Shown here: one piece after another, positions 1 to 53,995 of the stretch | How positions within the stretch are numbered: position 1 is the stretch's first letter | How the letters are laid out: each line of letters begins with the position of its first letter | NCBI GenBank assembly: GCA_028691835.1 | Contig: JAQUYN010000007.1 | Coordinates: forward strand, 1-53,995 | Source of the DNA: Alphaproteobacteria bacterium | GTDB taxonomy: Bacteria; Pseudomonadota; Alphaproteobacteria; UBA9219 | Length of the DNA: 53,995 nucleotides | Direction of reading: 5' to 3' | The notes under the pieces: generated by a model | The model's input: the letters and a program-made list of their open reading frames with translations, nothing else | What the model was told of the DNA's origin: nothing | The model's database searches: none | Made by a program: the position numbers and the translations under genes

Positions 1-159
1 ATAGCCGATCATTTGATCCGTCATGCCTGCCATGGCCGAGACAACGACGACAAGTTTATTGCCGCGTCGGATTTCTTGTGCGACCTTGCTGGCGGCATTT
101 TTAATGCAGTCAATATCGCCCACCGAAGTGCCGCCAAATTTTGCTACGATCAGAGCCAT
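1..159 (-). CDS. lysC: Aspartate kinase, N-terminal part (runs off the window)
   Basis: Only the first 53 codons are present; the rest lies beyond position 1. The translation starts [15 protein letters not shown] and continues to [13 protein letters not shown]. This is the nucleotide-binding start of aspartate kinase (KFGGTSV motif, then the VSAM segment). The enzyme phosphorylates aspartate at the entry to lysine, threonine and methionine synthesis. The ATG is at 157-159. The gene is divergent from ubiG across about 100 bp, an arrangement common in alphaproteobacteria. The C-terminal ACT domains cannot be checked here. Confidence 0.93.
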
Positions 160-258
160 TGTGTGTAAACCGTTTACATGTGGACTTGTGAACAAGAACC
201 GATATGGTATGACACAACATGACGTTTCGCCAATATCCTTTTTTATCTTTAGTTTCCT

Positions 259-1020
259 ATGTCATCATCAAAAGCTGCCAGCGTAAGTGAAGAAGAAATT
301 GCCCGGTTTTCGGCTCAGGCCGATCAGTGGTGGAATCCGCACGGTTCTTTTCGCTCTCTTCACGAATTGGGCCCTGTGCGTGTCGCTCATATTTGTGAGC
401 AAACGTCCCTGCATTTGCCACGAAAAACAATAAAGTCCGGACTTCCCCTAAAGGGCCTTCGGGTGTTGGATGTTGGCTGCGGTGGGGGTTTGTTGTCCGA
501 GGCTATGGCCGAACGCGGCGCGGACGTTGTGGGGCTTGATGCCTCAGTGGAAGCGATTGCCGTGGCCCGCGCCCATGCCGCGCAGAGCAGTTTGACGATT
601 GATTACCGTGAAGGTTCTGCCGAATCATTGGCAAAAGCAGACGAACAGTTTGATGTGATTACGGCATTTGAAATTGTTGAGCATGTTGCCAATTTAAAGT
701 CTTTTATTGTTGCGCTTTCTCAATTGTTGAAGCCGGGTGGGCTCTTGCTGATTGCGACTGTGAATCGTACAAAACGCAGTTATCTTTTAGGCATCGTGAT
801 GGCTGAGTATGTGTTGGGTTGGGTTCCTGCTGGCACACATGATTGGGACAAGTTTGTCTGCCCGTCCGAAATGGTTAATTTGTGGGGTGGCGTTGGGATT
901 GAAGCTCTCGACATTACGGGGCTTGTTTATCGGCCTTTGTCGCGCTCGTTCCACATTTGTAAGGGAAATGCGTCTGTTAACTATTTTATGACGGGAAAGA
1001 AAAGCAAAAGTGCGTTCTAA
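259..1020 (+). CDS. ubiG: Ubiquinone biosynthesis O-methyltransferase UbiG
   Basis: A 253-aa class I SAM-dependent methyltransferase that O-methylates ring intermediates of ubiquinone. The N-terminus has the UbiG signature: '[17 protein letters not shown]' followed by 'LHELGPVRV'. SAM motif I is [15 protein letters not shown] at about residues 69-83, followed by GLDAS; the post-I and motif II region reads [13 protein letters not shown]. Length is normal for the family. It is the first gene on this strand after lysC, divergently transcribed, and probably monocistronic because rpmB has its own promoter just downstream. Confidence 0.95.
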
Positions 1021-1023
1021 ACC

Positions 1024-1052
1024 TTGACTCATGCCCCCGCGACCCTTATAAA
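1024..1052 (+). promoter_or_regulatory. Sigma70-type promoter of rpmB
   Basis: The -35 element TTGACT (1024-1029) and the -10 element TATAAA (1047-1052) are separated by exactly 17 bp. The spacing is ideal and both boxes are near consensus. The expected start at about 1059 gives a leader of roughly 110 nt before rpmB. The promoter begins immediately after the ubiG stop codon. Confidence 0.75.
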
Positions 1053-1169
1053 CCGCAGCTCGGAACGATTTTTGTACGTTTTTTATCGCCTGTTTTGCGA
1101 ATTTGCGTTTTCGTTTTTCGAATCAACTTGGACAAGGATAGCGGGACCAAATCACCCGCCGAGGAAAAA

Positions 1170-1463
1170 ATGGCACGTGTATGCACAGTTACCGGCAAGA
1201 AGCCGCACTTCGGAAATAATGTTAGCCACGCGAACAACAGATGCCGTCGTCGTTGGCAGCCTAACCTTCAGGTTTGCTCGTTCCCTTCGGAAATTTTGGG
1301 CAAGGCCGTTACCTTGCGTTTGACAGCCAACGGCATCCGCACCATTGAACATAATGGCGGGATTGATTCTTGGGTTTTGACAACACGTAAGAGCCGTTTG
1401 TCGGATGAAATCTTGAAAATTCGCAAAGTCATGGAAAAGGCCCTTGCCGCTAAGGCTGCCTAA
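1170..1463 (+). CDS. rpmB: 50S ribosomal protein L28
   Basis: A 97-aa L28 protein, a structural component of the large ribosomal subunit. It begins [23 protein letters not shown], the conserved L28 start, and continues with RRRWQPNLQ. The frame is open further upstream, but the ATG at 1170 gives the canonical N-terminus and follows a GAGGAAA ribosome-binding sequence. The C-terminus carries the longer alphaproteobacterial tail ending KALAAKAA. It is flanked by its own promoter and a strong hairpin terminator, so it is a single-gene unit. Confidence 0.96.
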
Positions 1464-1488
1464 CCTATTCTTTTGCTGAGACGTTTGA

Positions 1489-1515
1489 AAAGCCCGCTGG
1501 AAACAGCGGGTTTTC
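1489..1515 (+). terminator. Rho-independent terminator after rpmB
   Basis: A 7-bp GC-rich stem, CCCGCTG (1493-1499) with CAGCGGG (1504-1510), encloses a GAAA tetraloop and is followed by TTTTCT. It lies 30 nt after the rpmB stop. Confidence 0.85.
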
Positions 1516-1627
1516 TGTTGGGGCAATAAGGAAAGACGCAGTTTCAGGTTGTTGGCGGCGTTGTTGCAGAAAGGGCGGGATTGGCGTAGAATAAGGCGTG
1601 AAATCAACAACAATGTTGGAGGTGCCC

Positions 1628-1906
1628 ATGGTCGAAGTTCTACATTATGTCGTGGATGCCTTGAAGCGTCAGAAGGGGAGAGAAGAGGAGGAGCAACGTC
1701 TGGAATTAGAGGCTGAGCTTGATGCAGCAAGGGCTGAGCCAGCTCCACAGGAAAAAGAAGAGTTAGAGCAGCCTCAGCCACAGCCATCCCCACAGGAAAA
1801 GGAAGAATTGCCGCCGCCTCAGCCACAGCCAGCGCCGCACCATCGTCATTGGGCTGGGGTCGAATCGCCTTTTCCACAGCCTGACCAAGGGGGCACAGAG
1901 ACATAG
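1628..1906 (+). CDS. Small Pro/Gln/Glu-rich hypothetical protein
   Basis: A 92-aa protein I do not recognise. An ordered-looking start (MVEVLHYVVDALKRQKG) leads into a charged helix (REEEEQRLELEAELDAARAE) and then a low-complexity tail. The tail contains a near-perfect duplication of the unit PQEKEEL...PQPQP, about 17 residues, at roughly positions 44-60 and 61-77, followed by a His/Trp segment. The start was chosen because GGAGG at 1618-1622 sits 5 nt before ATG 1628; an upstream ATG at 1598 lacks such a site. There is no signal peptide or membrane segment. A long open frame on the other strand is explained by the repeats. Confidence 0.55.
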   Translation: MVEVLHYVVDALKRQKGREEEEQRLELEAELDAARAEPAPQEKEELEQPQPQPSPQEKEELPPPQPQPAPHHRHWAGVESPFPQPDQGGTET

Positions 1907-1935
1907 GTTTCCTGCACGCAGGCCAAAGGAGGCTT

Positions 1936-2277
1936 ATGCAAATCGTACGTGAGAATGAAAAACGGACGATCAGGCCGTTGAGGGCTGTTACGATCCATGA
2001 ATATGACACACACAACGCAGATTTAAGTGGCGCGACAGCGGAGATCAAGGGCCGCTATCCTGAGCGCGGCTATGTGATGAACAAAGTTTGCAAAGAACTG
2101 GTTTTCATCATGGAAGGTGGTGGAAAGCTAATCATGCCATCCGGTGAAACGATGTTTGCCAAAGGTGACATTCTTTTTCTCGACATCAACGAAAAATACG
2201 CATGGGAAGGTGACATGGTTTTGTTTATGGCCACCACGCCTCTTTTCGATCCCGCGCAGCATGTCGAGGTTGATTAA
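1936..2277 (+). CDS. Cupin-fold protein
   Basis: A 113-aa small single-domain cupin. The central segment LVFIMEGGGKLIMPSGET followed by FAKGDILFLDINEKYAWEG matches cupin motif 1/2 spacing (a glycine-rich turn, then G-D-x-hydrophobic). The usual His-rich metal ligands are not evident, so metal binding and catalysis are doubtful; a small-molecule binding or isomerase-like role is possible but not shown. The start follows a strong AAAGGAGG site, 5 nt before the ATG. The gene ends at a strong bidirectional terminator. Confidence 0.7.
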   Translation: MQIVRENEKRTIRPLRAVTIHEYDTHNADLSGATAEIKGRYPERGYVMNKVCKELVFIMEGGGKLIMPSGETMFAKGDILFLDINEKYAWEGDMVLFMATTPLFDPAQHVEVD

Positions 2278-2280
2278 AAA

Positions 2281-2312
2281 ACGCCAGCCGTGATGCGTGG
2301 CTGGCGTTTTTC
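2281..2312. terminator. Bidirectional terminator between cupin and EF-hand genes
   Basis: A 9-bp perfect stem, ACGCCAGCC (2281-2289) with GGCTGGCGT (2299-2307), has T's on the right and A's on the left. It can therefore terminate both the plus-strand cupin gene and the minus-strand EF-hand gene. Confidence 0.85.
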
Positions 2313-2338
2313 TTCTGGTCCAACTTTTTATGCGTTTA

Positions 2339-3403
2339 TCATGCCAAAGCCATCAGCGACGAGAGCACGTCTCTTGTTGCATTGTATCCCGCTGTCGCAT
2401 CATAGGCCTGCACGGCTTCCAAGAACGCCTGAAGCGCGGCGCTGTTGCTTGACGTATCAGCCGTGGTTGAAGACGCTGCTTCGGTTGAGCTTGATGAAGT
2501 TGAGCTGTTCGTCAGTTGATCCAGCAATGTTTGATAGGCGCTTGTTGATGAGGAGCTTGCTGTTTGCGGGCCGCTCATTGGTGGCGCATTTTCGGCCATT
2601 GCCGTCTGCAGATCGCTTGTTGAAAGTGAGCCGACTCCTTCGGTGTCAAAGCTGTTCCACAGATTGGTCGCCATTTCCTCGCTGACATCATCGGGGCGTG
2701 CGGCAACGAACTCTTCTTGCGTGACAGTGTCATCACCATCCGTGTCCATCGCTGAAATCATATCAGCGAAAGTTTCCGTGCTTGATGTTGAGGTTGTGCC
2801 GGATGCTTCGTCGAGAAGCTGGCTTAGGATGCTCGCGAGCGAGTCGCTGCTGTCCGTACTCTCTGTACTGCTCAGCAAGGACTCGTCATCTTCATCGTCG
2901 TCTTCTGGTGGAGGCGGTGGTGGCCCGTGTGGCCCGCTTGAGGCCATCGCTGTTTGGACTTCTTCTGTCGTCAGCGATCCTGCGCCTTCGGTGTCAAAAC
3001 TGTCCCACAGATTGGTCGCCATCTCCTCGCTGACATCGTCTGGGCGCGCTGAAACAAACTCTTCTTGCGTGATGGTGCCGTCTCCGTCGGTGTCCATTGC
3101 CGAGATCATTTCATCCATGGCTGATGCGTCCGTTGAGGCTGTGGCCGTACGTGTCGAATCCATGCCTTGGATCAGGGCCGACATGGTGCTGTCATCGATC
3201 CCGGATGTCTGGTGGTGGCGTTTGGTTTGTGACGTGGACGACGCAGACGTCGAATCCGAGCTTTCGGTCTTGAGAAGGTTATAAGGGTCCGTTTCGGACT
3301 CTTGCGTTGACGAACTTGAACTTGTTGTATTTGCCTTGGCAAGCAACTGGCTGGCATAACTTAGCGAGCTGTTGTAAGACGATAACTCACTGATACTACT
3401 CAT
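2339..3403 (-). CDS. Acidic Ser/Thr-rich protein with duplicated EF-hand pairs
   Basis: A 354-aa putative calcium-binding protein. Four EF-hand loops sit in two pairs. Loop 104-115 (DTDGDGTITQEE) is canonical; 137-148 (DTEGAGSLTTEE) is degenerate; 220-231 (DTDGDDTVTQEE) has the loop Gly replaced by Asp; 253-264 is degenerate. The pairs belong to a 58-aa unit (residues 97-154 and 213-270), nearly identical and separated by a Pro run and an Asp/Glu stretch. The N- and C-terminal thirds are Ser/Thr-rich. No Sec signal is visible, so it is either cytoplasmic or exported by another route. AAGGAG precedes the ATG. Related EF-hand proteins are common in alphaproteobacteria but their role is not settled. 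Confidence 0.8.
   Translation of the reverse strand: MSSISELSSYNSSLSYASQLLAKANTTSSSSSTQESETDPYNLLKTESSDSTSASSTSQTKRHHQTSGIDDSTMSALIQGMDSTRTATASTDASAMDEMISAMDTDGDGTITQEEFVSARPDDVSEEMATNLWDSFDTEGAGSLTTEEVQTAMASSGPHGPPPPPPEDDDEDDESLLSSTESTDSSDSLASILSQLLDEASGTTSTSSTETFADMISAMDTDGDDTVTQEEFVAARPDDVSEEMATNLWNSFDTEGVGSLSTSDLQTAMAENAPPMSGPQTASSSSTSAYQTLLDQLTNSSTSSSSTEAASSTTADTSSNSAALQAFLEAVQAYDATAGYNATRDVLSSLMALA
2594..3115 (-). repeat. Intragenic duplication in the EF-hand gene
   Basis: Two 174-bp segments, 2942-3115 and 2594-2767, encode the near-identical 58-aa EF-hand-pair units. They are recognisable at DNA level, for example the shared stretches around 2650-2700 and 3000-3050. A spacer encoding a proline run and an acidic block separates them. 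This indicates recent duplication and a possible recombination hot spot. Confidence 0.8.
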
Positions 3404-3592
3404 ATTCGAGGCTCCTTATTCAAAAGCCTCTCCCCGTATTTGACAAGCATCCCCATGCTTGTCTCCCTTTGCACGGATGGGGGCTCGTCTTTCCTGCGCA
3501 AAGAATCCAGATAAGAATGAACGTAGGATTAACGTCCCGTTTTCGTGTAAGCTGTGTGGGTTAGGGAAATAAAAAAGAATGAGGTTGTATTG

Positions 3593-4213
3593 GTGAGTTC
3601 TTATGGCGGTTCCGTTTTGCCGTCCATCAGCAGCGACTCTGAAATTGTACAACAGCCAGCCAATGACCACGTGTTGATGGCGGCTGTCGGCAGCGGTGAC
3701 GTGCGCGCTTTTGAAGAGCTTATTGGCCGTCACCTTAAAACGATGGTGGCCGTTTCTCAGAGGATCTTGGGAAACGCAGCCGAAGCGGATGAAGTGGCGC
3801 AGGAGGGCTTTTTACGCCTTTGGACCTATGCTTCCAATTGGGACCCGAATGGGGCGGGCAGTGTCAAAACGTGGCTGAGCCGCGTGGTCACGAACCTCAG
3901 TCTGGATCGTTACCGTCGCCGCCGTTCGGTGCCCCTTGAAGAGGCCGGTGAAATTGAGGATATGGCTGATGGCGCGTTTGAGATGCTTAAGGCTAAGGAT
4001 CGTAAGCGAGTGGTCCAAGGCCTTTTGGACGCGTTGCCAGAACGTCAGAAAGTGGCCGTGATTTTATCTTATTTCGAAGAGATGTCAGGTCGTGAGGTTG
4101 CTAACACAATGGCGTTGACGGAAGGAGCTGTTGAATCATTATTAGTGCGTGCGCGTCGAGGTTTGCGCGAGGGAATGACGCAACTTGGTTTTGTGTGGGG
4201 AGAAGATATATGA
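3593..4213 (+). CDS. ECF-type RNA polymerase sigma factor
   Basis: A sigma70-family ECF factor of about 206 aa. Region 2 includes 'RAFEELIGRHLKTMV' and the DEVAQEGFLRLWTYA core-binding helix, then WLSRVVTNLSLDRYRRRR. Region 4 has the helix-turn-helix LPERQKVAVILSYFEEMSGREVA and ending TEGAVESLLVRARRGLR. The frame is open from GTG 3554, but GAGG at 3581 favours GTG 3593 or TTG 3590. It overlaps the next gene by 4 nt (ATGA), and the unit with the following membrane protein and metal sensor resembles sigma/anti-sigma/sensor modules such as CnrH-Y-X. The inferred role is regulation of an envelope or metal response. Confidence 0.88.
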   Translation: MSSYGGSVLPSISSDSEIVQQPANDHVLMAAVGSGDVRAFEELIGRHLKTMVAVSQRILGNAAEADEVAQEGFLRLWTYASNWDPNGAGSVKTWLSRVVTNLSLDRYRRRRSVPLEEAGEIEDMADGAFEMLKAKDRKRVVQGLLDALPERQKVAVILSYFEEMSGREVANTMALTEGAVESLLVRARRGLREGMTQLGFVWGEDI

Positions 4214-4560
4214 GTATCTTTCGCTGGCTGAAGATTTTGAAACGAAATGATCCCGCGCATGAGATGGATGATCTGCGCATGATGACCTTGCGCAATCGTA
4301 TTGTCGCCCAGGCGCGTGTCACGCCCCAGCAGGATCCCACGCCTGCGCCACGGTCTTTGTGGCAACCGTCCAAGCCTTCTTTTCGTTGGGGTGCGGAATT
4401 GGCTTTAGGTGCGGCTTTGTTGGTATTAGGTCTTTGGGTTGGGCAGTCTTTAAATGGAGATTCCCGCCAAGAGGTTGTTGCTCAGATACAGAGTGAGCAA
4501 CAAATTTCTGTCATAGCCATGGCAACACCATGGGAGGGTTGGATCGAGGAAGGAGAATAA
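4210..4560 (+). CDS. Small single-pass membrane protein, probable anti-sigma factor
   Basis: A 116-aa protein with a cytoplasmic N-terminus of about 60 residues (MSIFRWLKILKRND... with DDLRMMTLRNRIV), one membrane helix at about residues 62-80 (ELALGAALLVLGLWVGQSL) and a short outer tail. The start ATG 4210 overlaps the sigma-factor stop (ATGA) and follows GGGGAGAAG. No zinc-binding anti-sigma motif (HxxxCxxC) is present. The position between an ECF sigma and a periplasmic sensor, and the topology, fit a CnrY-like anti-sigma factor. This is inference from context; the sequence itself is not one I recognise. Confidence 0.65.
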   Translation: MSIFRWLKILKRNDPAHEMDDLRMMTLRNRIVAQARVTPQQDPTPAPRSLWQPSKPSFRWGAELALGAALLVLGLWVGQSLNGDSRQEVVAQIQSEQQISVIAMATPWEGWIEEGE

Positions 4561-4566
4561 AAACAA

Positions 4567-5217
4567 ATGACCGAGGAGCGGAAAAAAATGAGCTGCACAG
4601 GATGTGCCGCGTGGACGACCATAGTTTCAGTTGCTCTCAATCTATTTCTTGTGGGGGTTATCGTCGGCCCTTTGCTGGGACCTGATAGGGATAGAGAGCC
4701 ATTTCCGGAGCAAGTCCGGATCGGGCAGCCCATGCGCCCACCGCGTGAACCCGGCTTTGTGTTGGATCGCGTGTCAAAAGAGCTGCAGACTGAAGATGCG
4801 GAAAAACTGCGCGTCATCTTTCAAGAAGAGCGTAAAGGTTTTAAAAAACGTCACAACACAATGCATGCCTCTATGCAAAAATTGGCCGCTCTTTTGAAAG
4901 CGGAAAAGCCAGATATGGCCGCTTTACATCAGGTGATGGATGAGATCCATGCCTTTGGTGAAGGTATGCATCAAGGGATGAACCATGCTTTGGAACGTGT
5001 GGCTACCGAAGTCTCGTTTGAGGGGCGTCAGAAAATTGCCAAGGCTATGGAAAAAGGCCTTTTCGGCGGCGGCCCAATGCCGCCCCCACCCGGTGGGCAT
5101 AGAGAAGGTTATCGGGGCTTAAATGAAGAAGACATGCCCCCCATGCCTGCGATGAACGAGAACGACGGCCCCGTGTCGCCCATCCTTGGATCTGCCCCAT
5201 CACCGCAAAATCCTTAA
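4567..5217 (+). CDS. Periplasmic heavy-metal sensor-like protein (Metal_resist family)
   Basis: A 216-aa membrane-anchored protein. A cytoplasmic stub with CTGC leads into one membrane helix (about residues 16-37). A helical periplasmic domain follows, rich in His and Met (RHNTMHASMQKL, HQVMDEIHAFGEGMHQGMNH), and then a Pro-rich tail. The layout and helical hairpin match the CnrX/ZraP-type Metal_resist family, in which His/Met/Glu residues bind Ni, Co or Zn and release an anti-sigma factor. It is the third gene of the ECF unit, 6 nt after the previous stop. No efflux gene is adjacent; the RND operon in this window is 16 kb away. Which metal, if any, it senses is unknown. Confidence 0.75.
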   Translation: MTEERKKMSCTGCAAWTTIVSVALNLFLVGVIVGPLLGPDRDREPFPEQVRIGQPMRPPREPGFVLDRVSKELQTEDAEKLRVIFQEERKGFKKRHNTMHASMQKLAALLKAEKPDMAALHQVMDEIHAFGEGMHQGMNHALERVATEVSFEGRQKIAKAMEKGLFGGGPMPPPPGGHREGYRGLNEEDMPPMPAMNENDGPVSPILGSAPSPQNP

Positions 5218-5241
5218 GACAACCGAGATGTCCTAACATGC

Positions 5242-5277
5242 ACGCCCTTAACCCAGTTAAGGGCGTCTTGTTTTGTT
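5242..5277 (+). terminator. Terminator after the ECF unit
   Basis: An 11-bp perfect stem (ACGCCCTTAAC 5242-5252, GTTAAGGGCGT 5256-5266) with a 3-nt loop is followed by a T-rich tract (CTTGTTTTGTT). Confidence 0.88.
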
Positions 5278-5347
5278 ATAATCCTTTTTCGTGCCTTCTT
5301 TATAAAATCAGGCTCGGCAAAGCGCATAAGTGTGCTATGACGACCAT

Positions 5348-6646
5348 ATGAAAAAAGAAGAATTTTCCTCCCGCGCTGTAGCTTATGATATTTTGCAGGC
5401 TGTTGTCCGTAAAGGCCAAGCGCTTGATGAAATCATGGCCAAGCATCCCGAGCTTGCGACGCTTGAAAAACGTGATCGCGCTTTTGTGCATGCGCTTGTG
5501 GCCTGTACGCTTCGGCGGTTGGGGCAGGTTGATGCTGCGATCAAAGGGTGCCTTGAAAAACCGCAGGAGGTGAAAGCCCCTGTGATGGACATTTTACGTC
5601 TTGGGGTTGCTCAGCTTTTATTTTTGGGCACGCCTCATCACGCCGCCGTTGATACGTCGGTTGAATTGGCTGCGGCGGGAAATCCAACGCGCCCCTATAA
5701 GGGATTGATTAATGCCGTCTTGCGTCGTTTGACACGGGAAGGTGAAGCGATTGTGAAGGCCCAAGATGCCGCACGTCTGAACACCCCTGATTGGTTGTGG
5801 CTCAGCTGGCGTCAGGCCTATGGCACCGCTAAAGCGCGTGAAATTGCGCTTGCCAATTTGGGCGAAGCGTTGATTGATCTGTCGGTTAAATCCGATGCCG
5901 AGGGCTGGGCCCAAAAACTGGGCGCTCGCTTGTTGCCCACGGGCAGTCTGCGATTGGATGGAAGCATCCCTGTGCAGGAATTGGAAGGGTATGCCGAGGG
6001 CGCGTGGTGGGTGCAAGATGCCGCCGCCGCTTTGCCTGCGCGTATGTTGGGTGATGTGAGCGGGAAGCGCGTGATGGATTTGTGCGCCGCGCCCGGTGGC
6101 AAAACATTGCAACTTGCTGCGGCTGGCGCTCGCGTATCGGCTGTGGATCGCTCGGAAAAACGTCTTGTCCGCTTGAAAGAAAATTTGGAGCGCACGAAAT
6201 TGGAAGCCGCCGTGTTCTGTGCCGATGCGCAAAGCTGTACACTTGGCGAAAAAGCGAATGCAATTTTGCTGGATGCGCCATGCAGCGCGACAGGTACGAT
6301 CCGCCGCCATCCCGATGTGCAGCGTTTGAAGTCGCCCGATGATGTGGGACGTATGGCGATGCTTCAGGCGCGGCTTTTGGATCATGCGGCCAGCGACTTG
6401 CTGGAATCTGGCGGCACGTTGGTTTATGCGGTTTGTTCGTTGCAGCCCGAAGAGGCGGAAAAGCAGATAGATCTTTTCTTGGAACGCACGCCGAATTTCA
6501 AACGCAAACCTATTTTGGCAGAAGAGGTCGGCGGCGCAAGCGAGCTTTTGACCCCCATTGGAGACATTCGGTGCTTGCCTTGCCATTGGGCCGATATCGG
6601 CGGCCTCGATGGGTTCTTTGTGGCACGATTGGTGAAGGCGGGTTAA
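5348..6646 (+). CDS. rsmB: 16S rRNA m5C methyltransferase RsmB/Sun family
   Basis: A 432-aa protein. The N-terminal NusB-like RNA-binding domain (about residues 1-130, with RDRAFVHALVACTLRR) is followed by a SAM-dependent m5C methyltransferase domain. Motif I DLCAAPGGKTLQLAA is near residue 243. The motif IV cysteine lies in DAPCSATGTIRRHPD near 310 and the catalytic motif VI cysteine in VYAVCSLQPEE near 361, so both active-site cysteines are present. ATG 5348 is chosen over the in-frame start 18 nt upstream because it gives the family start MKKEEFSSRAVA. In alphaproteobacteria this gene usually sits just before rpe, as here, although two extra genes intervene. Confidence 0.93.
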   Translation: MKKEEFSSRAVAYDILQAVVRKGQALDEIMAKHPELATLEKRDRAFVHALVACTLRRLGQVDAAIKGCLEKPQEVKAPVMDILRLGVAQLLFLGTPHHAAVDTSVELAAAGNPTRPYKGLINAVLRRLTREGEAIVKAQDAARLNTPDWLWLSWRQAYGTAKAREIALANLGEALIDLSVKSDAEGWAQKLGARLLPTGSLRLDGSIPVQELEGYAEGAWWVQDAAAALPARMLGDVSGKRVMDLCAAPGGKTLQLAAAGARVSAVDRSEKRLVRLKENLERTKLEAAVFCADAQSCTLGEKANAILLDAPCSATGTIRRHPDVQRLKSPDDVGRMAMLQARLLDHAASDLLESGGTLVYAVCSLQPEEAEKQIDLFLERTPNFKRKPILAEEVGGASELLTPIGDIRCLPCHWADIGGLDGFFVARLVKAG

Positions 6647-6835
6647 TTTTAGACGAAGGGGTCTTCATCGATCTCTTACGTAACCAGTAAAAACCCGCAT
6701 CATATCGACGGCAACAAAGACAAAGGCCCGTTGATGTTGGGCAAGATGATATTGAATGAAACTATTTAATCCTGCGCGTTTACTATTCTGAAAATGATAA
6801 CATAAGCCATACGAAATTATGCTTGGTCAGGACGT

Positions 6836-7546
6836 ATGAGCGAACCCGATTCAAAGAATGCTTTTTACCGTGGGCGCACTTGGTCCCAATGGTACGCCGA
6901 AAGCGGGCCCCTATGGGGGAACGAGCCAAGCATCGTTGCTGACCTGTTTTTGAACAGAGTGTCCGCGCCCTGTCGAGGCATTGACGTTGGTTGTGGTTAT
7001 GCGCGGGATTCACTTGCTTGCGCAAAACGGGGCCATCAATTCGTTGCGATGGACCCGGCTTATGATGGCTTGTTGAAGGGAAAGAAAGCCTATGAACAGC
7101 TCAGAAGAAAGAGGCCGATAGGCGGCACCGTCGATTTTGTGCAAGGAACCATTCATGCTTTCAGAACCGATGCAGCCGCCCCAAAGTTTGATGCGATCCT
7201 TTCCAACAGGACGTTGCATATGATGAGCGATCCCCAGCTTAAAGGGTTCGTGTGTGCGGCGGCTGATTTACTAAAAACGGGTGGGTATCTTATTTTGAGT
7301 GCGGCATCGCCAAGCGATTTTTCTCCTGATAAAGAAAGTTGGCAGCCGGGGAAAGAAGGGCGCATGGCTCAAAGGAAAGATGGATCCCCACCGCCAGTTT
7401 ATTTTCTCAGCCAGGCTTTTCTGACTTCGTTGTTTGCTCCGTATTTCAAGATCCATGATCTTTTTGAAGGCACAGATCCTGTCGATGCCCCCAAGGGAGC
7501 GATGAGATTGAACATCATGTGTGCAACACGAAATGCCACACCTTGA
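6836..7546 (+). CDS. Class I SAM-dependent methyltransferase
   Basis: A 236-aa methyltransferase of unknown substrate. The N-terminus (FYRGRTWSQWYAESGPLWG) resembles TehB-like and thiopurine-type methyltransferases. Motif I is GIDVGCGYARDSLACAKRG at about residues 49-67, followed by AMDPAYDGL, and the later strand FDAILSNRTLHMM. The end of the fold (LLKTGGYLILSAASP) is intact. AGGA lies 6 nt before the ATG. The gene sits between rsmB and a decayed peptidase fragment, so this segment looks like an insertion into the usual rsmB-rpe neighbourhood. Confidence 0.8.
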   Translation: MSEPDSKNAFYRGRTWSQWYAESGPLWGNEPSIVADLFLNRVSAPCRGIDVGCGYARDSLACAKRGHQFVAMDPAYDGLLKGKKAYEQLRRKRPIGGTVDFVQGTIHAFRTDAAAPKFDAILSNRTLHMMSDPQLKGFVCAAADLLKTGGYLILSAASPSDFSPDKESWQPGKEGRMAQRKDGSPPPVYFLSQAFLTSLFAPYFKIHDLFEGTDPVDAPKGAMRLNIMCATRNATP

Positions 7547-7599
7547 TGCAGGCATTAACCAATATCTTTGGTCTTTTTGAAAATAATGTGCGGTGATAG

Positions 7600-8136
7600 G
7601 TTCCTCGTACTTCAAGCATTGGATTACGTGCTAATGTTTTAACGAACATTTTGTACAATGAGCTTTTTCCTCCCTTGCGTAAAGCTTCCGGTCCTTATGA
7701 TCTTGGTACATGGATGTTTAATGAAAAATGCGCGTCACATATGGCACTTAGCTGTACGGTCTATCCTGAGTATGTCAAAGATACGTTGCTCATCATGGGG
7801 CACGTTCTAACAAAGACGGCTTGTGATGGAGCCGCCGATAAATTGGCGGATCGCCAAAGGGTAGATAATACCAATTGGAAAAGCCGCTCGTTGCCCTCTT
7901 GGCGCGACACACAAGGCCTTTTGAGCGCGTGGGTGCGTTATGGTCGCATTCCTTCTGAACAAGAATGCCATGACATTATCCAGTCCATTAAACCTGCCGA
8001 CTTTGCTGGCATGGCGCAGGAAATGCTGGCTGGTCCTGTCGGCGTTTGTATGGAAGGTAATCTTAAAGGGCTCCCTTCGCGGGCAGAGGTTCCCGGCTTG
8101 CTTGGTGCGAAAGGGGCCCTGTCGAGCCAGCCTTAA
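7600..8136 (+). pseudogene. Remnant of an M16 zinc peptidase-like protein (C-terminal domain)
   Basis: An open frame of about 178 codons from 7600 to 8136. It resembles the C-terminal, non-catalytic domain of M16 (pitrilysin/MPP) peptidases: 'LRANVLTNILYNELFPPLRKA' corresponds to the family segment (L)gxxxsSxLfxxLRe. Later, 'LLSAWVRYGR' and a final 'AQEMLAGPVGV' followed by 'EGNLKGLP' match the usual ending (A..ll..p.tla..G.l..lP). The first possible start is TTG 7651, but family similarity begins upstream of it and runs back to a stop at 7597. No ribosome-binding site is visible and the zinc-binding half is missing. I read it as a decayed gene; a short diverged gene is the alternative. Confidence 0.55.
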
Positions 8137-8219
8137 CAAGTTGTTAGCATGATCTTTAGGAATCTGCGGTATTTAAGAGTTTGATTGCCTTATCCATCTG
8201 AAATTGTTAGATTTCAATC

Positions 8220-8879
8220 ATGCAAAAGCCCATTCGTCTTGCTCCGTCCATTCTTTCCGCCGACTTTGCCTGTTTGGGGCAAGAGGTTCGGGAGATTGAT
8301 GCCGCTGGTGCCGACTATATTCATATCGATGTGATGGACGGCCATTTTGTGCCCAACATCACGATTGGTCCCGCCGTCGTGAAGGCGCTGCGTCCGCACA
8401 GCACCAAAGTTTTCGATGTCCATTTGATGATTTCGCCCGTGGATCTGTTTATCGAAGGCTTTGCCAAAGCTGGGGCCGACATCATCACCGTTCACCCCGA
8501 GGCTGGCCCCCATCTTCATCGCACGCTTCAGCTTATCAAGGCTCAGGGTAAGAAAGCGGGTGTGGCTTTGAACCCCGCGACGCCGATTTCTGCCATCGAA
8601 AATGTTATCTCCGATGTGGATCTCGTGCTTGTGATGTCTGTCAATCCCGGTTTTGGTGGCCAATCCTTTATTGAGACTCAACTTGAGAAGATCAAGTCTT
8701 TGCGCAGTGTGATCAATGCGTTGGGTAAGGATATTGATCTAGAAGTTGATGGCGGCGTGAACGTTAAAACGGCCCCACGGATTATTGCTGCTGGTGCGGA
8801 TGTCCTCGTCGCAGGCACGGCTGGCTTTGCCGGAGGCTCTGCTCAGTATGCATCCAATTTGGCAGCCTTGCGCGGATAG
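8220..8879 (+). CDS. rpe: Ribulose-phosphate 3-epimerase
   Basis: A 219-aa TIM-barrel enzyme interconverting ribulose 5-phosphate and xylulose 5-phosphate (pentose phosphate pathway). Family motifs are all present: APSILSADF at the start, [18 protein letters not shown] (metal and catalytic Asp), [19 protein letters not shown] and LEVDGGVN. Length is normal. It is followed 12 nt later by the heparinase-like gene, so the two are probably co-transcribed. Confidence 0.96.
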
Positions 8880-8891
8880 GGTGGCGGCCAC

Positions 8892-10514
8892 ATGGAAAGC
8901 CCCGCCAAACTCCTTCATCAAATTAAACGGCGCGTTCAGTCTGTCACGTACGGAAGTCCCATCTATCGAATGATGCTGGATCAAGGCCCCTTGCCGGAAC
9001 GGTTGCGTCTGTCCGTCCCCGACATATGGCCCGGCGATGCCAAACAAGGGCAAACCTTGATTGCCAGCCCGTTGGGTTTGTTTGATTTGGATGAGACGTT
9101 ACGTTCCGAGCATAAACGAAGGCTGCTGACTCATGATGGGTTGCGCGATCTGCGCGCCGTTGGAAGCGAGATGGCGCGTCGCAAATGTGTCTCGTTGATC
9201 CATGAATGGATTGAGGATCAAGAGCCGTGGGACGAAGATAGTTGGGCACCCGGCATTTTGGGGGCACGCTTGGCGAATTGGATCGCCTTTTATGATTTCT
9301 ATGGTTCTGCCGCCAGCCATGATTTTACGAAAAGCCTGATCCTGAATCTTGTTCGCCAGCTGCGCCACCTGCAATATACGTCGCAGGCCAATTTAATTGG
9401 GGTGGATGGGCTTTGGGCGATCAAGGGCCTTATTTATGGCGGGCTTTGCGTGACGGACGGAGAGAAGTCGTTGAGCCTCGCGCTTGATCTTTTGAAACGA
9501 CAGCTTGATGCCGAGATCCTTACGGATGGTGGCCATATTTCGCGTAATCCTCAACTTCATGCCGATTTGTTGCGCGTGCTAATTGATCTTCGCACAGCGT
9601 TGACGGCTGCGAAGCTCGAAGTGCCTCATGAGCTTTCTTTATCTATTGCGCGGATGATTCCTGTCCTTAAACTCTTTCGTCATGGTGATGGTGGGTTGGC
9701 TTTGTTTAATGGCGCACAGGAGGCTTCGGTCTTGCACCTTGATGCAACATTGACATTGTCACAGGTCAAGGGACGCATTTTGAAGCGATTGCCCCATATG
9801 GGTTATGAACGCATGACGGCAGGGCGAAGTCTTCTTTTGGTTGATGTTTCTGGCCCGCCCCCACGCGGTTATGATCAAGCCGCCCACGCTGGATTGATGA
9901 GTTTTGAGTTTAGTGTCGGTAAAGAGCGTATCTTGACGAATTGTGGGGCAGGTCTTGAGGGCGACCCTGCCTGGCATCTCGCTATGGCCTCGACGGCGGC
10001 GCATAATACGATGACCCTTAGTGATACAAATGCTTGCGAGCTATTGCCTGATGGTGGCATAGGCCACCGTCCGCGAGACGTTGTCACGCAGCGCTATGAA
10101 CAAGAAGGCGTGCAGTTTATTGAGGTTTTTCACGATGGTTATATGCCCAAGCACAAGGTCGGACTCCAGCGTATTTTAGGTCTCGCTGAAGAGGGGGACG
10201 AATTGCGTGGGCGCGAAGTTCTTGCTGCCCCAATCGGAAAAGATTTTACGGTCCGCTGGCACATTCATCCTGATGTGAGTGTAATGTTGGCCCATGGTGG
10301 AGCTTCGGCTTTGTTGCGCACTCTTTCTGGCGCGGGGTGGCGCTTGCGTGTTTATGGACCCTGTGGTGGAGACCTTGCCTTGGAAACAAGCGTTTATTGT
10401 GGCAAGGGGGTTCCTCGTCGTACCCTTCAGCTCAGAGTATCGGGCCGGACGATTGAGAATCCGATGTTCATCGAATGGACGTTAACGCGTGAGAAAACCA
10501 AGAAGGGCAAATGA
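8892..10514 (+). CDS. Heparinase II/III-like protein
   Basis: A 540-aa protein of the alphaproteobacterial heparinase II/III-like family. The N-terminal half is an alpha/alpha toroid-type helical domain (DSWAPGILGARLANWIAFYDFYG, then GVDGLWAIKGLIYGG). The C-terminal half is a beta-sandwich 'Hepar_II_III' domain with the diagnostic AHAGLMSFEFSVGKERILTN and AAHNTMTLSD segments. Members are thought to degrade or remodel acidic polysaccharide, but the substrate here is unknown and no signal peptide is apparent. Its place right after rpe is usual in this class. purH, which often follows, is absent; a pilin-like gene follows instead with a 4-nt overlap. Confidence 0.88.
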   Translation: MESPAKLLHQIKRRVQSVTYGSPIYRMMLDQGPLPERLRLSVPDIWPGDAKQGQTLIASPLGLFDLDETLRSEHKRRLLTHDGLRDLRAVGSEMARRKCVSLIHEWIEDQEPWDEDSWAPGILGARLANWIAFYDFYGSAASHDFTKSLILNLVRQLRHLQYTSQANLIGVDGLWAIKGLIYGGLCVTDGEKSLSLALDLLKRQLDAEILTDGGHISRNPQLHADLLRVLIDLRTALTAAKLEVPHELSLSIARMIPVLKLFRHGDGGLALFNGAQEASVLHLDATLTLSQVKGRILKRLPHMGYERMTAGRSLLLVDVSGPPPRGYDQAAHAGLMSFEFSVGKERILTNCGAGLEGDPAWHLAMASTAAHNTMTLSDTNACELLPDGGIGHRPRDVVTQRYEQEGVQFIEVFHDGYMPKHKVGLQRILGLAEEGDELRGREVLAAPIGKDFTVRWHIHPDVSVMLAHGGASALLRTLSGAGWRLRVYGPCGGDLALETSVYCGKGVPRRTLQLRVSGRTIENPMFIEWTLTREKTKKGK

Positions 10515-11191
10515 AAATGATCAAGCATAATGTGCTCTGTCAGACTGTGACAAAAAAGGGCTCTCACAAAGGCATTACTCTTATTGAACTTGCCATCGTT
10601 CTTGGCGTGATGGGACTTGTGGGCGCTTCGATCTGGGCGACGGCCAGTTCCGTGCGTTCCCGTCAATCCATTCAAGATTCGGTTCAGCTTGTCTCTGAAA
10701 TTGCGGCAAATGTGCGTGGCGTCTATACGGGATTTTCCGGCGGGGCCGTGCCGGATCTTCAAACTCAGATTGATCGCGGTTTTTATCCCTTGTCGATTGT
10801 GAATGAGGATAAGACGGATACCCTCAATGCTTGGGGTGGCACTGTGCATTTGACGTTCCCCGGTTCAGGCCCCATGAACGGCTTTTCGATTGAGTTTAGC
10901 TTGCCGAATGGGTTGTCGAGTGTTGCTCGCCGCGAAGCTTGTTTGGGGATGATTACGCGGATGCAGGGCTCATCAACAATCAATCCGGCGACAGGAAGCG
11001 CATGGACAACTTCAGGTTCTCTGCCCTCCGGCGGGGTCCCTTCGTTGGATCTAACGCAAGGCTCAGGGCCATCCTTAGTGTTTGTCAATACGGGGTCATG
11101 GGTCAATGTCACCGGGACATCTGCGGGGTCTTTGTTTGGGCCCAGCGGATCAAATGATTGTAATGGTTTTGCCTATTATTATCGACTTTAA
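10511..11191 (+). CDS. Type IV prepilin-like protein
   Basis: A 226-aa protein with a class III (prepilin) signal: a basic leader ending KKGSHKG, then ITLIELAIVLGVMGLVG. Cleavage after Gly21 would leave Ile at +1 and Glu at +5, followed by a hydrophobic helix of about 22 residues. The globular part has a Cys near 137 and another at 219, the spacing of the C-terminal disulfide loop of type IVb/PilS-like pilins. The start ATG overlaps the heparinase stop (ATGA), so the two are translationally coupled. No prepilin peptidase, ATPase or secretin gene is in the window. Confidence 0.8.
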   Translation: MKMIKHNVLCQTVTKKGSHKGITLIELAIVLGVMGLVGASIWATASSVRSRQSIQDSVQLVSEIAANVRGVYTGFSGGAVPDLQTQIDRGFYPLSIVNEDKTDTLNAWGGTVHLTFPGSGPMNGFSIEFSLPNGLSSVARREACLGMITRMQGSSTINPATGSAWTTSGSLPSGGVPSLDLTQGSGPSLVFVNTGSWVNVTGTSAGSLFGPSGSNDCNGFAYYYRL

Positions 11192-11214
11192 CAGTGTGCA
11201 GCGCTTTCAATACG

Positions 11215-12183
11215 TCAGTTTATAGACGGATTGGTATTATGTGTCATATCAGCGGACCTAAGAACGGACTCATTGAAAGGGCCGCTCTCAATCACTTGCT
11301 CTGCGCCGCGATCCTTTTGCGCGTTGGTCAGCTTCTCTTCCATTCGCTCATAGTGGCGAAGATAACGGTCCGTGATGAGTTCTGTACGGAAGATAATGCA
11401 AACATCCGTTGTGTTGAACTGATGATCAATATAGGCGCCATCGCCAATGACACAGCCCACGCGTAGATAACCTTTAATCAGCGGGGGGAGGCTGTTTTGT
11501 CCGGCCTTGGGATCAAGTTTGATGTTGTTAAAGCTGAGATCGTCAAAGGCGTGATCAGGATCGAAGGCATTCTTGGGCAAGATATTCATATCCACGTAAA
11601 CGTCGGGCAGAGCGCGTGCGCGGAGTTCTTCCGGCGCAAGGTGATAGTGATACAGATAGGAAAGAGGAACCGCATGTTCTTGAGGATCCGTTCCGTGCAT
11701 ACTGGCGCAGCCAAACATCAGCTTGATGTCGTGGCGGAACATATAGGCGGCAAGGCCTTTCCATAAAATGCTCATGACGGTGCCCGTGCGGTAATTCTTA
11801 TGGATGCACGAACGACCAAGCTCAAGGATCTCGCCGGGATAGTTGATGAGCGGCGTAATGTCAAACTCGCTGGCAGAATAATAGCCGCCATTTTTAGCGG
11901 CAGCTTCGCGGCGGATCAGTCGATAGGTGCCGATGACTTTGTTCATGCCCTCGCGGGCGTTGTCCAGAACCAAAAGATGTTCGCAGCAGTCATCCATTGA
12001 GTCAAAATCACGTTTGCTGGCCGCAACTTCGGGGGAGGCGGTTGCTCCCATTTCTTCATAGAAGATTTGGTAACGGAGGGCTTGTGCGGCTCTAACTTCT
12101 TCGGGCGTTTTTGCAAGTCTGACTTGCAACGAGCCTGCGATTAAATCCTGCTCAAGCAGGGCAAGAACGGATGGCGTGATCAT
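11215..12183 (-). CDS. OlsB-like N-acyltransferase (ornithine lipid synthesis family)
   Basis: A 322-aa GNAT-fold acyltransferase of the hemolysin/OlsB family. These enzymes use acyl-ACP to N-acylate ornithine or similar amines in aminolipid synthesis. Diagnostic segments are 'RAAQALRYQIFYEEMGA', 'VIGTYRLIRREAA', 'ILELGRSCIHKNYRTG' and 'MFGCASMHGTDPQEHA'. ATG 12183 was chosen because AGAGG lies 5 nt upstream; the in-frame TTG 12204 has none. No OlsA-type O-acyltransferase is adjacent, so the product may be lyso-ornithine lipid or another acyl amide. It converges with the pilin gene. Confidence 0.82.
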   Translation of the reverse strand: MITPSVLALLEQDLIAGSLQVRLAKTPEEVRAAQALRYQIFYEEMGATASPEVAASKRDFDSMDDCCEHLLVLDNAREGMNKVIGTYRLIRREAAAKNGGYYSASEFDITPLINYPGEILELGRSCIHKNYRTGTVMSILWKGLAAYMFRHDIKLMFGCASMHGTDPQEHAVPLSYLYHYHLAPEELRARALPDVYVDMNILPKNAFDPDHAFDDLSFNNIKLDPKAGQNSLPPLIKGYLRVGCVIGDGAYIDHQFNTTDVCIIFRTELITDRYLRHYERMEEKLTNAQKDRGAEQVIESGPFNESVLRSADMTHNTNPSIN

Positions 12184-12319
12184 AATAACCTCTGTCCGTG
12201 GCAAGTCATTCTGATGTGACTTTGTTGAAGGGAAGGTGCCGGCAGGTCACTAGGCATTCTTTCTTGTTAGTGGGACGCTATCATAATTTTTTATGTGGTG
12301 CAAATTGGATTCAAAACAA

Positions 12320-12360
12320 AAGATAGGACGTGTTTTACAGGAAAACCGTCCTATCTTTTT
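12320..12360. terminator. Bidirectional terminator downstream of the MucR-type gene
   Basis: An 11-bp perfect inverted repeat, AAGATAGGACG (12320-12330) and CGTCCTATCTT (12347-12357), has T's on the right and A's on the left. It terminates the minus-strand MucR-type gene and could block plus-strand read-through. Confidence 0.8.
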
Positions 12361-12376
12361 ATCGTGTCGTCAATAA

Positions 12377-12835
12377 TTAAGCGGCCTTACGGCCTGTCGT
12401 GCGTCGTGATGTGCCAAGGCCAATTTGTTTGGCCAGTTTGCTGCGTTGCTTGGCATAGTTCGGTGCAACCATGGGATAGTCGGCGGGTAGGCCCCAACGT
12501 TCCCGATATTGATCGGGAGTCATGTTGTAGGCTGTCTTTAAATGGCGCTTCAGCATCTTTAGTTTTTTGCCGTCTTCCAGACAAACGATAAACTCAGGTG
12601 TTACAGATTTACGGACAGGAACGGCAGGATCTGGTCGCTCTTCAGGGGTCGCCAAACCCCCAGCGCCAAGATGAGACAGGCTTTGATAGATTGTGTCCAT
12701 CAAAGAAGGCAAGTCGCCGGGACTTATGACATTATTGCCGACATAAGAAGAAATAATTTGTGTTGCTAAGGCCAGAAGGCGTTCATTGCTTGTCGTATCG
12801 CAGACGCTCTTTTCTGACGTATGTTTGTCGGGCAT
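12377..12835 (-). CDS. MucR/Ros-family transcriptional regulator
   Basis: A 152-aa regulator of the alphaproteobacterial Ros/MucR family, global regulators that bind AT-rich promoter DNA. The family core is clear: TPEFIVCLEDGKKLKMLKRH, then LKTAYNMTPDQYRERWGLP and DYPMVAPNYAKQRSKLAKQ. In Ros the zinc site is Cys-x2-Cys...His...His; here the second Cys position is Asp (CLED), a change known in several homologues that bind zinc differently or not at all. ATG 12835 is chosen because AGGAG lies 7 nt upstream; the longer frame has an unconserved start. No neighbouring target gene is evident. Confidence 0.9.
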   Translation of the reverse strand: MPDKHTSEKSVCDTTSNERLLALATQIISSYVGNNVISPGDLPSLMDTIYQSLSHLGAGGLATPEERPDPAVPVRKSVTPEFIVCLEDGKKLKMLKRHLKTAYNMTPDQYRERWGLPADYPMVAPNYAKQRSKLAKQIGLGTSRRTTGRKAA

Positions 12836-13000
12836 TCGTGAACTCCTGAAAGTATGTTGGGCGTCAATGAATAGAAAAAATTGACGACTGATCAAACAGA
12901 TATGCGTTATTTGTATCTTTCCTGTCAAGTCATCAATAATAAATATTTACTCAATTGAAGATGTGAGGGCATTAATCATAATATTGAGAACAAGGCTATT

Positions 13001-13681
13001 TTAGACTTCAATAAGAACGCCTTCTTTCAACTCACAGATGCGGTCCATGCGTTGGGCAAGGTCGTGGTTGTGGGTGGCCATCAGTAAGCCTAGCTCTTGG
13101 TTGTTGGCGACATGATGTAAAACTTCAAAGACATGGCCCGCTGTGTGCGGATCAAGGTTGCCCGTGGGTTCATCTGCGATTAGCAAAGCAGGGCGATTGG
13201 CAAGGGCGCGTGCTATCGCGATGCGTTGTTGTTCGCCGCCCGACAATTGTGAGGGCCGATGACTGGCGCGGGGAAGAAGGTTGATCAGATCCAAAAGTTC
13301 ATCAGCGCGTTGACCCGCTTTTTCTTTTGTTACGCCTGCGATCATTTGCGGCAAGATGATATTTTCTCGCGCTGAAAATTCAGGCAGCAGATGGTGAAAT
13401 TGGTACACAAAACCAATAGAACTAAGGCGTAGCGCCGTGCGTCCCGTATCGTTCAAATCACTTGCTGGTTGGCCTGCGATTTGAATTTCGCCGCTGTCGG
13501 GTTTTTCAAGAAGACCCGCAATGTGCAGCAAGGTTGATTTTCCTGCGCCGGATGGGCCTATCAGTGCCACTTTTTCGCGAGCATGTACGGTTAGTTCGCA
13601 CCCTTTTAGCACATCAAGCTTGTTTTCGGCTTGAATAAACGTGCGGCAAATGGCGCTGAGTTGAAGAACGGGATTACTCAT
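13001..13681 (-). CDS. lolD: Lipoprotein-releasing system ATP-binding protein LolD
   Basis: A 226-aa ABC ATPase powering release of outer-membrane lipoproteins from the inner membrane. Walker [10 protein letters not shown] is near residue 44. The Q-loop region contains '[17 protein letters not shown]', which is characteristic of LolD. The signature LSGGEQQR, Walker [13 protein letters not shown] and the H-loop MATHNHD are all present. The frame is open upstream, but ATG 13681 (MSNPVLQL) is the family start and overlaps the lolC end by 8 nt. Co-transcribed with lolC. Confidence 0.94.
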
Positions 13682-14927
13682 AACGCAAGGCCTCCACGGG
13701 GTCGAGCTTGGCCGCGCGCCAAGAGGGATACAGGGTCGCCAAAAAGGAAAGCGCAAGAGCCATCACGACGACTTGAATGACTTCATTCCAATCAAGAATA
13801 GCGGGAAGATGCGACAGAAAATAGATTTCCGCCGAAAACAAGTCCGTGCCTGTCAGGCTTTGAATGCCTTGACGGATATGTTCGATATTTTTGGCAAAGG
13901 TCACGCCAAGGATCAATCCAAATGTTGTGCCCAAAACGCCGACGCTGGCCCCCGCAAGAAAGAAGATGCGCATAACCATCCCACGTGTCGCGCCCATCGT
14001 GCGCAAGATGGCGATGTCGTGGCCCTTATCTTTGACGAGCATGATAAGACCTGAAATGATGTTAAACGCAGCGACGAGAATGATAAGTGTCAGGATCAAA
14101 AACATTACGTTTTTTTCAACTTGCAGTGCCGTGAAAAAGCTGGAGTTGCTTTGCTGCCAATCCAGAAGCCGTGTGTTGGTTTGACCCAACGCTTCCATGA
14201 CAGCCATCTTGGTATCGTCGAAACGATGAGGCTGCGTGATATAAATTTCAAGAGCAGAGACGCCGCCGAACGTGCGGAAAAATGTTTTGGCGCTCTCAAG
14301 GGGCATAAACACAAAACCATTATCGTATTCATACATGCCCACGTCAAAAATGGCAGCAATCGGATAGGTTTTCATGCGTGGCGCCGATCCAAAGACTGTG
14401 GCTTTGGTCGTGGGAGAAATAAGGGTAAGGCTGTCACCAGCATGCAGACCAAGGCGCATCGCCATGCGCTTGCCAATCGCGATTTTGTCGTCATGGAAAT
14501 CGCTGAGAGCGCCTTCGACAATATGATTTGCGATAATGGCGCGTTTTTGGAAAAGATCCGGCTGCACACCGCGCACCATTGCGCCAGACGCGCTTCCGTT
14601 GCTTGTGATAAGCGTTTGACCTTCAACAGAGGGCGAGACTTCAAGCACGCCGGGAACGGCCCTAATCTTGGCCACAAGCGGTTCGTAATCGGTCAAAGGA
14701 AAGCCATCTTGGCTATACACATTCAGGTGGCCGTTCAGGCCAAGCACGCGATCAAACAATTCGGCGCGAAATCCATTCATGACAGACATGACGATAATCA
14801 GCGTGGCCACACCAAGACCGATGCCCAAAAGCGAAAACCAACTGATAACCGAGATAAAGCCTTCCTGTCTGCGCGCACGCAGATAGCGAAGGGCAACCAT
14901 GGTTTCAAAGGGGGAGAAGAGGGACAT
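13674..14927 (-). CDS. lolC: Lipoprotein-releasing system permease LolC/LolE
   Basis: A 417-aa inner-membrane permease of the lipoprotein-releasing ABC complex. One membrane helix lies near residues 28-48 (ISWFSLLGIGLGVATLIIVMSVMNGF, the family hallmark), followed by a large periplasmic domain and three C-terminal helices containing 'GHDIAILRTMGATRGMVMRI'. It is the single merged LolC/E type usual in alphaproteobacteria. The ATG at 14925-14927 lies directly next to a heptamer-repeat hairpin, and no Shine-Dalgarno sequence is visible in the 20 nt upstream. Confidence 0.93.
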   Translation of the reverse strand: MSLFSPFETMVALRYLRARRQEGFISVISWFSLLGIGLGVATLIIVMSVMNGFRAELFDRVLGLNGHLNVYSQDGFPLTDYEPLVAKIRAVPGVLEVSPSVEGQTLITSNGSASGAMVRGVQPDLFQKRAIIANHIVEGALSDFHDDKIAIGKRMAMRLGLHAGDSLTLISPTTKATVFGSAPRMKTYPIAAIFDVGMYEYDNGFVFMPLESAKTFFRTFGGVSALEIYITQPHRFDDTKMAVMEALGQTNTRLLDWQQSNSSFFTALQVEKNVMFLILTLIILVAAFNIISGLIMLVKDKGHDIAILRTMGATRGMVMRIFFLAGASVGVLGTTFGLILGVTFAKNIEHIRQGIQSLTGTDLFSAEIYFLSHLPAILDWNEVIQVVVMALALSFLATLYPSWRAAKLDPVEALRYE

Positions 14928-14928
14928 G

Positions 14929-15008
14929 ACAGGGTTCAGGGGCTAGGGTTCAGGGTTCAGGGAAGAAGAAAAAGGAGTCTTCCTGACCCCTGAATCCTGA
15001 ACCCTGAC
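14929..15008. repeat. GGGTTCA heptamer repeats forming a long hairpin between lolC and proS
   Basis: The left arm, 14930-14964, holds several copies of the 7-mer GGGTTCA. The right arm, 14980-15007, holds the complementary TGAACCC/TGAATCC units. Together they can form an imperfect stem of roughly 25-28 bp around a purine-rich loop (AAGAAGAAAAAGGAG). The hairpin fills the gap between the proS end and the lolC start and may act as a terminator or processing site. Confidence 0.7.
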
Positions 15009-15015
15009 CTCTCTC

Positions 15016-16545
15016 TTAATACGCTCTTGCAAAAATGACTTCCTGTGTGGCGGGTTGCCCCGTCAAAACGCAGGTGCCTGTCTGTCCGTCTTGATCGAAC
15101 GGAATGCAACGCACGGTTACGCCAAGAATGTCAAGTTTGACAAGCGAGGATTCATCGCCGCACCATTTGGCGCGAACAAAGCCTTGGCCGCTTGTAAAGC
15201 CGCTGTCGGCATCGTCTTTGCTGAAATAGGCTTCAAATGCAGCCCAGTCTTTGATGTCGCGCCGTGTGCGCTCTTCACGGAAACGCAAAGCGGCATCATA
15301 CAGTGATTGTTGAATGTCGGCTAGGACGGCACCTGCATTTCCGACAAAGGTTGAGCGATCTTCAAAGCTTTTGCCGGCTTCCAATTTATCGCGCCGCGTG
15401 ACACAGACTTTGTTGCCAGCAAGGTCTTTGGCTCCGATTTCAAGAAGAAGCGGCGCGCCGCGTTTGATCCAATCCCAGCGTTTATCGCTTCCAGAAATGT
15501 CGCGTGTGTCAATCTTGATGCGCAACGGATTGCCATCGAGCGTTTCGCATAGCAAGTCAGCTTTAATCTGTTCGCAATAGCTCATAATCTCGTCCTTTGG
15601 GGAGTCTTCGCGCAGAACGGGCATGATAACAATTTGATAGGGTGCAATGCGTGGTGGGACCTTCATGCCGTTATCGTCGCCATGTGTCATCACAAGCGCC
15701 CCCAGAAGGCGCGTTGAAACGCCCCACGATGTTGTGTGCACATATTCCAAGCTGCCATCGCGGCTTTGATATTGAATATTGCAAGATTTAGCAAAGCTGT
15801 GGCCCAGATAATGCGAGGTCCCAGCTTGCAAGGCGCGACCATCTTGCATCATCGCTTCAATGCACAGCGTGTTGACAGCGCCGGGGAAACGTTCGGCGGC
15901 AATTTTTTCGCCCTTGATAACGGGAACGGCCAGATATTCTTCGCTGAACGCAGCATAAATATCAAGCATTTGCTTGGTTTCATTCATAGCATCATCAAAC
16001 GTTTCGTGCGCCGTGTGGCCTTCCTGCCAAAGGAATTCCGCCGTGCGAAGCAGAATGCGCGGACGCATTTCCCAGCGTGACACGTTTGCCCATTGATTGA
16101 GAAGCAAAGGCAAATCGCGATAGGACTGAATCCATTTGCTCATGGATTCACCGATGATTGTTTCCGATGTTGGGCGGATGACCAGCGGCTCTTCAAGTTC
16201 GCCATCGGGGACAAGCTTGCCTTCCGCATTTTTTGTCAAGCGGTGATGTGTGACAACGGCCATTTCCTTGGCAAAGCCTTCGACATGTTCGGCCTCACGC
16301 TGGAAATAGCTCAGCGGAATGAAAATCGGGAAATAATAGTTTTCGTGTCCTGTATCCTTAAAGCGGCGATCCAAATCATGATGCATTTGTTCCCAAACGC
16401 CGTAACCCCATGCTTTGAGGATTTGACAGCCACGTACGCCGGAAAGTTCGGCAAAGTCAGAGGCGCGCACGATCTTTTGATACCACTCGTTATAGTTTTC
16501 GGCTCGGGTGGGGGATATGGCTGTTTTCTGTGCTTTGGTGTTCAT
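15016..16545 (-). CDS. proS: Prolyl-tRNA synthetase, archaeal/eukaryotic type
   Basis: A 509-aa class II aminoacyl-tRNA synthetase charging tRNA-Pro. The sequence is of the archaeal/eukaryotic (and Mycoplasma-like) type. It starts with ENYNEWYQKIVRASDFAEL and has motif 2 RWEMRPRILLRTAEFLWQEG followed by HTAH. There is a long C-terminal zinc-binding-like domain with FVRAKWCGDE and TCVLTGQPA, and the protein ends in Tyr (ARAY), as this type does. The bacterial editing insertion is absent. Most alphaproteobacteria use the shorter bacterial type (about 440 aa), so this copy suggests an old transfer or lineage replacement. Confidence 0.93.
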   Translation of the reverse strand: MNTKAQKTAISPTRAENYNEWYQKIVRASDFAELSGVRGCQILKAWGYGVWEQMHHDLDRRFKDTGHENYYFPIFIPLSYFQREAEHVEGFAKEMAVVTHHRLTKNAEGKLVPDGELEEPLVIRPTSETIIGESMSKWIQSYRDLPLLLNQWANVSRWEMRPRILLRTAEFLWQEGHTAHETFDDAMNETKQMLDIYAAFSEEYLAVPVIKGEKIAAERFPGAVNTLCIEAMMQDGRALQAGTSHYLGHSFAKSCNIQYQSRDGSLEYVHTTSWGVSTRLLGALVMTHGDDNGMKVPPRIAPYQIVIMPVLREDSPKDEIMSYCEQIKADLLCETLDGNPLRIKIDTRDISGSDKRWDWIKRGAPLLLEIGAKDLAGNKVCVTRRDKLEAGKSFEDRSTFVGNAGAVLADIQQSLYDAALRFREERTRRDIKDWAAFEAYFSKDDADSGFTSGQGFVRAKWCGDESSLVKLDILGVTVRCIPFDQDGQTGTCVLTGQPATQEVIFARAY

Positions 16546-16613
16546 GGTTTGCTTTGCTTGGTTGCGGGTTGTTGCGGCGCTTGGTTTTTGGACCCACCGA
16601 AAACCACCAACAC

Positions 16614-16673
16614 CGTCATTCCGGATCTGCGCTCTTATATCCCACGCGACAAAAGAGCTTGTCCGGAATGACG
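16614..16673. repeat. REP-like palindrome (GTCATTCCGGA family), 60 bp
   Basis: Perfect 12-bp terminal inverted repeats, CGTCATTCCGGA (16614-16625) and TCCGGAATGACG (16662-16673), enclose a smaller inverted repeat GCTCTT/AAGAGC. It lies in the gap between proS and the secreted-protein gene. The ends match those of the larger element at 17204-17345. Nothing else is visible in the surrounding gap. Confidence 0.75.
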
Positions 16674-16770
16674 GCTATTTAATGTTTTATAGCAGGCAAA
16701 AAGAAACAGCGCGTCATGCACGATGATAGAAGGTTTCTGGCCCAAAGAGCAAGGGGGAAGCGTAAGAAAA

Positions 16771-17223
16771 TTAACGCGGCTTCAGACACAAAACGGCCAG
16801 ATTATCTTGCTGGGCGTTGGTCAGGGGCTGGCCGTTGAAAAGGACCTGCTCGCCCGTCAGGGTCAGCGTGCCGAGCTGCACATCATTGCTCTTCATCGCT
16901 GAGGCGGGTAGGGCGGATGTATCCATTTTCAGGAAGCTCATCAGATCGACCGTCAACGGGATCGCGATTTCGCCGGGTAGAGTTAACGTGTTGCCACTAC
17001 CCAAATCGGCAGGGACAACGGCACGGCCATGCACATCAATGCCGGGTTGATAGGCCACGTCAGCATCCGGCACGTGTTTGACAAGAGCTTCGCAGAAACG
17101 TGAATCGATTTGTGGCGCAGACGTAGCGGCGAGGGAAGGTGTCATCAGAGAAACGAGGGCGAGCAGCAGAAACAGAACAAAGTTTGTCAAGCGCCCAAAC
17201 TTGCCATTTGTCATTCCGGACAT
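16771..17223 (-). CDS. Small secreted hypothetical protein
   Basis: A 150-aa protein with a Sec signal peptide. A charged start (MSGMTNGKFGRLTN) precedes the hydrophobic core FVLFLLLALVSLM and a probable cleavage after SLA-A near residue 33. The mature part (DSRFCEALVKHVPDADVAYQPG..., then LPGEIAIPLTVDLMSFLKM) has two cysteines and resembles uncharacterised alphaproteobacterial periplasmic proteins encoded beside valS. No enzymatic motif is visible. The start codons (ATG 17223, or 17214) lie inside the terminal inverted repeat of a REP-like element, so the element supplies the first codons. Likely periplasmic; function unknown. Confidence 0.75.
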   Translation of the reverse strand: MSGMTNGKFGRLTNFVLFLLLALVSLMTPSLAATSAPQIDSRFCEALVKHVPDADVAYQPGIDVHGRAVVPADLGSGNTLTLPGEIAIPLTVDLMSFLKMDTSALPASAMKSNDVQLGTLTLTGEQVLFNGQPLTNAQQDNLAVLCLKPR

Positions 17224-17345
17224 TTTTCTTTTCGTCCTTTTGGGCGAAAGAAAAGTGATCCGGAATCCCATTTGGTTTTGTCTTATGCCGTAAATCAAAT
17301 GGGATTCCGGGTTCGCGCCTAGGCGCGCCCCGGAATGACAAATGG
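17204..17345. repeat. REP-like element, 142 bp, perfect 16-bp terminal inverted repeats
   Basis: Termini CCATTTGTCATTCCGG (17204-17219) and CCGGAATGACAAATGG (17330-17345) are perfect inverted repeats. Inside lie three further hairpins: a CTTTTCG/CGAAAGAAAAG stem around 17228-17256, an 11-bp perfect stem AATCCCATTTG/CAAATGGGATT, and CGCGCCTAGGCGCG. It sits between valS and the secreted-protein gene and overlaps the 5' end of the latter. It shares the GTCATTCCGGA ends with the 60-bp element at 16614. Confidence 0.8.
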
Positions 17346-17369
17346 AGAGAATGGTTCTTATCCTCAAAA

Positions 17370-20009
17370 TTATCCTTCCAGGCTCTTACGTGCGGCGGTG
17401 AGTTTTTCAATCATCGTTTGCGCGTTGGTGCGGCGCTCGTAATGTTCGTCTAGGATTTCTTGCGGGGCGCGGGACACAAAGTTTTCGTTGGCCAGCTTCA
17501 CTTCCACCTTTTTGATTTCGTCCGCCCACTTGGCCATTTCTTTTTCAAGACGGGCGCGTTCGGCGTTTAAATCAATAACACCTTCAAGCGGCAGGATCAG
17601 CGTTGCTTCGTCAACAACGGCTTGTGCTGCATTTTTCGGCGTTTCTGTCGTGAGCGTCACGCTGGATAGGCGGGCAAGCTTTTTGATGATGGCCTCGTGC
17701 GTGGCAAGGCGTGCTTGTGTCGTGTCCTTTGCATCCTTCAACAGCAAACCAATCTGCGCACTTGCCGGAACGTTAAGCTCTTGGCGAACGTTTCGGACAG
17801 AGGTGATAAGACGTGTCACCCAGTTCATTTCCGCTTGCGCGTTTTTATCAACCGCAATTGATGAGGTCGGCCATGAGGACGTCATCAGTTGCGTCCCGTC
17901 GCCTACGATTTGCGCCCAGAGCTCCTCGGTGATGTAAGGCATAAACGGATGCAGGATTTTCAGCATTTGTGCGAGCACCCATGCTGTCGTCGCCCGCGTT
18001 TCGGCGGCGGCTTGTGCGTCGTCACCAGCCAAGACCGGTTTTGTGAACTCAAGATACCAATCGCAGAACGTGTTCCAGATAAACTCGTAAACCGCATGCG
18101 TTGCCAGATCGAAGCGATAGGCGTCAAGATGTGCGGCAACCGTATCGGCGGCGGCGAGGGTTTCACCCACGATCCATTTGTTGACCGTATGTTGCACGCT
18201 GGCCGGATCGAACGAAGGCACCCATGAGCATTCATTCATCTGACAGAAACGTGCTGCATTCCAAAGCTTCGTCGCAAAGTTGCGGCTTGTTTCAATGCGC
18301 GAGGTTGCAAGCTTGATGTCGCGCCCCGGCGTTGACAGGTTGGCAAGCGTAAAGCGCAAAGCATCACAGCCATATTGGTCAATCGTGACCAGCGGGTCGA
18401 TGATGTTGCCCTTCGACTTCGACATTTTCTGGCCTTTTTCGTCGCGGACCAGCGCGTGGATATAGACGGTGCGGAACGGCACATCTTTCATAAAATGCAT
18501 GCCCATCATCATCATGCGGGCGACCCAGAAGAAGATGATGTCAAAACCCGTGACAAGGCAATCCGTGGGGTAATAGCGGTTGAGTTCCGGCGTTTGCTCT
18601 GGCCAACCCAACGTGGAGAAGGGCCACAACGCAGAGGAAAACCATGTGTCGAGCACATCTTCGTCGCGCTTCAGTTCAACTGGATGGCCATAGTGGGCGT
18701 CGGCCTGTGCTCGCGCTTCGGCTTCGTCGTTGGCTACGAAATAGTGGCCATCTTCGCCATACCATGCGGGGATTTGATGGCCCCACCAAAGCTGCCGCGA
18801 AATGCACCACGGCTCGATGTTGCGCATCCAAGCGTAGTAGGTGTTCGTCCATTGCTCAGGCACGAACTTCGTTTTACCGGATTCAACAGCTTCGAGAGCG
18901 GGTTTCGCAAGCGTTTGCGCGTCGCAATACCATTGTTCGGACAGCCACGGTTCAATAGGCACGCCGGAACGGTCGCCATGGGGGACCGTGTGAACGTGCG
19001 GCACGATCTGATCGAGAAGGCCGAGTTCTTCCATATCCGCGACGATTTGCTTACGCGCCGCGAAACGCTCCATGCCGTAATATTTTTCCGGCACATCGTC
19101 ATTCAGATGAGCGTGCTTGTCAAAAATATTGATCATTTCAAGCTTGTGGCGCTTGCCAACTTCGAAATCGTTGAAGTCGTGTGCGGGCGTGATTTTCACC
19201 GCGCCTGTGCCTTTTTCGGGATCGGCATAGTCGTCGCCAATGATGGGTATCAGGCGGCCAACAAGCGGCAGCTTGACCATCTTGCCGATCAAATGCTTCA
19301 GCTTTTCATTTTCAGGATGTACAGCAACGGCGGTATCGCCCAGCATGGTTTCAGGGCGCGTCGTCGCGACGATGATAAACTCATCGGAGCCTTCGATAGG
19401 ATATTTGAAGTGCCACAGATTGCCTTTAATTTCTTTTGCCTCAACTTCAAGATCCGAAATCGCCGTCAGCATCTTGGGGTCCCAGTTCACAAGACGCTTG
19501 TCTTTGTAAATTAGCTTTTCGTTATAGAGCTGCACGAAGACTTTTGTGACGGCTTTGTTCAGCCCCTCATCCATCGTAAAGCGTTCACGCGGCCAATCGA
19601 GCGACGCGCCAAGGCGGCGTAATTGCTTGGTGATTGTGCCGCCGGATTCGGCCTTCCATTCCCAAACTTTTTTCAGGAAGGCGTCGCGGCCCATCGTGCG
19701 GCGATCAATGCCTTGCGCCGCCAGTTGACGTTCGACGACCATCTGCGTTGCGATGCCCGCATGGTCCGTGCCGGGTTGCCACAACGTATCTTTGCCCTTC
19801 ATGCGTTGATAGCGGATAAGGGCGTCTTGGATGGTGAAGGTCAGGCCATGGCCCATGTGAAGGCTGCCCGTCACGTTTGGCGGCGGGATCATGATGCAAT
19901 AAGGCGACGCCTTGGATTGCGGGTTACAGGCGAAGGCCCCCGACTGTTCCCATGCGGGATAAAGCTTGGCTTCGGTGGTGGCGGCTTCGTATGTTTTTTC
20001 GATAGGCAT
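17370..20009 (-). CDS. valS: Valyl-tRNA synthetase
   Basis: An 879-aa class I aminoacyl-tRNA synthetase charging tRNA-Val. The N-terminus 'MPIEKTYEAATTEAKLYPAW' leads to MIPPPNVTGSLHMGHGL (the HIGH motif, HMGH, near residue 52). The connective editing domain has 'TTRPETMLGDTAVAVHP'. KMSKSKGNIIDP near residue 528 is the second catalytic signature. The C-terminus carries the anticodon-binding domain and a coiled-coil arm (LNAERARLEKEMAKWADEI). Length is normal for the shorter alphaproteobacterial form. Confidence 0.96.
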   Translation of the reverse strand: MPIEKTYEAATTEAKLYPAWEQSGAFACNPQSKASPYCIMIPPPNVTGSLHMGHGLTFTIQDALIRYQRMKGKDTLWQPGTDHAGIATQMVVERQLAAQGIDRRTMGRDAFLKKVWEWKAESGGTITKQLRRLGASLDWPRERFTMDEGLNKAVTKVFVQLYNEKLIYKDKRLVNWDPKMLTAISDLEVEAKEIKGNLWHFKYPIEGSDEFIIVATTRPETMLGDTAVAVHPENEKLKHLIGKMVKLPLVGRLIPIIGDDYADPEKGTGAVKITPAHDFNDFEVGKRHKLEMINIFDKHAHLNDDVPEKYYGMERFAARKQIVADMEELGLLDQIVPHVHTVPHGDRSGVPIEPWLSEQWYCDAQTLAKPALEAVESGKTKFVPEQWTNTYYAWMRNIEPWCISRQLWWGHQIPAWYGEDGHYFVANDEAEARAQADAHYGHPVELKRDEDVLDTWFSSALWPFSTLGWPEQTPELNRYYPTDCLVTGFDIIFFWVARMMMMGMHFMKDVPFRTVYIHALVRDEKGQKMSKSKGNIIDPLVTIDQYGCDALRFTLANLSTPGRDIKLATSRIETSRNFATKLWNAARFCQMNECSWVPSFDPASVQHTVNKWIVGETLAAADTVAAHLDAYRFDLATHAVYEFIWNTFCDWYLEFTKPVLAGDDAQAAAETRATTAWVLAQMLKILHPFMPYITEELWAQIVGDGTQLMTSSWPTSSIAVDKNAQAEMNWVTRLITSVRNVRQELNVPASAQIGLLLKDAKDTTQARLATHEAIIKKLARLSSVTLTTETPKNAAQAVVDEATLILPLEGVIDLNAERARLEKEMAKWADEIKKVEVKLANENFVSRAPQEILDEHYERRTNAQTMIEKLTAARKSLEG

Positions 20010-20023
20010 GATCTTTTCCTAAT

Positions 20024-20356
20024 TCATATGGCGTTCATTAAATGTCGGCGGGTTGATATCGGCTTCTCAAACAAACCGTCCCAGTTTGGGTTTGCTTGTT
20101 CAATCAACCGGATTTTCCACTCCCGTTTCCATTTCTTCAACTTCTTTTCACATTCAATCGCAGCTTCGATCGAACCGAATTCTTCAAAATACACAAGCCT
20201 GTGCACTTTATGCGCCTGAGTGAAACTCTTGTGGATTTCGTTTTTATGTTCACTCACGCGTTTGATTAAATCTGACGTCACCCCGATATAAAGCGTTCCG
20301 ACGGTTTTGCTTGCAAGGATGTCAACATACCCAATTGTTTCGAAGTTAACGTACAT
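20024..20356 (-). CDS. GIY-YIG nuclease superfamily protein
   Basis: A 110-aa single-domain GIY-YIG (UPF0213/URI-like) protein. The core 'GYVDILASKTVGTLYIGVTS' contains the family's two motifs, followed by DLIKRVSEHKNE with the conserved Arg, then the Glu-containing helix 'IEAAIECEKKLKKWKR'. The first motif is GYVDIL where YYVYIL is usual. ATG 20356 gives the normal domain start; 20 extra upstream codons are not conserved. Such short proteins are frequent in alphaproteobacteria, often duplicated, and of unproven activity. It is adjacent to valS on the same strand. Confidence 0.85.
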   Translation of the reverse strand: MYVNFETIGYVDILASKTVGTLYIGVTSDLIKRVSEHKNEIHKSFTQAHKVHRLVYFEEFGSIEAAIECEKKLKKWKREWKIRLIEQANPNWDGLFEKPISTRRHLMNAI

Positions 20357-20439
20357 TGTGTCTCGCCGCGAAAGCAGATTGAAGGGAATATGGAATAGAA
20401 CAAAAGAACAGCCCAACTTGTCAAGAACAGGAGAAAAAC

Positions 20440-20853
20440 ATGCCCTACGTTGAACCGTCCCATGCCGACATTTTAGAAATTCTTGGCAGGGTTAAGACCA
20501 TCGCCTTGGTGGGGGCCAGCGAAAATCCAGACCGCCCAAGTCATCGGGTCATGGCCTTTTTGCAAGGCAAGGACTATCGCGTACTCCCTGTCAATCCGGG
20601 TTTGGCGGGACAGAATTTGTTGGGCGAACCCGTCTTCGCGTCTTTGGCAGAGATTCCCGAACCTGTCGATATGGTCGATATTTTCCGCAACAGCGAGGCC
20701 GCAGGGCCCATCACGGATGAGGCCATCGCCAAAGGAGCCTCGGTCATATGGATGCAGCTTGGTGTCATTAACCATGAGGCCGCCGATCGGGCGTTGGATG
20801 CAGGTCTGAATGTTGTGATGGATCGTTGCCCCGCCATTGAGCTGGGGCATTAG
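20440..20853 (+). CDS. CoA-binding domain protein (YccU family)
   Basis: A 137-aa single Rossmann-like CoA-binding domain. Key segments are 'KTIALVGASENPDRPSHRVM' (glycine-rich nucleotide-binding turn), YRVLPVNPGLAGQNLLGEPV, PEPVDMVDIFR and VIWMQLGV, ending with 'VMDRCPAIE'. These match the YccU/CoA_binding_2 family found in most proteobacteria. The proteins bind CoA, but their physiological role is unclear. It is divergent from the GIY-YIG gene. Confidence 0.9.
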   Translation: MPYVEPSHADILEILGRVKTIALVGASENPDRPSHRVMAFLQGKDYRVLPVNPGLAGQNLLGEPVFASLAEIPEPVDMVDIFRNSEAAGPITDEAIAKGASVIWMQLGVINHEAADRALDAGLNVVMDRCPAIELGH

Positions 20854-20855
20854 TC

Positions 20856-21041
20856 ATGCTCAAAAATATTTTTCAGCTTAAAATGACCGCCGACGAAGAA
20901 TCAATGGGTTAGGGTATTGACAATGCATATAGGGTAGAAGGCGAAGTTGAGGGGGAGGAGGAAATCGCCGACTTCCTCCGCTTCACTCGTTCAAGCCATG
21001 ACGTGCTGTTCCCCCCAAAAAACATCAGGTCGTTGGCGTAA
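20856..21041 (+). other. Short reading frame broken by an in-frame TAG; possible gene relic
   Basis: From ATG 20856 a frame reads MLKNIFQLKMTADEESMG, then TAG at 20910-20912. It then continues open for 42 codons with protein-like composition (VEGEVEGEEEIADFLRFTR) to TAA at 21039-21041. It overlaps the end of the RND permease on the other strand by 17 nt. I do not recognise it. It may be a relic of a small gene with an amber mutation, or chance. Confidence 0.25.
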
Positions 21042-24000
21042 CGGGGCTTTCCGTTGGGGCCGTTGGGGACGTGGTGTCCGCGATTTGGCGCATGTCTGCA
21101 GGCTTGGCTTCTTCAGGTGTAGGTGTTTGCCCGGGCACTTCCGCGCCTGTTGCCATTGCCGCATGCCCCTTTTTGCTGTGATCTTCGCCGATCATAAGCA
21201 CAACGGCAGGATGGACGAACAGGGTGAAGATCGTGCCAATGGACAAGCCGCCCGCAATCACAAGGCCCATGTTGAAGCGAGACAAGGCCCCCGCGCCGCT
21301 CGCAAAGATCAACGGCATAACGCCAAGAACCATGGCTGCCGTTGTCATCAAAATCGGACGAAGCCGAACGCCCGATGCATGGACGATGGCCCGCCGTTTG
21401 GAATAGCCTTGAAGCATGAGTTTGTTAGCGAACTCAGCGATGAGGATGCCGTGTTTACTGATCAGGCCCATCAGTGTGACAAGGCCAACTTGGGTATAGA
21501 TGTTGATGCTCGCGCCGTGAATCCCAATCGAGATAAACAGCAAGGCCCCCGCAATTGCCATCGGAACCGAGATCAAGATGGTGATCGGATCGCGGAAACT
21601 TTCGAACTGAGCCGATAGGACGAGAAAGATGATGATAAGGGCGAACATGAAGGTGCCGACAAAACCGCTCTTTTCCTGAACGAATTGGCGGGACTGGCCA
21701 GAATAATCGACGCTGTAACCTTGGGGGAGTTCCTTGGCGGCGATACCGTCAAGGGCCTCGATAGCGTTACCGAGCGCGATTCCGGGGAACATCACGCCTG
21801 AGATGGTGGCTGAGCGCATTTGCTGGAAATGGTTCAGTTTTTCGGGTGCAGCTTTGGTTGTAATGGTTGCAATGGTTGAAAGCGGCACTGTGCTTCCATC
21901 ACCTGAGCGGATGTAATAGTTGGCAAGTTGGGCGCTGTTGAGGCGGCTTTTTTGCTCAACCTGTGGAATGACTTTGTAGGAACGGCCTTCAAAGCTGAAA
22001 TAGTTGACATAGCCACCACCGAGCATGGAGCTAAGCGCGCTGCCAACCTCGTTCATGGTCAAGCCCAAAGTTGCGGCCTTGTCACGATCAATCTGAACGG
22101 TGGCTTGGGGAAGATCGACCTTGAGGTCGTTGTTGATAAACATAAACATGCCGGTCTTGCGGGCTGCGTCAAGAAAGTCATTTGAGACAGCGAGCAGGCG
22201 TTCATAGTTTTCAGTTGTTTTAACAACAAACTGGATCGGAAGCCCGCGACTTCCGGGAAGCGGTGACGGTTGAATAGCGGCAGCGTTCACGCCCGGAAGG
22301 GAGGAAACGTCTTTTTGGACCAAGGGTTGCAGGTCAGATGCCGTTTGCTTGCGTTCATCCCATGGTTTGAGGACAACGCCAGCAATGGACTGACCCGGTA
22401 TATCAAGTTGAAAGACGTGGTCTGTTTCTGGATAAGCCGAAAACATTTTGTAGGCTTCGCGTGTGTAGAGAAGTCGTTGATCCAATGTGGCCGTGGGAGA
22501 GGCCGTGCCAAAGGAGATTACGACGCCTTGATCTTCTTGCGGCGCGAGTTCGGATTTCGAGGATGAATAGAGGAAAAAGATGCTGCCCAAAATGATAAGG
22601 GAAAAGACAACGGTTACGGGCAGATAGTTAAAGCTGGCGTCAAGGATGCGTTCATACCAACAACGCAGGCGCTCGAATTGAGCCTCAAGCCAATCGACAA
22701 GCTCTTCATGCCAAACGGTGCTTTCGTGGCGATGGGGCTTGAGGATTTTCGAGCACATCATCGGGGAGAGTGTCAGCGCAACGATAGTCGAAATCGTAAC
22801 AGCCCCGACGAGTGTAAAGGCGAACTCGGTGAACAAAGCCCCGGTTAAACCGGATTGAAAGCCGATGGGAACGTAAACGGCGACCAAAACGATGGTCATC
22901 GTGAGGATTGGCGTTGCAAGTTCATGGGCGGATTTCAGGGCAGCCTCAAGCGGGGAGAGGCCTTCCTCCATATGGCGGTCCACGTTTTCGACGACAATAA
23001 TCGCGTCATCAACGACAAGCCCGATGGCAAGCACAAGGGCGAGCAAGGTAAGGAGGTTGATCGAAAAACCAAAGGCCAACATCATCATAAATGTGCCAAT
23101 CATCGAGAGCGGAATGGCGATGGTTGGAATGGCCACCGAGCGCGGCGACCCAAGGAAGAGGAAGATGACGACGGTGACGATTAAAACGGCTTCGACTAAG
23201 GTTGTGACGACTTCTTTAATGGAGCTTGTCACAAATTTAGTTGAATCATAGACAATGGTGCCTTCCAGCCCTGTGGGAAGGTTTTCTTGAATCTGTGGAA
23301 AGACGGCACGAATGCGGTTTACAACTTCAAGCAGATTGGCCGTTGGCGTAACTTGAACGCCGATGTAAACGGCTTCTTTGCCGTCAAAGCCGACGCGAGC
23401 TTCGTAACTGTCAGATCCCATCGTGACGTTGGCAACGTCTTCAAGACGAATGATAGCGCCGTTTTCTTGTTTGACAACCATGCGGCGGAATTCGTCAAGG
23501 CTGCGTAAATCGGTTGAGGCGTTCAGGTTGACCTGAACCATTTGCCCTTTGGTGTTGCCCAGACCAGAGATGTAGTTGTTGGCAGAAAGCGCGGTGGAAA
23601 TGTCGGCAGCCGTCAGGTTATAGGCCGCGAGTTTCTGCGGGTCGAGCCACGCACGTAAAGCGAAGGTTTGCGCTCCCAGAATTTCTGCGGTCTGAACGCC
23701 TTCGACGGATTGAAGCTTGGGTTGCACAACGCGCAGAAGATAGTCGGTGATGGCGTTTTGATCCAGTGATTTGCTGCTGAATCCGATATACATGGCCGCC
23801 AAAGTTTGTCCAACGCTCATTGAGACAACAGGCTGCTGGGATTCCGGGGGCAATTGATTGATAACCGAGCTGACTTTGGAATTGATCTCGGACAACGCAT
23901 CGTTCGAGTTATAGTTCATGCGCAGATTGGCCGTGATCGTGCTTGTGCTGTTTTGGCTTTCCGACGTCATGTAATCAATGCCGTTGGCCTGTGCGATGGC

Positions 24001-24207
24001 ATTTTCAAGCGGTGTCGTGATAAAGCCCGCGACAATATCCGCATCCGCACCGTAATAAGTTGTTGAGACGGTCACGACAGCGTTTTCTGTGCGGGGATAT
24101 TGCAAGATGGGCAAGGAGAACACGGCGCGTAAACCCAGAACGATGATCAGAAGGCTGACCACCATCGACAGGATAGGGCGACGGATGAAAATGTCGGTGA
24201 TATTCAT
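21025..24207 (-). CDS. RND multidrug efflux permease (HAE-1 family)
   Basis: A 1060-aa inner-membrane proton-driven drug exporter of the AcrB/MexB superfamily. It begins MNITDIFIRRPILSMVVSLL with the first membrane helix and has the usual twelve-helix layout with two large periplasmic loops. The proton-relay Asp pair is in LAIGLVVDDAIIVVENV near residues 405-410, and the TM10 Lys is in LMGLISKHGILIAEFAN. The C-terminal tail is extended and Thr/Pro-rich. It is the third gene of the operon OMF-adaptor-permease, 24 nt after the adaptor gene. Substrates are unknown; sequence feel is closest to MexF/MdtB-like pumps. Confidence 0.94.
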   Translation of the reverse strand: MNITDIFIRRPILSMVVSLLIIVLGLRAVFSLPILQYPRTENAVVTVSTTYYGADADIVAGFITTPLENAIAQANGIDYMTSESQNSTSTITANLRMNYNSNDALSEINSKVSSVINQLPPESQQPVVSMSVGQTLAAMYIGFSSKSLDQNAITDYLLRVVQPKLQSVEGVQTAEILGAQTFALRAWLDPQKLAAYNLTAADISTALSANNYISGLGNTKGQMVQVNLNASTDLRSLDEFRRMVVKQENGAIIRLEDVANVTMGSDSYEARVGFDGKEAVYIGVQVTPTANLLEVVNRIRAVFPQIQENLPTGLEGTIVYDSTKFVTSSIKEVVTTLVEAVLIVTVVIFLFLGSPRSVAIPTIAIPLSMIGTFMMMLAFGFSINLLTLLALVLAIGLVVDDAIIVVENVDRHMEEGLSPLEAALKSAHELATPILTMTIVLVAVYVPIGFQSGLTGALFTEFAFTLVGAVTISTIVALTLSPMMCSKILKPHRHESTVWHEELVDWLEAQFERLRCWYERILDASFNYLPVTVVFSLIILGSIFFLYSSSKSELAPQEDQGVVISFGTASPTATLDQRLLYTREAYKMFSAYPETDHVFQLDIPGQSIAGVVLKPWDERKQTASDLQPLVQKDVSSLPGVNAAAIQPSPLPGSRGLPIQFVVKTTENYERLLAVSNDFLDAARKTGMFMFINNDLKVDLPQATVQIDRDKAATLGLTMNEVGSALSSMLGGGYVNYFSFEGRSYKVIPQVEQKSRLNSAQLANYYIRSGDGSTVPLSTIATITTKAAPEKLNHFQQMRSATISGVMFPGIALGNAIEALDGIAAKELPQGYSVDYSGQSRQFVQEKSGFVGTFMFALIIIFLVLSAQFESFRDPITILISVPMAIAGALLFISIGIHGASINIYTQVGLVTLMGLISKHGILIAEFANKLMLQGYSKRRAIVHASGVRLRPILMTTAAMVLGVMPLIFASGAGALSRFNMGLVIAGGLSIGTIFTLFVHPAVVLMIGEDHSKKGHAAMATGAEVPGQTPTPEEAKPADMRQIADTTSPTAPTESPVTPTT

Positions 24208-24231
24208 GAGGCTTCGCTCTCTTACTAAAGC

Positions 24232-25362
24232 TTACTTGTCCACGGGAGCCGGAGCGGCATCGTTTTTAGGTTGGACGTTGTTGTTGATTGTGACAAGTGA
24301 ACCGTTTTGAAGTTTCATTTGGCCAGCCGTCACGATTTCGTCACCGTCTTTAATTCCGTCAAGAATTGCAATTTGGTCGCCACGAGTCAGTCCCGTTTTA
24401 ACGAAAGCCATCATTGCCTTTAAGACGGGGCGGCCTTTGTCGTCGGTTCCATCTTTTTTAACGACATAAACAGTGCTGCCATAGGGATTGAAGGTAATCG
24501 CGGATTGCGGCAGTGTCAGGTATCGTTGCGGCGTTCCTTGCGCGAGGGTCGCTGTAGCGAACATGCCGGGACGTAACGTTTTGTCTTGGTTTTTGAATGT
24601 CGCACGAACTTGAATATTGCGTGTGGCTTCATCAACTTTGGATTCAATCGCCGTAATCTCACCTTCAAAGGTTTGTCCCGCAATGGCGTCTGTGCGCGCC
24701 ATGATTTTCTGCCCCACGTTGATATTGGAGAGATCTTGTTGTGGAACAAAGAAGTCGAGATAGATCGGGTCCATTTGTTGCAGTGTCACAATAGGGGTGC
24801 CTGCGGCAAGGTATTGGCCGACATCTACTTTGCGAAGACCTAAGCGACCCGAGAAGGGCGCCATGACGGTTTTCTTTTCAAGAAGGACTTTTTGGGCTTC
24901 AACTTCCGCCTTGAGCGTTTCAAGCGTTGCAATGTCGGTGTCATAGGTTGCCTGACTGATGGCTTGGACTTTCAGTTGTTTGGCATCGCGATCAACGGTG
25001 AGTTGCGCAAGGCGCGTTTTGGCGATTAAAGCTTGTAAGTTGGCGTAATCATCGGCGCTTCGCATTTGAAGAAGGACCGTTCCTTCGTCAACATCTTGGC
25101 CGGATTCCATGAAGATGTGTTCAACGGTTCCCACAACTTCAGCGGAGATATCAGACCCCTTCGCGGCACGAAGCGTGCCGACAGCTTTGATTTCATTTTG
25201 CCAGTCGGTTGGTTTTGCATTGATAGTCGAAACCGTGTGGACTGGATTGGCCATACCCGCCATGTGGGCCATCATCATCTTTTTGCCGTACATCTTGAAT
25301 CCAAACAGGCCGCCAAGGACAAGCGCGCAAAGGAAAAGCATGATGATCATACGTTTGATCAT
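24232..25362 (-). CDS. RND efflux periplasmic adaptor (membrane fusion protein)
   Basis: A 376-aa membrane fusion protein linking the permease to the outer-membrane channel. The N-terminal anchor helix (MIKRMIIMLFLCALVLGGLFG) is followed by a Met/His-rich stretch (GKKMMMAHMAGM). Lipoyl half-motifs flank a helical hairpin (VVGTVEHIFMESGQDVDEGT, later MAPFSGRLGLRKVDVGQYL). The beta-barrel and membrane-proximal domains follow (PIYLDFFVPQQDL, RPGMFATATL, GDQIAILDGIKDGDEIV). The Met/His stretch could hint at metal contact but may only reflect composition. Second gene of the efflux operon. Confidence 0.92.
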   Translation of the reverse strand: MIKRMIIMLFLCALVLGGLFGFKMYGKKMMMAHMAGMANPVHTVSTINAKPTDWQNEIKAVGTLRAAKGSDISAEVVGTVEHIFMESGQDVDEGTVLLQMRSADDYANLQALIAKTRLAQLTVDRDAKQLKVQAISQATYDTDIATLETLKAEVEAQKVLLEKKTVMAPFSGRLGLRKVDVGQYLAAGTPIVTLQQMDPIYLDFFVPQQDLSNINVGQKIMARTDAIAGQTFEGEITAIESKVDEATRNIQVRATFKNQDKTLRPGMFATATLAQGTPQRYLTLPQSAITFNPYGSTVYVVKKDGTDDKGRPVLKAMMAFVKTGLTRGDQIAILDGIKDGDEIVTAGQMKLQNGSLVTINNNVQPKNDAAPAPVDK

Positions 25363-25393
25363 GAGAAAGTACTCCAGTCTATAATGTCAAATG

Positions 25394-26860
25394 TTACTTT
25401 GTTATAGGTTGCGACCGTTGCCACCAGCCACCGCCGAGAGATTGAAAGAGAGCGGCTGTATCGCTTAAACGTGCCGCTTTGGCTTTGATCGCAGCGATCT
25501 TGGCCTGTTGGTAGGTCGTTTGGGCATTGAGCAAATCGATATAGCTGACGGCTCCCGCTTTAAATTGTTGCTGAACCATGTCCAACGTTTGTGCGGCGGA
25601 CTGTTCGGCTTCAAGTTGGGCTTTCAGTGTTTGGGCATCGGACTCCAGAGCCTTTAAGCTGTCCGCCACATTTTGGAAAGCAGCCAGAACGACAGCACGA
25701 TATTGTGCTGCCGATTGATCAAAGGCGGCTTCACTGGCGCGTTTGTTGTGGAGAAGTTCTCCACCATGGAAGATTGGTTGTGCGATCCCCGCTGCAAGAC
25801 CCCACAAGGCCGTTGTCGGTGAGAACATATCCGACATCCGCGCAGCTCCGACGCCATAGCTTCCTGTCAGTGTGAATTGTGGAAGCATGGCGGCCATCGC
25901 CACACCGATGTCGGCGTTGGCAGCCTGTAAATTGGCGCGCGCCGCCCGAATGTCGGGGCGTTGTTCCACAAGCTTAGAGGGCAGAGAGATCGGTAAATCT
26001 TGGGGTAGTTTCAGGCCACTGAAGTCAAAACGGGCTGCGATTTCTTGGCTTGGGAACTGCCCCATCAGCACGGACATTAGATGGCGGCTGGCCGCTAGTT
26101 GTTGTTCCAAAGCGGGGAGGGCCGCCTCACTTGTTGCCACCGTCGAGATTTGGGAAAGATAGGCTGGGCGTGCAATTGCCCCGACATCAAGCTGCGTTTT
26201 CATCAGCTCCAGCTGCTTCTTTTGCGCGGTGATAATATCTTTGCTTGCTTTGATTTGCTCGCGCAGAGAAGCTTCTTGAATGGCTGTCGTAACCACGTTG
26301 GAGGTCAAGGTTAGATAAGCCGCCTCAAGCTCGAACTTTTGCGCCTCAGCCTTGGCTTGAAGGGATTCAACGTTGCGTCGCGTTCCCCCAAAAACATCGG
26401 GAATATAACTGACACTCACGGATGTGTTATACAAGGTATAAGGTTTGCTCGATCCGCTGGATTCGCTGCGCTGGCTTGTCGCGCCGCCATCAATGGTGGG
26501 GAAAAAGCTTCCCGCGCCAGCTGCTGCGGTTTCTTCCGTCATACGTAAGGCTGCGCGTGCTGATTCTAAAGTGGCGTTTGATCTTACCGCGACATCAATC
26601 ATGTTATTCAGGGGGGCAGAACCAAATAAGGTCCACCACGCCGCAGGAACATCGCCACCTGCGACAAAACGCTGTTCACCGCCAAGCTCAGCCGGGCTGG
26701 ATTGTGTTTTGAGCGGAAGGCCATCAGGCCCATAAGATGTTACGTTCGGGGCCGCTGGCGTTTTGAAATCTGGCCCAACGGCGCATCCGCCCATCAGGAC
26801 GAGGACCAAAAGGAGGGCCGTGGCTGTCACGGGACGGTTCAGACGTGTTTGATAACGCAT
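25394..26860 (-). CDS. RND efflux outer-membrane lipoprotein (NodT/OprM family)
   Basis: A 488-aa outer-membrane factor. The lipoprotein signal is MRYQTRLNRPVTA, then a hydrophobic stretch to LMGGC; the lipobox cysteine would be acylated. The mature start CAVGPDFKTPAAP is the family hallmark. Two duplicated helical halves follow, with 'AAWWTLFGSAPLN' and 'QRPDIRAARANLQAANADIG'. ATG 26860 was chosen because it gives a standard short lipoprotein leader; the frame remains open to ATG 26926, which would put 22 extra residues before it. First gene of the efflux operon, transcribed from the promoter at 27022-27049. Confidence 0.92.
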   Translation of the reverse strand: MRYQTRLNRPVTATALLLVLVLMGGCAVGPDFKTPAAPNVTSYGPDGLPLKTQSSPAELGGEQRFVAGGDVPAAWWTLFGSAPLNNMIDVAVRSNATLESARAALRMTEETAAAGAGSFFPTIDGGATSQRSESSGSSKPYTLYNTSVSVSYIPDVFGGTRRNVESLQAKAEAQKFELEAAYLTLTSNVVTTAIQEASLREQIKASKDIITAQKKQLELMKTQLDVGAIARPAYLSQISTVATSEAALPALEQQLAASRHLMSVLMGQFPSQEIAARFDFSGLKLPQDLPISLPSKLVEQRPDIRAARANLQAANADIGVAMAAMLPQFTLTGSYGVGAARMSDMFSPTTALWGLAAGIAQPIFHGGELLHNKRASEAAFDQSAAQYRAVVLAAFQNVADSLKALESDAQTLKAQLEAEQSAAQTLDMVQQQFKAGAVSYIDLLNAQTTYQQAKIAAIKAKAARLSDTAALFQSLGGGWWQRSQPITK

Positions 26861-27021
26861 GTTGTCTTCGATCTTCTTGATTTGTTGAGGAAAGGTCGTC
26901 TTTTGCATCGCGTGGGGCCCTTCCATACTCTCTTATTTTGCTCTTAGAAACAAGGTTATTTTAACCAAAATTTAACGTTATCCACACTTTTCGAATTTGT
27001 GCTTTACTTCTGTTGGCCCGG

Positions 27022-27049
27022 ATTATATACATTCATGAACGTATGTAAA
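27022..27049 (-). promoter_or_regulatory. Efflux-operon promoter overlapped by an AcrR-type palindromic operator
   Basis: On the minus strand, -35 TTTACA (27049-27044) and -10 TATAAT (27027-27022) are 16 bp apart. The same DNA is a 26-bp palindrome (27023-27048) centred on TTCATGAA with only two mismatched pairs. The half-site TACATACGTTCATG closely resembles TetR-family efflux repressor operators such as that of AcrR. A repressor bound here would block RNA polymerase on the efflux operon. The regulator gene starts 28 nt away on the other strand. Confidence 0.75.
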
Positions 27050-27076
27050 TAGTTTTTATTGAATAAAGGAGACATT

Positions 27077-27694
27077 ATGGCGCGACGTACAAAAGAGGAA
27101 GCCGCGAAGACGCGGTCTTTGATTCTGAAAACCGCAGAAAAACAGTTTTATCTTCGAGGTGTTTTGCAAACTTCGTTACAGGAAATAGCCGTTGCTGCAG
27201 GCGTGACTCGTGGCGCGATTTATTGGCATTTCAGGGATAAGGCCGACTTACTTTGGTCGCTTGCGGATGATGTTTTTATGCCGCATGAGGATCTTATGGA
27301 CAGGTTGGTGGCCTGTGAATCCGATGATCCTTTGGCTCTTCTTTACGAGCATACGATTGCTTCTGTAAATGCGATCACCAACAATCCGAGCCGCCGCCGT
27401 ATTTTCACCATTTTGACACAAAGATGCGAATATGTTGAAGAGCTGGGTAAGCTGAATCGTCGCAACCATGCTATGCGGGACCGTCTTTTGGCGCGACTCG
27501 TTGCGCTTTTTGACCAAATCGAAAAGAAGGGGCTGCTTGCGCCAGCTTGGGGGCCTTTAACCGCTGCCATGGCTTTGCAAAACCTTATTATTGGATTTAT
27601 CAACATAGATATGGAGTACCCTGCACCAAGCCGTAAACGTGATAAGCTGCGCAATGATACTTTGGCTTCCCTTTTTCAGGGTTTTCGACGATAA
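27077..27694 (+). CDS. TetR/AcrR-family efflux repressor
   Basis: A 205-aa regulator. The N-terminal helix-turn-helix domain reads ARRTKEEAAKTRSLILKTAE, then 'TSLQEIAVAAGVTRGAIYWHF', typical of the AcrR/TtgR subgroup. The C-terminal ligand-binding domain (residues 60-205) has the AcrR-like RRRIFTILTQRCEYV segment. ATG 27077 follows AAAGGAG by 5 nt; an in-frame ATG lies at 27059. It is divergent from the RND operon and most likely represses both directions from the shared operator. Confidence 0.92.
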   Translation: MARRTKEEAAKTRSLILKTAEKQFYLRGVLQTSLQEIAVAAGVTRGAIYWHFRDKADLLWSLADDVFMPHEDLMDRLVACESDDPLALLYEHTIASVNAITNNPSRRRIFTILTQRCEYVEELGKLNRRNHAMRDRLLARLVALFDQIEKKGLLAPAWGPLTAAMALQNLIIGFINIDMEYPAPSRKRDKLRNDTLASLFQGFRR

Positions 27695-27778
27695 GTCTGT
27701 TTACCCTAACTGGACAATTGGAGTACAAAGGGCCGGAGATTTCTCTCTTGCCCTCTGTTTCTTGTGAGATTGTTCCTT

Positions 27779-30295
27779 ATGCGGTTTCTCTCTGCGTTGT
27801 TTTCTTTGCTGTTTATGGTCGCGGTATCTGGCGTTATCGTCCTGTATCTTATTTTTCAGCATTACAGCTATGATCTTCCCGATTATGCTTATCTTAAGGA
27901 CTATCAGCCGCCGATCCTTACGCGCATCTATGCTGACGATGGGCGCATGATGGCGACGATTGCTGCCGAACAGCGAATCTTTGTGCCGATCAAGTCGATT
28001 CCCAAGCTGGTTAGCGGCGCTTTTTTATCTGCCGAAGATCAAAACTTTTATCGTCATGCTGGCGTTGATGTGCTGGGCATCGCCCGTGCTGCGCTGATGA
28101 ATTTGCAGAATGTAGGGCGTGATCGCCGCCCGATGGGGGCTTCCACCATCACGCAGCAGGTCGCCAAGAACATGCTTTTGACGAATGAAGTTTCAATTTC
28201 GCGTAAGGTGAAGGAAATCATTTTGGCTGGGCGTCTTGAAACTTCGCTCAGCAAGGATCGCATTCTTGAGATTTATATGAATGAGATTTTTCTTGGCAAT
28301 CGATCCTATGGCGTGGCTTCGGCTGCGCTGAACTATTTCAATAAGTCCTTGGACGAGTTGACCGTGGCTGAGGCGGCTTATTTGGCCGCGCTGCCCAAAG
28401 CGCCTAACAATTATCATCCGGTTCGATCTCATGATGCGGCCTTGACGCGACGTAACTGGGTGATCTCGCGCATGCTTGAAGACGGCCTTATTACACAAGA
28501 ACAAGCTGATGCCGCTGTGCTTGCGCCGCTTCAAACGCGCTCTCGTGACGAGACAGAGATTGTCACAGGCGGCGAGTATTTTACCGAAGAGGCGCGCAGG
28601 CAGCTTGTTTCGCGCTTCGGGGTTAATCTTGTCTTAGAAGGGGGCCTTGCTGTTAAAACAAGTCTTGATCCCAAGATGCAAAGCGTGGCCACACAGGCCT
28701 TGCGAGATGGGCTTATAGAGTATGATCGGCGGAATAGGGGATATCGTGGCCCCGTCGCGCACTTGAACTCGCTTCAGAATTGGCTCGCGCAGTTGAAGAA
28801 TGTTCCTGTCCCTGTCGGGGCTGAGTCATGGCAAATGGCTGTCGTGATCGATGTCTCCAAAACGGAGGCTGAGCTTGCTGTGATCGATGGTACCCGTGGT
28901 CATCTGCCGTGGAAGGAGATGAGTTGGGCTCGCCGCGAAATTTCGATGGATTCTTTTGGTCCCCCAATTAAGAAACCTGCTGATGTTTTTGCCGTCGGCG
29001 ATGTGATCTTGGTCGAAGCGGTTAAAACAGCGGCAGATGGAAAGGAGTATCCTGTAGGACGGTACACCTTACGTCAGGTCCCTCTTGTGCAAGGTGCAAT
29101 CGTTGCCATGGACCCACACACGGGGCGCGTTTTTGCAATGACGGGTGGGTTCAGCTCGCGTATCAGTCAGTATAATCGTGCCACGCAGGCTTATCGCCAA
29201 CCGGGATCTTCGTTCAAGCCGTTCGTGTATATGGCAGCTTTGGATAAGGGGTTTACCCCGTCCAGCCTTGTGATGGATGCTCCGTTTGAGTATGTGCAAG
29301 GGCCGGGGATGCCTTTATGGCGTCCCGAAAATTATTCGCAGGTATTTTATGGGCCCACACCCTTGCGTATTGGCATCGAAAAGTCACGTAACGTGATGAC
29401 CGTACGTCTTGCCAATGCAATTGGGATGGATGCCGTTGTTGATGAAGCCAAGAAGTTCGGTGTTGTTGAAGATATGCCGAATTTATTGTCGTTCGCATTG
29501 GGAGCCAAGGAAACAACCGTGATGCGCATGGCTGCGGCTTATGGCATGATCGTCAATGGAGGAAAAAAGATTACGCCGTCTATTATTGATCGTGTGCAGG
29601 ATCGTGATGGAAAGACGTTGTGGCGGGTGGATACGCGTTTTTGTGAAGAGTGTCTTTCTCAGAACTGGGTGCCAGGCCGCGAAACACCAGAGATCCCCGA
29701 CACGCGTGAGCAAATTGAAGACTCGCGTGTTACGTATCAAATGACCTCTATGTTGGAGGGGGTCGTCCAACGCGGGACAGGTGCCCGTCTTAGGGCTTTG
29801 GGGTTCCCCGTGGCTGGAAAAACAGGAACAACCAATGACAGCCGTGACGCTTGGTTCGTCGGGTTTACGCCTGATCTTGTCGCGGCCGTGTATGTTGGTT
29901 TTGATGAACCCCATACATTGGGTTCGCATGAAACGGGGGCGAGCGTTGCTATCCCTGTCTTTCAGATGTTTATGTCCGCCGCCATGAAGGGCAAGCCTGC
30001 GATTCCCTTTCGTATCCCTGAGGGCTTGCGTATGGTCCGTGTCAACGGCACAACAGGCGCTCTGGCTCCTGCGTCGGATCCCAAGGGAATATGGGAAGCC
30101 TTTATTCCCGATACCGAGCCGAAAGAATGGGAAATGCGCCCTGTTTTAGATGGGACTATTACTGGAGAATATGCAAACGGTGTGGACAGCGTCGAGGGGC
30201 GCGGTGAACTGACTCCGGTTGTGATTGATGGGGGAGAGGTTCCCTCTTCGTCACCCTTTGCGCCCGCAACACAAGGTACCGGTGGGCTGTATTAG
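27779..30295 (+). CDS. mrcA: Penicillin-binding protein 1A, bifunctional peptidoglycan synthase
   Basis: An 838-aa class A PBP that polymerises and cross-links peptidoglycan. An N-terminal membrane anchor (residues 3-26) precedes the GT51 glycosyltransferase domain with SAEDQNFYRHAGVD (catalytic Glu near 84) and GASTITQQVAKN near 119. The transpeptidase domain has the SxxK serine in GSSFKPFVY near 475, the SRN motif, and KTGTTND near 679. An OB-like insert sits between the two domains. ATG 27779 puts the membrane helix at the very N-terminus; GTG 27764 in frame is possible. A Pro-rich cytosol-distal tail ends the protein. The structured repeat copy A follows the stop. Confidence 0.94.
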   Translation: MRFLSALFSLLFMVAVSGVIVLYLIFQHYSYDLPDYAYLKDYQPPILTRIYADDGRMMATIAAEQRIFVPIKSIPKLVSGAFLSAEDQNFYRHAGVDVLGIARAALMNLQNVGRDRRPMGASTITQQVAKNMLLTNEVSISRKVKEIILAGRLETSLSKDRILEIYMNEIFLGNRSYGVASAALNYFNKSLDELTVAEAAYLAALPKAPNNYHPVRSHDAALTRRNWVISRMLEDGLITQEQADAAVLAPLQTRSRDETEIVTGGEYFTEEARRQLVSRFGVNLVLEGGLAVKTSLDPKMQSVATQALRDGLIEYDRRNRGYRGPVAHLNSLQNWLAQLKNVPVPVGAESWQMAVVIDVSKTEAELAVIDGTRGHLPWKEMSWARREISMDSFGPPIKKPADVFAVGDVILVEAVKTAADGKEYPVGRYTLRQVPLVQGAIVAMDPHTGRVFAMTGGFSSRISQYNRATQAYRQPGSSFKPFVYMAALDKGFTPSSLVMDAPFEYVQGPGMPLWRPENYSQVFYGPTPLRIGIEKSRNVMTVRLANAIGMDAVVDEAKKFGVVEDMPNLLSFALGAKETTVMRMAAAYGMIVNGGKKITPSIIDRVQDRDGKTLWRVDTRFCEECLSQNWVPGRETPEIPDTREQIEDSRVTYQMTSMLEGVVQRGTGARLRALGFPVAGKTGTTNDSRDAWFVGFTPDLVAAVYVGFDEPHTLGSHETGASVAIPVFQMFMSAAMKGKPAIPFRIPEGLRMVRVNGTTGALAPASDPKGIWEAFIPDTEPKEWEMRPVLDGTITGEYANGVDSVEGRGELTPVVIDGGEVPSSSPFAPATQGTGGLY

Positions 30296-30327
30296 CTGTC
30301 TGCCGGAGAACGCCAGAGCCTTTCCCG

Positions 30328-30440
30328 AGTAGGCTGACGCATAGGTGGGCGGATATAACCACTCTATCCCGCTGTTTATCGAGCCTATTCACGCGAAGGC
30401 TTGGCACCAAAAGGGGCCAACCTTAGACCAACGGGTCTGG
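30328..30440. repeat. Structured intergenic repeat, copy A
   Basis: About 113 bp in the 302-bp gap after mrcA. It shares with copy B (34802-34935) the segment CGCATAGGTGGGC and an AACC-CTCTAT segment. With copies B and C it shares TTTATCGAGC, then ATTCACGCGA, then a small hairpin TTGGCaCC-aaaa-GGggCCAA. Outer pairing differs: AGTAGGCT (30329-30336) can pair with AGCCTAT (30382-30388), and AGACC/GGTCT forms an extra 3' hairpin. No gene is visible in the gap; the rest holds a GGTATAATGCC -10-like box at 30557-30565. Confidence 0.65.
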
Positions 30441-30597
30441 GGAACAACTTGAAAATCGTTATGTTGATGGAATCCGGGATGACGGAGTTTTTTATTGCTT
30501 TGATAAGAAACGATAAATTCCATCTGCCTTTCTCGTATTACTTTCGAAATTATAGGGTATAATGCCCTGTCATTGAATTTGGGTTCAAAGGGATGAA

Positions 30598-31233
30598 ATG
30601 GAAGATGCGAGTAACCCCAGACTGACCGATTTTTTGGGCGTGCCGCCGACGCAAGATTTGCGTGAGCGTGTTGAGCATGTTTTATATGCCTCTCAGAACT
30701 TCACACAAAATGTTGATACGCTTAGGGGCATTTATGCTCACATGGTAAGTGTGTCTTTGAGCAGAAGTGAAGCCGAGACGTGTCTTCGTCATCGTCAGAG
30801 CATTTTTTGTATGAACGATTATTTGTGTCAGGCTGACAACTGGATTTTGGCACCATTTATCACTGCCGCTGTTGATTCACGTGTCTATCGGATCAGTGTA
30901 GGCGGGAAAAATAAAGCTGTCGTTTTTTTCTATGATGCCGATCAAGAAACGGGTTTCCCGATGGATCGCTTACGCCTTCGTTATGTTCGTGAGAGATATG
31001 GTAAGAGTCCAGCGCTACAGAATTATTTGACAGATGATGCCCGAATCCTTTCGGCCACGGTCGAAACAGCAAGGATGTTGGCGGCCCGATTCGACACAGT
31101 CTTGCCGCCCAGAGATTATACCGCTACGCTTCTTGAGCAGGGCTACTGCCCCACAGTAGGCGGTCAGGTTCAGAAGGCTCAAGCCGCCTATGCTTCTAAT
31201 ATATTGATGCGATCAAGTGTGTTGATCGCGTGA
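30598..31233 (+). CDS. Hypothetical protein
   Basis: A 211-aa protein I do not recognise. It is soluble-looking, with no signal peptide or membrane helix. It opens with a helical segment (LRERVEHVLYASQNFTQNVD) and has an alpha/beta middle (VYRISVGGKNKAVVFFYDAD) and an Arg-rich stretch (MDRLRLRYVRERYG). The start is supported by AAGGGA 5 nt before the ATG, and a TATAAT box lies 35 nt upstream. Codon usage is like its neighbours. It sits between mrcA and prfB as a probable single gene. Confidence 0.65.
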   Translation: MEDASNPRLTDFLGVPPTQDLRERVEHVLYASQNFTQNVDTLRGIYAHMVSVSLSRSEAETCLRHRQSIFCMNDYLCQADNWILAPFITAAVDSRVYRISVGGKNKAVVFFYDADQETGFPMDRLRLRYVRERYGKSPALQNYLTDDARILSATVETARMLAARFDTVLPPRDYTATLLEQGYCPTVGGQVQKAQAAYASNILMRSSVLIA

Positions 31234-31267
31234 TCTGATTTTTCCAAGACTTGCTTTTGTAACAGAA

Positions 31268-31294
31268 AAGGGGGTAAAAAGCCCCTTCAGTTTT
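31268..31294 (+). terminator. Short hairpin terminator before prfB
   Basis: AAGGGG (31268-31273) and CCCCTT (31282-31287) form a 6-bp stem with an A-rich loop, followed by CAGTTTT. It is a modest terminator for the hypothetical gene, ending 18 nt before the prfB start. Confidence 0.55.
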
Positions 31295-31311
31295 GATATA
31301 AGGAATATGAT

Positions 31312-32431
31312 ATGCGTGCGGAAATACAGTCAGCAGTTGCGGCGACAGAGAAGTCGTTGGCCTTGCTGAGGAGGCATCTTTGACTATGATCAGGCCCTCA
31401 TTCGACTTGATGAATTGAATAATCTGTCCGAGAACCCGCAGTTGTGGGACGATCCTAAACGTGCGCAAGCCTTGATGAAAGAACGCACCCAGCTTGATCA
31501 GTCTGTTAAAACGTATCAAGAGCTGGACCAAGGCCTTCGCGACAATATTGAACTTTTGGAAATGGCCGAGGCTGAAGCCGATCAAGGCATGATTGCGGAC
31601 GCCGAGCGCGGCATTTTGGCCATGCAGGGTGTCGCGGCGCAAAAGGAATTGGAAAGTCTTTTGTCTGGCGAAGCTGATGGCAATGACTGCTATCTAGAGG
31701 TCAACGCGGGTGCCGGCGGTACGGAGGCTCAGGATTGGTCTGAGATGATTTTGCGCATGTATATGCGTTGGGCCGAGTCCCATGGGTATAAGGTTCACTT
31801 GTTAGACGAGTCTCGCGGTGAAGAGGCTGGCATCAAATCTGCGACCATTGAGATCAGCGGACATAACGCTTATGGCTGGCTTAAAACCGAATGCGGCGTG
31901 CATCGCCTCGTGCGCATCAGCCCATATGATTCCAATGCTCGCCGTCATACCAGTTTTGCCAGTGTGGCCGTGACCCCCGTTGTCGATGACACGATTGATA
32001 TTGAAGTTTTGGATAAAGATCTGAAGGTCGATACGTTTCGTGCCTCGGGTGCTGGTGGTCAGCACATCAATAAGACGGATAGCGCGGTGCGCTTTACCCA
32101 TTTGCCAACTGGCATCATCGTTGCGTGTCAGCAAGAACGCTCACAGCATAAGAATCGCGCCAAGGCGATGGAGATGTTGAAGGCCAAGATTTACGAGATG
32201 GAGCTGAAAAAGCGTGAAGACGCGGCGGCTGTCATTGAAGCTGGCAAGAGTGACATTGCTTGGGGCCATCAAATCCGTTCCTACGTTTTGCAGCCCTATC
32301 AGATGGTCAAGGATGCGCGTACCGGCGTGGAAACAAGTCAGACGCAGGATGTTCTCAACGGCGACATTGACAAGTTCTTGCAAGCCTCGCTGGCCTCCAA
32401 GATTCAAGGACAGGGCGATCCGGTGGACTAA
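31312..32431 (+). CDS. prfB: Peptide chain release factor 2 (programmed +1 frameshift)
   Basis: RF2 recognises UGA and UAA stop codons. The gene is two overlapping frames. ATG 31312 gives 23 codons ([20 protein letters not shown]...) to an in-frame TGA at 31381-31383; a +1 shift at CTT-TGA-C joins the main frame at GAC 31382, giving about 372 aa in all. The GGQ catalytic motif is in [19 protein letters not shown]. The codon-recognition tripeptide region reads [20 protein letters not shown] (SPY in place of the E. coli SPF, usual in alphaproteobacteria). AAGGA precedes the start. Annotating from the first in-frame TTG (31415) would lose the first 34 residues. Confidence 0.95.
31369..31384 (+). 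promoter_or_regulatory. prfB programmed frameshift site
   Basis: The SD-like AGGAGG (31369-31374), a 3-nt spacer CAT and the slippery CTT-TGA-C (31378-31384) reproduce the classical RF2 autoregulatory signal. When RF2 is scarce the ribosome pauses at UGA and slips +1, making more RF2. Confidence 0.93.
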
Positions 32432-32442
32432 AGAAGAAGTTT

Positions 32443-32688
32443 TTACAACGTCAGTGGAAGATCCGGCACAAACGCACGGCCTTTGGCAAACGTTGGGAAC
32501 TTTTCTTTTTCTTGAACGTAGAGTCTCCAGAAATGGTCTTGATTCTTTGGTCTTGTTGCGGGAGGGAAGTAGGGAATGTCCCCCAGATGCTTATACAAAA
32601 CGCTGCGAATCGTGAGTTCGCCTGGAAAAAGAATGTAGTCAGCGATTCCGTCACAACGAAGACCCTCGAAAAAGAACCTGTGTGCCAT
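32443..32688 (-). pseudogene. Fragment of an unidentified gene, 3' part
   Basis: An 81-codon frame with codon choice typical of the genome: MAHRFFFEGLRCDG, then ADYILFPGELTIRSVLYKHL, ending FVPDLPLTL just 11 nt from the convergent prfB stop. Just upstream, a second frame reads MAGSFTVRNPGEWHTG directly from the broken end of the MITE. This suggests that one original frame has been shifted around 32675-32690. I cannot assign a family. It is best read as the 3' part of a gene whose 5' part lies on the far side of the MITE (33106 side); an independent small gene is the alternative. Confidence 0.4.
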
Positions 32689-32723
32689 TCACCGGGGTTA
32701 CGCACTGTGAAGCTGCCTGCCAT

Positions 32724-32924
32724 ATGGGTTGATACCGGTGATAAACATAAAGGACTCGTCATCGCGAGGCCCCTTCTTCAGGGGCCGTGGCGATCCATCT
32801 CCTACTATTTCAACATGGGCCTACGTTGAAAATGCGGGAGATGGATGGCCTCGTCGGCCAATAGGCCTCCTCGCAATGACACCGTTCTTATTTTTATCAG
32901 TGTGTTAAACCCATAACTCGGGTT
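32724..32924. mobile_element. MITE, copy 1 (left end truncated)
   Basis: About 201 bp nearly identical to the intact copy at 51919-52129, with three substitutions seen in the interior. The right terminal inverted repeat AACCCATAACTCGGGTT (32908-32924) is complete. The left end retains only ATGGGTT (32724-32730), so about 10 bp are lost. The interior is highly palindromic: GAGGCCCC...GGGGCC, CCATCTCC...GGAGATGG and GGCCTCGTCGGCC, and it includes the GTCATCGCGAGG / CCTCGCAATGAC pair seen in many bacterial REP-type repeats. No transposase is encoded. Confidence 0.85.
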
Positions 32925-33106
32925 ATGTAAGCTTTGTTGTCGAGAATTTTTTGATGCGCGATTGTGTCAATGGAGAAGCCAACGCCAATGAGCGTTACAA
33001 TTACATCCGAACCCGTCACTTCGCGAACATTTGTTTCCAAAAATGTTTTGGCAGAGGTTCTGTCTTCAACAGAAGTGTTTTTCCAATCTGGACGGTGCCA
33101 GTTCAT
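32897..33106 (-). pseudogene. Fragment of an unidentified gene, 5' part, running into the MITE
   Basis: A 69-codon frame starts MNWHRPDWKNTSVED and continues 'NVREVTGSDVIVTLIGVGFS' to DNKAY. Its last nine codons, ITRVMGLTH and the stop, are read from the MITE terminal inverted repeat. The natural C-terminus has therefore been replaced by the insertion. I do not recognise the family. Together with the fragment at 32443-32688 on the same strand, it suggests a gene of perhaps 150 or more codons split by the element. Confidence 0.45.
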
Positions 33107-33204
33107 GGTTTATGTCATTTGCAAATGTTTACGAAAATAGGGCACTAAAAAATTAGAACGAACGCTGCGCTAAAGCCTTTCATTCAATCCTATTCAAAAA
33201 TCTG

Positions 33205-33720
33205 TTATTGTAACAACTCAATCGAGATCGCCTCACGACCCTTCGATGCCGTGTGAATAGTCATGCTGACTTTCTGGCCCGTTTCCAAGCTGGAGAGACC
33301 AAGGCGTGACACAATGCTCTTGTGGACAAAGACATCCTTGCCACCATCGTCCGGGGCAACGAAGCCAAACCCTTTTTCAGGTTTGAACCATTTCACGATG
33401 CCCGTCATTTCTTCGGTTGGGCCCGTCATTGTTTGATGGTGCGCGGGAGGGGGCGTTTGTGGAATTTCAACTTGCCCAAGGATGGAGACGATTTGCAGAA
33501 TCTGGCGCCCCTTAGGCCCATCGCCAATCTCAACGAGCAATTTCGTTCCTTCGGCGATTTGTTGTAGTCCTGCGCGTGTGAGGACAGATACATGCATAAA
33601 TGCATCAGCACTGTTATCAGCAGGCGCAACAAAACCAAAACCTTTTGAAAGATTAAACCATTTAACAACGGCCTCAATCTGTTCACCTTCACTTGCAGGC
33701 GAGAATTCATTGGATGACAA
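33205..33720 (-). CDS. Tandem cold-shock-domain protein
   Basis: A 171-aa protein made of two CspA-type cold-shock domains joined by a Pro-rich linker (PQTPPPAHHQ). Domain 1 (about residues 14-82) has VVKWFNLSKGFGFVAPAD and AFMHVSVL; domain 2 (about 105-170) has IVKWFKPEKGFGFVAPDDGG and VFVHKSIV. RNP1 (KGFGFV) and RNP2 (VFVH / AFMH) are present in both. These proteins bind single-stranded RNA or DNA and act as RNA chaperones. The double form is characteristic of alphaproteobacteria. The start is TTG 33720, with GAGG 8 nt upstream; no better ATG exists before domain 1. Confidence 0.92.
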   Translation of the reverse strand: MSSNEFSPASEGEQIEAVVKWFNLSKGFGFVAPADNSADAFMHVSVLTRAGLQQIAEGTKLLVEIGDGPKGRQILQIVSILGQVEIPQTPPPAHHQTMTGPTEEMTGIVKWFKPEKGFGFVAPDDGGKDVFVHKSIVSRLGLSSLETGQKVSMTIHTASKGREAISIELLQ

Positions 33721-33946
33721 GGGTATATCCTCACAAAAAAATCACAACGAAGTCATATATTATTATCTAATTTTCTTCGATTGAACAATCAAAATTTGGA
33801 ATTAATGTGTTTAAGGTAAACAGAGTATGAAAGAGGGCAGTAATCAGGGCTTGTTGATCTGTGCTGTGTTGCGGCGCAGCATTCAGTATTTATTAGCCTT
33901 CCTGTTATATGCTTATGGTAAAGATGGAATGAGGCAATGATCGGCC

Positions 33947-34801
33947 ATGTATCTTTGGCAAATACATAAACGAGGGCCGCAAAGGCAGAATTTGGGAATA
34001 AGCCAATGCATCCTTTTGTTTTTTCTTGCCTTTGTTGGAAGGGCAGAGCTGACCTGTGCTCAGGATATGGACCCTTTTGCCAAGAAAATAGCATCCAACT
34101 GGGTTTCTCTTGAAGAATATCAACAGCGACCCCACCCCCCCGATCCTTCTTTGTTGCCTGTTGTTTCTTCGGCTGTTCCCTCTCAAGAAAAAAACGAGAT
34201 TGCACATCCGGGGCGTGAGCTTAACCTTCCTATTATGCCGGGACTTGCAACCGCTCCTGCTGTGACAGTTTCTTCAACGGAACAACTCATCAGTTTCTTT
34301 CCACTAGAGAAGGGGAAATGGTTAGGTGTCCGAGAAGAGTATCAAGAGGCTCAAAAGCAAGAAATTGCGGCAAGTATGTCAACGCGTAAAGACAAGCCTG
34401 CTTTTCAGATTAGATTATCCCTATTGCCTAGTGCCCAAGTCCAATCCATTCCTGCTGCGCGTATTTCTCAAGGGAAGTTGGCGCGTGAAGCTAACGCTGC
34501 TCGTGCGGCGCAGGCGGCGCAAGGATTGGAACAGAAGACAATTGACTCGCAAAAGATCAAACAAAGGATGGAGGCTTGTGAGGCGTTTACGCTTTATCGT
34601 CGCCGTCAACTTGAGGCTCTTGCAAGTGATCGAGATACGCTCGCACAGCTCAAGTCGGTGCTGTCAGATCTTGGCCTTACGACCAAACTGAACTTTATGA
34701 CAAATGCTGGTGAAGCATTGACCGCTGAGGTGAAGGAGACCAGTCAGTCTGCGGCGAAAGCTCCTGAAAACCTTGGCGCTGCAGAGACCAAGACCCCCTA
34801 G
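33947..34801 (+). CDS. Secreted hypothetical protein with Ala-rich helical region
   Basis: A 284-aa protein with a probable Sec signal: a basic start (MYLWQIHKRGPQRQN), a hydrophobic core ILLFFLAFVG and cleavage near TCAQ-D, about residue 39. The mature part opens with a Pro-rich segment. Residues 165-255 look helical and Ala/Gln/Lys-rich (ARAAQAAQGLEQKTIDSQKI), with coiled-coil character. No domain is recognised. It may be a periplasmic or secretion-accessory protein of limited distribution. Structured repeat copy B follows its stop codon directly. Confidence 0.65.
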   Translation: MYLWQIHKRGPQRQNLGISQCILLFFLAFVGRAELTCAQDMDPFAKKIASNWVSLEEYQQRPHPPDPSLLPVVSSAVPSQEKNEIAHPGRELNLPIMPGLATAPAVTVSSTEQLISFFPLEKGKWLGVREEYQEAQKQEIAASMSTRKDKPAFQIRLSLLPSAQVQSIPAARISQGKLAREANAARAAQAAQGLEQKTIDSQKIKQRMEACEAFTLYRRRQLEALASDRDTLAQLKSVLSDLGLTTKLNFMTNAGEALTAEVKETSQSAAKAPENLGAAETKTP

Positions 34802-34935
34802 ATAGAGCGGCTTTGGGGTAGGTTGGCGCATAGGTGGGCCGACACAACCGCTCTATTATCCTGTTGTTTGTCGAGCAGATTCACGCGAGCGTTTGGCGCA
34901 AAAAGAAGGTGCCAACCTTAACGCGATCTGCTTTA
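34802..34935. repeat. Structured intergenic repeat, copy B
   Basis: The fullest copy. The 5' module pairs ATAGAGCGG (34802-34810) with CCGCTCTAT (34848-34856) around an inner GTTGG/CCGAC stem whose loop contains the shared GCATAGGTGGG. The 3' module pairs AGCAGAT (34874-34880) with ATCTGCT (34926-34932) around an inner stem TTGGCGC/GTGCCAA. It lies between the secreted-protein gene and the PAP2 gene. Nothing else is visible in this gap. Confidence 0.75.
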
Positions 34936-35030
34936 AAAACAGATAGCGCTTGTTCTGTTCGATGGAGAAGGCTTGCCTTTTGAGCTTGTGCTGGCCATAA
35001 ATCAAGATCATCTTGATCGGGAGTCAGCTT

Positions 35031-35741
35031 TTGTCGCGTTTTCTTGTTCCCCTAGCTTTTGCCGTTTGTGGTCTTGTTTTGGTGCTTCTGACGGTTTATC
35101 CGGGGCTGGACGTGGCTGTTTCTGCCTCAGTCGCAACACAAGATGGCTTTCTTTTACGTGACAATGGGGTTTTAAGAGCAATGACGAAGTTCGTCTTTGT
35201 TTTTTCGCGCCTACTTGTTGTCTTGTTTTTGGTTGCGGGCCTCATCAGTTTGCTTTGGAAAAGACAGGTTTGCGGATTATCCACAAAAGCATGGGTGTAC
35301 TTGTTTCTGGCTCTTGCCATTGGCCCCGGCTTGATGGCTAATGTTGTTTTTAAAGATCACTGGGGGCGCGCACGTCCTCGCGATATTATTGAATTCGGTG
35401 GTAATCGTCCTTTTTCTCAGGCCTTTGTTATCAGCGAGTCGTGTGCCCGTAATTGCTCCTTTGTGTCTGGCGATGCTTCTTTCGGCTTTTTTTTGCCGAG
35501 TTTTGCTTATGTTGTTCCGCGTCGTTATGGTCGCCGCGTTTTCGGGATCGGTATGGCATGCGGCGGCGTGCTTTCCCTCGCACGTATCCTTTTGGGGGCC
35601 CATTTTCTCAGTGATGTTTTGGCGGCTATGTTTCTTGTCTTGGCCGTAAGTGCGGGACTCTTTATGCTTTTATTTGGCCAAGATGAGTCCAAGCGTCGAT
35701 GGTGGGATTTCGGGGGCCTTCCTCTTTCTTCGCTGAGGTAA
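35031..35741 (+). CDS. PAP2-superfamily membrane phosphatase (variant active site)
   Basis: An inner-membrane phosphatase of about 236 aa with roughly six hydrophobic segments, related to LpxE/PgpB-type lipid phosphatases. Motif 1 is KDHWGRARP. Motif 2 reads CSFVSGDAS where the classical form is PSGH, so the usual acid-base His is Asp. Motif 3 is ARILLGAHFLSDVLA with the conserved Arg, His and Asp. Similar alphaproteobacterial members have SGE/SGD, so activity may be retained. TTG 35031 is chosen because GGGAG lies 7 nt upstream; TTG 35013 is also in frame. The substrate (lipid A, undecaprenyl-PP or phospholipid) is not decided by the sequence. Confidence 0.82.
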   Translation: MSRFLVPLAFAVCGLVLVLLTVYPGLDVAVSASVATQDGFLLRDNGVLRAMTKFVFVFSRLLVVLFLVAGLISLLWKRQVCGLSTKAWVYLFLALAIGPGLMANVVFKDHWGRARPRDIIEFGGNRPFSQAFVISESCARNCSFVSGDASFGFFLPSFAYVVPRRYGRRVFGIGMACGGVLSLARILLGAHFLSDVLAAMFLVLAVSAGLFMLLFGQDESKRRWWDFGGLPLSSLR

Positions 35742-35794
35742 AAAATGTTCTTGCGCAGGGTGCCCTCAGGATTTATGGTTAACGAGACGTTAAC

Positions 35795-35875
35795 GTGCCT
35801 GTTTTGTTGTTTATCGAGCAGATTCACGCGAACTTTGGGGCAAAAAGGCACCAACTTTATAGTGATCTGCTTTGG
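35795..35875. repeat. Structured intergenic repeat, copy C (3' module only)
   Basis: It contains GTTGTTTATCGAGCAGATTC, then ACGCGA, like copy B. The outer stem AGCAGAT (35817-35823) pairs with ATCTGCT (35865-35871), and an inner hairpin TTGGGGC-aaaaa-GGCACCAA lies between. The 5' module of copies A and B is missing. The remaining sequence of the 239-bp gap before 35981 shows only a possible GTTAACG inverted repeat at 35778-35793. Confidence 0.7.
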
Positions 35876-35980
35876 GTGCAATAAAATGATCGTTTTTGCA
35901 TGGGAATGGGCATGAAAGTTTAACCAAAATCGTGTATAAATAGATTGAACACGGTTTTCTTTTTCGTGAGATAGACGAGA

Positions 35981-37138
35981 ATGTCAACAACAGACGCCTC
36001 AAACTATAACTCAACACTTCTGGATGCAACAGCCGGGGGCGTTAAGTTATTGTATCAACGCGATGTCAGCCTTCCTTTGAACTCGACGTTGTCTGATGCT
36101 GCAGATCTCGGCGCGCTAACGACGAATAGCACTCAACTTGACGTGAAGTCGCGTGTGTCACGTCAGAACCCCAATCATTTCTATAAGTTTGAGCTTGAAG
36201 GTAATTCTATCAAGATGAACTTTACGAATAACACAGGGTCGAGTGGCTTGCGTGTGCAGTTGTTGAACAGTTCGGGAAAGGTTATTGCCGACAGTTCAAC
36301 AAGCGCTTCGGATGAACTGCAAGCAGCCTATAAAGAATTGAACTCAAGTGACGGTCTTGATGCAAAAGCTGGCGATTATTATGTCAAAGTGACCTTCGAT
36401 ACGGCTCAAGCACGCTCTGTTCCTCAGACTTATTCTTTAGGCCTCTATTCGGGAACTCGTTTTACAAGCAGTTATCAAACAACGGCTAAGCCGCAAACAT
36501 CAACCAAGCAGACGGTCCTACAAGATAATACGATGACCTATGCCATGTACGATGCCTATGAATACACGACCAAATCAACGCATATTGCGAATGAGACGAA
36601 GGCTGATGCTGTCAATATTGGGTGGGTGTACGAGAATAAAACAGCGCTCTCCGTTTCAAGCTTGATTAACAGCGTCGCTTCGGATCAGTGGTACAATGTA
36701 ACCCTTCAAAAGGGAGATGCGCTGAAGATTGCCTTTAATAATCATACGAATACAACGGAGCTTCGTGTTCAACTTTATGATTCATCAGGCACGCAGCTTT
36801 TGGCGGATTCCGAAGGGACCGAAGAGCAAAAGGCGGCGTACGAGGCTTTGACGGGATCTTCTGGGCTGACGGCTGAAGCCTCGCAGTATCTTATCAAGGT
36901 ATCCTATGCTGCCGGGGCCGATAAGAAGCAGCAAGTCTATGACTTCAAGGTTTATTCCGGCGCAACGTATGATACTCTTTATACGACGACGGTTGGTGCA
37001 GAAAACGCAGAAACGGCGCTTGCTAATGGTCACCTTGTTCCAGGTTATAGCCAAAAATCTGTTGCTGCTTCCTATTTATCGACGGTGGCGAACGGTGAAG
37101 ACATCAACATCATGGAAGAAATCAGTCAGTATATTTGA
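35981..37138 (+). CDS. Protein with two PPC-like beta-sandwich repeats
   Basis: A 385-aa protein with two similar domains at about residues 62-160 and 233-330. Each has a pattern NHFYKFELEGNSIKMNF / DQWYNVTLQKGDALKIAF, then GLRVQLLNSSGKVIADS / ELRVQLYDSSGTQLLADS, and ends in YYVKVTF / YLIKVSY before a YSG turn. This is the fold pattern of bacterial pre-peptidase C-terminal (PPC) domains, often found on secreted proteins. No Sec signal is visible. The Ser/Thr/Asn-rich start (MSTTDASNYNSTLLDA) resembles that of the EF-hand protein at 2339-3403. Free-standing PPC repeats without a protease suggest a surface or secreted binding role; this is inference. A strong terminator follows. Confidence 0.75.
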   Translation: MSTTDASNYNSTLLDATAGGVKLLYQRDVSLPLNSTLSDAADLGALTTNSTQLDVKSRVSRQNPNHFYKFELEGNSIKMNFTNNTGSSGLRVQLLNSSGKVIADSSTSASDELQAAYKELNSSDGLDAKAGDYYVKVTFDTAQARSVPQTYSLGLYSGTRFTSSYQTTAKPQTSTKQTVLQDNTMTYAMYDAYEYTTKSTHIANETKADAVNIGWVYENKTALSVSSLINSVASDQWYNVTLQKGDALKIAFNNHTNTTELRVQLYDSSGTQLLADSEGTEEQKAAYEALTGSSGLTAEASQYLIKVSYAAGADKKQQVYDFKVYSGATYDTLYTTTVGAENAETALANGHLVPGYSQKSVAASYLSTVANGEDINIMEEISQYI

Positions 37139-37156
37139 TTCATGTACCTGATCTTG

Positions 37157-37192
37157 AAAAGCCCTCTTTTTCTGAAGAGGGCTTTTTTTCTC
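37157..37192 (+). terminator. Rho-independent terminator after the PPC-repeat gene
   Basis: A 12-bp stem AAAAGCCCTCTT (37157-37168) with AAGAGGGCTTTT (37175-37186) and a 6-nt loop, followed by a T run. Confidence 0.9.
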
Positions 37193-37346
37193 AGGGGGGC
37201 TTTCTTTGTTTTAATGTCTATGTTTTGTCGGGTGTGTTTAAGCGCCTTGTCGCGATTTGCTTGAAGGCTCTCATGCGACAGAAAAACATGACAATTGTGA
37301 AAAGATGCCCTAGTTTCAGGAGCCTCATACAGGGAATCGCTTACAT

Positions 37347-38303
37347 ATGACCGACCCATCTCCATGCGCCCTTTTTCCGCCGTTATTACCCGCAAAGGGG
37401 ACAATCGGCATCATTGCGCCTAGTCGTTGGCCACAGGCAGAAATGTTGGAGCGTACCGTCGTTCATTTTGAAGCCCGTGGGTACGAAGTCGTCGTTCACG
37501 ATCAGTGCTATCTTCAACACGGGACTTTGGCGGGGCGTGATGCCGCCAGGGCTGAGGCGTTGAATGACATGTTTGGGGATGCGACCATTGATGCCATCGT
37601 CTGCGCACGTGGCGGATCTGGCGGGCTGCTTGTTCTTGATCGTCTGGATTATGAATTGATCCGTGCCAATCCTAAACCTTTTATCGGGTCATCAGATATT
37701 ACGGTCCTGTTGCAAGCAATCACGTGTCATACAGGAATGGTGACTTATCATGGGCCCATGGGGTTTCATTTTCTTCCTGAACGCTATGAAGCTTATACTG
37801 AGGACGATTTGTTTTACATGATCTCCGGCGATCCGACTGAGCGTCGTTTGCGCTTTCCGATGGTTGAGGTCGAACGCGCAGGAAAAGCGGAAGGGCGTCT
37901 TGTCGGCGGCAATTTATCAATGCTGCAATCGCTGATTGGAACAGCCTATGATTGGTCAGGGGATGGCGCCATTCTCTTTATCGAAGATGTGAACGAACCG
38001 CTTTACAGCATTGAACGTATGATGGCGCATATGCGCCTTGCGGGAAAGTTTGAAGGCATCCGGGCCGTTCTTGTCGGTGAAATGGTTGGCATACCAGAGG
38101 AAAAGGCCGATTCGATGGCTCTCGGTGACTGCCCCTATGGGCGGACGCTAAAGGAAGTTATGCTCAAACATCTTCCGCCAGAAGTTCCAATTGGCTTTAA
38201 TTATCCGTGTGGCCATGGACGTTATTTGACGACGCTTCCTGTCGGCGCGTGTGTGCGTGTAACGATAACACCGGATCTTTGCGATGTGGTTATTCCCCTA
38301 TGA
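37347..38303 (+). CDS. S66 family LD-carboxypeptidase / MccF-like protein
   Basis: A 318-aa serine peptidase of family S66, which includes LdcA (recycling murein tetrapeptides) and MccF (microcin C immunity). The nucleophile Ser is in FIGSSDITVLLQA near residue 115, followed by 'GMVTYHGPMGFHF'. The catalytic Glu lies in LFIEDVNEPLYSIERMMAHM and the His in FNYPCGHGRYLTTLP. There is no signal peptide, so it acts in the cytoplasm. The stop overlaps the pentapeptide-repeat gene start (ATGA). Sequence alone does not decide between a murein-recycling and an immunity-type substrate. Confidence 0.9.
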   Translation: MTDPSPCALFPPLLPAKGTIGIIAPSRWPQAEMLERTVVHFEARGYEVVVHDQCYLQHGTLAGRDAARAEALNDMFGDATIDAIVCARGGSGGLLVLDRLDYELIRANPKPFIGSSDITVLLQAITCHTGMVTYHGPMGFHFLPERYEAYTEDDLFYMISGDPTERRLRFPMVEVERAGKAEGRLVGGNLSMLQSLIGTAYDWSGDGAILFIEDVNEPLYSIERMMAHMRLAGKFEGIRAVLVGEMVGIPEEKADSMALGDCPYGRTLKEVMLKHLPPEVPIGFNYPCGHGRYLTTLPVGACVRVTITPDLCDVVIPL

Positions 38304-39541
38304 GACTTATTCATATAAGCCAAGGTGATCTTGAAGAGATTTTACAGAAACATACAATGTTTCGTGCGGCTCGCATGGGGGGGGCAAGGGCCATTCTGGC
38401 CTACCATGATTTGTCGGGCATGACTCTTGCCGGGCAAGACTTATCGCACGCGGATTTTACGGGCGCGGCATTGTGTCAGACGGATTTGCGCGACACTCGA
38501 TTGGATTATTCGACATTGTTCAGCGCCGATCTTCGTTTGGCGGCTATGCAAAATGCAAGCCTTATTCGCGCCGATATGCGTGGTGTTTGTATGCGTGGCG
38601 CGATATTGGTGAATGCGGATATGACCGATGCTGATTTGCGCGAGGGGACGATTACCTCTCGTGATGGTAAGCAGGTGATGCCCGGACAATCGACTCTGTC
38701 CCTTTCGGCATCGAGTGTCGCGGATTTGAGCGGTGCAAACTTGTCACGTGCCAAATTGTCGGGCGCCATTGCGAACAATTGCGATTTCAGTGATGCAACA
38801 ATGCGTGGATGTCGTATCGCACGGGCCAATCTTCAAGGCGTTAATATGTCAGGCGTGAATCTTGAAAACGCAGATTTTAGCATGTGCGATGTTAAGGGTG
38901 CGAACCTGCGTGGTGCGATTCTGATTAATGTGACAACCAACCTGACGCGATTGGATCAGGCTGACACAACAGACGCACTGACCGAAGCGGCGACGGGGCC
39001 AACGCTTAAGAATCTGCCATTGCCTTTGGCTGAGTACTTGCGTCAGCATATTTCTTGGTTGACTAGTGATGGCAAAACTGGGCGTCGGTTTGAAATTAAT
39101 AATTACGATATGCGTCGCGCTCCATCTTTTGCACATTCTTGTTTGAGCATGATGTGTGCGGAAGGCACGATGCTGTATGGTTTGGACTTTTCTTATGCTC
39201 AGATTCAGGTTTCGAATTTCAAAAAGGCCGATCTTCGCCATGCCAATTTTTCACATGCAGATTTGCGTGGCGGCGAGTTTGCGGGAGCAAACTTGAATAA
39301 TGCGAATTTGCAGGAAGTTCGCCTTCAGCCGCTTGAATTGGCAGGAAGCCGTGTTGTGGCAACAAGTCTTGTCGGTGCCTCTCTTCGCTATGCCAATTTG
39401 GCCGGAGCTGTTCTGAAGGATGTTGATTTTACGGGCGCTGATCTCACAAACGCTAATTTGCAAGAAGCTGACACGGATGGGGCTATCTTTACGAATGCGA
39501 ATTTGACGGGGGCGCGGTTTAGTGAAGGACAGTTGTTATGA
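38300..39541 (+). CDS. Pentapeptide-repeat protein
   Basis: A 413-aa protein. Two blocks of A(D/N)LxX repeats, about residues 36-215 and 285-410 (for example AGQDLSHADFTGAALCQTDL and ADLTNANLQEADTDGAIFTN), would form right-handed quadrilateral beta-helices. A non-repeat insert of about 70 residues lies between them (LPLPLAEYLRQHISWLTSDG). The start ATG 38300 overlaps the S66 stop and its end overlaps mutL, so all three are translationally coupled. The frame extends upstream into the previous gene but that part is not repeat sequence. Some members of the family mimic DNA and shield gyrase; most have no known role. Confidence 0.88.
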   Translation: MRLIHISQGDLEEILQKHTMFRAARMGGARAILAYHDLSGMTLAGQDLSHADFTGAALCQTDLRDTRLDYSTLFSADLRLAAMQNASLIRADMRGVCMRGAILVNADMTDADLREGTITSRDGKQVMPGQSTLSLSASSVADLSGANLSRAKLSGAIANNCDFSDATMRGCRIARANLQGVNMSGVNLENADFSMCDVKGANLRGAILINVTTNLTRLDQADTTDALTEAATGPTLKNLPLPLAEYLRQHISWLTSDGKTGRRFEINNYDMRRAPSFAHSCLSMMCAEGTMLYGLDFSYAQIQVSNFKKADLRHANFSHADLRGGEFAGANLNNANLQEVRLQPLELAGSRVVATSLVGASLRYANLAGAVLKDVDFTGADLTNANLQEADTDGAIFTNANLTGARFSEGQLL

Positions 39542-41370
39542 CCATTCGCCTTTTGCCTGCCCAACTGGTTAACCGTATTGCTGCGGGTGAGGTTGTCGAA
39601 CGTCCTGCCGCTGCGTTAAAAGAGCTTATCGAAAATGCGCTTGATGCCAGCTCGACGCGTATTGAGGTCACACTGCGTGATGGTGGACAGTCGTTGATTC
39701 GTGTTGTGGATAATGGTTCAGGCATGGATCCTGACGAGTTGGTTCTGGCCATTGAACGCCATGCTACATCTAAGCTTCCCGACGAGGACTTATGGAATAT
39801 CCACAGTTTTGGATTCCGGGGAGAAGCTCTCCCGTCTATTGGTTCGGTCGCCCGGATGTCGATTACCAGCCGCAAGCGTGGAGCTGATGAGGCTTGGTTG
39901 CTGACAGTTGAAGGGGGAGTGGTTTCGCCTTTGCGCCCGGCTTCCTTAACGGAAGGCACATGCGTTGAGGTGCGGGATCTTTTTTTTGCGACACCAGCGC
40001 GCCTGAAGTTTTTGAAGTCTCAACGGACCGAGTCCGAAGCTGCGCGCGAAATTGTTGAAAAGCTAGCCATGGCTCATCCGGGCATCGCGTTTATTCTTCA
40101 AGAGGATGAACGTCGCCCGGTGCAGTTCCTTCTTTCGCCGCAGCTGATTGATCCTGAGCAGATGATGCAAGAGCGCCTTTCTGCCGTGTTAGGGGCTGAG
40201 TTTATGGAAAATGCCGTTCCTTTGGACTGTGTTCGAGAGGGCCTTGCTTTGCGCGGCTACGCTGGGTTGCCAACGTGGCATCGTCCGACGACCCGCCAGC
40301 AATATCTCTTTGTCAATGGTCGCCCCGTTCGTGACAGGGTGCTTCTGGGCGCTCTGCGCGGGGCGTATGGCGATCTTCTTCCCAGCGGCAGGCACCCTGC
40401 GGTCGTGTTGTTCCTTAGTGTTCCTGTGCGTGATGTGGACGTTAATGTGCACCCGACAAAGGCAGAGGTGCGTTTCCGCGACGCCGCCATGGTGCGCGGT
40501 CTTATTGTCGCGGGTATTCGTCATGCCCTCGAGCCTGCCGCTCAATTCACGACCAGTACGTTAGCCCCGACCGCGATAGGGCAGTTTCAGGCTGAGCCTT
40601 ATGTGCCCTCATGCGGAGCTTTCTGCCATCAGCACTCAATTTTCGCAGAGTCACTTTCCGCTCAATCTGATTTTCTTCCCATGGCCCGTGTTGCGCCACA
40701 AGGAGACCTAGGGGATCAGTTCGTCTCCTTTAGTGATCCTGTGGGTAGTGGCGGCAGTACGGGGGGCCGTACGGTGCTCCAGCCGCCTGTGGGGCGCTTA
40801 GGGGCAGCTGTGGCACAGGTTCACGGGACCTTCATCGTGGCCCAGACCGCTGAAAGCTTGTTAATCATTGATCAGCATGCCGCCCATGAACGCATTGTCT
40901 ATGAGCAAATGAAGCAGGCTTGGGTTAAGGGTGATATTAAGCGCCAGATTCTGTTGATCCCTGAGATTGTTGACATGGATGAGGCGCGTGCGGCGCGGCT
41001 TCTTGCGGCAGCGGCAGAGCTTGAAAAGCTGGGGCTTGTGGTTGAGGCTTTTGGGGGCGCTTCCGTTCTTGTTCGCGAAGTTCCATCCCTTCTCGGTCAA
41101 AGCGACGTGAAGAGTTTGATCAAGGATATTGCCGAAGAGCTAGCCGAGTTTGAAAACTCTCGTTTGATCGAAGTCAAGCTGGAGGCTTTATGCGCACGTA
41201 TGGCCTGTCATGGTTCGGTGCGTTCTGGTCGCGCTTTAAATAGTCACGAGATGAACGCGCTTTTGCGTCAGATGGAAGAAACGCCGAACACGGGGCAGTG
41301 CAATCATGGTCGTCCAACATATGTGGAAATGAGCCTTTCTGATTTGCAAAAACTGTTCGACAGAAGATAA
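39538..41370 (+). CDS. mutL: DNA mismatch repair protein MutL
   Basis: A 610-aa GHKL ATPase that couples mismatch recognition by MutS to strand removal. ATPase motifs are ELIENALDASS, DNGSGMD and FGFRGEALPSIG, then 'RQQYLFVNGRPVRD'. The C-terminal domain carries DQHAAHERIVYEQ, which fits the metal-binding endonuclease motif DQHA-x2-E-x4-E. Supporting ACHGSVRSG and GQCNHGRPT motifs are present. It is therefore the endonuclease-type MutL of MutH-less bacteria. The linker is Gly/Ser-rich. The start overlaps the pentapeptide gene by 4 nt, and a strong terminator follows. Confidence 0.96.
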   Translation: MTIRLLPAQLVNRIAAGEVVERPAAALKELIENALDASSTRIEVTLRDGGQSLIRVVDNGSGMDPDELVLAIERHATSKLPDEDLWNIHSFGFRGEALPSIGSVARMSITSRKRGADEAWLLTVEGGVVSPLRPASLTEGTCVEVRDLFFATPARLKFLKSQRTESEAAREIVEKLAMAHPGIAFILQEDERRPVQFLLSPQLIDPEQMMQERLSAVLGAEFMENAVPLDCVREGLALRGYAGLPTWHRPTTRQQYLFVNGRPVRDRVLLGALRGAYGDLLPSGRHPAVVLFLSVPVRDVDVNVHPTKAEVRFRDAAMVRGLIVAGIRHALEPAAQFTTSTLAPTAIGQFQAEPYVPSCGAFCHQHSIFAESLSAQSDFLPMARVAPQGDLGDQFVSFSDPVGSGGSTGGRTVLQPPVGRLGAAVAQVHGTFIVAQTAESLLIIDQHAAHERIVYEQMKQAWVKGDIKRQILLIPEIVDMDEARAARLLAAAAELEKLGLVVEAFGGASVLVREVPSLLGQSDVKSLIKDIAEELAEFENSRLIEVKLEALCARMACHGSVRSGRALNSHEMNALLRQMEETPNTGQCNHGRPTYVEMSLSDLQKLFDRR

Positions 41371-41376
41371 CCCATT

Positions 41377-41407
41377 AAAAAACCCGCCGGATAATGGCGG
41401 GTTTTTC
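41377..41407. terminator. Terminator between mutL and the convergent TIGR02300 gene
   Basis: AAAAAACCCGCC (41377-41388) pairs with GGCGGGTTTTT (41396-41406) around a short loop. T and A runs on the two sides suit termination from both directions. Confidence 0.9.
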
Positions 41408-41427
41408 ATGAAGTCTGTGGACAAGAA

Positions 41428-41742
41428 TTATCTTTCGTCATCATTCTCGACAACGACAACGTCTTCAACATCCACGGCGTCTTCGCCAAGTTCGTCCGCA
41501 TCTTCTATCAAAACATCTTCACCATCATCTGGGACGATGGGCAAATCATCTAAAGCCTCTGGCGTTGGGACGGCCTTGCGGGTCTTTTCCTCGGCTGCGC
41601 GGCTGCGGCGTGATTTGGTCAATGTTTCGGGATCGAACACTGTTCCGCAACTTGGGCAGACGGGCGGGTTCTTCTTCATGTCATAATAGCGCGTGCCGCA
41701 ATGCGGGCAGAGACGCTTAATTCCCCATTCTGGTTTTGCCAC
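41428..41742 (-). CDS. FYDLN acid domain protein (TIGR02300 family)
   Basis: A 104-aa protein conserved in alphaproteobacteria next to aroA. It starts MAKPEWGIKRLCPHCGTRYY and has a second CPSCG, so a Cys4 zinc-ribbon-like site is present. The family's FYDLN motif appears as YYDMN-like 'RYYDMKKNPP'. The C-terminal half is strongly acidic (DDGEDVLIEDADELGEDAVD). The function is not established; a role in RNA polymerase or nucleic acid binding has only been guessed from the zinc ribbon. Divergent from aroA. Confidence 0.92.
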   Translation of the reverse strand: MAKPEWGIKRLCPHCGTRYYDMKKNPPVCPSCGTVFDPETLTKSRRSRAAEEKTRKAVPTPEALDDLPIVPDDGEDVLIEDADELGEDAVDVEDVVVVENDDER

Positions 41743-41912
41743 GTTTTATCCTCCTGAAAGGTCGTGTGAATCATGTTAAACATTGAAAGGCGTAGTCCTC
41801 TTACATAGAATGGAAGACCTGTCAACGCGCACTTTTTGTGGGGGCACGAAATTTACTATAAATTTACCAAAATTCCTGTCCCCAATATCGTTGATTAAGC
41901 TATAGTAGCAGG

Positions 41913-43250
41913 ATGACACAAACAGAAAACCTTATCAAATCCTTGTCTTCTCGTCTTACAGGGCCTCTGGCTGGCGCTGTGACCCCCCCAGGCGATAAAA
42001 GCATCTCACATCGCTCGATCATGCTGGGCGGTATAGCTCAAGGGCAGACGACTGTCCGTGGCCTTTTGGAGGGGGAAGATGTCCTTTCCACCATTGCCGC
42101 TATGCGTGCTGTTGGGGCTGAAATTCATAAGGAGAAGGATGTTTGGATCCTTCAAGGCGTTGGTCTCGAAAATTTGCGTGAACCCTCTGGTTTTCTTGAT
42201 GTCGGGAACAGCGGTACATCCGTGCGCTTGCTGATTGGGCTTTTTGGGGGACGTCCCTTTACCAGTTTTTTCACGGGGGATGCCTCTTTGTGCAAGCGCC
42301 CCATGGGGCGCGTTATCGCGCCGCTTGAGCAAATGGGCGCTCATTTTATGAGCCGTAGCGGTGGACGGCTTCCTTTGGCAGTGGCTGGGGCCACCGAGTT
42401 GAAAGCAATTACGTATTTGTTGCCTGTCGCTTCGGCGCAGGTGAAGTCTGCTGTGCTCTTGGCGGGGCTTAGTGCCAATGGTGTGACGACGGTAATTGAG
42501 CCTGTGCCAACGCGGGATCCCACCGAGCGCATGCTTCGCCATTTTGGAGCAGAGTTGGCGATTGAAAAAACAGCTGATGGTGCTGACGCCATTAAGTTGA
42601 CCGGGCGGCCCAAGCTTGTGGGGCAGGAGATCTTGGTTCCTGCTGACATTAGCTCTGCTGCTTTCCCTATGGTTGCGGCGCTTTTGCGTGAAGGTTCAGA
42701 TGTGACGCTTAAAAATGTCGGTATCAATGCTCGTCGTGCTGGCCTTATCACCAGTTTACAGGAAATGGGCGCCGACTTGATTTTGATTAATCAGCGCGAT
42801 CTTTGTGGCGAGCCTGTTGCTGATATTGTCGTGAAAGGGAGCCATCTGAAAGGGGTTACGATCCCTGCATCTCGCGTGCCGATTATGGTGGATGAATATC
42901 CTATTCTGGCGATGGCAGCGGCATGCGCTGAGGGGGCTTCGCGCTTCTTGGGGCTTGGCGAGCTGCGTGTTAAAGAAAGTGATCGCCTGACGTTGGTCGC
43001 GGAAGGACTAAAGGCCTGCGGCGCGCAGGTCGAGATTGAAGCCGATGATCTGATCATCCACGGAACAGGCAAGCCGCCGCAGGGGGGGGCAACAGTTAAG
43101 ACGGCACTGGATCATCGAATGGCGATGAGTTTCCTTGTGCTGGGGATGGCAACGGATGAGCCTGTGGCCGTTGATGACGCCTCGGTCATTGCGACAAGTT
43201 TCCCCGCGTTTGTCGAGATGATGAATGGTCTAGGCGCAAAAATTGGGTAG
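41913..43250 (+). CDS. aroA: 3-phosphoshikimate 1-carboxyvinyltransferase (EPSP synthase)
   Basis: A 445-aa enzyme joining shikimate 3-phosphate and PEP in the shikimate pathway. Motifs are PPGDKSISHRSIML at the start, DVGNSGTSVRLLIGL, CKRPMGRVIAPLEQMG, VASAQVKSAVLLAGL, then MVDEYPILAMAAACAEG and the final LRVKESDRL. Both inverse alpha/beta domains are complete. The gene is divergent from the TIGR02300 gene, as usual in the class, and converges with the nrtR-like gene. Cytidylate kinase, its common partner, does not follow here. Confidence 0.96.
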   Translation: MTQTENLIKSLSSRLTGPLAGAVTPPGDKSISHRSIMLGGIAQGQTTVRGLLEGEDVLSTIAAMRAVGAEIHKEKDVWILQGVGLENLREPSGFLDVGNSGTSVRLLIGLFGGRPFTSFFTGDASLCKRPMGRVIAPLEQMGAHFMSRSGGRLPLAVAGATELKAITYLLPVASAQVKSAVLLAGLSANGVTTVIEPVPTRDPTERMLRHFGAELAIEKTADGADAIKLTGRPKLVGQEILVPADISSAAFPMVAALLREGSDVTLKNVGINARRAGLITSLQEMGADLILINQRDLCGEPVADIVVKGSHLKGVTIPASRVPIMVDEYPILAMAAACAEGASRFLGLGELRVKESDRLTLVAEGLKACGAQVEIEADDLIIHGTGKPPQGGATVKTALDHRMAMSFLVLGMATDEPVAVDDASVIATSFPAFVEMMNGLGAKIG

Positions 43251-43253
43251 AGC

Positions 43254-44198
43254 TTAGCCGCTCCTCGGCAGTTTGGTTCCCGCCACGGCGCGTTGACGCA
43301 GAATCTCACGTCGGAAGGCAAACAACTTGGCAGGACGGCCACGCGTATCTTTGCTCTGCTGAGGTGTTTCTTCGACAAGTCCTTGGCTTTGAATCAGGCG
43401 GCGAAAATTTTGTTTATGAAGGCGCAACCCAGCCAAGGCTTCTACGGTGTTTTGTAGCTGTAAAAGGGTAAATTGATCCGGTAAAAGTTCAAAAACGACA
43501 GGACGGTATTTAATTTTAGCGCGAAGACGCGCAATGCCAGTTGCCAAGATACGGCGGTGATCGTGTGCCATGCTAAAGCTGGGTATAAGTGGGGCCGCAT
43601 CCTGCGTTTTCTTACTGCGTCGTGATTCTTCAAGAAGTCCGGCTTCCCACAAAAGTTCATAACGCTGAAGAACCAGTTCTTCATTCCAATCACGAAGGTC
43701 TTTCGGAAACGCAACGGCAATGCGAGCCTCCCGTAGTTTTTTCGTGGGCGTGTCCTGTGCCGCGTTTTTCCAAGTCTTCAGGCTTTGGCGAATAAAGGAG
43801 ATAATCGGGGATTGTGTGCCGTTCTTGTGTCCGATCCAAGGTCCCCGTTGATCTTCCCAAGGAAAGAATTGATACCAATCAATAGATTCGATTTTCCCCA
43901 TGGGGGGGGCGTTAAGATCGCGGGCGAGGGCAAGATATCCAATAGATATGGTCCGTTGATTGCTTGATTCGCGGTCTTTGTCGGCAAAGGTATAAAGTTG
44001 TTCAACATAGCCGAGCGTGAGGCCGGATTGTTGACGGACCCATGCGCGCAGGGCTTGCTCAAGTTTTTTGTGTTGTGTTTCAAGGGGGCCTGAAGGCAAA
44101 GCCCATCCGTTGGCTACAATGATGTGTGGCTGGCCGTCTTGCGAAAGGCTGACGATAACGGCGCTCAGCTCTATCGCGATGTTTTGATGTGGGCCCAT
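43254..44198 (-). CDS. nrtR: NrtR-type Nudix-derived regulator of NAD synthesis
   Basis: A 314-aa protein. The N-terminal Nudix-like domain has a degraded Nudix box: GPLETQHKKLEQALRAWVRQ then QSGL stands where the catalytic REUxEExGU helix should be, so hydrolysis is unlikely. The C-terminal winged-helix part reads 'VFELLPDQFTLLQLQNTVEA' and 'LHKQNFRRLIQSQGLVEET', the NrtR signature. NrtR proteins sense ADP-ribose-type NAD metabolites and repress NAD genes. Divergence from nadA-nadB-nadC fits exactly. It is longer than many NrtRs (about 230-250 aa) because of a central insert of about 70 residues with 'AVAFPKDLRDWNEELVLQRY'. Confidence 0.85.
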   Translation of the reverse strand: MGPHQNIAIELSAVIVSLSQDGQPHIIVANGWALPSGPLETQHKKLEQALRAWVRQQSGLTLGYVEQLYTFADKDRESSNQRTISIGYLALARDLNAPPMGKIESIDWYQFFPWEDQRGPWIGHKNGTQSPIISFIRQSLKTWKNAAQDTPTKKLREARIAVAFPKDLRDWNEELVLQRYELLWEAGLLEESRRSKKTQDAAPLIPSFSMAHDHRRILATGIARLRAKIKYRPVVFELLPDQFTLLQLQNTVEALAGLRLHKQNFRRLIQSQGLVEETPQQSKDTRGRPAKLFAFRREILRQRAVAGTKLPRSG

Positions 44199-44228
44199 GC
44201 TGCTAAAAAGTGGTAGCGTTGTTGTGTC

Positions 44229-44256
44229 TTGCGCTTATGCTCAAAATGACTATAAT
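44229..44256 (+). promoter_or_regulatory. Promoter of nadA-nadB-nadC
   Basis: -35-like TTGCGC (44229-44234) and a perfect -10 TATAAT (44251-44256), 16 bp apart, in the 123-bp gap between nrtR and nadA. The expected transcription start is near 44263. Confidence 0.65.
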
Positions 44257-44264
44257 GCAACTTC

Positions 44265-44316
44265 TGTCGATGTGCGACATCTTTTTTTTGGACTTATTAA
44301 TGCTCAAGGAGAGCAT
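44265..44316. promoter_or_regulatory. Two candidate NrtR operators upstream of nadA
   Basis: TGTCG-atgtg-CGACA (44265-44279) is a perfect inverted repeat just after the predicted transcription start. ATGCTC-aagga-GAGCAT (44300-44316) is a second perfect inverted repeat that encloses the AAGGAG ribosome-binding site of nadA; a related half-site TTATGCTC (44235-44242) lies inside the promoter spacer. Either could bind the divergently encoded repressor. The second could also fold in the mRNA and mask the ribosome-binding site. Confidence 0.5.
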
Positions 44317-44321
44317 AATTC

Positions 44322-45320
44322 ATGTCATATGGATTCTCTTCGGTGACGGCCGCGCTTGAAGCGACGGCCCTGCTTTATGAGCGGGTTCGGTTGGTTATCC
44401 CTCCTGAAGAATGGGCTTTGTTTGCTGAAGATATCTTGGCCATTCAGGCCCTGAAGAAGCAGAAAAAAGCTGTTATTTTGGCGCATAACTACATGACGCC
44501 GGAGATTTATCACGGTGTAGCCGATATTGTTGGGGACTCGCTCGCTTTGGCGCGTCAGGCGGCGCAGGTCGATGCTGAGATTATTGTGATGGCTGGCGTC
44601 CACTTTATGGCAGAAACCGCAAAATTGATGAATCCAACTCGTACAGTCTTGATTCCCGATCTCGGGGCGGGGTGTTCGTTAGCTCAATCAATCACAGCGC
44701 AAGATGTGCGGCACCTCAAAGCTCAATATCCCGGTATTCCTGTAATTACTTATGTAAACACTTCGGCTGCGGTTAAGGCCGAATGCGACATTTGCTGTAC
44801 GTCTGGAAATGCGTTGAAGATTGTGGAGTCACTGGGCGTTCCAGAAGTCATCATGGTACCTGATGAATTTTTGGCACAAAATGTGGCAAAAACAACTAAG
44901 GTTAAAATTATCACATGGTCTGGTCATTGCGAAGTTCATGAACGGTTCACGCCGCAGGAAGTCCGTGATTATCGCTCTCAGCACCCACAAATATCTGTGG
45001 TTGCGCATCCTGAATGTTCGCCGAACGTTGTCGCTGAAGCTGATTTTTCTGGATCAACGGTTAAGATGAGTGAATGGGTGTCGGCGCATAAGCCAAGTCA
45101 AGTGATGCTTTTGACAGAGTGTTCGATGAGCGATAATGTTGCCGTCGAAAATCCTTCCATTACGTTTATTCGCCCCTGTCAATTGTGCCCATATATGAAG
45201 AAAATAACGCTTAAATCCATACGTCAGGCGTTGGAGCAAGGGGCGCACCAAATTGAAATTCCACAGGACATTGCAACGCCTGCGCGGTGCGCTGTTGAAC
45301 GCATGATTGCGGTGTTTTGA
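44322..45320 (+). CDS. nadA: Quinolinate synthase A
   Basis: A 332-aa [4Fe-4S] enzyme condensing iminoaspartate with DHAP to quinolinate. Family segments are AVILAHNYMTPEIYHGVADI, GDSLALARQA and MAGVHFMAETAKLMNP. The three cluster cysteines lie in ECDICCTSGNA, LLTECSMSDN and CQLCPYMKKITL. AAGGAG is 5 nt before the ATG, inside a palindrome. The stop overlaps the nadB start by one base (TGATG). First gene of the nadABC operon. Confidence 0.96.
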   Translation: MSYGFSSVTAALEATALLYERVRLVIPPEEWALFAEDILAIQALKKQKKAVILAHNYMTPEIYHGVADIVGDSLALARQAAQVDAEIIVMAGVHFMAETAKLMNPTRTVLIPDLGAGCSLAQSITAQDVRHLKAQYPGIPVITYVNTSAAVKAECDICCTSGNALKIVESLGVPEVIMVPDEFLAQNVAKTTKVKIITWSGHCEVHERFTPQEVRDYRSQHPQISVVAHPECSPNVVAEADFSGSTVKMSEWVSAHKPSQVMLLTECSMSDNVAVENPSITFIRPCQLCPYMKKITLKSIRQALEQGAHQIEIPQDIATPARCAVERMIAVF

Positions 45321-46810
45321 TGAGCGCCCCTGTTATTGTCGGCGGTGGATTGGCCGGATTGTCTTTGGCGCTTTCGCTTAGTCCTCACCCTGTTGTTGTC
45401 ATTGCGCGAGCCATGTCTTCGGGGAAGACGAGCAGTGAACTTGCGCAGGGCGGCATTGCTTCTGCGGTGGGGCCTGATGATGCCGTGGCCTTTCATGCAC
45501 AAGACACGCTTGATGCTGGGGCTGGTTTGTGTGATCCCGCCACAGTGCGTATGATTACAAGCGAAGGCCCGGCGGTAATTGAACAACTTGCCCGGTGGGG
45601 CGTTGTGTTTGATCGGATGTCGCAAGGCGGTCTTAATTTAGGTCTTGAAGGCGCCCATGGTCGTCGTCGTATTGCGCATGCAAATGGTGATTCCACGGGG
45701 GCTTCGGTTATGACGGCCATGGTTGCGCGGGTTAGGGCCACGCCGTCGATTACCGTCATTGAAGATGCCGAACTTCAAGAAATTCATATGGATGATACAG
45801 GTGTTTGCTCGGTTCTTTTTTGTCAGGGCCGCGATGATAAAGCTTATACTTTGTCCACACGTCATGTCATTTTGACGACGGGAAGCTCTTGTGCTCTTTG
45901 GCGGCATGCAACGGTTCCTTCCCTGTCATGGGGGCATGGTCTTTTGATCGCAGCACAAGCAGGGGCAAGACTCCGTGATTTAGAGTTTGTGCAGTTTCAT
46001 CCAACGGCTCTTGATAATGGGCTTGATCCGATGCCATTGATCAGCGAAGCCTTGCGCGGCGAGGGGGCTCGTTTAATAAATGAGAAGGGCGAGTCTTTTG
46101 TCTCTGAACTTGATCCCCGTGACATTGTGGCCCGCGCAATTTGGGCACAAATTCAAAATGAGCACGCAGTTTATTTGGATGCGCGTGTGATTTCAGATCT
46201 TCCTGCGCATTTCCCGACGATTTTGGATTCATGTTTAAAGAGTGGGTTGAACCCACGTGAAGATTTGATCCCGGTTCGTCCCGTCGCTCATTATCATATG
46301 GGGGGCATTGCAACCGATGCCCATGGGCAGACGAATGTGTCTGGTCTTTTTGCCTGTGGTGAGGCCGCTTGTACTGGACTTCATGGAGCAAACCGTTTGG
46401 CCAGCAACTCACTTCTTGAAGCCGTTGTCATGGGGGGGCGTATTGCAGATACGCTACGTGACCGTTCTCTGCATGAAGGTCACGTTGATCCTACGCCTTG
46501 CGACGTTGATACGTGTGCCTATCATGAAAGCGCCGAAGATGTTGCCCGTGTCCGTGCCTTAATGACGGCTCATGTTGGTTTGCGTCGAAGCCAAACAGGA
46601 CTTGAACAAGCTATCGAATCCCTGAGCTTGATGAAAGAAACGAGCCGCCATGCGCAGGTCGGTCTGATGGTTGCCAAGGCTGCCTTAGCTCGTCGCGAAA
46701 GCCGTGGCGCGCATGATCGTCTTGATTATCCAGAGCTTGATCCCCAGCAAGCAATATCATCATTTGTGACGCTTCATGCTGGTGACGTCGTTGTAAACCC
46801 AGAAAAATAA
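45320..46810 (+). CDS. nadB: L-aspartate oxidase
   Basis: A 496-aa FAD flavoprotein oxidising aspartate to iminoaspartate for NadA. The FAD-binding start is APVIVGGGLAGLSLALSLS. SELAQGGIASAVGPDD and 'HGRRRIAHANGD' belong to the fumarate reductase/aspartate oxidase family. The active-site region has 'FVQFHPTALDN' and 'EALRGEGARLIN', and HGANRLASNSLLEAVV closes the FAD domain. The short C-terminal helical domain is present. Overlap with nadA implies tight co-translation. Confidence 0.95.
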   Translation: MSAPVIVGGGLAGLSLALSLSPHPVVVIARAMSSGKTSSELAQGGIASAVGPDDAVAFHAQDTLDAGAGLCDPATVRMITSEGPAVIEQLARWGVVFDRMSQGGLNLGLEGAHGRRRIAHANGDSTGASVMTAMVARVRATPSITVIEDAELQEIHMDDTGVCSVLFCQGRDDKAYTLSTRHVILTTGSSCALWRHATVPSLSWGHGLLIAAQAGARLRDLEFVQFHPTALDNGLDPMPLISEALRGEGARLINEKGESFVSELDPRDIVARAIWAQIQNEHAVYLDARVISDLPAHFPTILDSCLKSGLNPREDLIPVRPVAHYHMGGIATDAHGQTNVSGLFACGEAACTGLHGANRLASNSLLEAVVMGGRIADTLRDRSLHEGHVDPTPCDVDTCAYHESAEDVARVRALMTAHVGLRRSQTGLEQAIESLSLMKETSRHAQVGLMVAKAALARRESRGAHDRLDYPELDPQQAISSFVTLHAGDVVVNPEK

Positions 46811-46823
46811 CGTGAGTGTGTGA

Positions 46824-47678
46824 ATGAAATATTTATCCGCTTTGCCTGATGTGATGATTGAAGATGATGTACGAGCGGCTCTGCTCGAAGATCTTGGTCG
46901 CGCTGGTGACATCACATCACAAATTCTTGTTCCACATGACAAGATGTGGAACGCGGCGCTTGTTGCGCGTGGGGCTGGTGTGTTGGCCGGATTAGATTTG
47001 GTGCGTCTTGTCTTTCATTTGATGGATGTAACTGTTCATTTTGATGCCTGTCGCCAAGATGGCGATGACATCGTGGCAGGTGATATTATCGCGCATGTTT
47101 CGGGCAACGCGCGCGCCTTATTGGCGGCAGAGCGCACGGCGCTGAATTTCGTTTCACATCTCAGCGGCATTGCGACGGTTACGCGACGTTTTGTTGACGC
47201 CGTTAAACCGTATCCCGTTGCGATTAGCTGTACCCGAAAAACAACGCCTCGTTTACGCAAGCTTGAAAAATATGCCGTGCGGGCGGGTGGTGGACGTAAC
47301 CATCGGTTCGGGCTTGATGATGCTGTGATGATTAAAGATAATCATATCGCTGTGACGGGCGATCTTTGCGCAGCTATCCGTTGCGTGCGCGAAGCTGTTG
47401 GCCATACGGTTAAGGTTGAGGTTGAAGTTGACACTATCGAGCAACTGCGCCAGATTTTGACATCCTCTGCCGATATAGTTTTGCTGGACAATATGAAGAT
47501 ACCCGAGTTGAGAGCCTGCGTGAGTCTTGCCAAGGGACGTTTTATTTTAGAGGCTTCTGGTGGCGTCACGCTTGCCACGGTGCGCGATATTGCCGAGACG
47601 GGTGTTGATGTGATTTCGGTCGGTTCTATCACGCATAGTGCCGCTATTCTCGATTTTGGATTGGATGATGCTGTTTAG
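46824..47678 (+). CDS. nadC: Nicotinate-nucleotide pyrophosphorylase (carboxylating)
   Basis: A 284-aa enzyme converting quinolinate and PRPP to nicotinate mononucleotide, completing de novo NAD precursor synthesis. Signatures are EDLGRAGDITSQILV near the start, ERTALNFVSHLSGIAT, and ISCTRKTTPRLRKLEKYAV, then GGGRNHRFGLDDAVMIKDNH, with ILEASGGVTLATV near the end. The gene begins 13 nt after nadB. It ends with a 4-bp overlap with the convergent glycosyltransferase gene. Confidence 0.95.
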   Translation: MKYLSALPDVMIEDDVRAALLEDLGRAGDITSQILVPHDKMWNAALVARGAGVLAGLDLVRLVFHLMDVTVHFDACRQDGDDIVAGDIIAHVSGNARALLAAERTALNFVSHLSGIATVTRRFVDAVKPYPVAISCTRKTTPRLRKLEKYAVRAGGGRNHRFGLDDAVMIKDNHIAVTGDLCAAIRCVREAVGHTVKVEVEVDTIEQLRQILTSSADIVLLDNMKIPELRACVSLAKGRFILEASGGVTLATVRDIAETGVDVISVGSITHSAAILDFGLDDAV

Positions 47679-48637
47679 GTATTGTCGCTGCGGGTTATGC
47701 TTTCGATAATGAACAGTGGGCGGCGTTTGGATTCCATATACAGCCGCCCCAAATACTCACCAAAGACACCTAAACAAAGAAGTTGCACGCTGCCGAGGAC
47801 AAGGACAACGACCATCAAACTGGTCCATCCTTGAACGGTTTCTCCAGCAAGCCAGGCTCTCATGACATAGGCCATAAGTCCTAGACCAATTATGCCAAAT
47901 AAGGCCCCGGTATAGGACGCAAGGCGTAAGGGAACGATAGAAAAGCTTGTTATGGCTTCCAAGGCGAAGTGGATCATTTTTCTTAAAGGATACTTGCTGT
48001 GCCCCGTTTGGCGCGGTTGACGCACGTAAGGAAAGGCGATTTGTTTCAGTCCAATCCAGCTAATCATTCCGCGCAGATAGCGGCTCGCTTCGGGCATGTT
48101 GGCTAAAAGATCAGTGGCGCGGCGACTCATGAGACGGAAGTCGCCTGTGTCGGCGGGAACCTTTGTGTCGGCCAGTTTACCAAAAAACTTATAGAACAAC
48201 TTGGCCGTTATGCGCTTAAAAAGGCTTTCCCCTTTGCGCGCAATCCGTTGGCCAAAGACAACATCTGCTTTGTTTTGATCCATCTGCAACATCATCTGCG
48301 CCAGTAATTCAGGAGGATCCTGCAGATCAGCATCAAGAATGAAAACACGTGCGCCAGAGGAAACAGAGAGTCCCGCGCTTAAGGCAAGTTGGTGCCCATG
48401 GTTGCGTGAAAGATTGACGACGACCAGATTGGGCAGAGTTCGTGCCAAGGAATGAAGCACATCAAGTGTGTCATCGGTTGAACCATCATTGACGAGAATA
48501 AGCTCATACGCAGGGCCAACAACATCAACAGAGACGGCCTCTACCCTGCAGCACAGCTCGGCAAGTCCTTCCGCTTCGTTATAGCAGGGAACAACGATTG
48601 ATAAAAGGAGGGGAGAGGTGGGCGTGGTGTTGGTCAT
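47675..48637 (-). CDS. GT2 family polyprenyl-phosphate glycosyltransferase-like protein
   Basis: A 320-aa enzyme of the DPM1/GtrB/ArnC type that moves a sugar from a nucleotide donor to undecaprenyl phosphate. GT-A domain: LSIVVPCYNEAEGLAEL, 'LILVNDGSTDDTLDVLHSL', NLSRNHGHQLALSAGL and FILDADLQDPPELLAQM (DxD-type metal site). Two C-terminal membrane helices (about residues 230-255 and 265-290) end with FGEYLGRLYMESKRRP. Last gene of the minus-strand cluster, 24 nt after the GT4 gene. Likely supplies lipid-linked sugar for a surface glycan. Confidence 0.9.
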   Translation of the reverse strand: MTNTTPTSPLLLSIVVPCYNEAEGLAELCCRVEAVSVDVVGPAYELILVNDGSTDDTLDVLHSLARTLPNLVVVNLSRNHGHQLALSAGLSVSSGARVFILDADLQDPPELLAQMMLQMDQNKADVVFGQRIARKGESLFKRITAKLFYKFFGKLADTKVPADTGDFRLMSRRATDLLANMPEASRYLRGMISWIGLKQIAFPYVRQPRQTGHSKYPLRKMIHFALEAITSFSIVPLRLASYTGALFGIIGLGLMAYVMRAWLAGETVQGWTSLMVVVLVLGSVQLLCLGVFGEYLGRLYMESKRRPLFIIESITRSDNT

Positions 48638-48661
48638 CGGTTCTTTCTGTTTGAGAAAGGC

Positions 48662-49873
48662 TTACTTTGATTTGGCAAGTTTTTTAAGCGAGTTGGCATA
48701 GATACGGGCGATTGGCGGCCAGTCCCAAGAAGTCAGCGCGAACTCGGCCAGAGCATCTTGTGGTTTCTTAAGTGGAAGAGGAGAGGGGAAGACCTTGAGC
48801 TTTTCGAACCATACCGCAGCTGTGCGTTCGCTATTGTCGGGGAAAACATCTGCAATATGTAAATGTGGCATGGCCATAATGTTGCCTTGCGCCGTGGCAG
48901 GACTGCAAAGGACGGGAAGGCCGCAGGCCATCGCTTCTTGAATCACAAGGGGGAAACCCTCTCCATAACTGGGGATCAAAAGAAGATCGGCGGCTTGATA
49001 CAGCTCGGCAAGGGCTTGGCCTTTGCGGTTTTTGAGGACATGAACGTTTGGCAACAACCATTTATCGGGATCTATTTTTCCACTTCCAGCCAGCCAGAAA
49101 CGCCATTCGGGAAACATTGTGGCTAGACGGCGGATGACATCAAGGCCTTTCTTTTCTACAAAACGGCCCACAAAAAGCAAAACAGGCTGTTCAGCTTTTA
49201 AAGCAAATTGTTGGCGCAAAAAGCGACGATTTTCGGCAATGGGAGGATGAAAAACGCGAATATCGACTCCGTTCGGAATCACCTTAATGGGGCGTGTAAA
49301 ATTAACGCGGCGATAATAGTCTTCGGCTACGCGATCACTGATGAAAATGACCTCATCGGCGAGTCGGAGCATGTGCGATGTAATCAGTTTGTCGGCGAGA
49401 TGCATAATCCAGCGGAAAAGCGGGTTGCTATAAGGAATGGGGGCGATGTGCTGTGCAATCATAATGGGCTTTTTGGCTCTTCGCGCCGTCCAGAAGGCTA
49501 AGATATTTCCGAGATAGAGCGTATCGTGCAGCCAAAGGACGTCAGCGTTTTTGACAGTCTTTGATAGAACGCGCAGACTTTTGTATCCCCAAACAGGCCA
49601 AGGGAGGCCCAATGCTTTTTCTGCCACATTGCATGTTCGCATAGGAATCGTTGTCAGGCCTTCGACCAACGGGGTTGGGTCACAATCGCTCGACAGCCAA
49701 GAAAAATGTAGAGAGTCATCGCTGATAATTTCGCGGATTAGCCGTTCAGCAACGAGTTCAATGCCGCCACCATGCGCACCAAAGAAATGCGTGACAACGA
49801 CAACTTCAATTGGGGCTTCATTTTTAGCCTTCGTTATTCGTTTTTTTACAGGACGTTCGATTGCCGCCGTCAT
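48662..49873 (-). CDS. GT4 family glycosyltransferase
   Basis: A 403-aa GT-B fold glycosyltransferase. The N-terminal acceptor domain opens with IEVVVVTHFFGAHGGGIELV. The C-terminal donor domain has 'LLFVGRFVEKKGLDVIRRLA', FWLAGSG, then ADLLLIPSYGEGFPLVIQEA (E-x7-E motif) and MACGLPVLCSP. No membrane segment. Its ATG overlaps the stop of the oxidoreductase gene by 4 nt, so the two are translationally coupled. Probably acts in capsule, LPS or other exopolysaccharide assembly; the sugar is unknown. Confidence 0.9.
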   Translation of the reverse strand: MTAAIERPVKKRITKAKNEAPIEVVVVTHFFGAHGGGIELVAERLIREIISDDSLHFSWLSSDCDPTPLVEGLTTIPMRTCNVAEKALGLPWPVWGYKSLRVLSKTVKNADVLWLHDTLYLGNILAFWTARRAKKPIMIAQHIAPIPYSNPLFRWIMHLADKLITSHMLRLADEVIFISDRVAEDYYRRVNFTRPIKVIPNGVDIRVFHPPIAENRRFLRQQFALKAEQPVLLFVGRFVEKKGLDVIRRLATMFPEWRFWLAGSGKIDPDKWLLPNVHVLKNRKGQALAELYQAADLLLIPSYGEGFPLVIQEAMACGLPVLCSPATAQGNIMAMPHLHIADVFPDNSERTAAVWFEKLKVFPSPLPLKKPQDALAEFALTSWDWPPIARIYANSLKKLAKSK

Positions 49874-50925
49874 CCTTCATTTCTTTCGTTCAAGGTTTTT
49901 ATCGCTGTTTGCTGTTGGTTTAGCACTGCTACAGCCTTTTCCCATCCTATTTTTTCATCCGGTTCTTTTGTGTGGATGCTCTGTTCAAAGCGCTTAATCA
50001 CTTCGTCGTTGCCATAATCTAGCCGCCCTGTCAGGAAAGCAAGGCCATTTGGCACGTGTCCCCAAAGATGTTGCGCCGTTGTTGAAAGGCTTGTTCTAAT
50101 CATAGAGATAGCATTGTGGGGGCTGCTCTGTGGTGTGCGAATATAGATGTCCCGAAGGAGATCACAAATTCCTATAGCTTTGTCTCCAACAGCGTAGAGA
50201 AACCATTCTTGTACTGGCGAATCATAGATACATTCGATTCTGAAAGAAACAGAGGCTTCGTCTTGATAAGCGAGGTGGACCAGCCGGGGCGTTTCCTTTT
50301 GCTCTCCCTTTGTCTTATAGCTGTTTTTAAGGGTCAGTGCGCCATTGGCTAGATCGTTTATTAAATAGAAATGGTGCGGACTATCATCAAAAAAAGCGCC
50401 TAATGGCAGCGTTTCAATCCATTTTGACGCACGCTTTGCGCTGTTACCCTTATATCTAAGCTCGACATGATGTAACGCGCCGAGGCGGCCTTGTTGTAAA
50501 TCGGCGTGAAGTTTTTGAACGCTACGACAAAAGCGCAAGTTGTGTACAACAGCGAGAGTCGTGTTGGCCTGTGTGGCGGCCAGTCCTAATTCTCTGCCTT
50601 CTTTTGGTGTGAGGGCAAAAGGCTTTTCTGTGAGGACATGCTTGCCTTTGGATAAGGCGGATGCGATAAGGGCGCCGCGTTTCTGAACTGGGGTGCAAAG
50701 GAGTAAGGCGTCGATTGAGTCCGTCCATGTTACTGATTCAAACGAGTCTGTTTGTGCATAAAAGGGGAGGGACCATTTTTTGGCGACAGCGGCGGCGCGG
50801 CCTTCATGCCGGTCAATGACGCCCGTCAGCGCCAGTGCAGGTTGACGTAGAATCGACGGAATGTGGCGCTGCGTGGCAACCCAACCGAGACCCATAATGC
50901 CAATGCGGAGTGGTGAGCGCAGCAT
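49870..50925 (-). CDS. Gfo/Idh/MocA family oxidoreductase
   Basis: A 351-aa NAD(P)-dependent sugar-type dehydrogenase. The Rossmann start is LRIGIMGLGWVATQRHIPSI, then VIDRHEGRAAAVAKKW. The conserved EKP motif is in GKHVLTEKPFALTPKEGREL, and the substrate domain has 'AVVHNLRFCRSVQKLHADLQ'. The Lys of EKP, used in catalysis, is present. Such enzymes often make modified nucleotide sugars. It sits 11 nt after the AAA+ ATPase gene and overlaps the GT4 gene, so all are likely one transcript. Confidence 0.9.
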   Translation of the reverse strand: MLRSPLRIGIMGLGWVATQRHIPSILRQPALALTGVIDRHEGRAAAVAKKWSLPFYAQTDSFESVTWTDSIDALLLCTPVQKRGALIASALSKGKHVLTEKPFALTPKEGRELGLAATQANTTLAVVHNLRFCRSVQKLHADLQQGRLGALHHVELRYKGNSAKRASKWIETLPLGAFFDDSPHHFYLINDLANGALTLKNSYKTKGEQKETPRLVHLAYQDEASVSFRIECIYDSPVQEWFLYAVGDKAIGICDLLRDIYIRTPQSSPHNAISMIRTSLSTTAQHLWGHVPNGLAFLTGRLDYGNDEVIKRFEQSIHTKEPDEKIGWEKAVAVLNQQQTAIKTLNERNEG

Positions 50926-50936
50926 GACCGAAAAGC

Positions 50937-51812
50937 CTAAATAGCCATGTGGCTAATGCCAGCTTCACCCGCGATGGCAATTGAAATGGACTCATCGTCA
51001 AGTTCCGTTGTGACCCCTTTCATTGTTGCATGAGCGCAGGCTTGGTCGAGACAGATAATCGATTTATCCGGGTTATTGCGATTGCGAATATAGCGATCCG
51101 TTAAAACAACAATGCGTTTAATGGCGCGATCCGATATCCCAAATCCATAATGGTCTTCAAAGTTCTTTTTCATGTTTTGCAGAATTGTAATGGTCATTTC
51201 CACAGAAGGAACATCAAGGTCGATTTTCTGGAAACGGCGATCAATAGCGGGTTCTAACTTGACATAATCATCATATTCTTCACGCGTGGTGGCTCCGATA
51301 ACAAGGAGATCTCCGTTGGTCAGGAAGGGCTTGAGCAAATCGGCGATGCCGCTATAGCTTGATGTTTTAAAGGAGATCATAAGCTGATGGATTTCATCGA
51401 TGCAAAAGATAATGGGCGGGAAAAGGCCGCAGGCATTGCGTTCTGCGACGCCTTTGATGATCGGGATCAGCCGACCTTCAAGTTCAGCTCGTGATGATGA
51501 TCCCGCGCCGATCATTGACATTTCAAGTTCGATAACGCGGGCGCCTTGTAAAAGCTTGGGGACTTTGTTGGCGTTGATAAGTTGGGCTAGGCCTATAAAC
51601 AGGGCCGTTTTACCTACGCCAGCAGGCCCCAATAACATCACGTTCTTGCGTAAGCGTTGAAGCAGAACAAGCGTCAAATGTTCCAGTTCTTTATCACGCC
51701 CGGTGATGGGATCAAACTTTCCAGCAAGATCTTGAGCGGTAAAATCACGTGTATAGCGGTGAATGAGGTCATTAAGCGTATCGTCGCTGACATGGAAAGA
51801 AAGGCTGGTCAT
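50937..51812 (-). CDS. Single-module ClpA/ClpB-like AAA+ ATPase
   Basis: A 291-aa protein equivalent to the first AAA+ module (D1) of ClpA/ClpB, without the N-domain, M-domain or D2. 'DLAGKFDPITGRDKELEHLT' is the Clp D1 entry. Walker A is MLLGPAGVGKTALFIGLAQL, Walker B IIFCIDEIHQL, sensor 1 VIGATTREEYDDY, and the arginine finger is in EPAIDRRFQKIDL. The pore loop that reads K-Y-R-G in Clp proteins is GAGSSSRAELEG here: the aromatic is replaced by Ser with a 2-residue insertion, so substrate threading is doubtful. ATG 51812 is chosen; TTG 51842 is in frame. Next to the aconitase-like gene, separated by a MITE. Function unknown. Confidence 0.88.
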   Translation of the reverse strand: MTSLSFHVSDDTLNDLIHRYTRDFTAQDLAGKFDPITGRDKELEHLTLVLLQRLRKNVMLLGPAGVGKTALFIGLAQLINANKVPKLLQGARVIELEMSMIGAGSSSRAELEGRLIPIIKGVAERNACGLFPPIIFCIDEIHQLMISFKTSSYSGIADLLKPFLTNGDLLVIGATTREEYDDYVKLEPAIDRRFQKIDLDVPSVEMTITILQNMKKNFEDHYGFGISDRAIKRIVVLTDRYIRNRNNPDKSIICLDQACAHATMKGVTTELDDESISIAIAGEAGISHMAI

Positions 51813-51918
51813 TCGCTGTTCCAAAATATGGGTTGTCGACAAACGTCTATCATTAAAGAATCTTGCGTGTTGCTGAGTATTTTGTCACGTGTTGTTTCAA
51901 ACCGCTAGACCCTTTAAT

Positions 51919-52129
51919 AACCCGAGTTATGGGTTGATACCGGTGATAAACATAAAGGACTCGTCATCGCGAGGCCCCTTCTTCAGGGGCCGTGGCGATC
52001 CATCTCCTACTGTTTCAACATGGACCTACGTTGAAAATGCGGGATATGGATGGCCTCGTCGGCCAATAGGCCTCCTCGCAATGACACCGTTCTTATTTTT
52101 ATCAGTGTGTTAAACCCATAACTCGGGTT
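51919..52129. mobile_element. MITE, copy 2 (intact, 211 bp, TTAAT target duplication)
   Basis: Perfect 17-bp terminal inverted repeats, AACCCGAGTTATGGGTT (51919-51935) and AACCCATAACTCGGGTT (52113-52129), are flanked by direct repeats TTAAT at 51914-51918 and 52130-52134. The interior is about 98% identical to copy 1 at 32724-32924 and highly self-complementary. It has no coding capacity, so it must have been mobilised by a transposase elsewhere. It lies in the 395-bp gap between the aconitase-like and AAA+ genes; no other gene is visible in that gap. Confidence 0.92.
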
Positions 52130-52207
52130 TTAATATGGTCCAACCTTGCAGAAACGGGTTTGTAAAGCAGGTTATGAATGTCCGTGGTGAACGATGATCC
52201 TTTTTGA

Positions 52208-53995
52208 CTAAAGAAGCGAACGAAGAGTGGCCGCCCAAATCGACCCATTATTTAGCATTTCAAGCCCTTCAGTTGTTCTGATGTCGCAATGGACCATGTA
52301 GCGCTCGACAGTGTCCTTGTGTTCGATGGTCATCATGGCTTCGCATGGAGGCCTTCCCATTTCTTGAATGCCGGCAAAGCTCAAGGTTTCTTCGCCTGTC
52401 AGCTTTAGATCGCTGATGGAAACGCCCTGCTTGATTCGAAGGGGGAGGACCCCAAGACGGATAAGGTTTATTCGGAACATCGGATCAAAGCTCTCAGCGA
52501 TCACGACACGTATGTTTAGGAAGCGTATGACTTTTGCGGCCCAATCTTGTCCCAATCCACGACCAAAATCTTTCCCGGCTATGATGGTGTAGGGCGTCCC
52601 TTCGCGTTGATAGCGCTCTGTGGCATCAAAGATTGTCATCTGTGATTTTGTCGTGGCGTGAATAGTTTCTCCTGTGCTGGACGAATCGTTCGGCAGTAAG
52701 GCGTTTTTGAGCGATGGGTGCGAGAAGGCCCCGCGCACCATAACCTCATAGTTGCCTGTTTTTGTTTCATAGGTCAAAAATGTTTCTGGCGGTACATTTC
52801 GTGCCATGAGGTAATAGCCTGCTGGGCTGTTGGGGGCGATGGGGCCATAGGGAGCGATGGCAGAAGCTTCTATGTTGTCACCGAATAAGGCCAAGACTCT
52901 TGCATTTTTGATGTTTTGAGCGCGTTGGGTTTTCTTGGCGTTGTAGCCATCAAGAATGGGCGGCTTCCTTACAACGCAAGATTGATCATTCCACGCAAAT
53001 GTTGGCTCTGATGGTTCTGGCGTTTGTTCCCATGCTGTTGAGCCAGAATAAAGCGTTTCTTTAAGCGTTGCATAAAGGGCAGCAAAGGGTGAGGCTTCAT
53101 AGACGGCATTGATTTCTGCCATTGTCGGCCACAATTCTTTAAGAAGGATAGATTTTCCGTCTTTATTGTTGCCGAGAGGTTTTGTGTTGATGTCTAATAA
53201 AATTGATCCCGCAAGAGCATAGGCAATAACAAGAGGTGGCGTGGCAATAAATTTTGCGTATTCAACGGTGTCAATTTCGGGAATCCCGAGTTGAGGCGCC
53301 GATGTGATCGAACATACTGTCAGTTTGTTTTGTAAAATCTTTTTTTCAAGATCTTCGTTGATATGTGGTAATTTTTGAGCCGTCGTTTCTCCATTCAACG
53401 TGATAATAAATCCTATCGCTTCGAGGTCACGTTTCAACCCAGATTTTTCCAAGAAGAGTGCTGAAACGGGGCTCATATCATCAAAGAGAGCTCGCACCCA
53501 AGGCTTGACTTTGAGTCCCAAATGAGCCGCCCTGCGGGCAACAAGGCCCGCCAGAACAAGTTCATGTGGGTGGGTTGCGACTTCACGAGGGGACACAACG
53601 GCCAATGCAATATCCCCGTGTTTAATCGGAGCCAGTGGGTCGAGAAAACTCGTCGCGGACGGAAACTTTTTTTCAAAGGCCCCCGATGCTTCAGCGAGAG
53701 AGACGGGACGGTTAACCGAGTTTGGGCCGCCTAGACAGGAGCGGATTGAGTCGAGAGCCAATTCGGCAGCGACAGTGAACGTTGGTTCATGTTGCACATC
53801 GTGGGGCCAGTTCTCGCGCCACAACCCTTGGGCTTTTGCATAGGCCTCAACGAGGGCAATGTGTTGCTCGTCCTGTCCGATTAAGGCTAGGTGAGTTAAT
53901 GTCGTACTATCAATTGGAAAATAACAACATAAGGCTCCCGTTTTATAAATCATGCGGGCGATGATGGCGCGATCAGGTACAGACAAGTGATCAAG
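52208..53995 (-). CDS. Aconitase-family protein lacking Fe-S and catalytic residues (5' end outside window)
   Basis: 595 codons aligned by eye with the C-terminal two thirds of AcnA/IRP-type aconitase; the frame continues past 53995, so the gene is partial. Residues are numbered from TTG 53986. Conserved landmarks: LTHLALIGQDEQHIALVEAY AKAQGLW, 'ATPPLVIAYALAGSILLDIN', ELWPTMAEI, 'NYEVMVRGAF' and 'IRVVIAESFDPMFRINLIRL'. Missing: the first cluster Cys (SCTNTSNP in AcnA, here VVSPREVATHP at 130-140); the C-T-T-C pair (here TLNGETTAQ at 196-204); the GNRNFEGR arginines (here APQLGIPE); DHISPAG (here SAIAPYG); and the catalytic S-S-R loop (GSGSSRDW, here GRGLGQDW at 475-482). It cannot hold the cluster or catalyse aconitase chemistry. 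No frameshift or stop is present. Confidence 0.88.
   Translation of the reverse strand, partial: LDHLSVPDRAIIARMIYKTGALCCYFPIDSTTLTHLALIGQDEQHIALVEAYAKAQGLWRENWPHDVQHEPTFTVAAELALDSIRSCLGGPNSVNRPVSLAEASGAFEKKFPSATSFLDPLAPIKHGDIALAVVSPREVATHPHELVLAGLVARRAAHLGLKVKPWVRALFDDMSPVSALFLEKSGLKRDLEAIGFIITLNGETTAQKLPHINEDLEKKILQNKLTVCSITSAPQLGIPEIDTVEYAKFIATPPLVIAYALAGSILLDINTKPLGNNKDGKSILLKELWPTMAEINAVYEASPFAALYATLKETLYSGSTAWEQTPEPSEPTFAWNDQSCVVRKPPILDGYNAKKTQRAQNIKNARVLALFGDNIEASAIAPYGPIAPNSPAGYYLMARNVPPETFLTYETKTGNYEVMVRGAFSHPSLKNALLPNDSSSTGETIHATTKSQMTIFDATERYQREGTPYTIIAGKDFGRGLGQDWAAKVIRFLNIRVVIAESFDPMFRINLIRLGVLPLRIKQGVSISDLKLTGEETLSFAGIQEMGRPPCEAMMTIEHKDTVERYMVHCDIRTTEGLEMLNNGSIWAATLRSLL

Follow-up and report, generated by a model that had tools for sequence, protein, structure and literature searches.

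Can an aconitase that has lost its active site still be worth keeping? The question is raised by the right-hand end of a 53,995-nucleotide alphaproteobacterial sequence (the window), where a minus-strand reading frame stays open for 595 codons from 53995 to its stop at 52208 and runs off the end. The original prediction, made from the letters alone, described an AcnA-like frame of about 595 codons with several quoted scaffold strings, and held that selection keeps the fold for a non-enzymatic job; both the frame and the strings are present as described. Profile searches recover the two aconitase domains in the window protein (Aconitase, PF00330, 1.2e-21; Aconitase_C, PF00694, 9.4e-23). Its best NCBIfam match is AcnA (PRK09277) at 458 bits, under the 686-bit cut-off of that model, and the 945-bit equivalog cut-off of TIGR01341 is reached neither by the 595-residue fragment (426.5 bits) nor by the full-length homologue L076 (467 bits). 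The N-terminal 271 codons form the end of another contig of the same genome (C143, L001), which carries DUF1036, acyltransferase and MiaB genes behind them. By comparison with G005 about 11 codons are absent between the two contig ends, at which we found no obvious foreign sequence. The DUF1036-acn order at the end of C143 is the one seen in relatives, G005 with its unbroken locus among them, so the gene was apparently split in assembly.

Table 1. Positions of the pseudo-aconitase, its altered segments and the neighbouring genes in the window
Feature	Position	Strand	Remark
Last 595 codons of the pseudo-aconitase, with the stop	52208..53995	-	AcnA homologue without active site
SPREVATHPHE	53561..53593	-	replaces the SCTNTSNPxVM cluster-ligand segment (Cys358 of mitochondrial aconitase)
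IITLNGETTAQ	53375..53407	-	replaces the CTTC ligand segment (Cys421/Cys424), shortened
SITSAPQLGIPE	53276..53311	-	replaces SGNRNFEGR (substrate-binding Asn/Arg)
EASAIAPYG	52844..52870	-	replaces TTDHISPAG
GRGLGQDW	52541..52564	-	replaces the catalytic GTGSSRDW Ser/Arg loop
Single-domain ClpB/ClpV D1-like AAA+ ATPase	50937..51842	-	next gene downstream of acn
GFO/IDH/MocA oxidoreductase	49870..50925	-	conserved neighbour where the contig extends, also in G012
GT4 glycosyltransferase	48662..49873	-	conserved neighbour where the contig extends, also in G012

Alignment bears out the proposed loss of the SCTNTS, CTTC, GNRNFEGR, DHISPAG and GSGSSRDW segments, all of the replacements being real, and the three cluster cysteines are gone and not merely shifted, which rules out cysteines that are displaced but present. 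The N-terminal half is likewise without catalytic residues, with VIDHS changed to VMAPS, GICHQ to GPSNH and GTDSHT to GTDPYF. For a read-out of the active site we used 19 catalytic or [4Fe-4S] positions in an alignment that includes 11 normal AcnA proteins; the positions were assigned by motif from the known ligands and catalytic residues of mitochondrial aconitase. Asp165 is the only one of the 19 retained in the window protein, the sole survivor from the Asp/His pairs, NRNFEGR, Ser642-Ser643-Arg644 and Arg580, and at Cys358, Cys421 and Cys424 the protein has Arg, Glu and a gap, respectively. The erasure of the active site is a direct observation.

The cysteine loss is not confined to this genome, as homologues that share it are found in six others. 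Pseudo-aconitases occur in all six genomes of the genus (that of the window, G000, and five more) and in G013 of a sister genus, and their frames are full-length or limited only by a contig end, with no break in any of the seven; this agreement rules out an assembly error or single-genome artefact. The six other members are 38-41% identical to the window protein over its C-terminal part, and most pairs within the genus share 33-41% protein identity. We found no second AcnA-type gene in the pseudo-aconitase genomes. In G002 and G003 the other PF00330 matches have the size of LeuC, and in G003 LeuB adjoins; a search of the window's own genome for a normal acnA returned the pseudo-aconitase as the sole AcnA-type gene. 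The gene is thus observed as a single copy, and a paralogue beside a normal acnA is ruled out for the genus.

Outside these genomes, a contig scan with the window protein alone as query gave no match, and a scan with the alignment gave L076 and 79 other loci among the matches listed. Further loss of the motif set could not be established in those 79 loci, a few of which miss one motif pattern through incomplete sequence or a variant, and distant pseudo-aconitases could escape such a pattern-based scan of the listed matches. The viral contigs scanned contained no pseudo-aconitase. L076 lies on contig WREW01000012.1 (35,050 bp) of Alphaproteobacteria bacterium isolate Lab288P4bin16, and its match is the same as that of G003. 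By its name, this isolate is presumably a metagenome-assembled genome (MAG) of a termite-gut study. That study reports 23 alphaproteobacterial MAGs from the guts of higher termites (PMC7024585). The clade probably consists of insect-gut Alphaproteobacteria. In a class-wide survey of 385 genomes the low-scoring PF00330 cases were inspected and, with the exception of G346, proved to be AcnB, aconitases of other types or pieces of genes on contig fragments; the low-scoring 890-residue match of G008 and the low scorers of G105, G221, G315 and G392 were rejected as AcnB proteins with their cysteines. One aconitase-type protein (L192, G265:C55) has IGSSANPGF at the usual SCTN cysteine segment, where one ligand cysteine is apparently missing.

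Comparison between the members indicates how the old active site is now treated. A complete cysteine set is found in none of the seven, and the position of Cys358 is variously R, E, P, A, H, S or C. In six members the ancestral residue persists in 7% of catalytic cells, whereas the figure for the other cells that are invariant in the family is 47%. The catalytic columns also show less pairwise identity than family-invariant columns drawn at random, a value this low being reached in 26 of 20,000 draws. Because the replacements differ between members, the former pocket looks unconstrained, and the extra variability of the active-site columns argues against new chemistry in the same place; the non-enzymatic status of the protein is inferred from this erased and variable pocket. 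Conservation is found elsewhere, and also within some of the altered segments. Of the 118 columns that are invariant among the pseudo-aconitases compared, 21 depart from the normal AcnA consensus, and these include a His and a Glu at the old SCTNTSNPxV segment (the first His and the Glu of SPREVATHPHE are invariant in 7/7 pseudo-aconitases) and an Arg at position 843 (G010 numbering). The former SRDW loop reads Q[DE]W in six of the seven and KEW in the other. The inter-domain cleft might accordingly have been remodelled for a new ligand-binding or enzymatic function that uses such derived residues, namely HPxE (for SCTNTSNPxV), T745, H359, Q[DE]W (for SRDW) and R843, all in G010 numbering. We consider this quite unlikely: the 21 derived residues are invariant in the members compared and several lie at former active-site segments, but the catalytic and cluster positions as a whole vary more than other family-invariant columns, and in the CTTC and NRNFEGR regions the sequence is shorter or the structural model has low confidence.

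To ask how the protein evolves we compared G004 with G005, for which acn has a dN/dS of 0.177 (dN 0.107, dS 0.60; 857 codons), even along the gene save for one interval at 0.45. For the same pair the neighbouring MocA oxidoreductase and glycosyltransferase genes give 0.179 and 0.147, values like that of acn, and the AAA+ gene is under stricter constraint (0.026). Neutral simulation at 0.60 per site produced a mean of 24 stops and a minimum of 10 in 500 runs. A pseudogene that decays after loss of the Krebs cycle would account for how quickly the proteins have diverged in the genus (33-41% identity between most pairs) and for the missing pathway partners, but it would leave unexplained seven open frames, a gene-wide dN/dS of 0.18 that is nowhere near 1, and the absence of the roughly 24 stops expected under neutrality. 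We regard decay as extremely unlikely, and for the G004/G005 pair it is excluded for practical purposes. Barely credible, too, is the idea that only the open frame matters, through transcriptional or translational coupling to the AAA gene; the gap between acn and AAA is indeed short or overlapping in G003 and G012, but it is about 70 nucleotides in G004 and about 365 in the window, the amino acid sequence is selected throughout, and the invariant residues span the protein. Selection on the protein is thus observed, and the claim that it maintains the fold is supported by the dN/dS of 0.18, by the homologues in six other genomes and by profile and model. That the pseudo-aconitase is a selected pseudoenzyme appears very probable, with the proviso that the absence of catalysis is inferred.

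The metabolic setting changes along with the protein. Neither citrate synthase (PF00285) nor the E1 component of 2-oxoglutarate dehydrogenase (OGDH; PF16870) was found in the six genus members, G013 and G012, and isocitrate dehydrogenase gave no IDH-type match in these genomes, only matches of LeuB strength; the searches did not cover monomeric isocitrate dehydrogenase or Re-citrate synthase. Several of the genomes are incomplete (62-80%), but G003 is rated 100% complete, so the gaps are more than missing sequence and the co-loss of the pathway is a matter of observation. Within the family, complete and motif-intact AcnA is found only in genomes with citrate synthase, the partial AcnA of G021 (82% complete) remaining unclear, and three relatives without citrate synthase (G007, G019 and G020) have no AcnA whatsoever. 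G006, rated 99% complete, has citrate synthase and no OGDH E1, and gave no AcnA-type match, only a LeuC-sized one.

The gene itself has not moved. The DUF1036 gene divergent upstream and the single-domain AAA+ ATPase downstream also flank the intact acnA of G010, so the locus is observably ancestral. In the tree of homologues, built without G346 (a long branch) and without a Reyranella row, the proteins with cysteine loss lie on one side of a 100/100 branch that parts them from AcnA-like proteins, with G012 and then G010 as the next branches; long branches leave the root and the inner order of the pseudo-aconitase clade unsure. The AcnA of G012 (L010, G012:C66; a sister genus) still has the three cysteines together with the Asp/His residues, but its motifs are altered (SCASTS, CATC, DQISPSG and GTPRDW, the last changing the catalytic Ser-Ser-Arg to Thr-Pro-Arg), and it is likely to be an intermediate or an altered enzyme. 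Since it retains the cysteines without the catalytic serine loop, it suggests, from one genome, that the loop was lost before the cluster. The 1.1-Mb genome of G346, which belongs to an alphaproteobacterial order other than that of the window, encodes an AcnA relic of 764 codons (L199, 865-3159; G346:C5:24771-27062) from which the ligand motifs are missing. The relic resembles the window protein over a 105-residue C-terminal stretch only, none of its kind was found in the nearest relatives searched, and it is probably an independent second pseudo-aconitase.

AlphaFold2 modelling of the 884-residue homologue L076 gave a pLDDT of 78.7 and a pTM of 0.82, with low confidence at the former CTTC and NRNFEGR segments. 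The closest structures to this model are an AcnA model (Z 48.9), cytosolic aconitase/IRP1 (46.0), the IRP1-RNA complex (41.7) and IRP2 (33.8), and the closed form (2b3x; Z 46.0, r.m.s.d. 4.2) matches it better than the open RNA-bound form (3snp; Z 41.7, r.m.s.d. 8.3). The model agrees with the profile scores that the fold is kept, as predicted; because its alignment consists mostly of normal aconitases, however, it shows that the protein is compatible with the AcnA/IRP1 fold and is no independent proof. Net charge is between -14 and -23 in six of the seven pseudo-aconitases, compared with -2 to -14 in normal AcnA, and since these six are more acidic than nearly all normal AcnA, general nucleic-acid binding is not favoured.

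The conserved neighbourhood offers another possible role. The adjacent AAA+ ATPase is a protein of about 290-300 residues that bears Walker motifs and is conserved nearly order-wide, and the pseudo-aconitase might be kept as its partner or adaptor, or as part of the acn-AAA-oxidoreductase-glycosyltransferase group, through a contact to which the catalytic site is irrelevant. In keeping with this, acn adjoins the AAA gene in the seven pseudo-aconitase genomes and in G012, G010, G027, G029 and G031, the AAA gene is highly conserved (dN/dS 0.03-0.08), and G007 and G020, which have neither the linkage nor citrate synthase, have lost acnA entirely. The same two genomes, however, retain the AAA gene without any AcnA, so the ATPase does not need it, and the linkage is documented in very few clades only, is confounded with phylogeny and is unsupported by interaction data; we think the partnership unlikely. 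Between acn and the AAA+ gene lies a 233-bp imperfect palindrome (51908-52140) with a copy at 32723-32924 that is 98.5% identical over 202 bp, and the two copies resemble a small mobile element or one of the REP/MITE type.

With moderate confidence, and without functional data, we favour a vertically inherited housekeeping AcnA that has become a pseudoenzyme kept for an ancestral non-catalytic role, a reading that includes an association with RNA or the degradosome. AcnA would have given up its aconitase chemistry at the time when the oxidative citrate branch disappeared, and purifying selection would now keep it for a non-catalytic role that it already had. The protein may serve post-transcriptional control as a client, either structural or associated with RNA; in the most specific form it would be the aconitase subunit of the degradosome, docked on RNase E, and cluster loss would fix it in an apo-like state. 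That it acts in the decay or the regulation of RNA is inferred, and in our judgment falls slightly short of an even chance; the RNase E degradosome specifically is a tentative proposal drawn by analogy, as docking has not been shown, and other RNA regulation is very unlikely. Apart from the AAA+ partnership and a new function in the cleft, the remaining probability lies with decay, retention of the frame alone or a role we have not thought of. In Caulobacter the RNase E degradosome includes aconitase, recognized by a site at residues 681-712 of RNase E (PMC4245959), and decay intermediates build up in an RNase E mutant to which PNPase, aconitase or RNase D cannot be recruited (PMC10412687). 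As Caulobacter belongs to the same class, a dead AcnA kept for docking would be a natural outcome, and RNA decay is the most specific candidate. The RNase E of G003 (798 residues; PF10150, 1.8e-100) has a long C-terminal scaffold ending in GGWW (GGWWRRL), but a similar scaffold is found on the RNase E of G007, which has no AcnA, so the presence of RNase E does not discriminate, and no aconitase-binding segment was identified by inspection or comparison of the divergent scaffolds. That a structural role in RNA decay outlived the chemistry and left AcnA as a permanently cluster-free protein of the degradosome or of RNA regulation, its steps seen in G010 (intact), G012 (loop-dead, with cysteines) and the genus (erased) and a similar outcome reached again in G346, is possible, though less likely than not.

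Moonlighting by bacterial aconitases is usually studied with the enzyme and its second function in one protein, which makes it hard to tell whether the second function alone would be worth keeping. The pseudo-aconitase amounts to evolution's own separation-of-function experiment, in which chemistry and pathway are gone and the protein is still selected, and it suggests that what these cells need from the protein is its second, non-catalytic function. Automated annotation may label these genes as aconitase and thereby ascribe to the organisms an enzyme that they probably do not have. To the original prediction the present analysis adds the N-terminal half and the clade-wide occurrence as a single copy; it also supplies dN/dS values, shows that the pathway was lost as well, and identifies a likely intermediate, a probably independent second case and a candidate role specific to the class. 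We found no description of a bacterial aconitase of this kind in the literature searched, coverage of which was partial.

Compared with AcnA (TIGR01341/PRK09277/PRK12881), the pseudo-aconitase is homologous over its full length and shares the predicted fold and the ancestral locus, but it scores below the cut-offs, has no cluster cysteines and lacks nearly all catalytic residues. The degradosome aconitase of Caulobacter comes from the same bacterial class, is of the same AcnA type and associates structurally with RNase E at a mapped site; it is, however, a Krebs-cycle enzyme, and for the pseudo-aconitase docking is not established. Cluster-free apo-AcnA of Mycobacterium tuberculosis binds and controls mRNA (PMC7527780), and cluster-free apo-AcnB of E. 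coli controls mRNAs (PMC4150767), but in both the cluster is reversible and the protein an active enzyme, whereas the ligands of the pseudo-aconitase are permanently lost. The nearest precedent is animal IRP2, which has neither cluster nor activity (PMC4056636). Like IRP1 and IRP2 (structural matches 2b3x, 3snp and 6vcd), the pseudo-aconitase has an aconitase fold without a cluster; it differs from them in being bacterial, in having no special closeness to IRP2 and no RNA-binding data, and in having arisen by loss in the sole AcnA of the cell and not in an extra copy.
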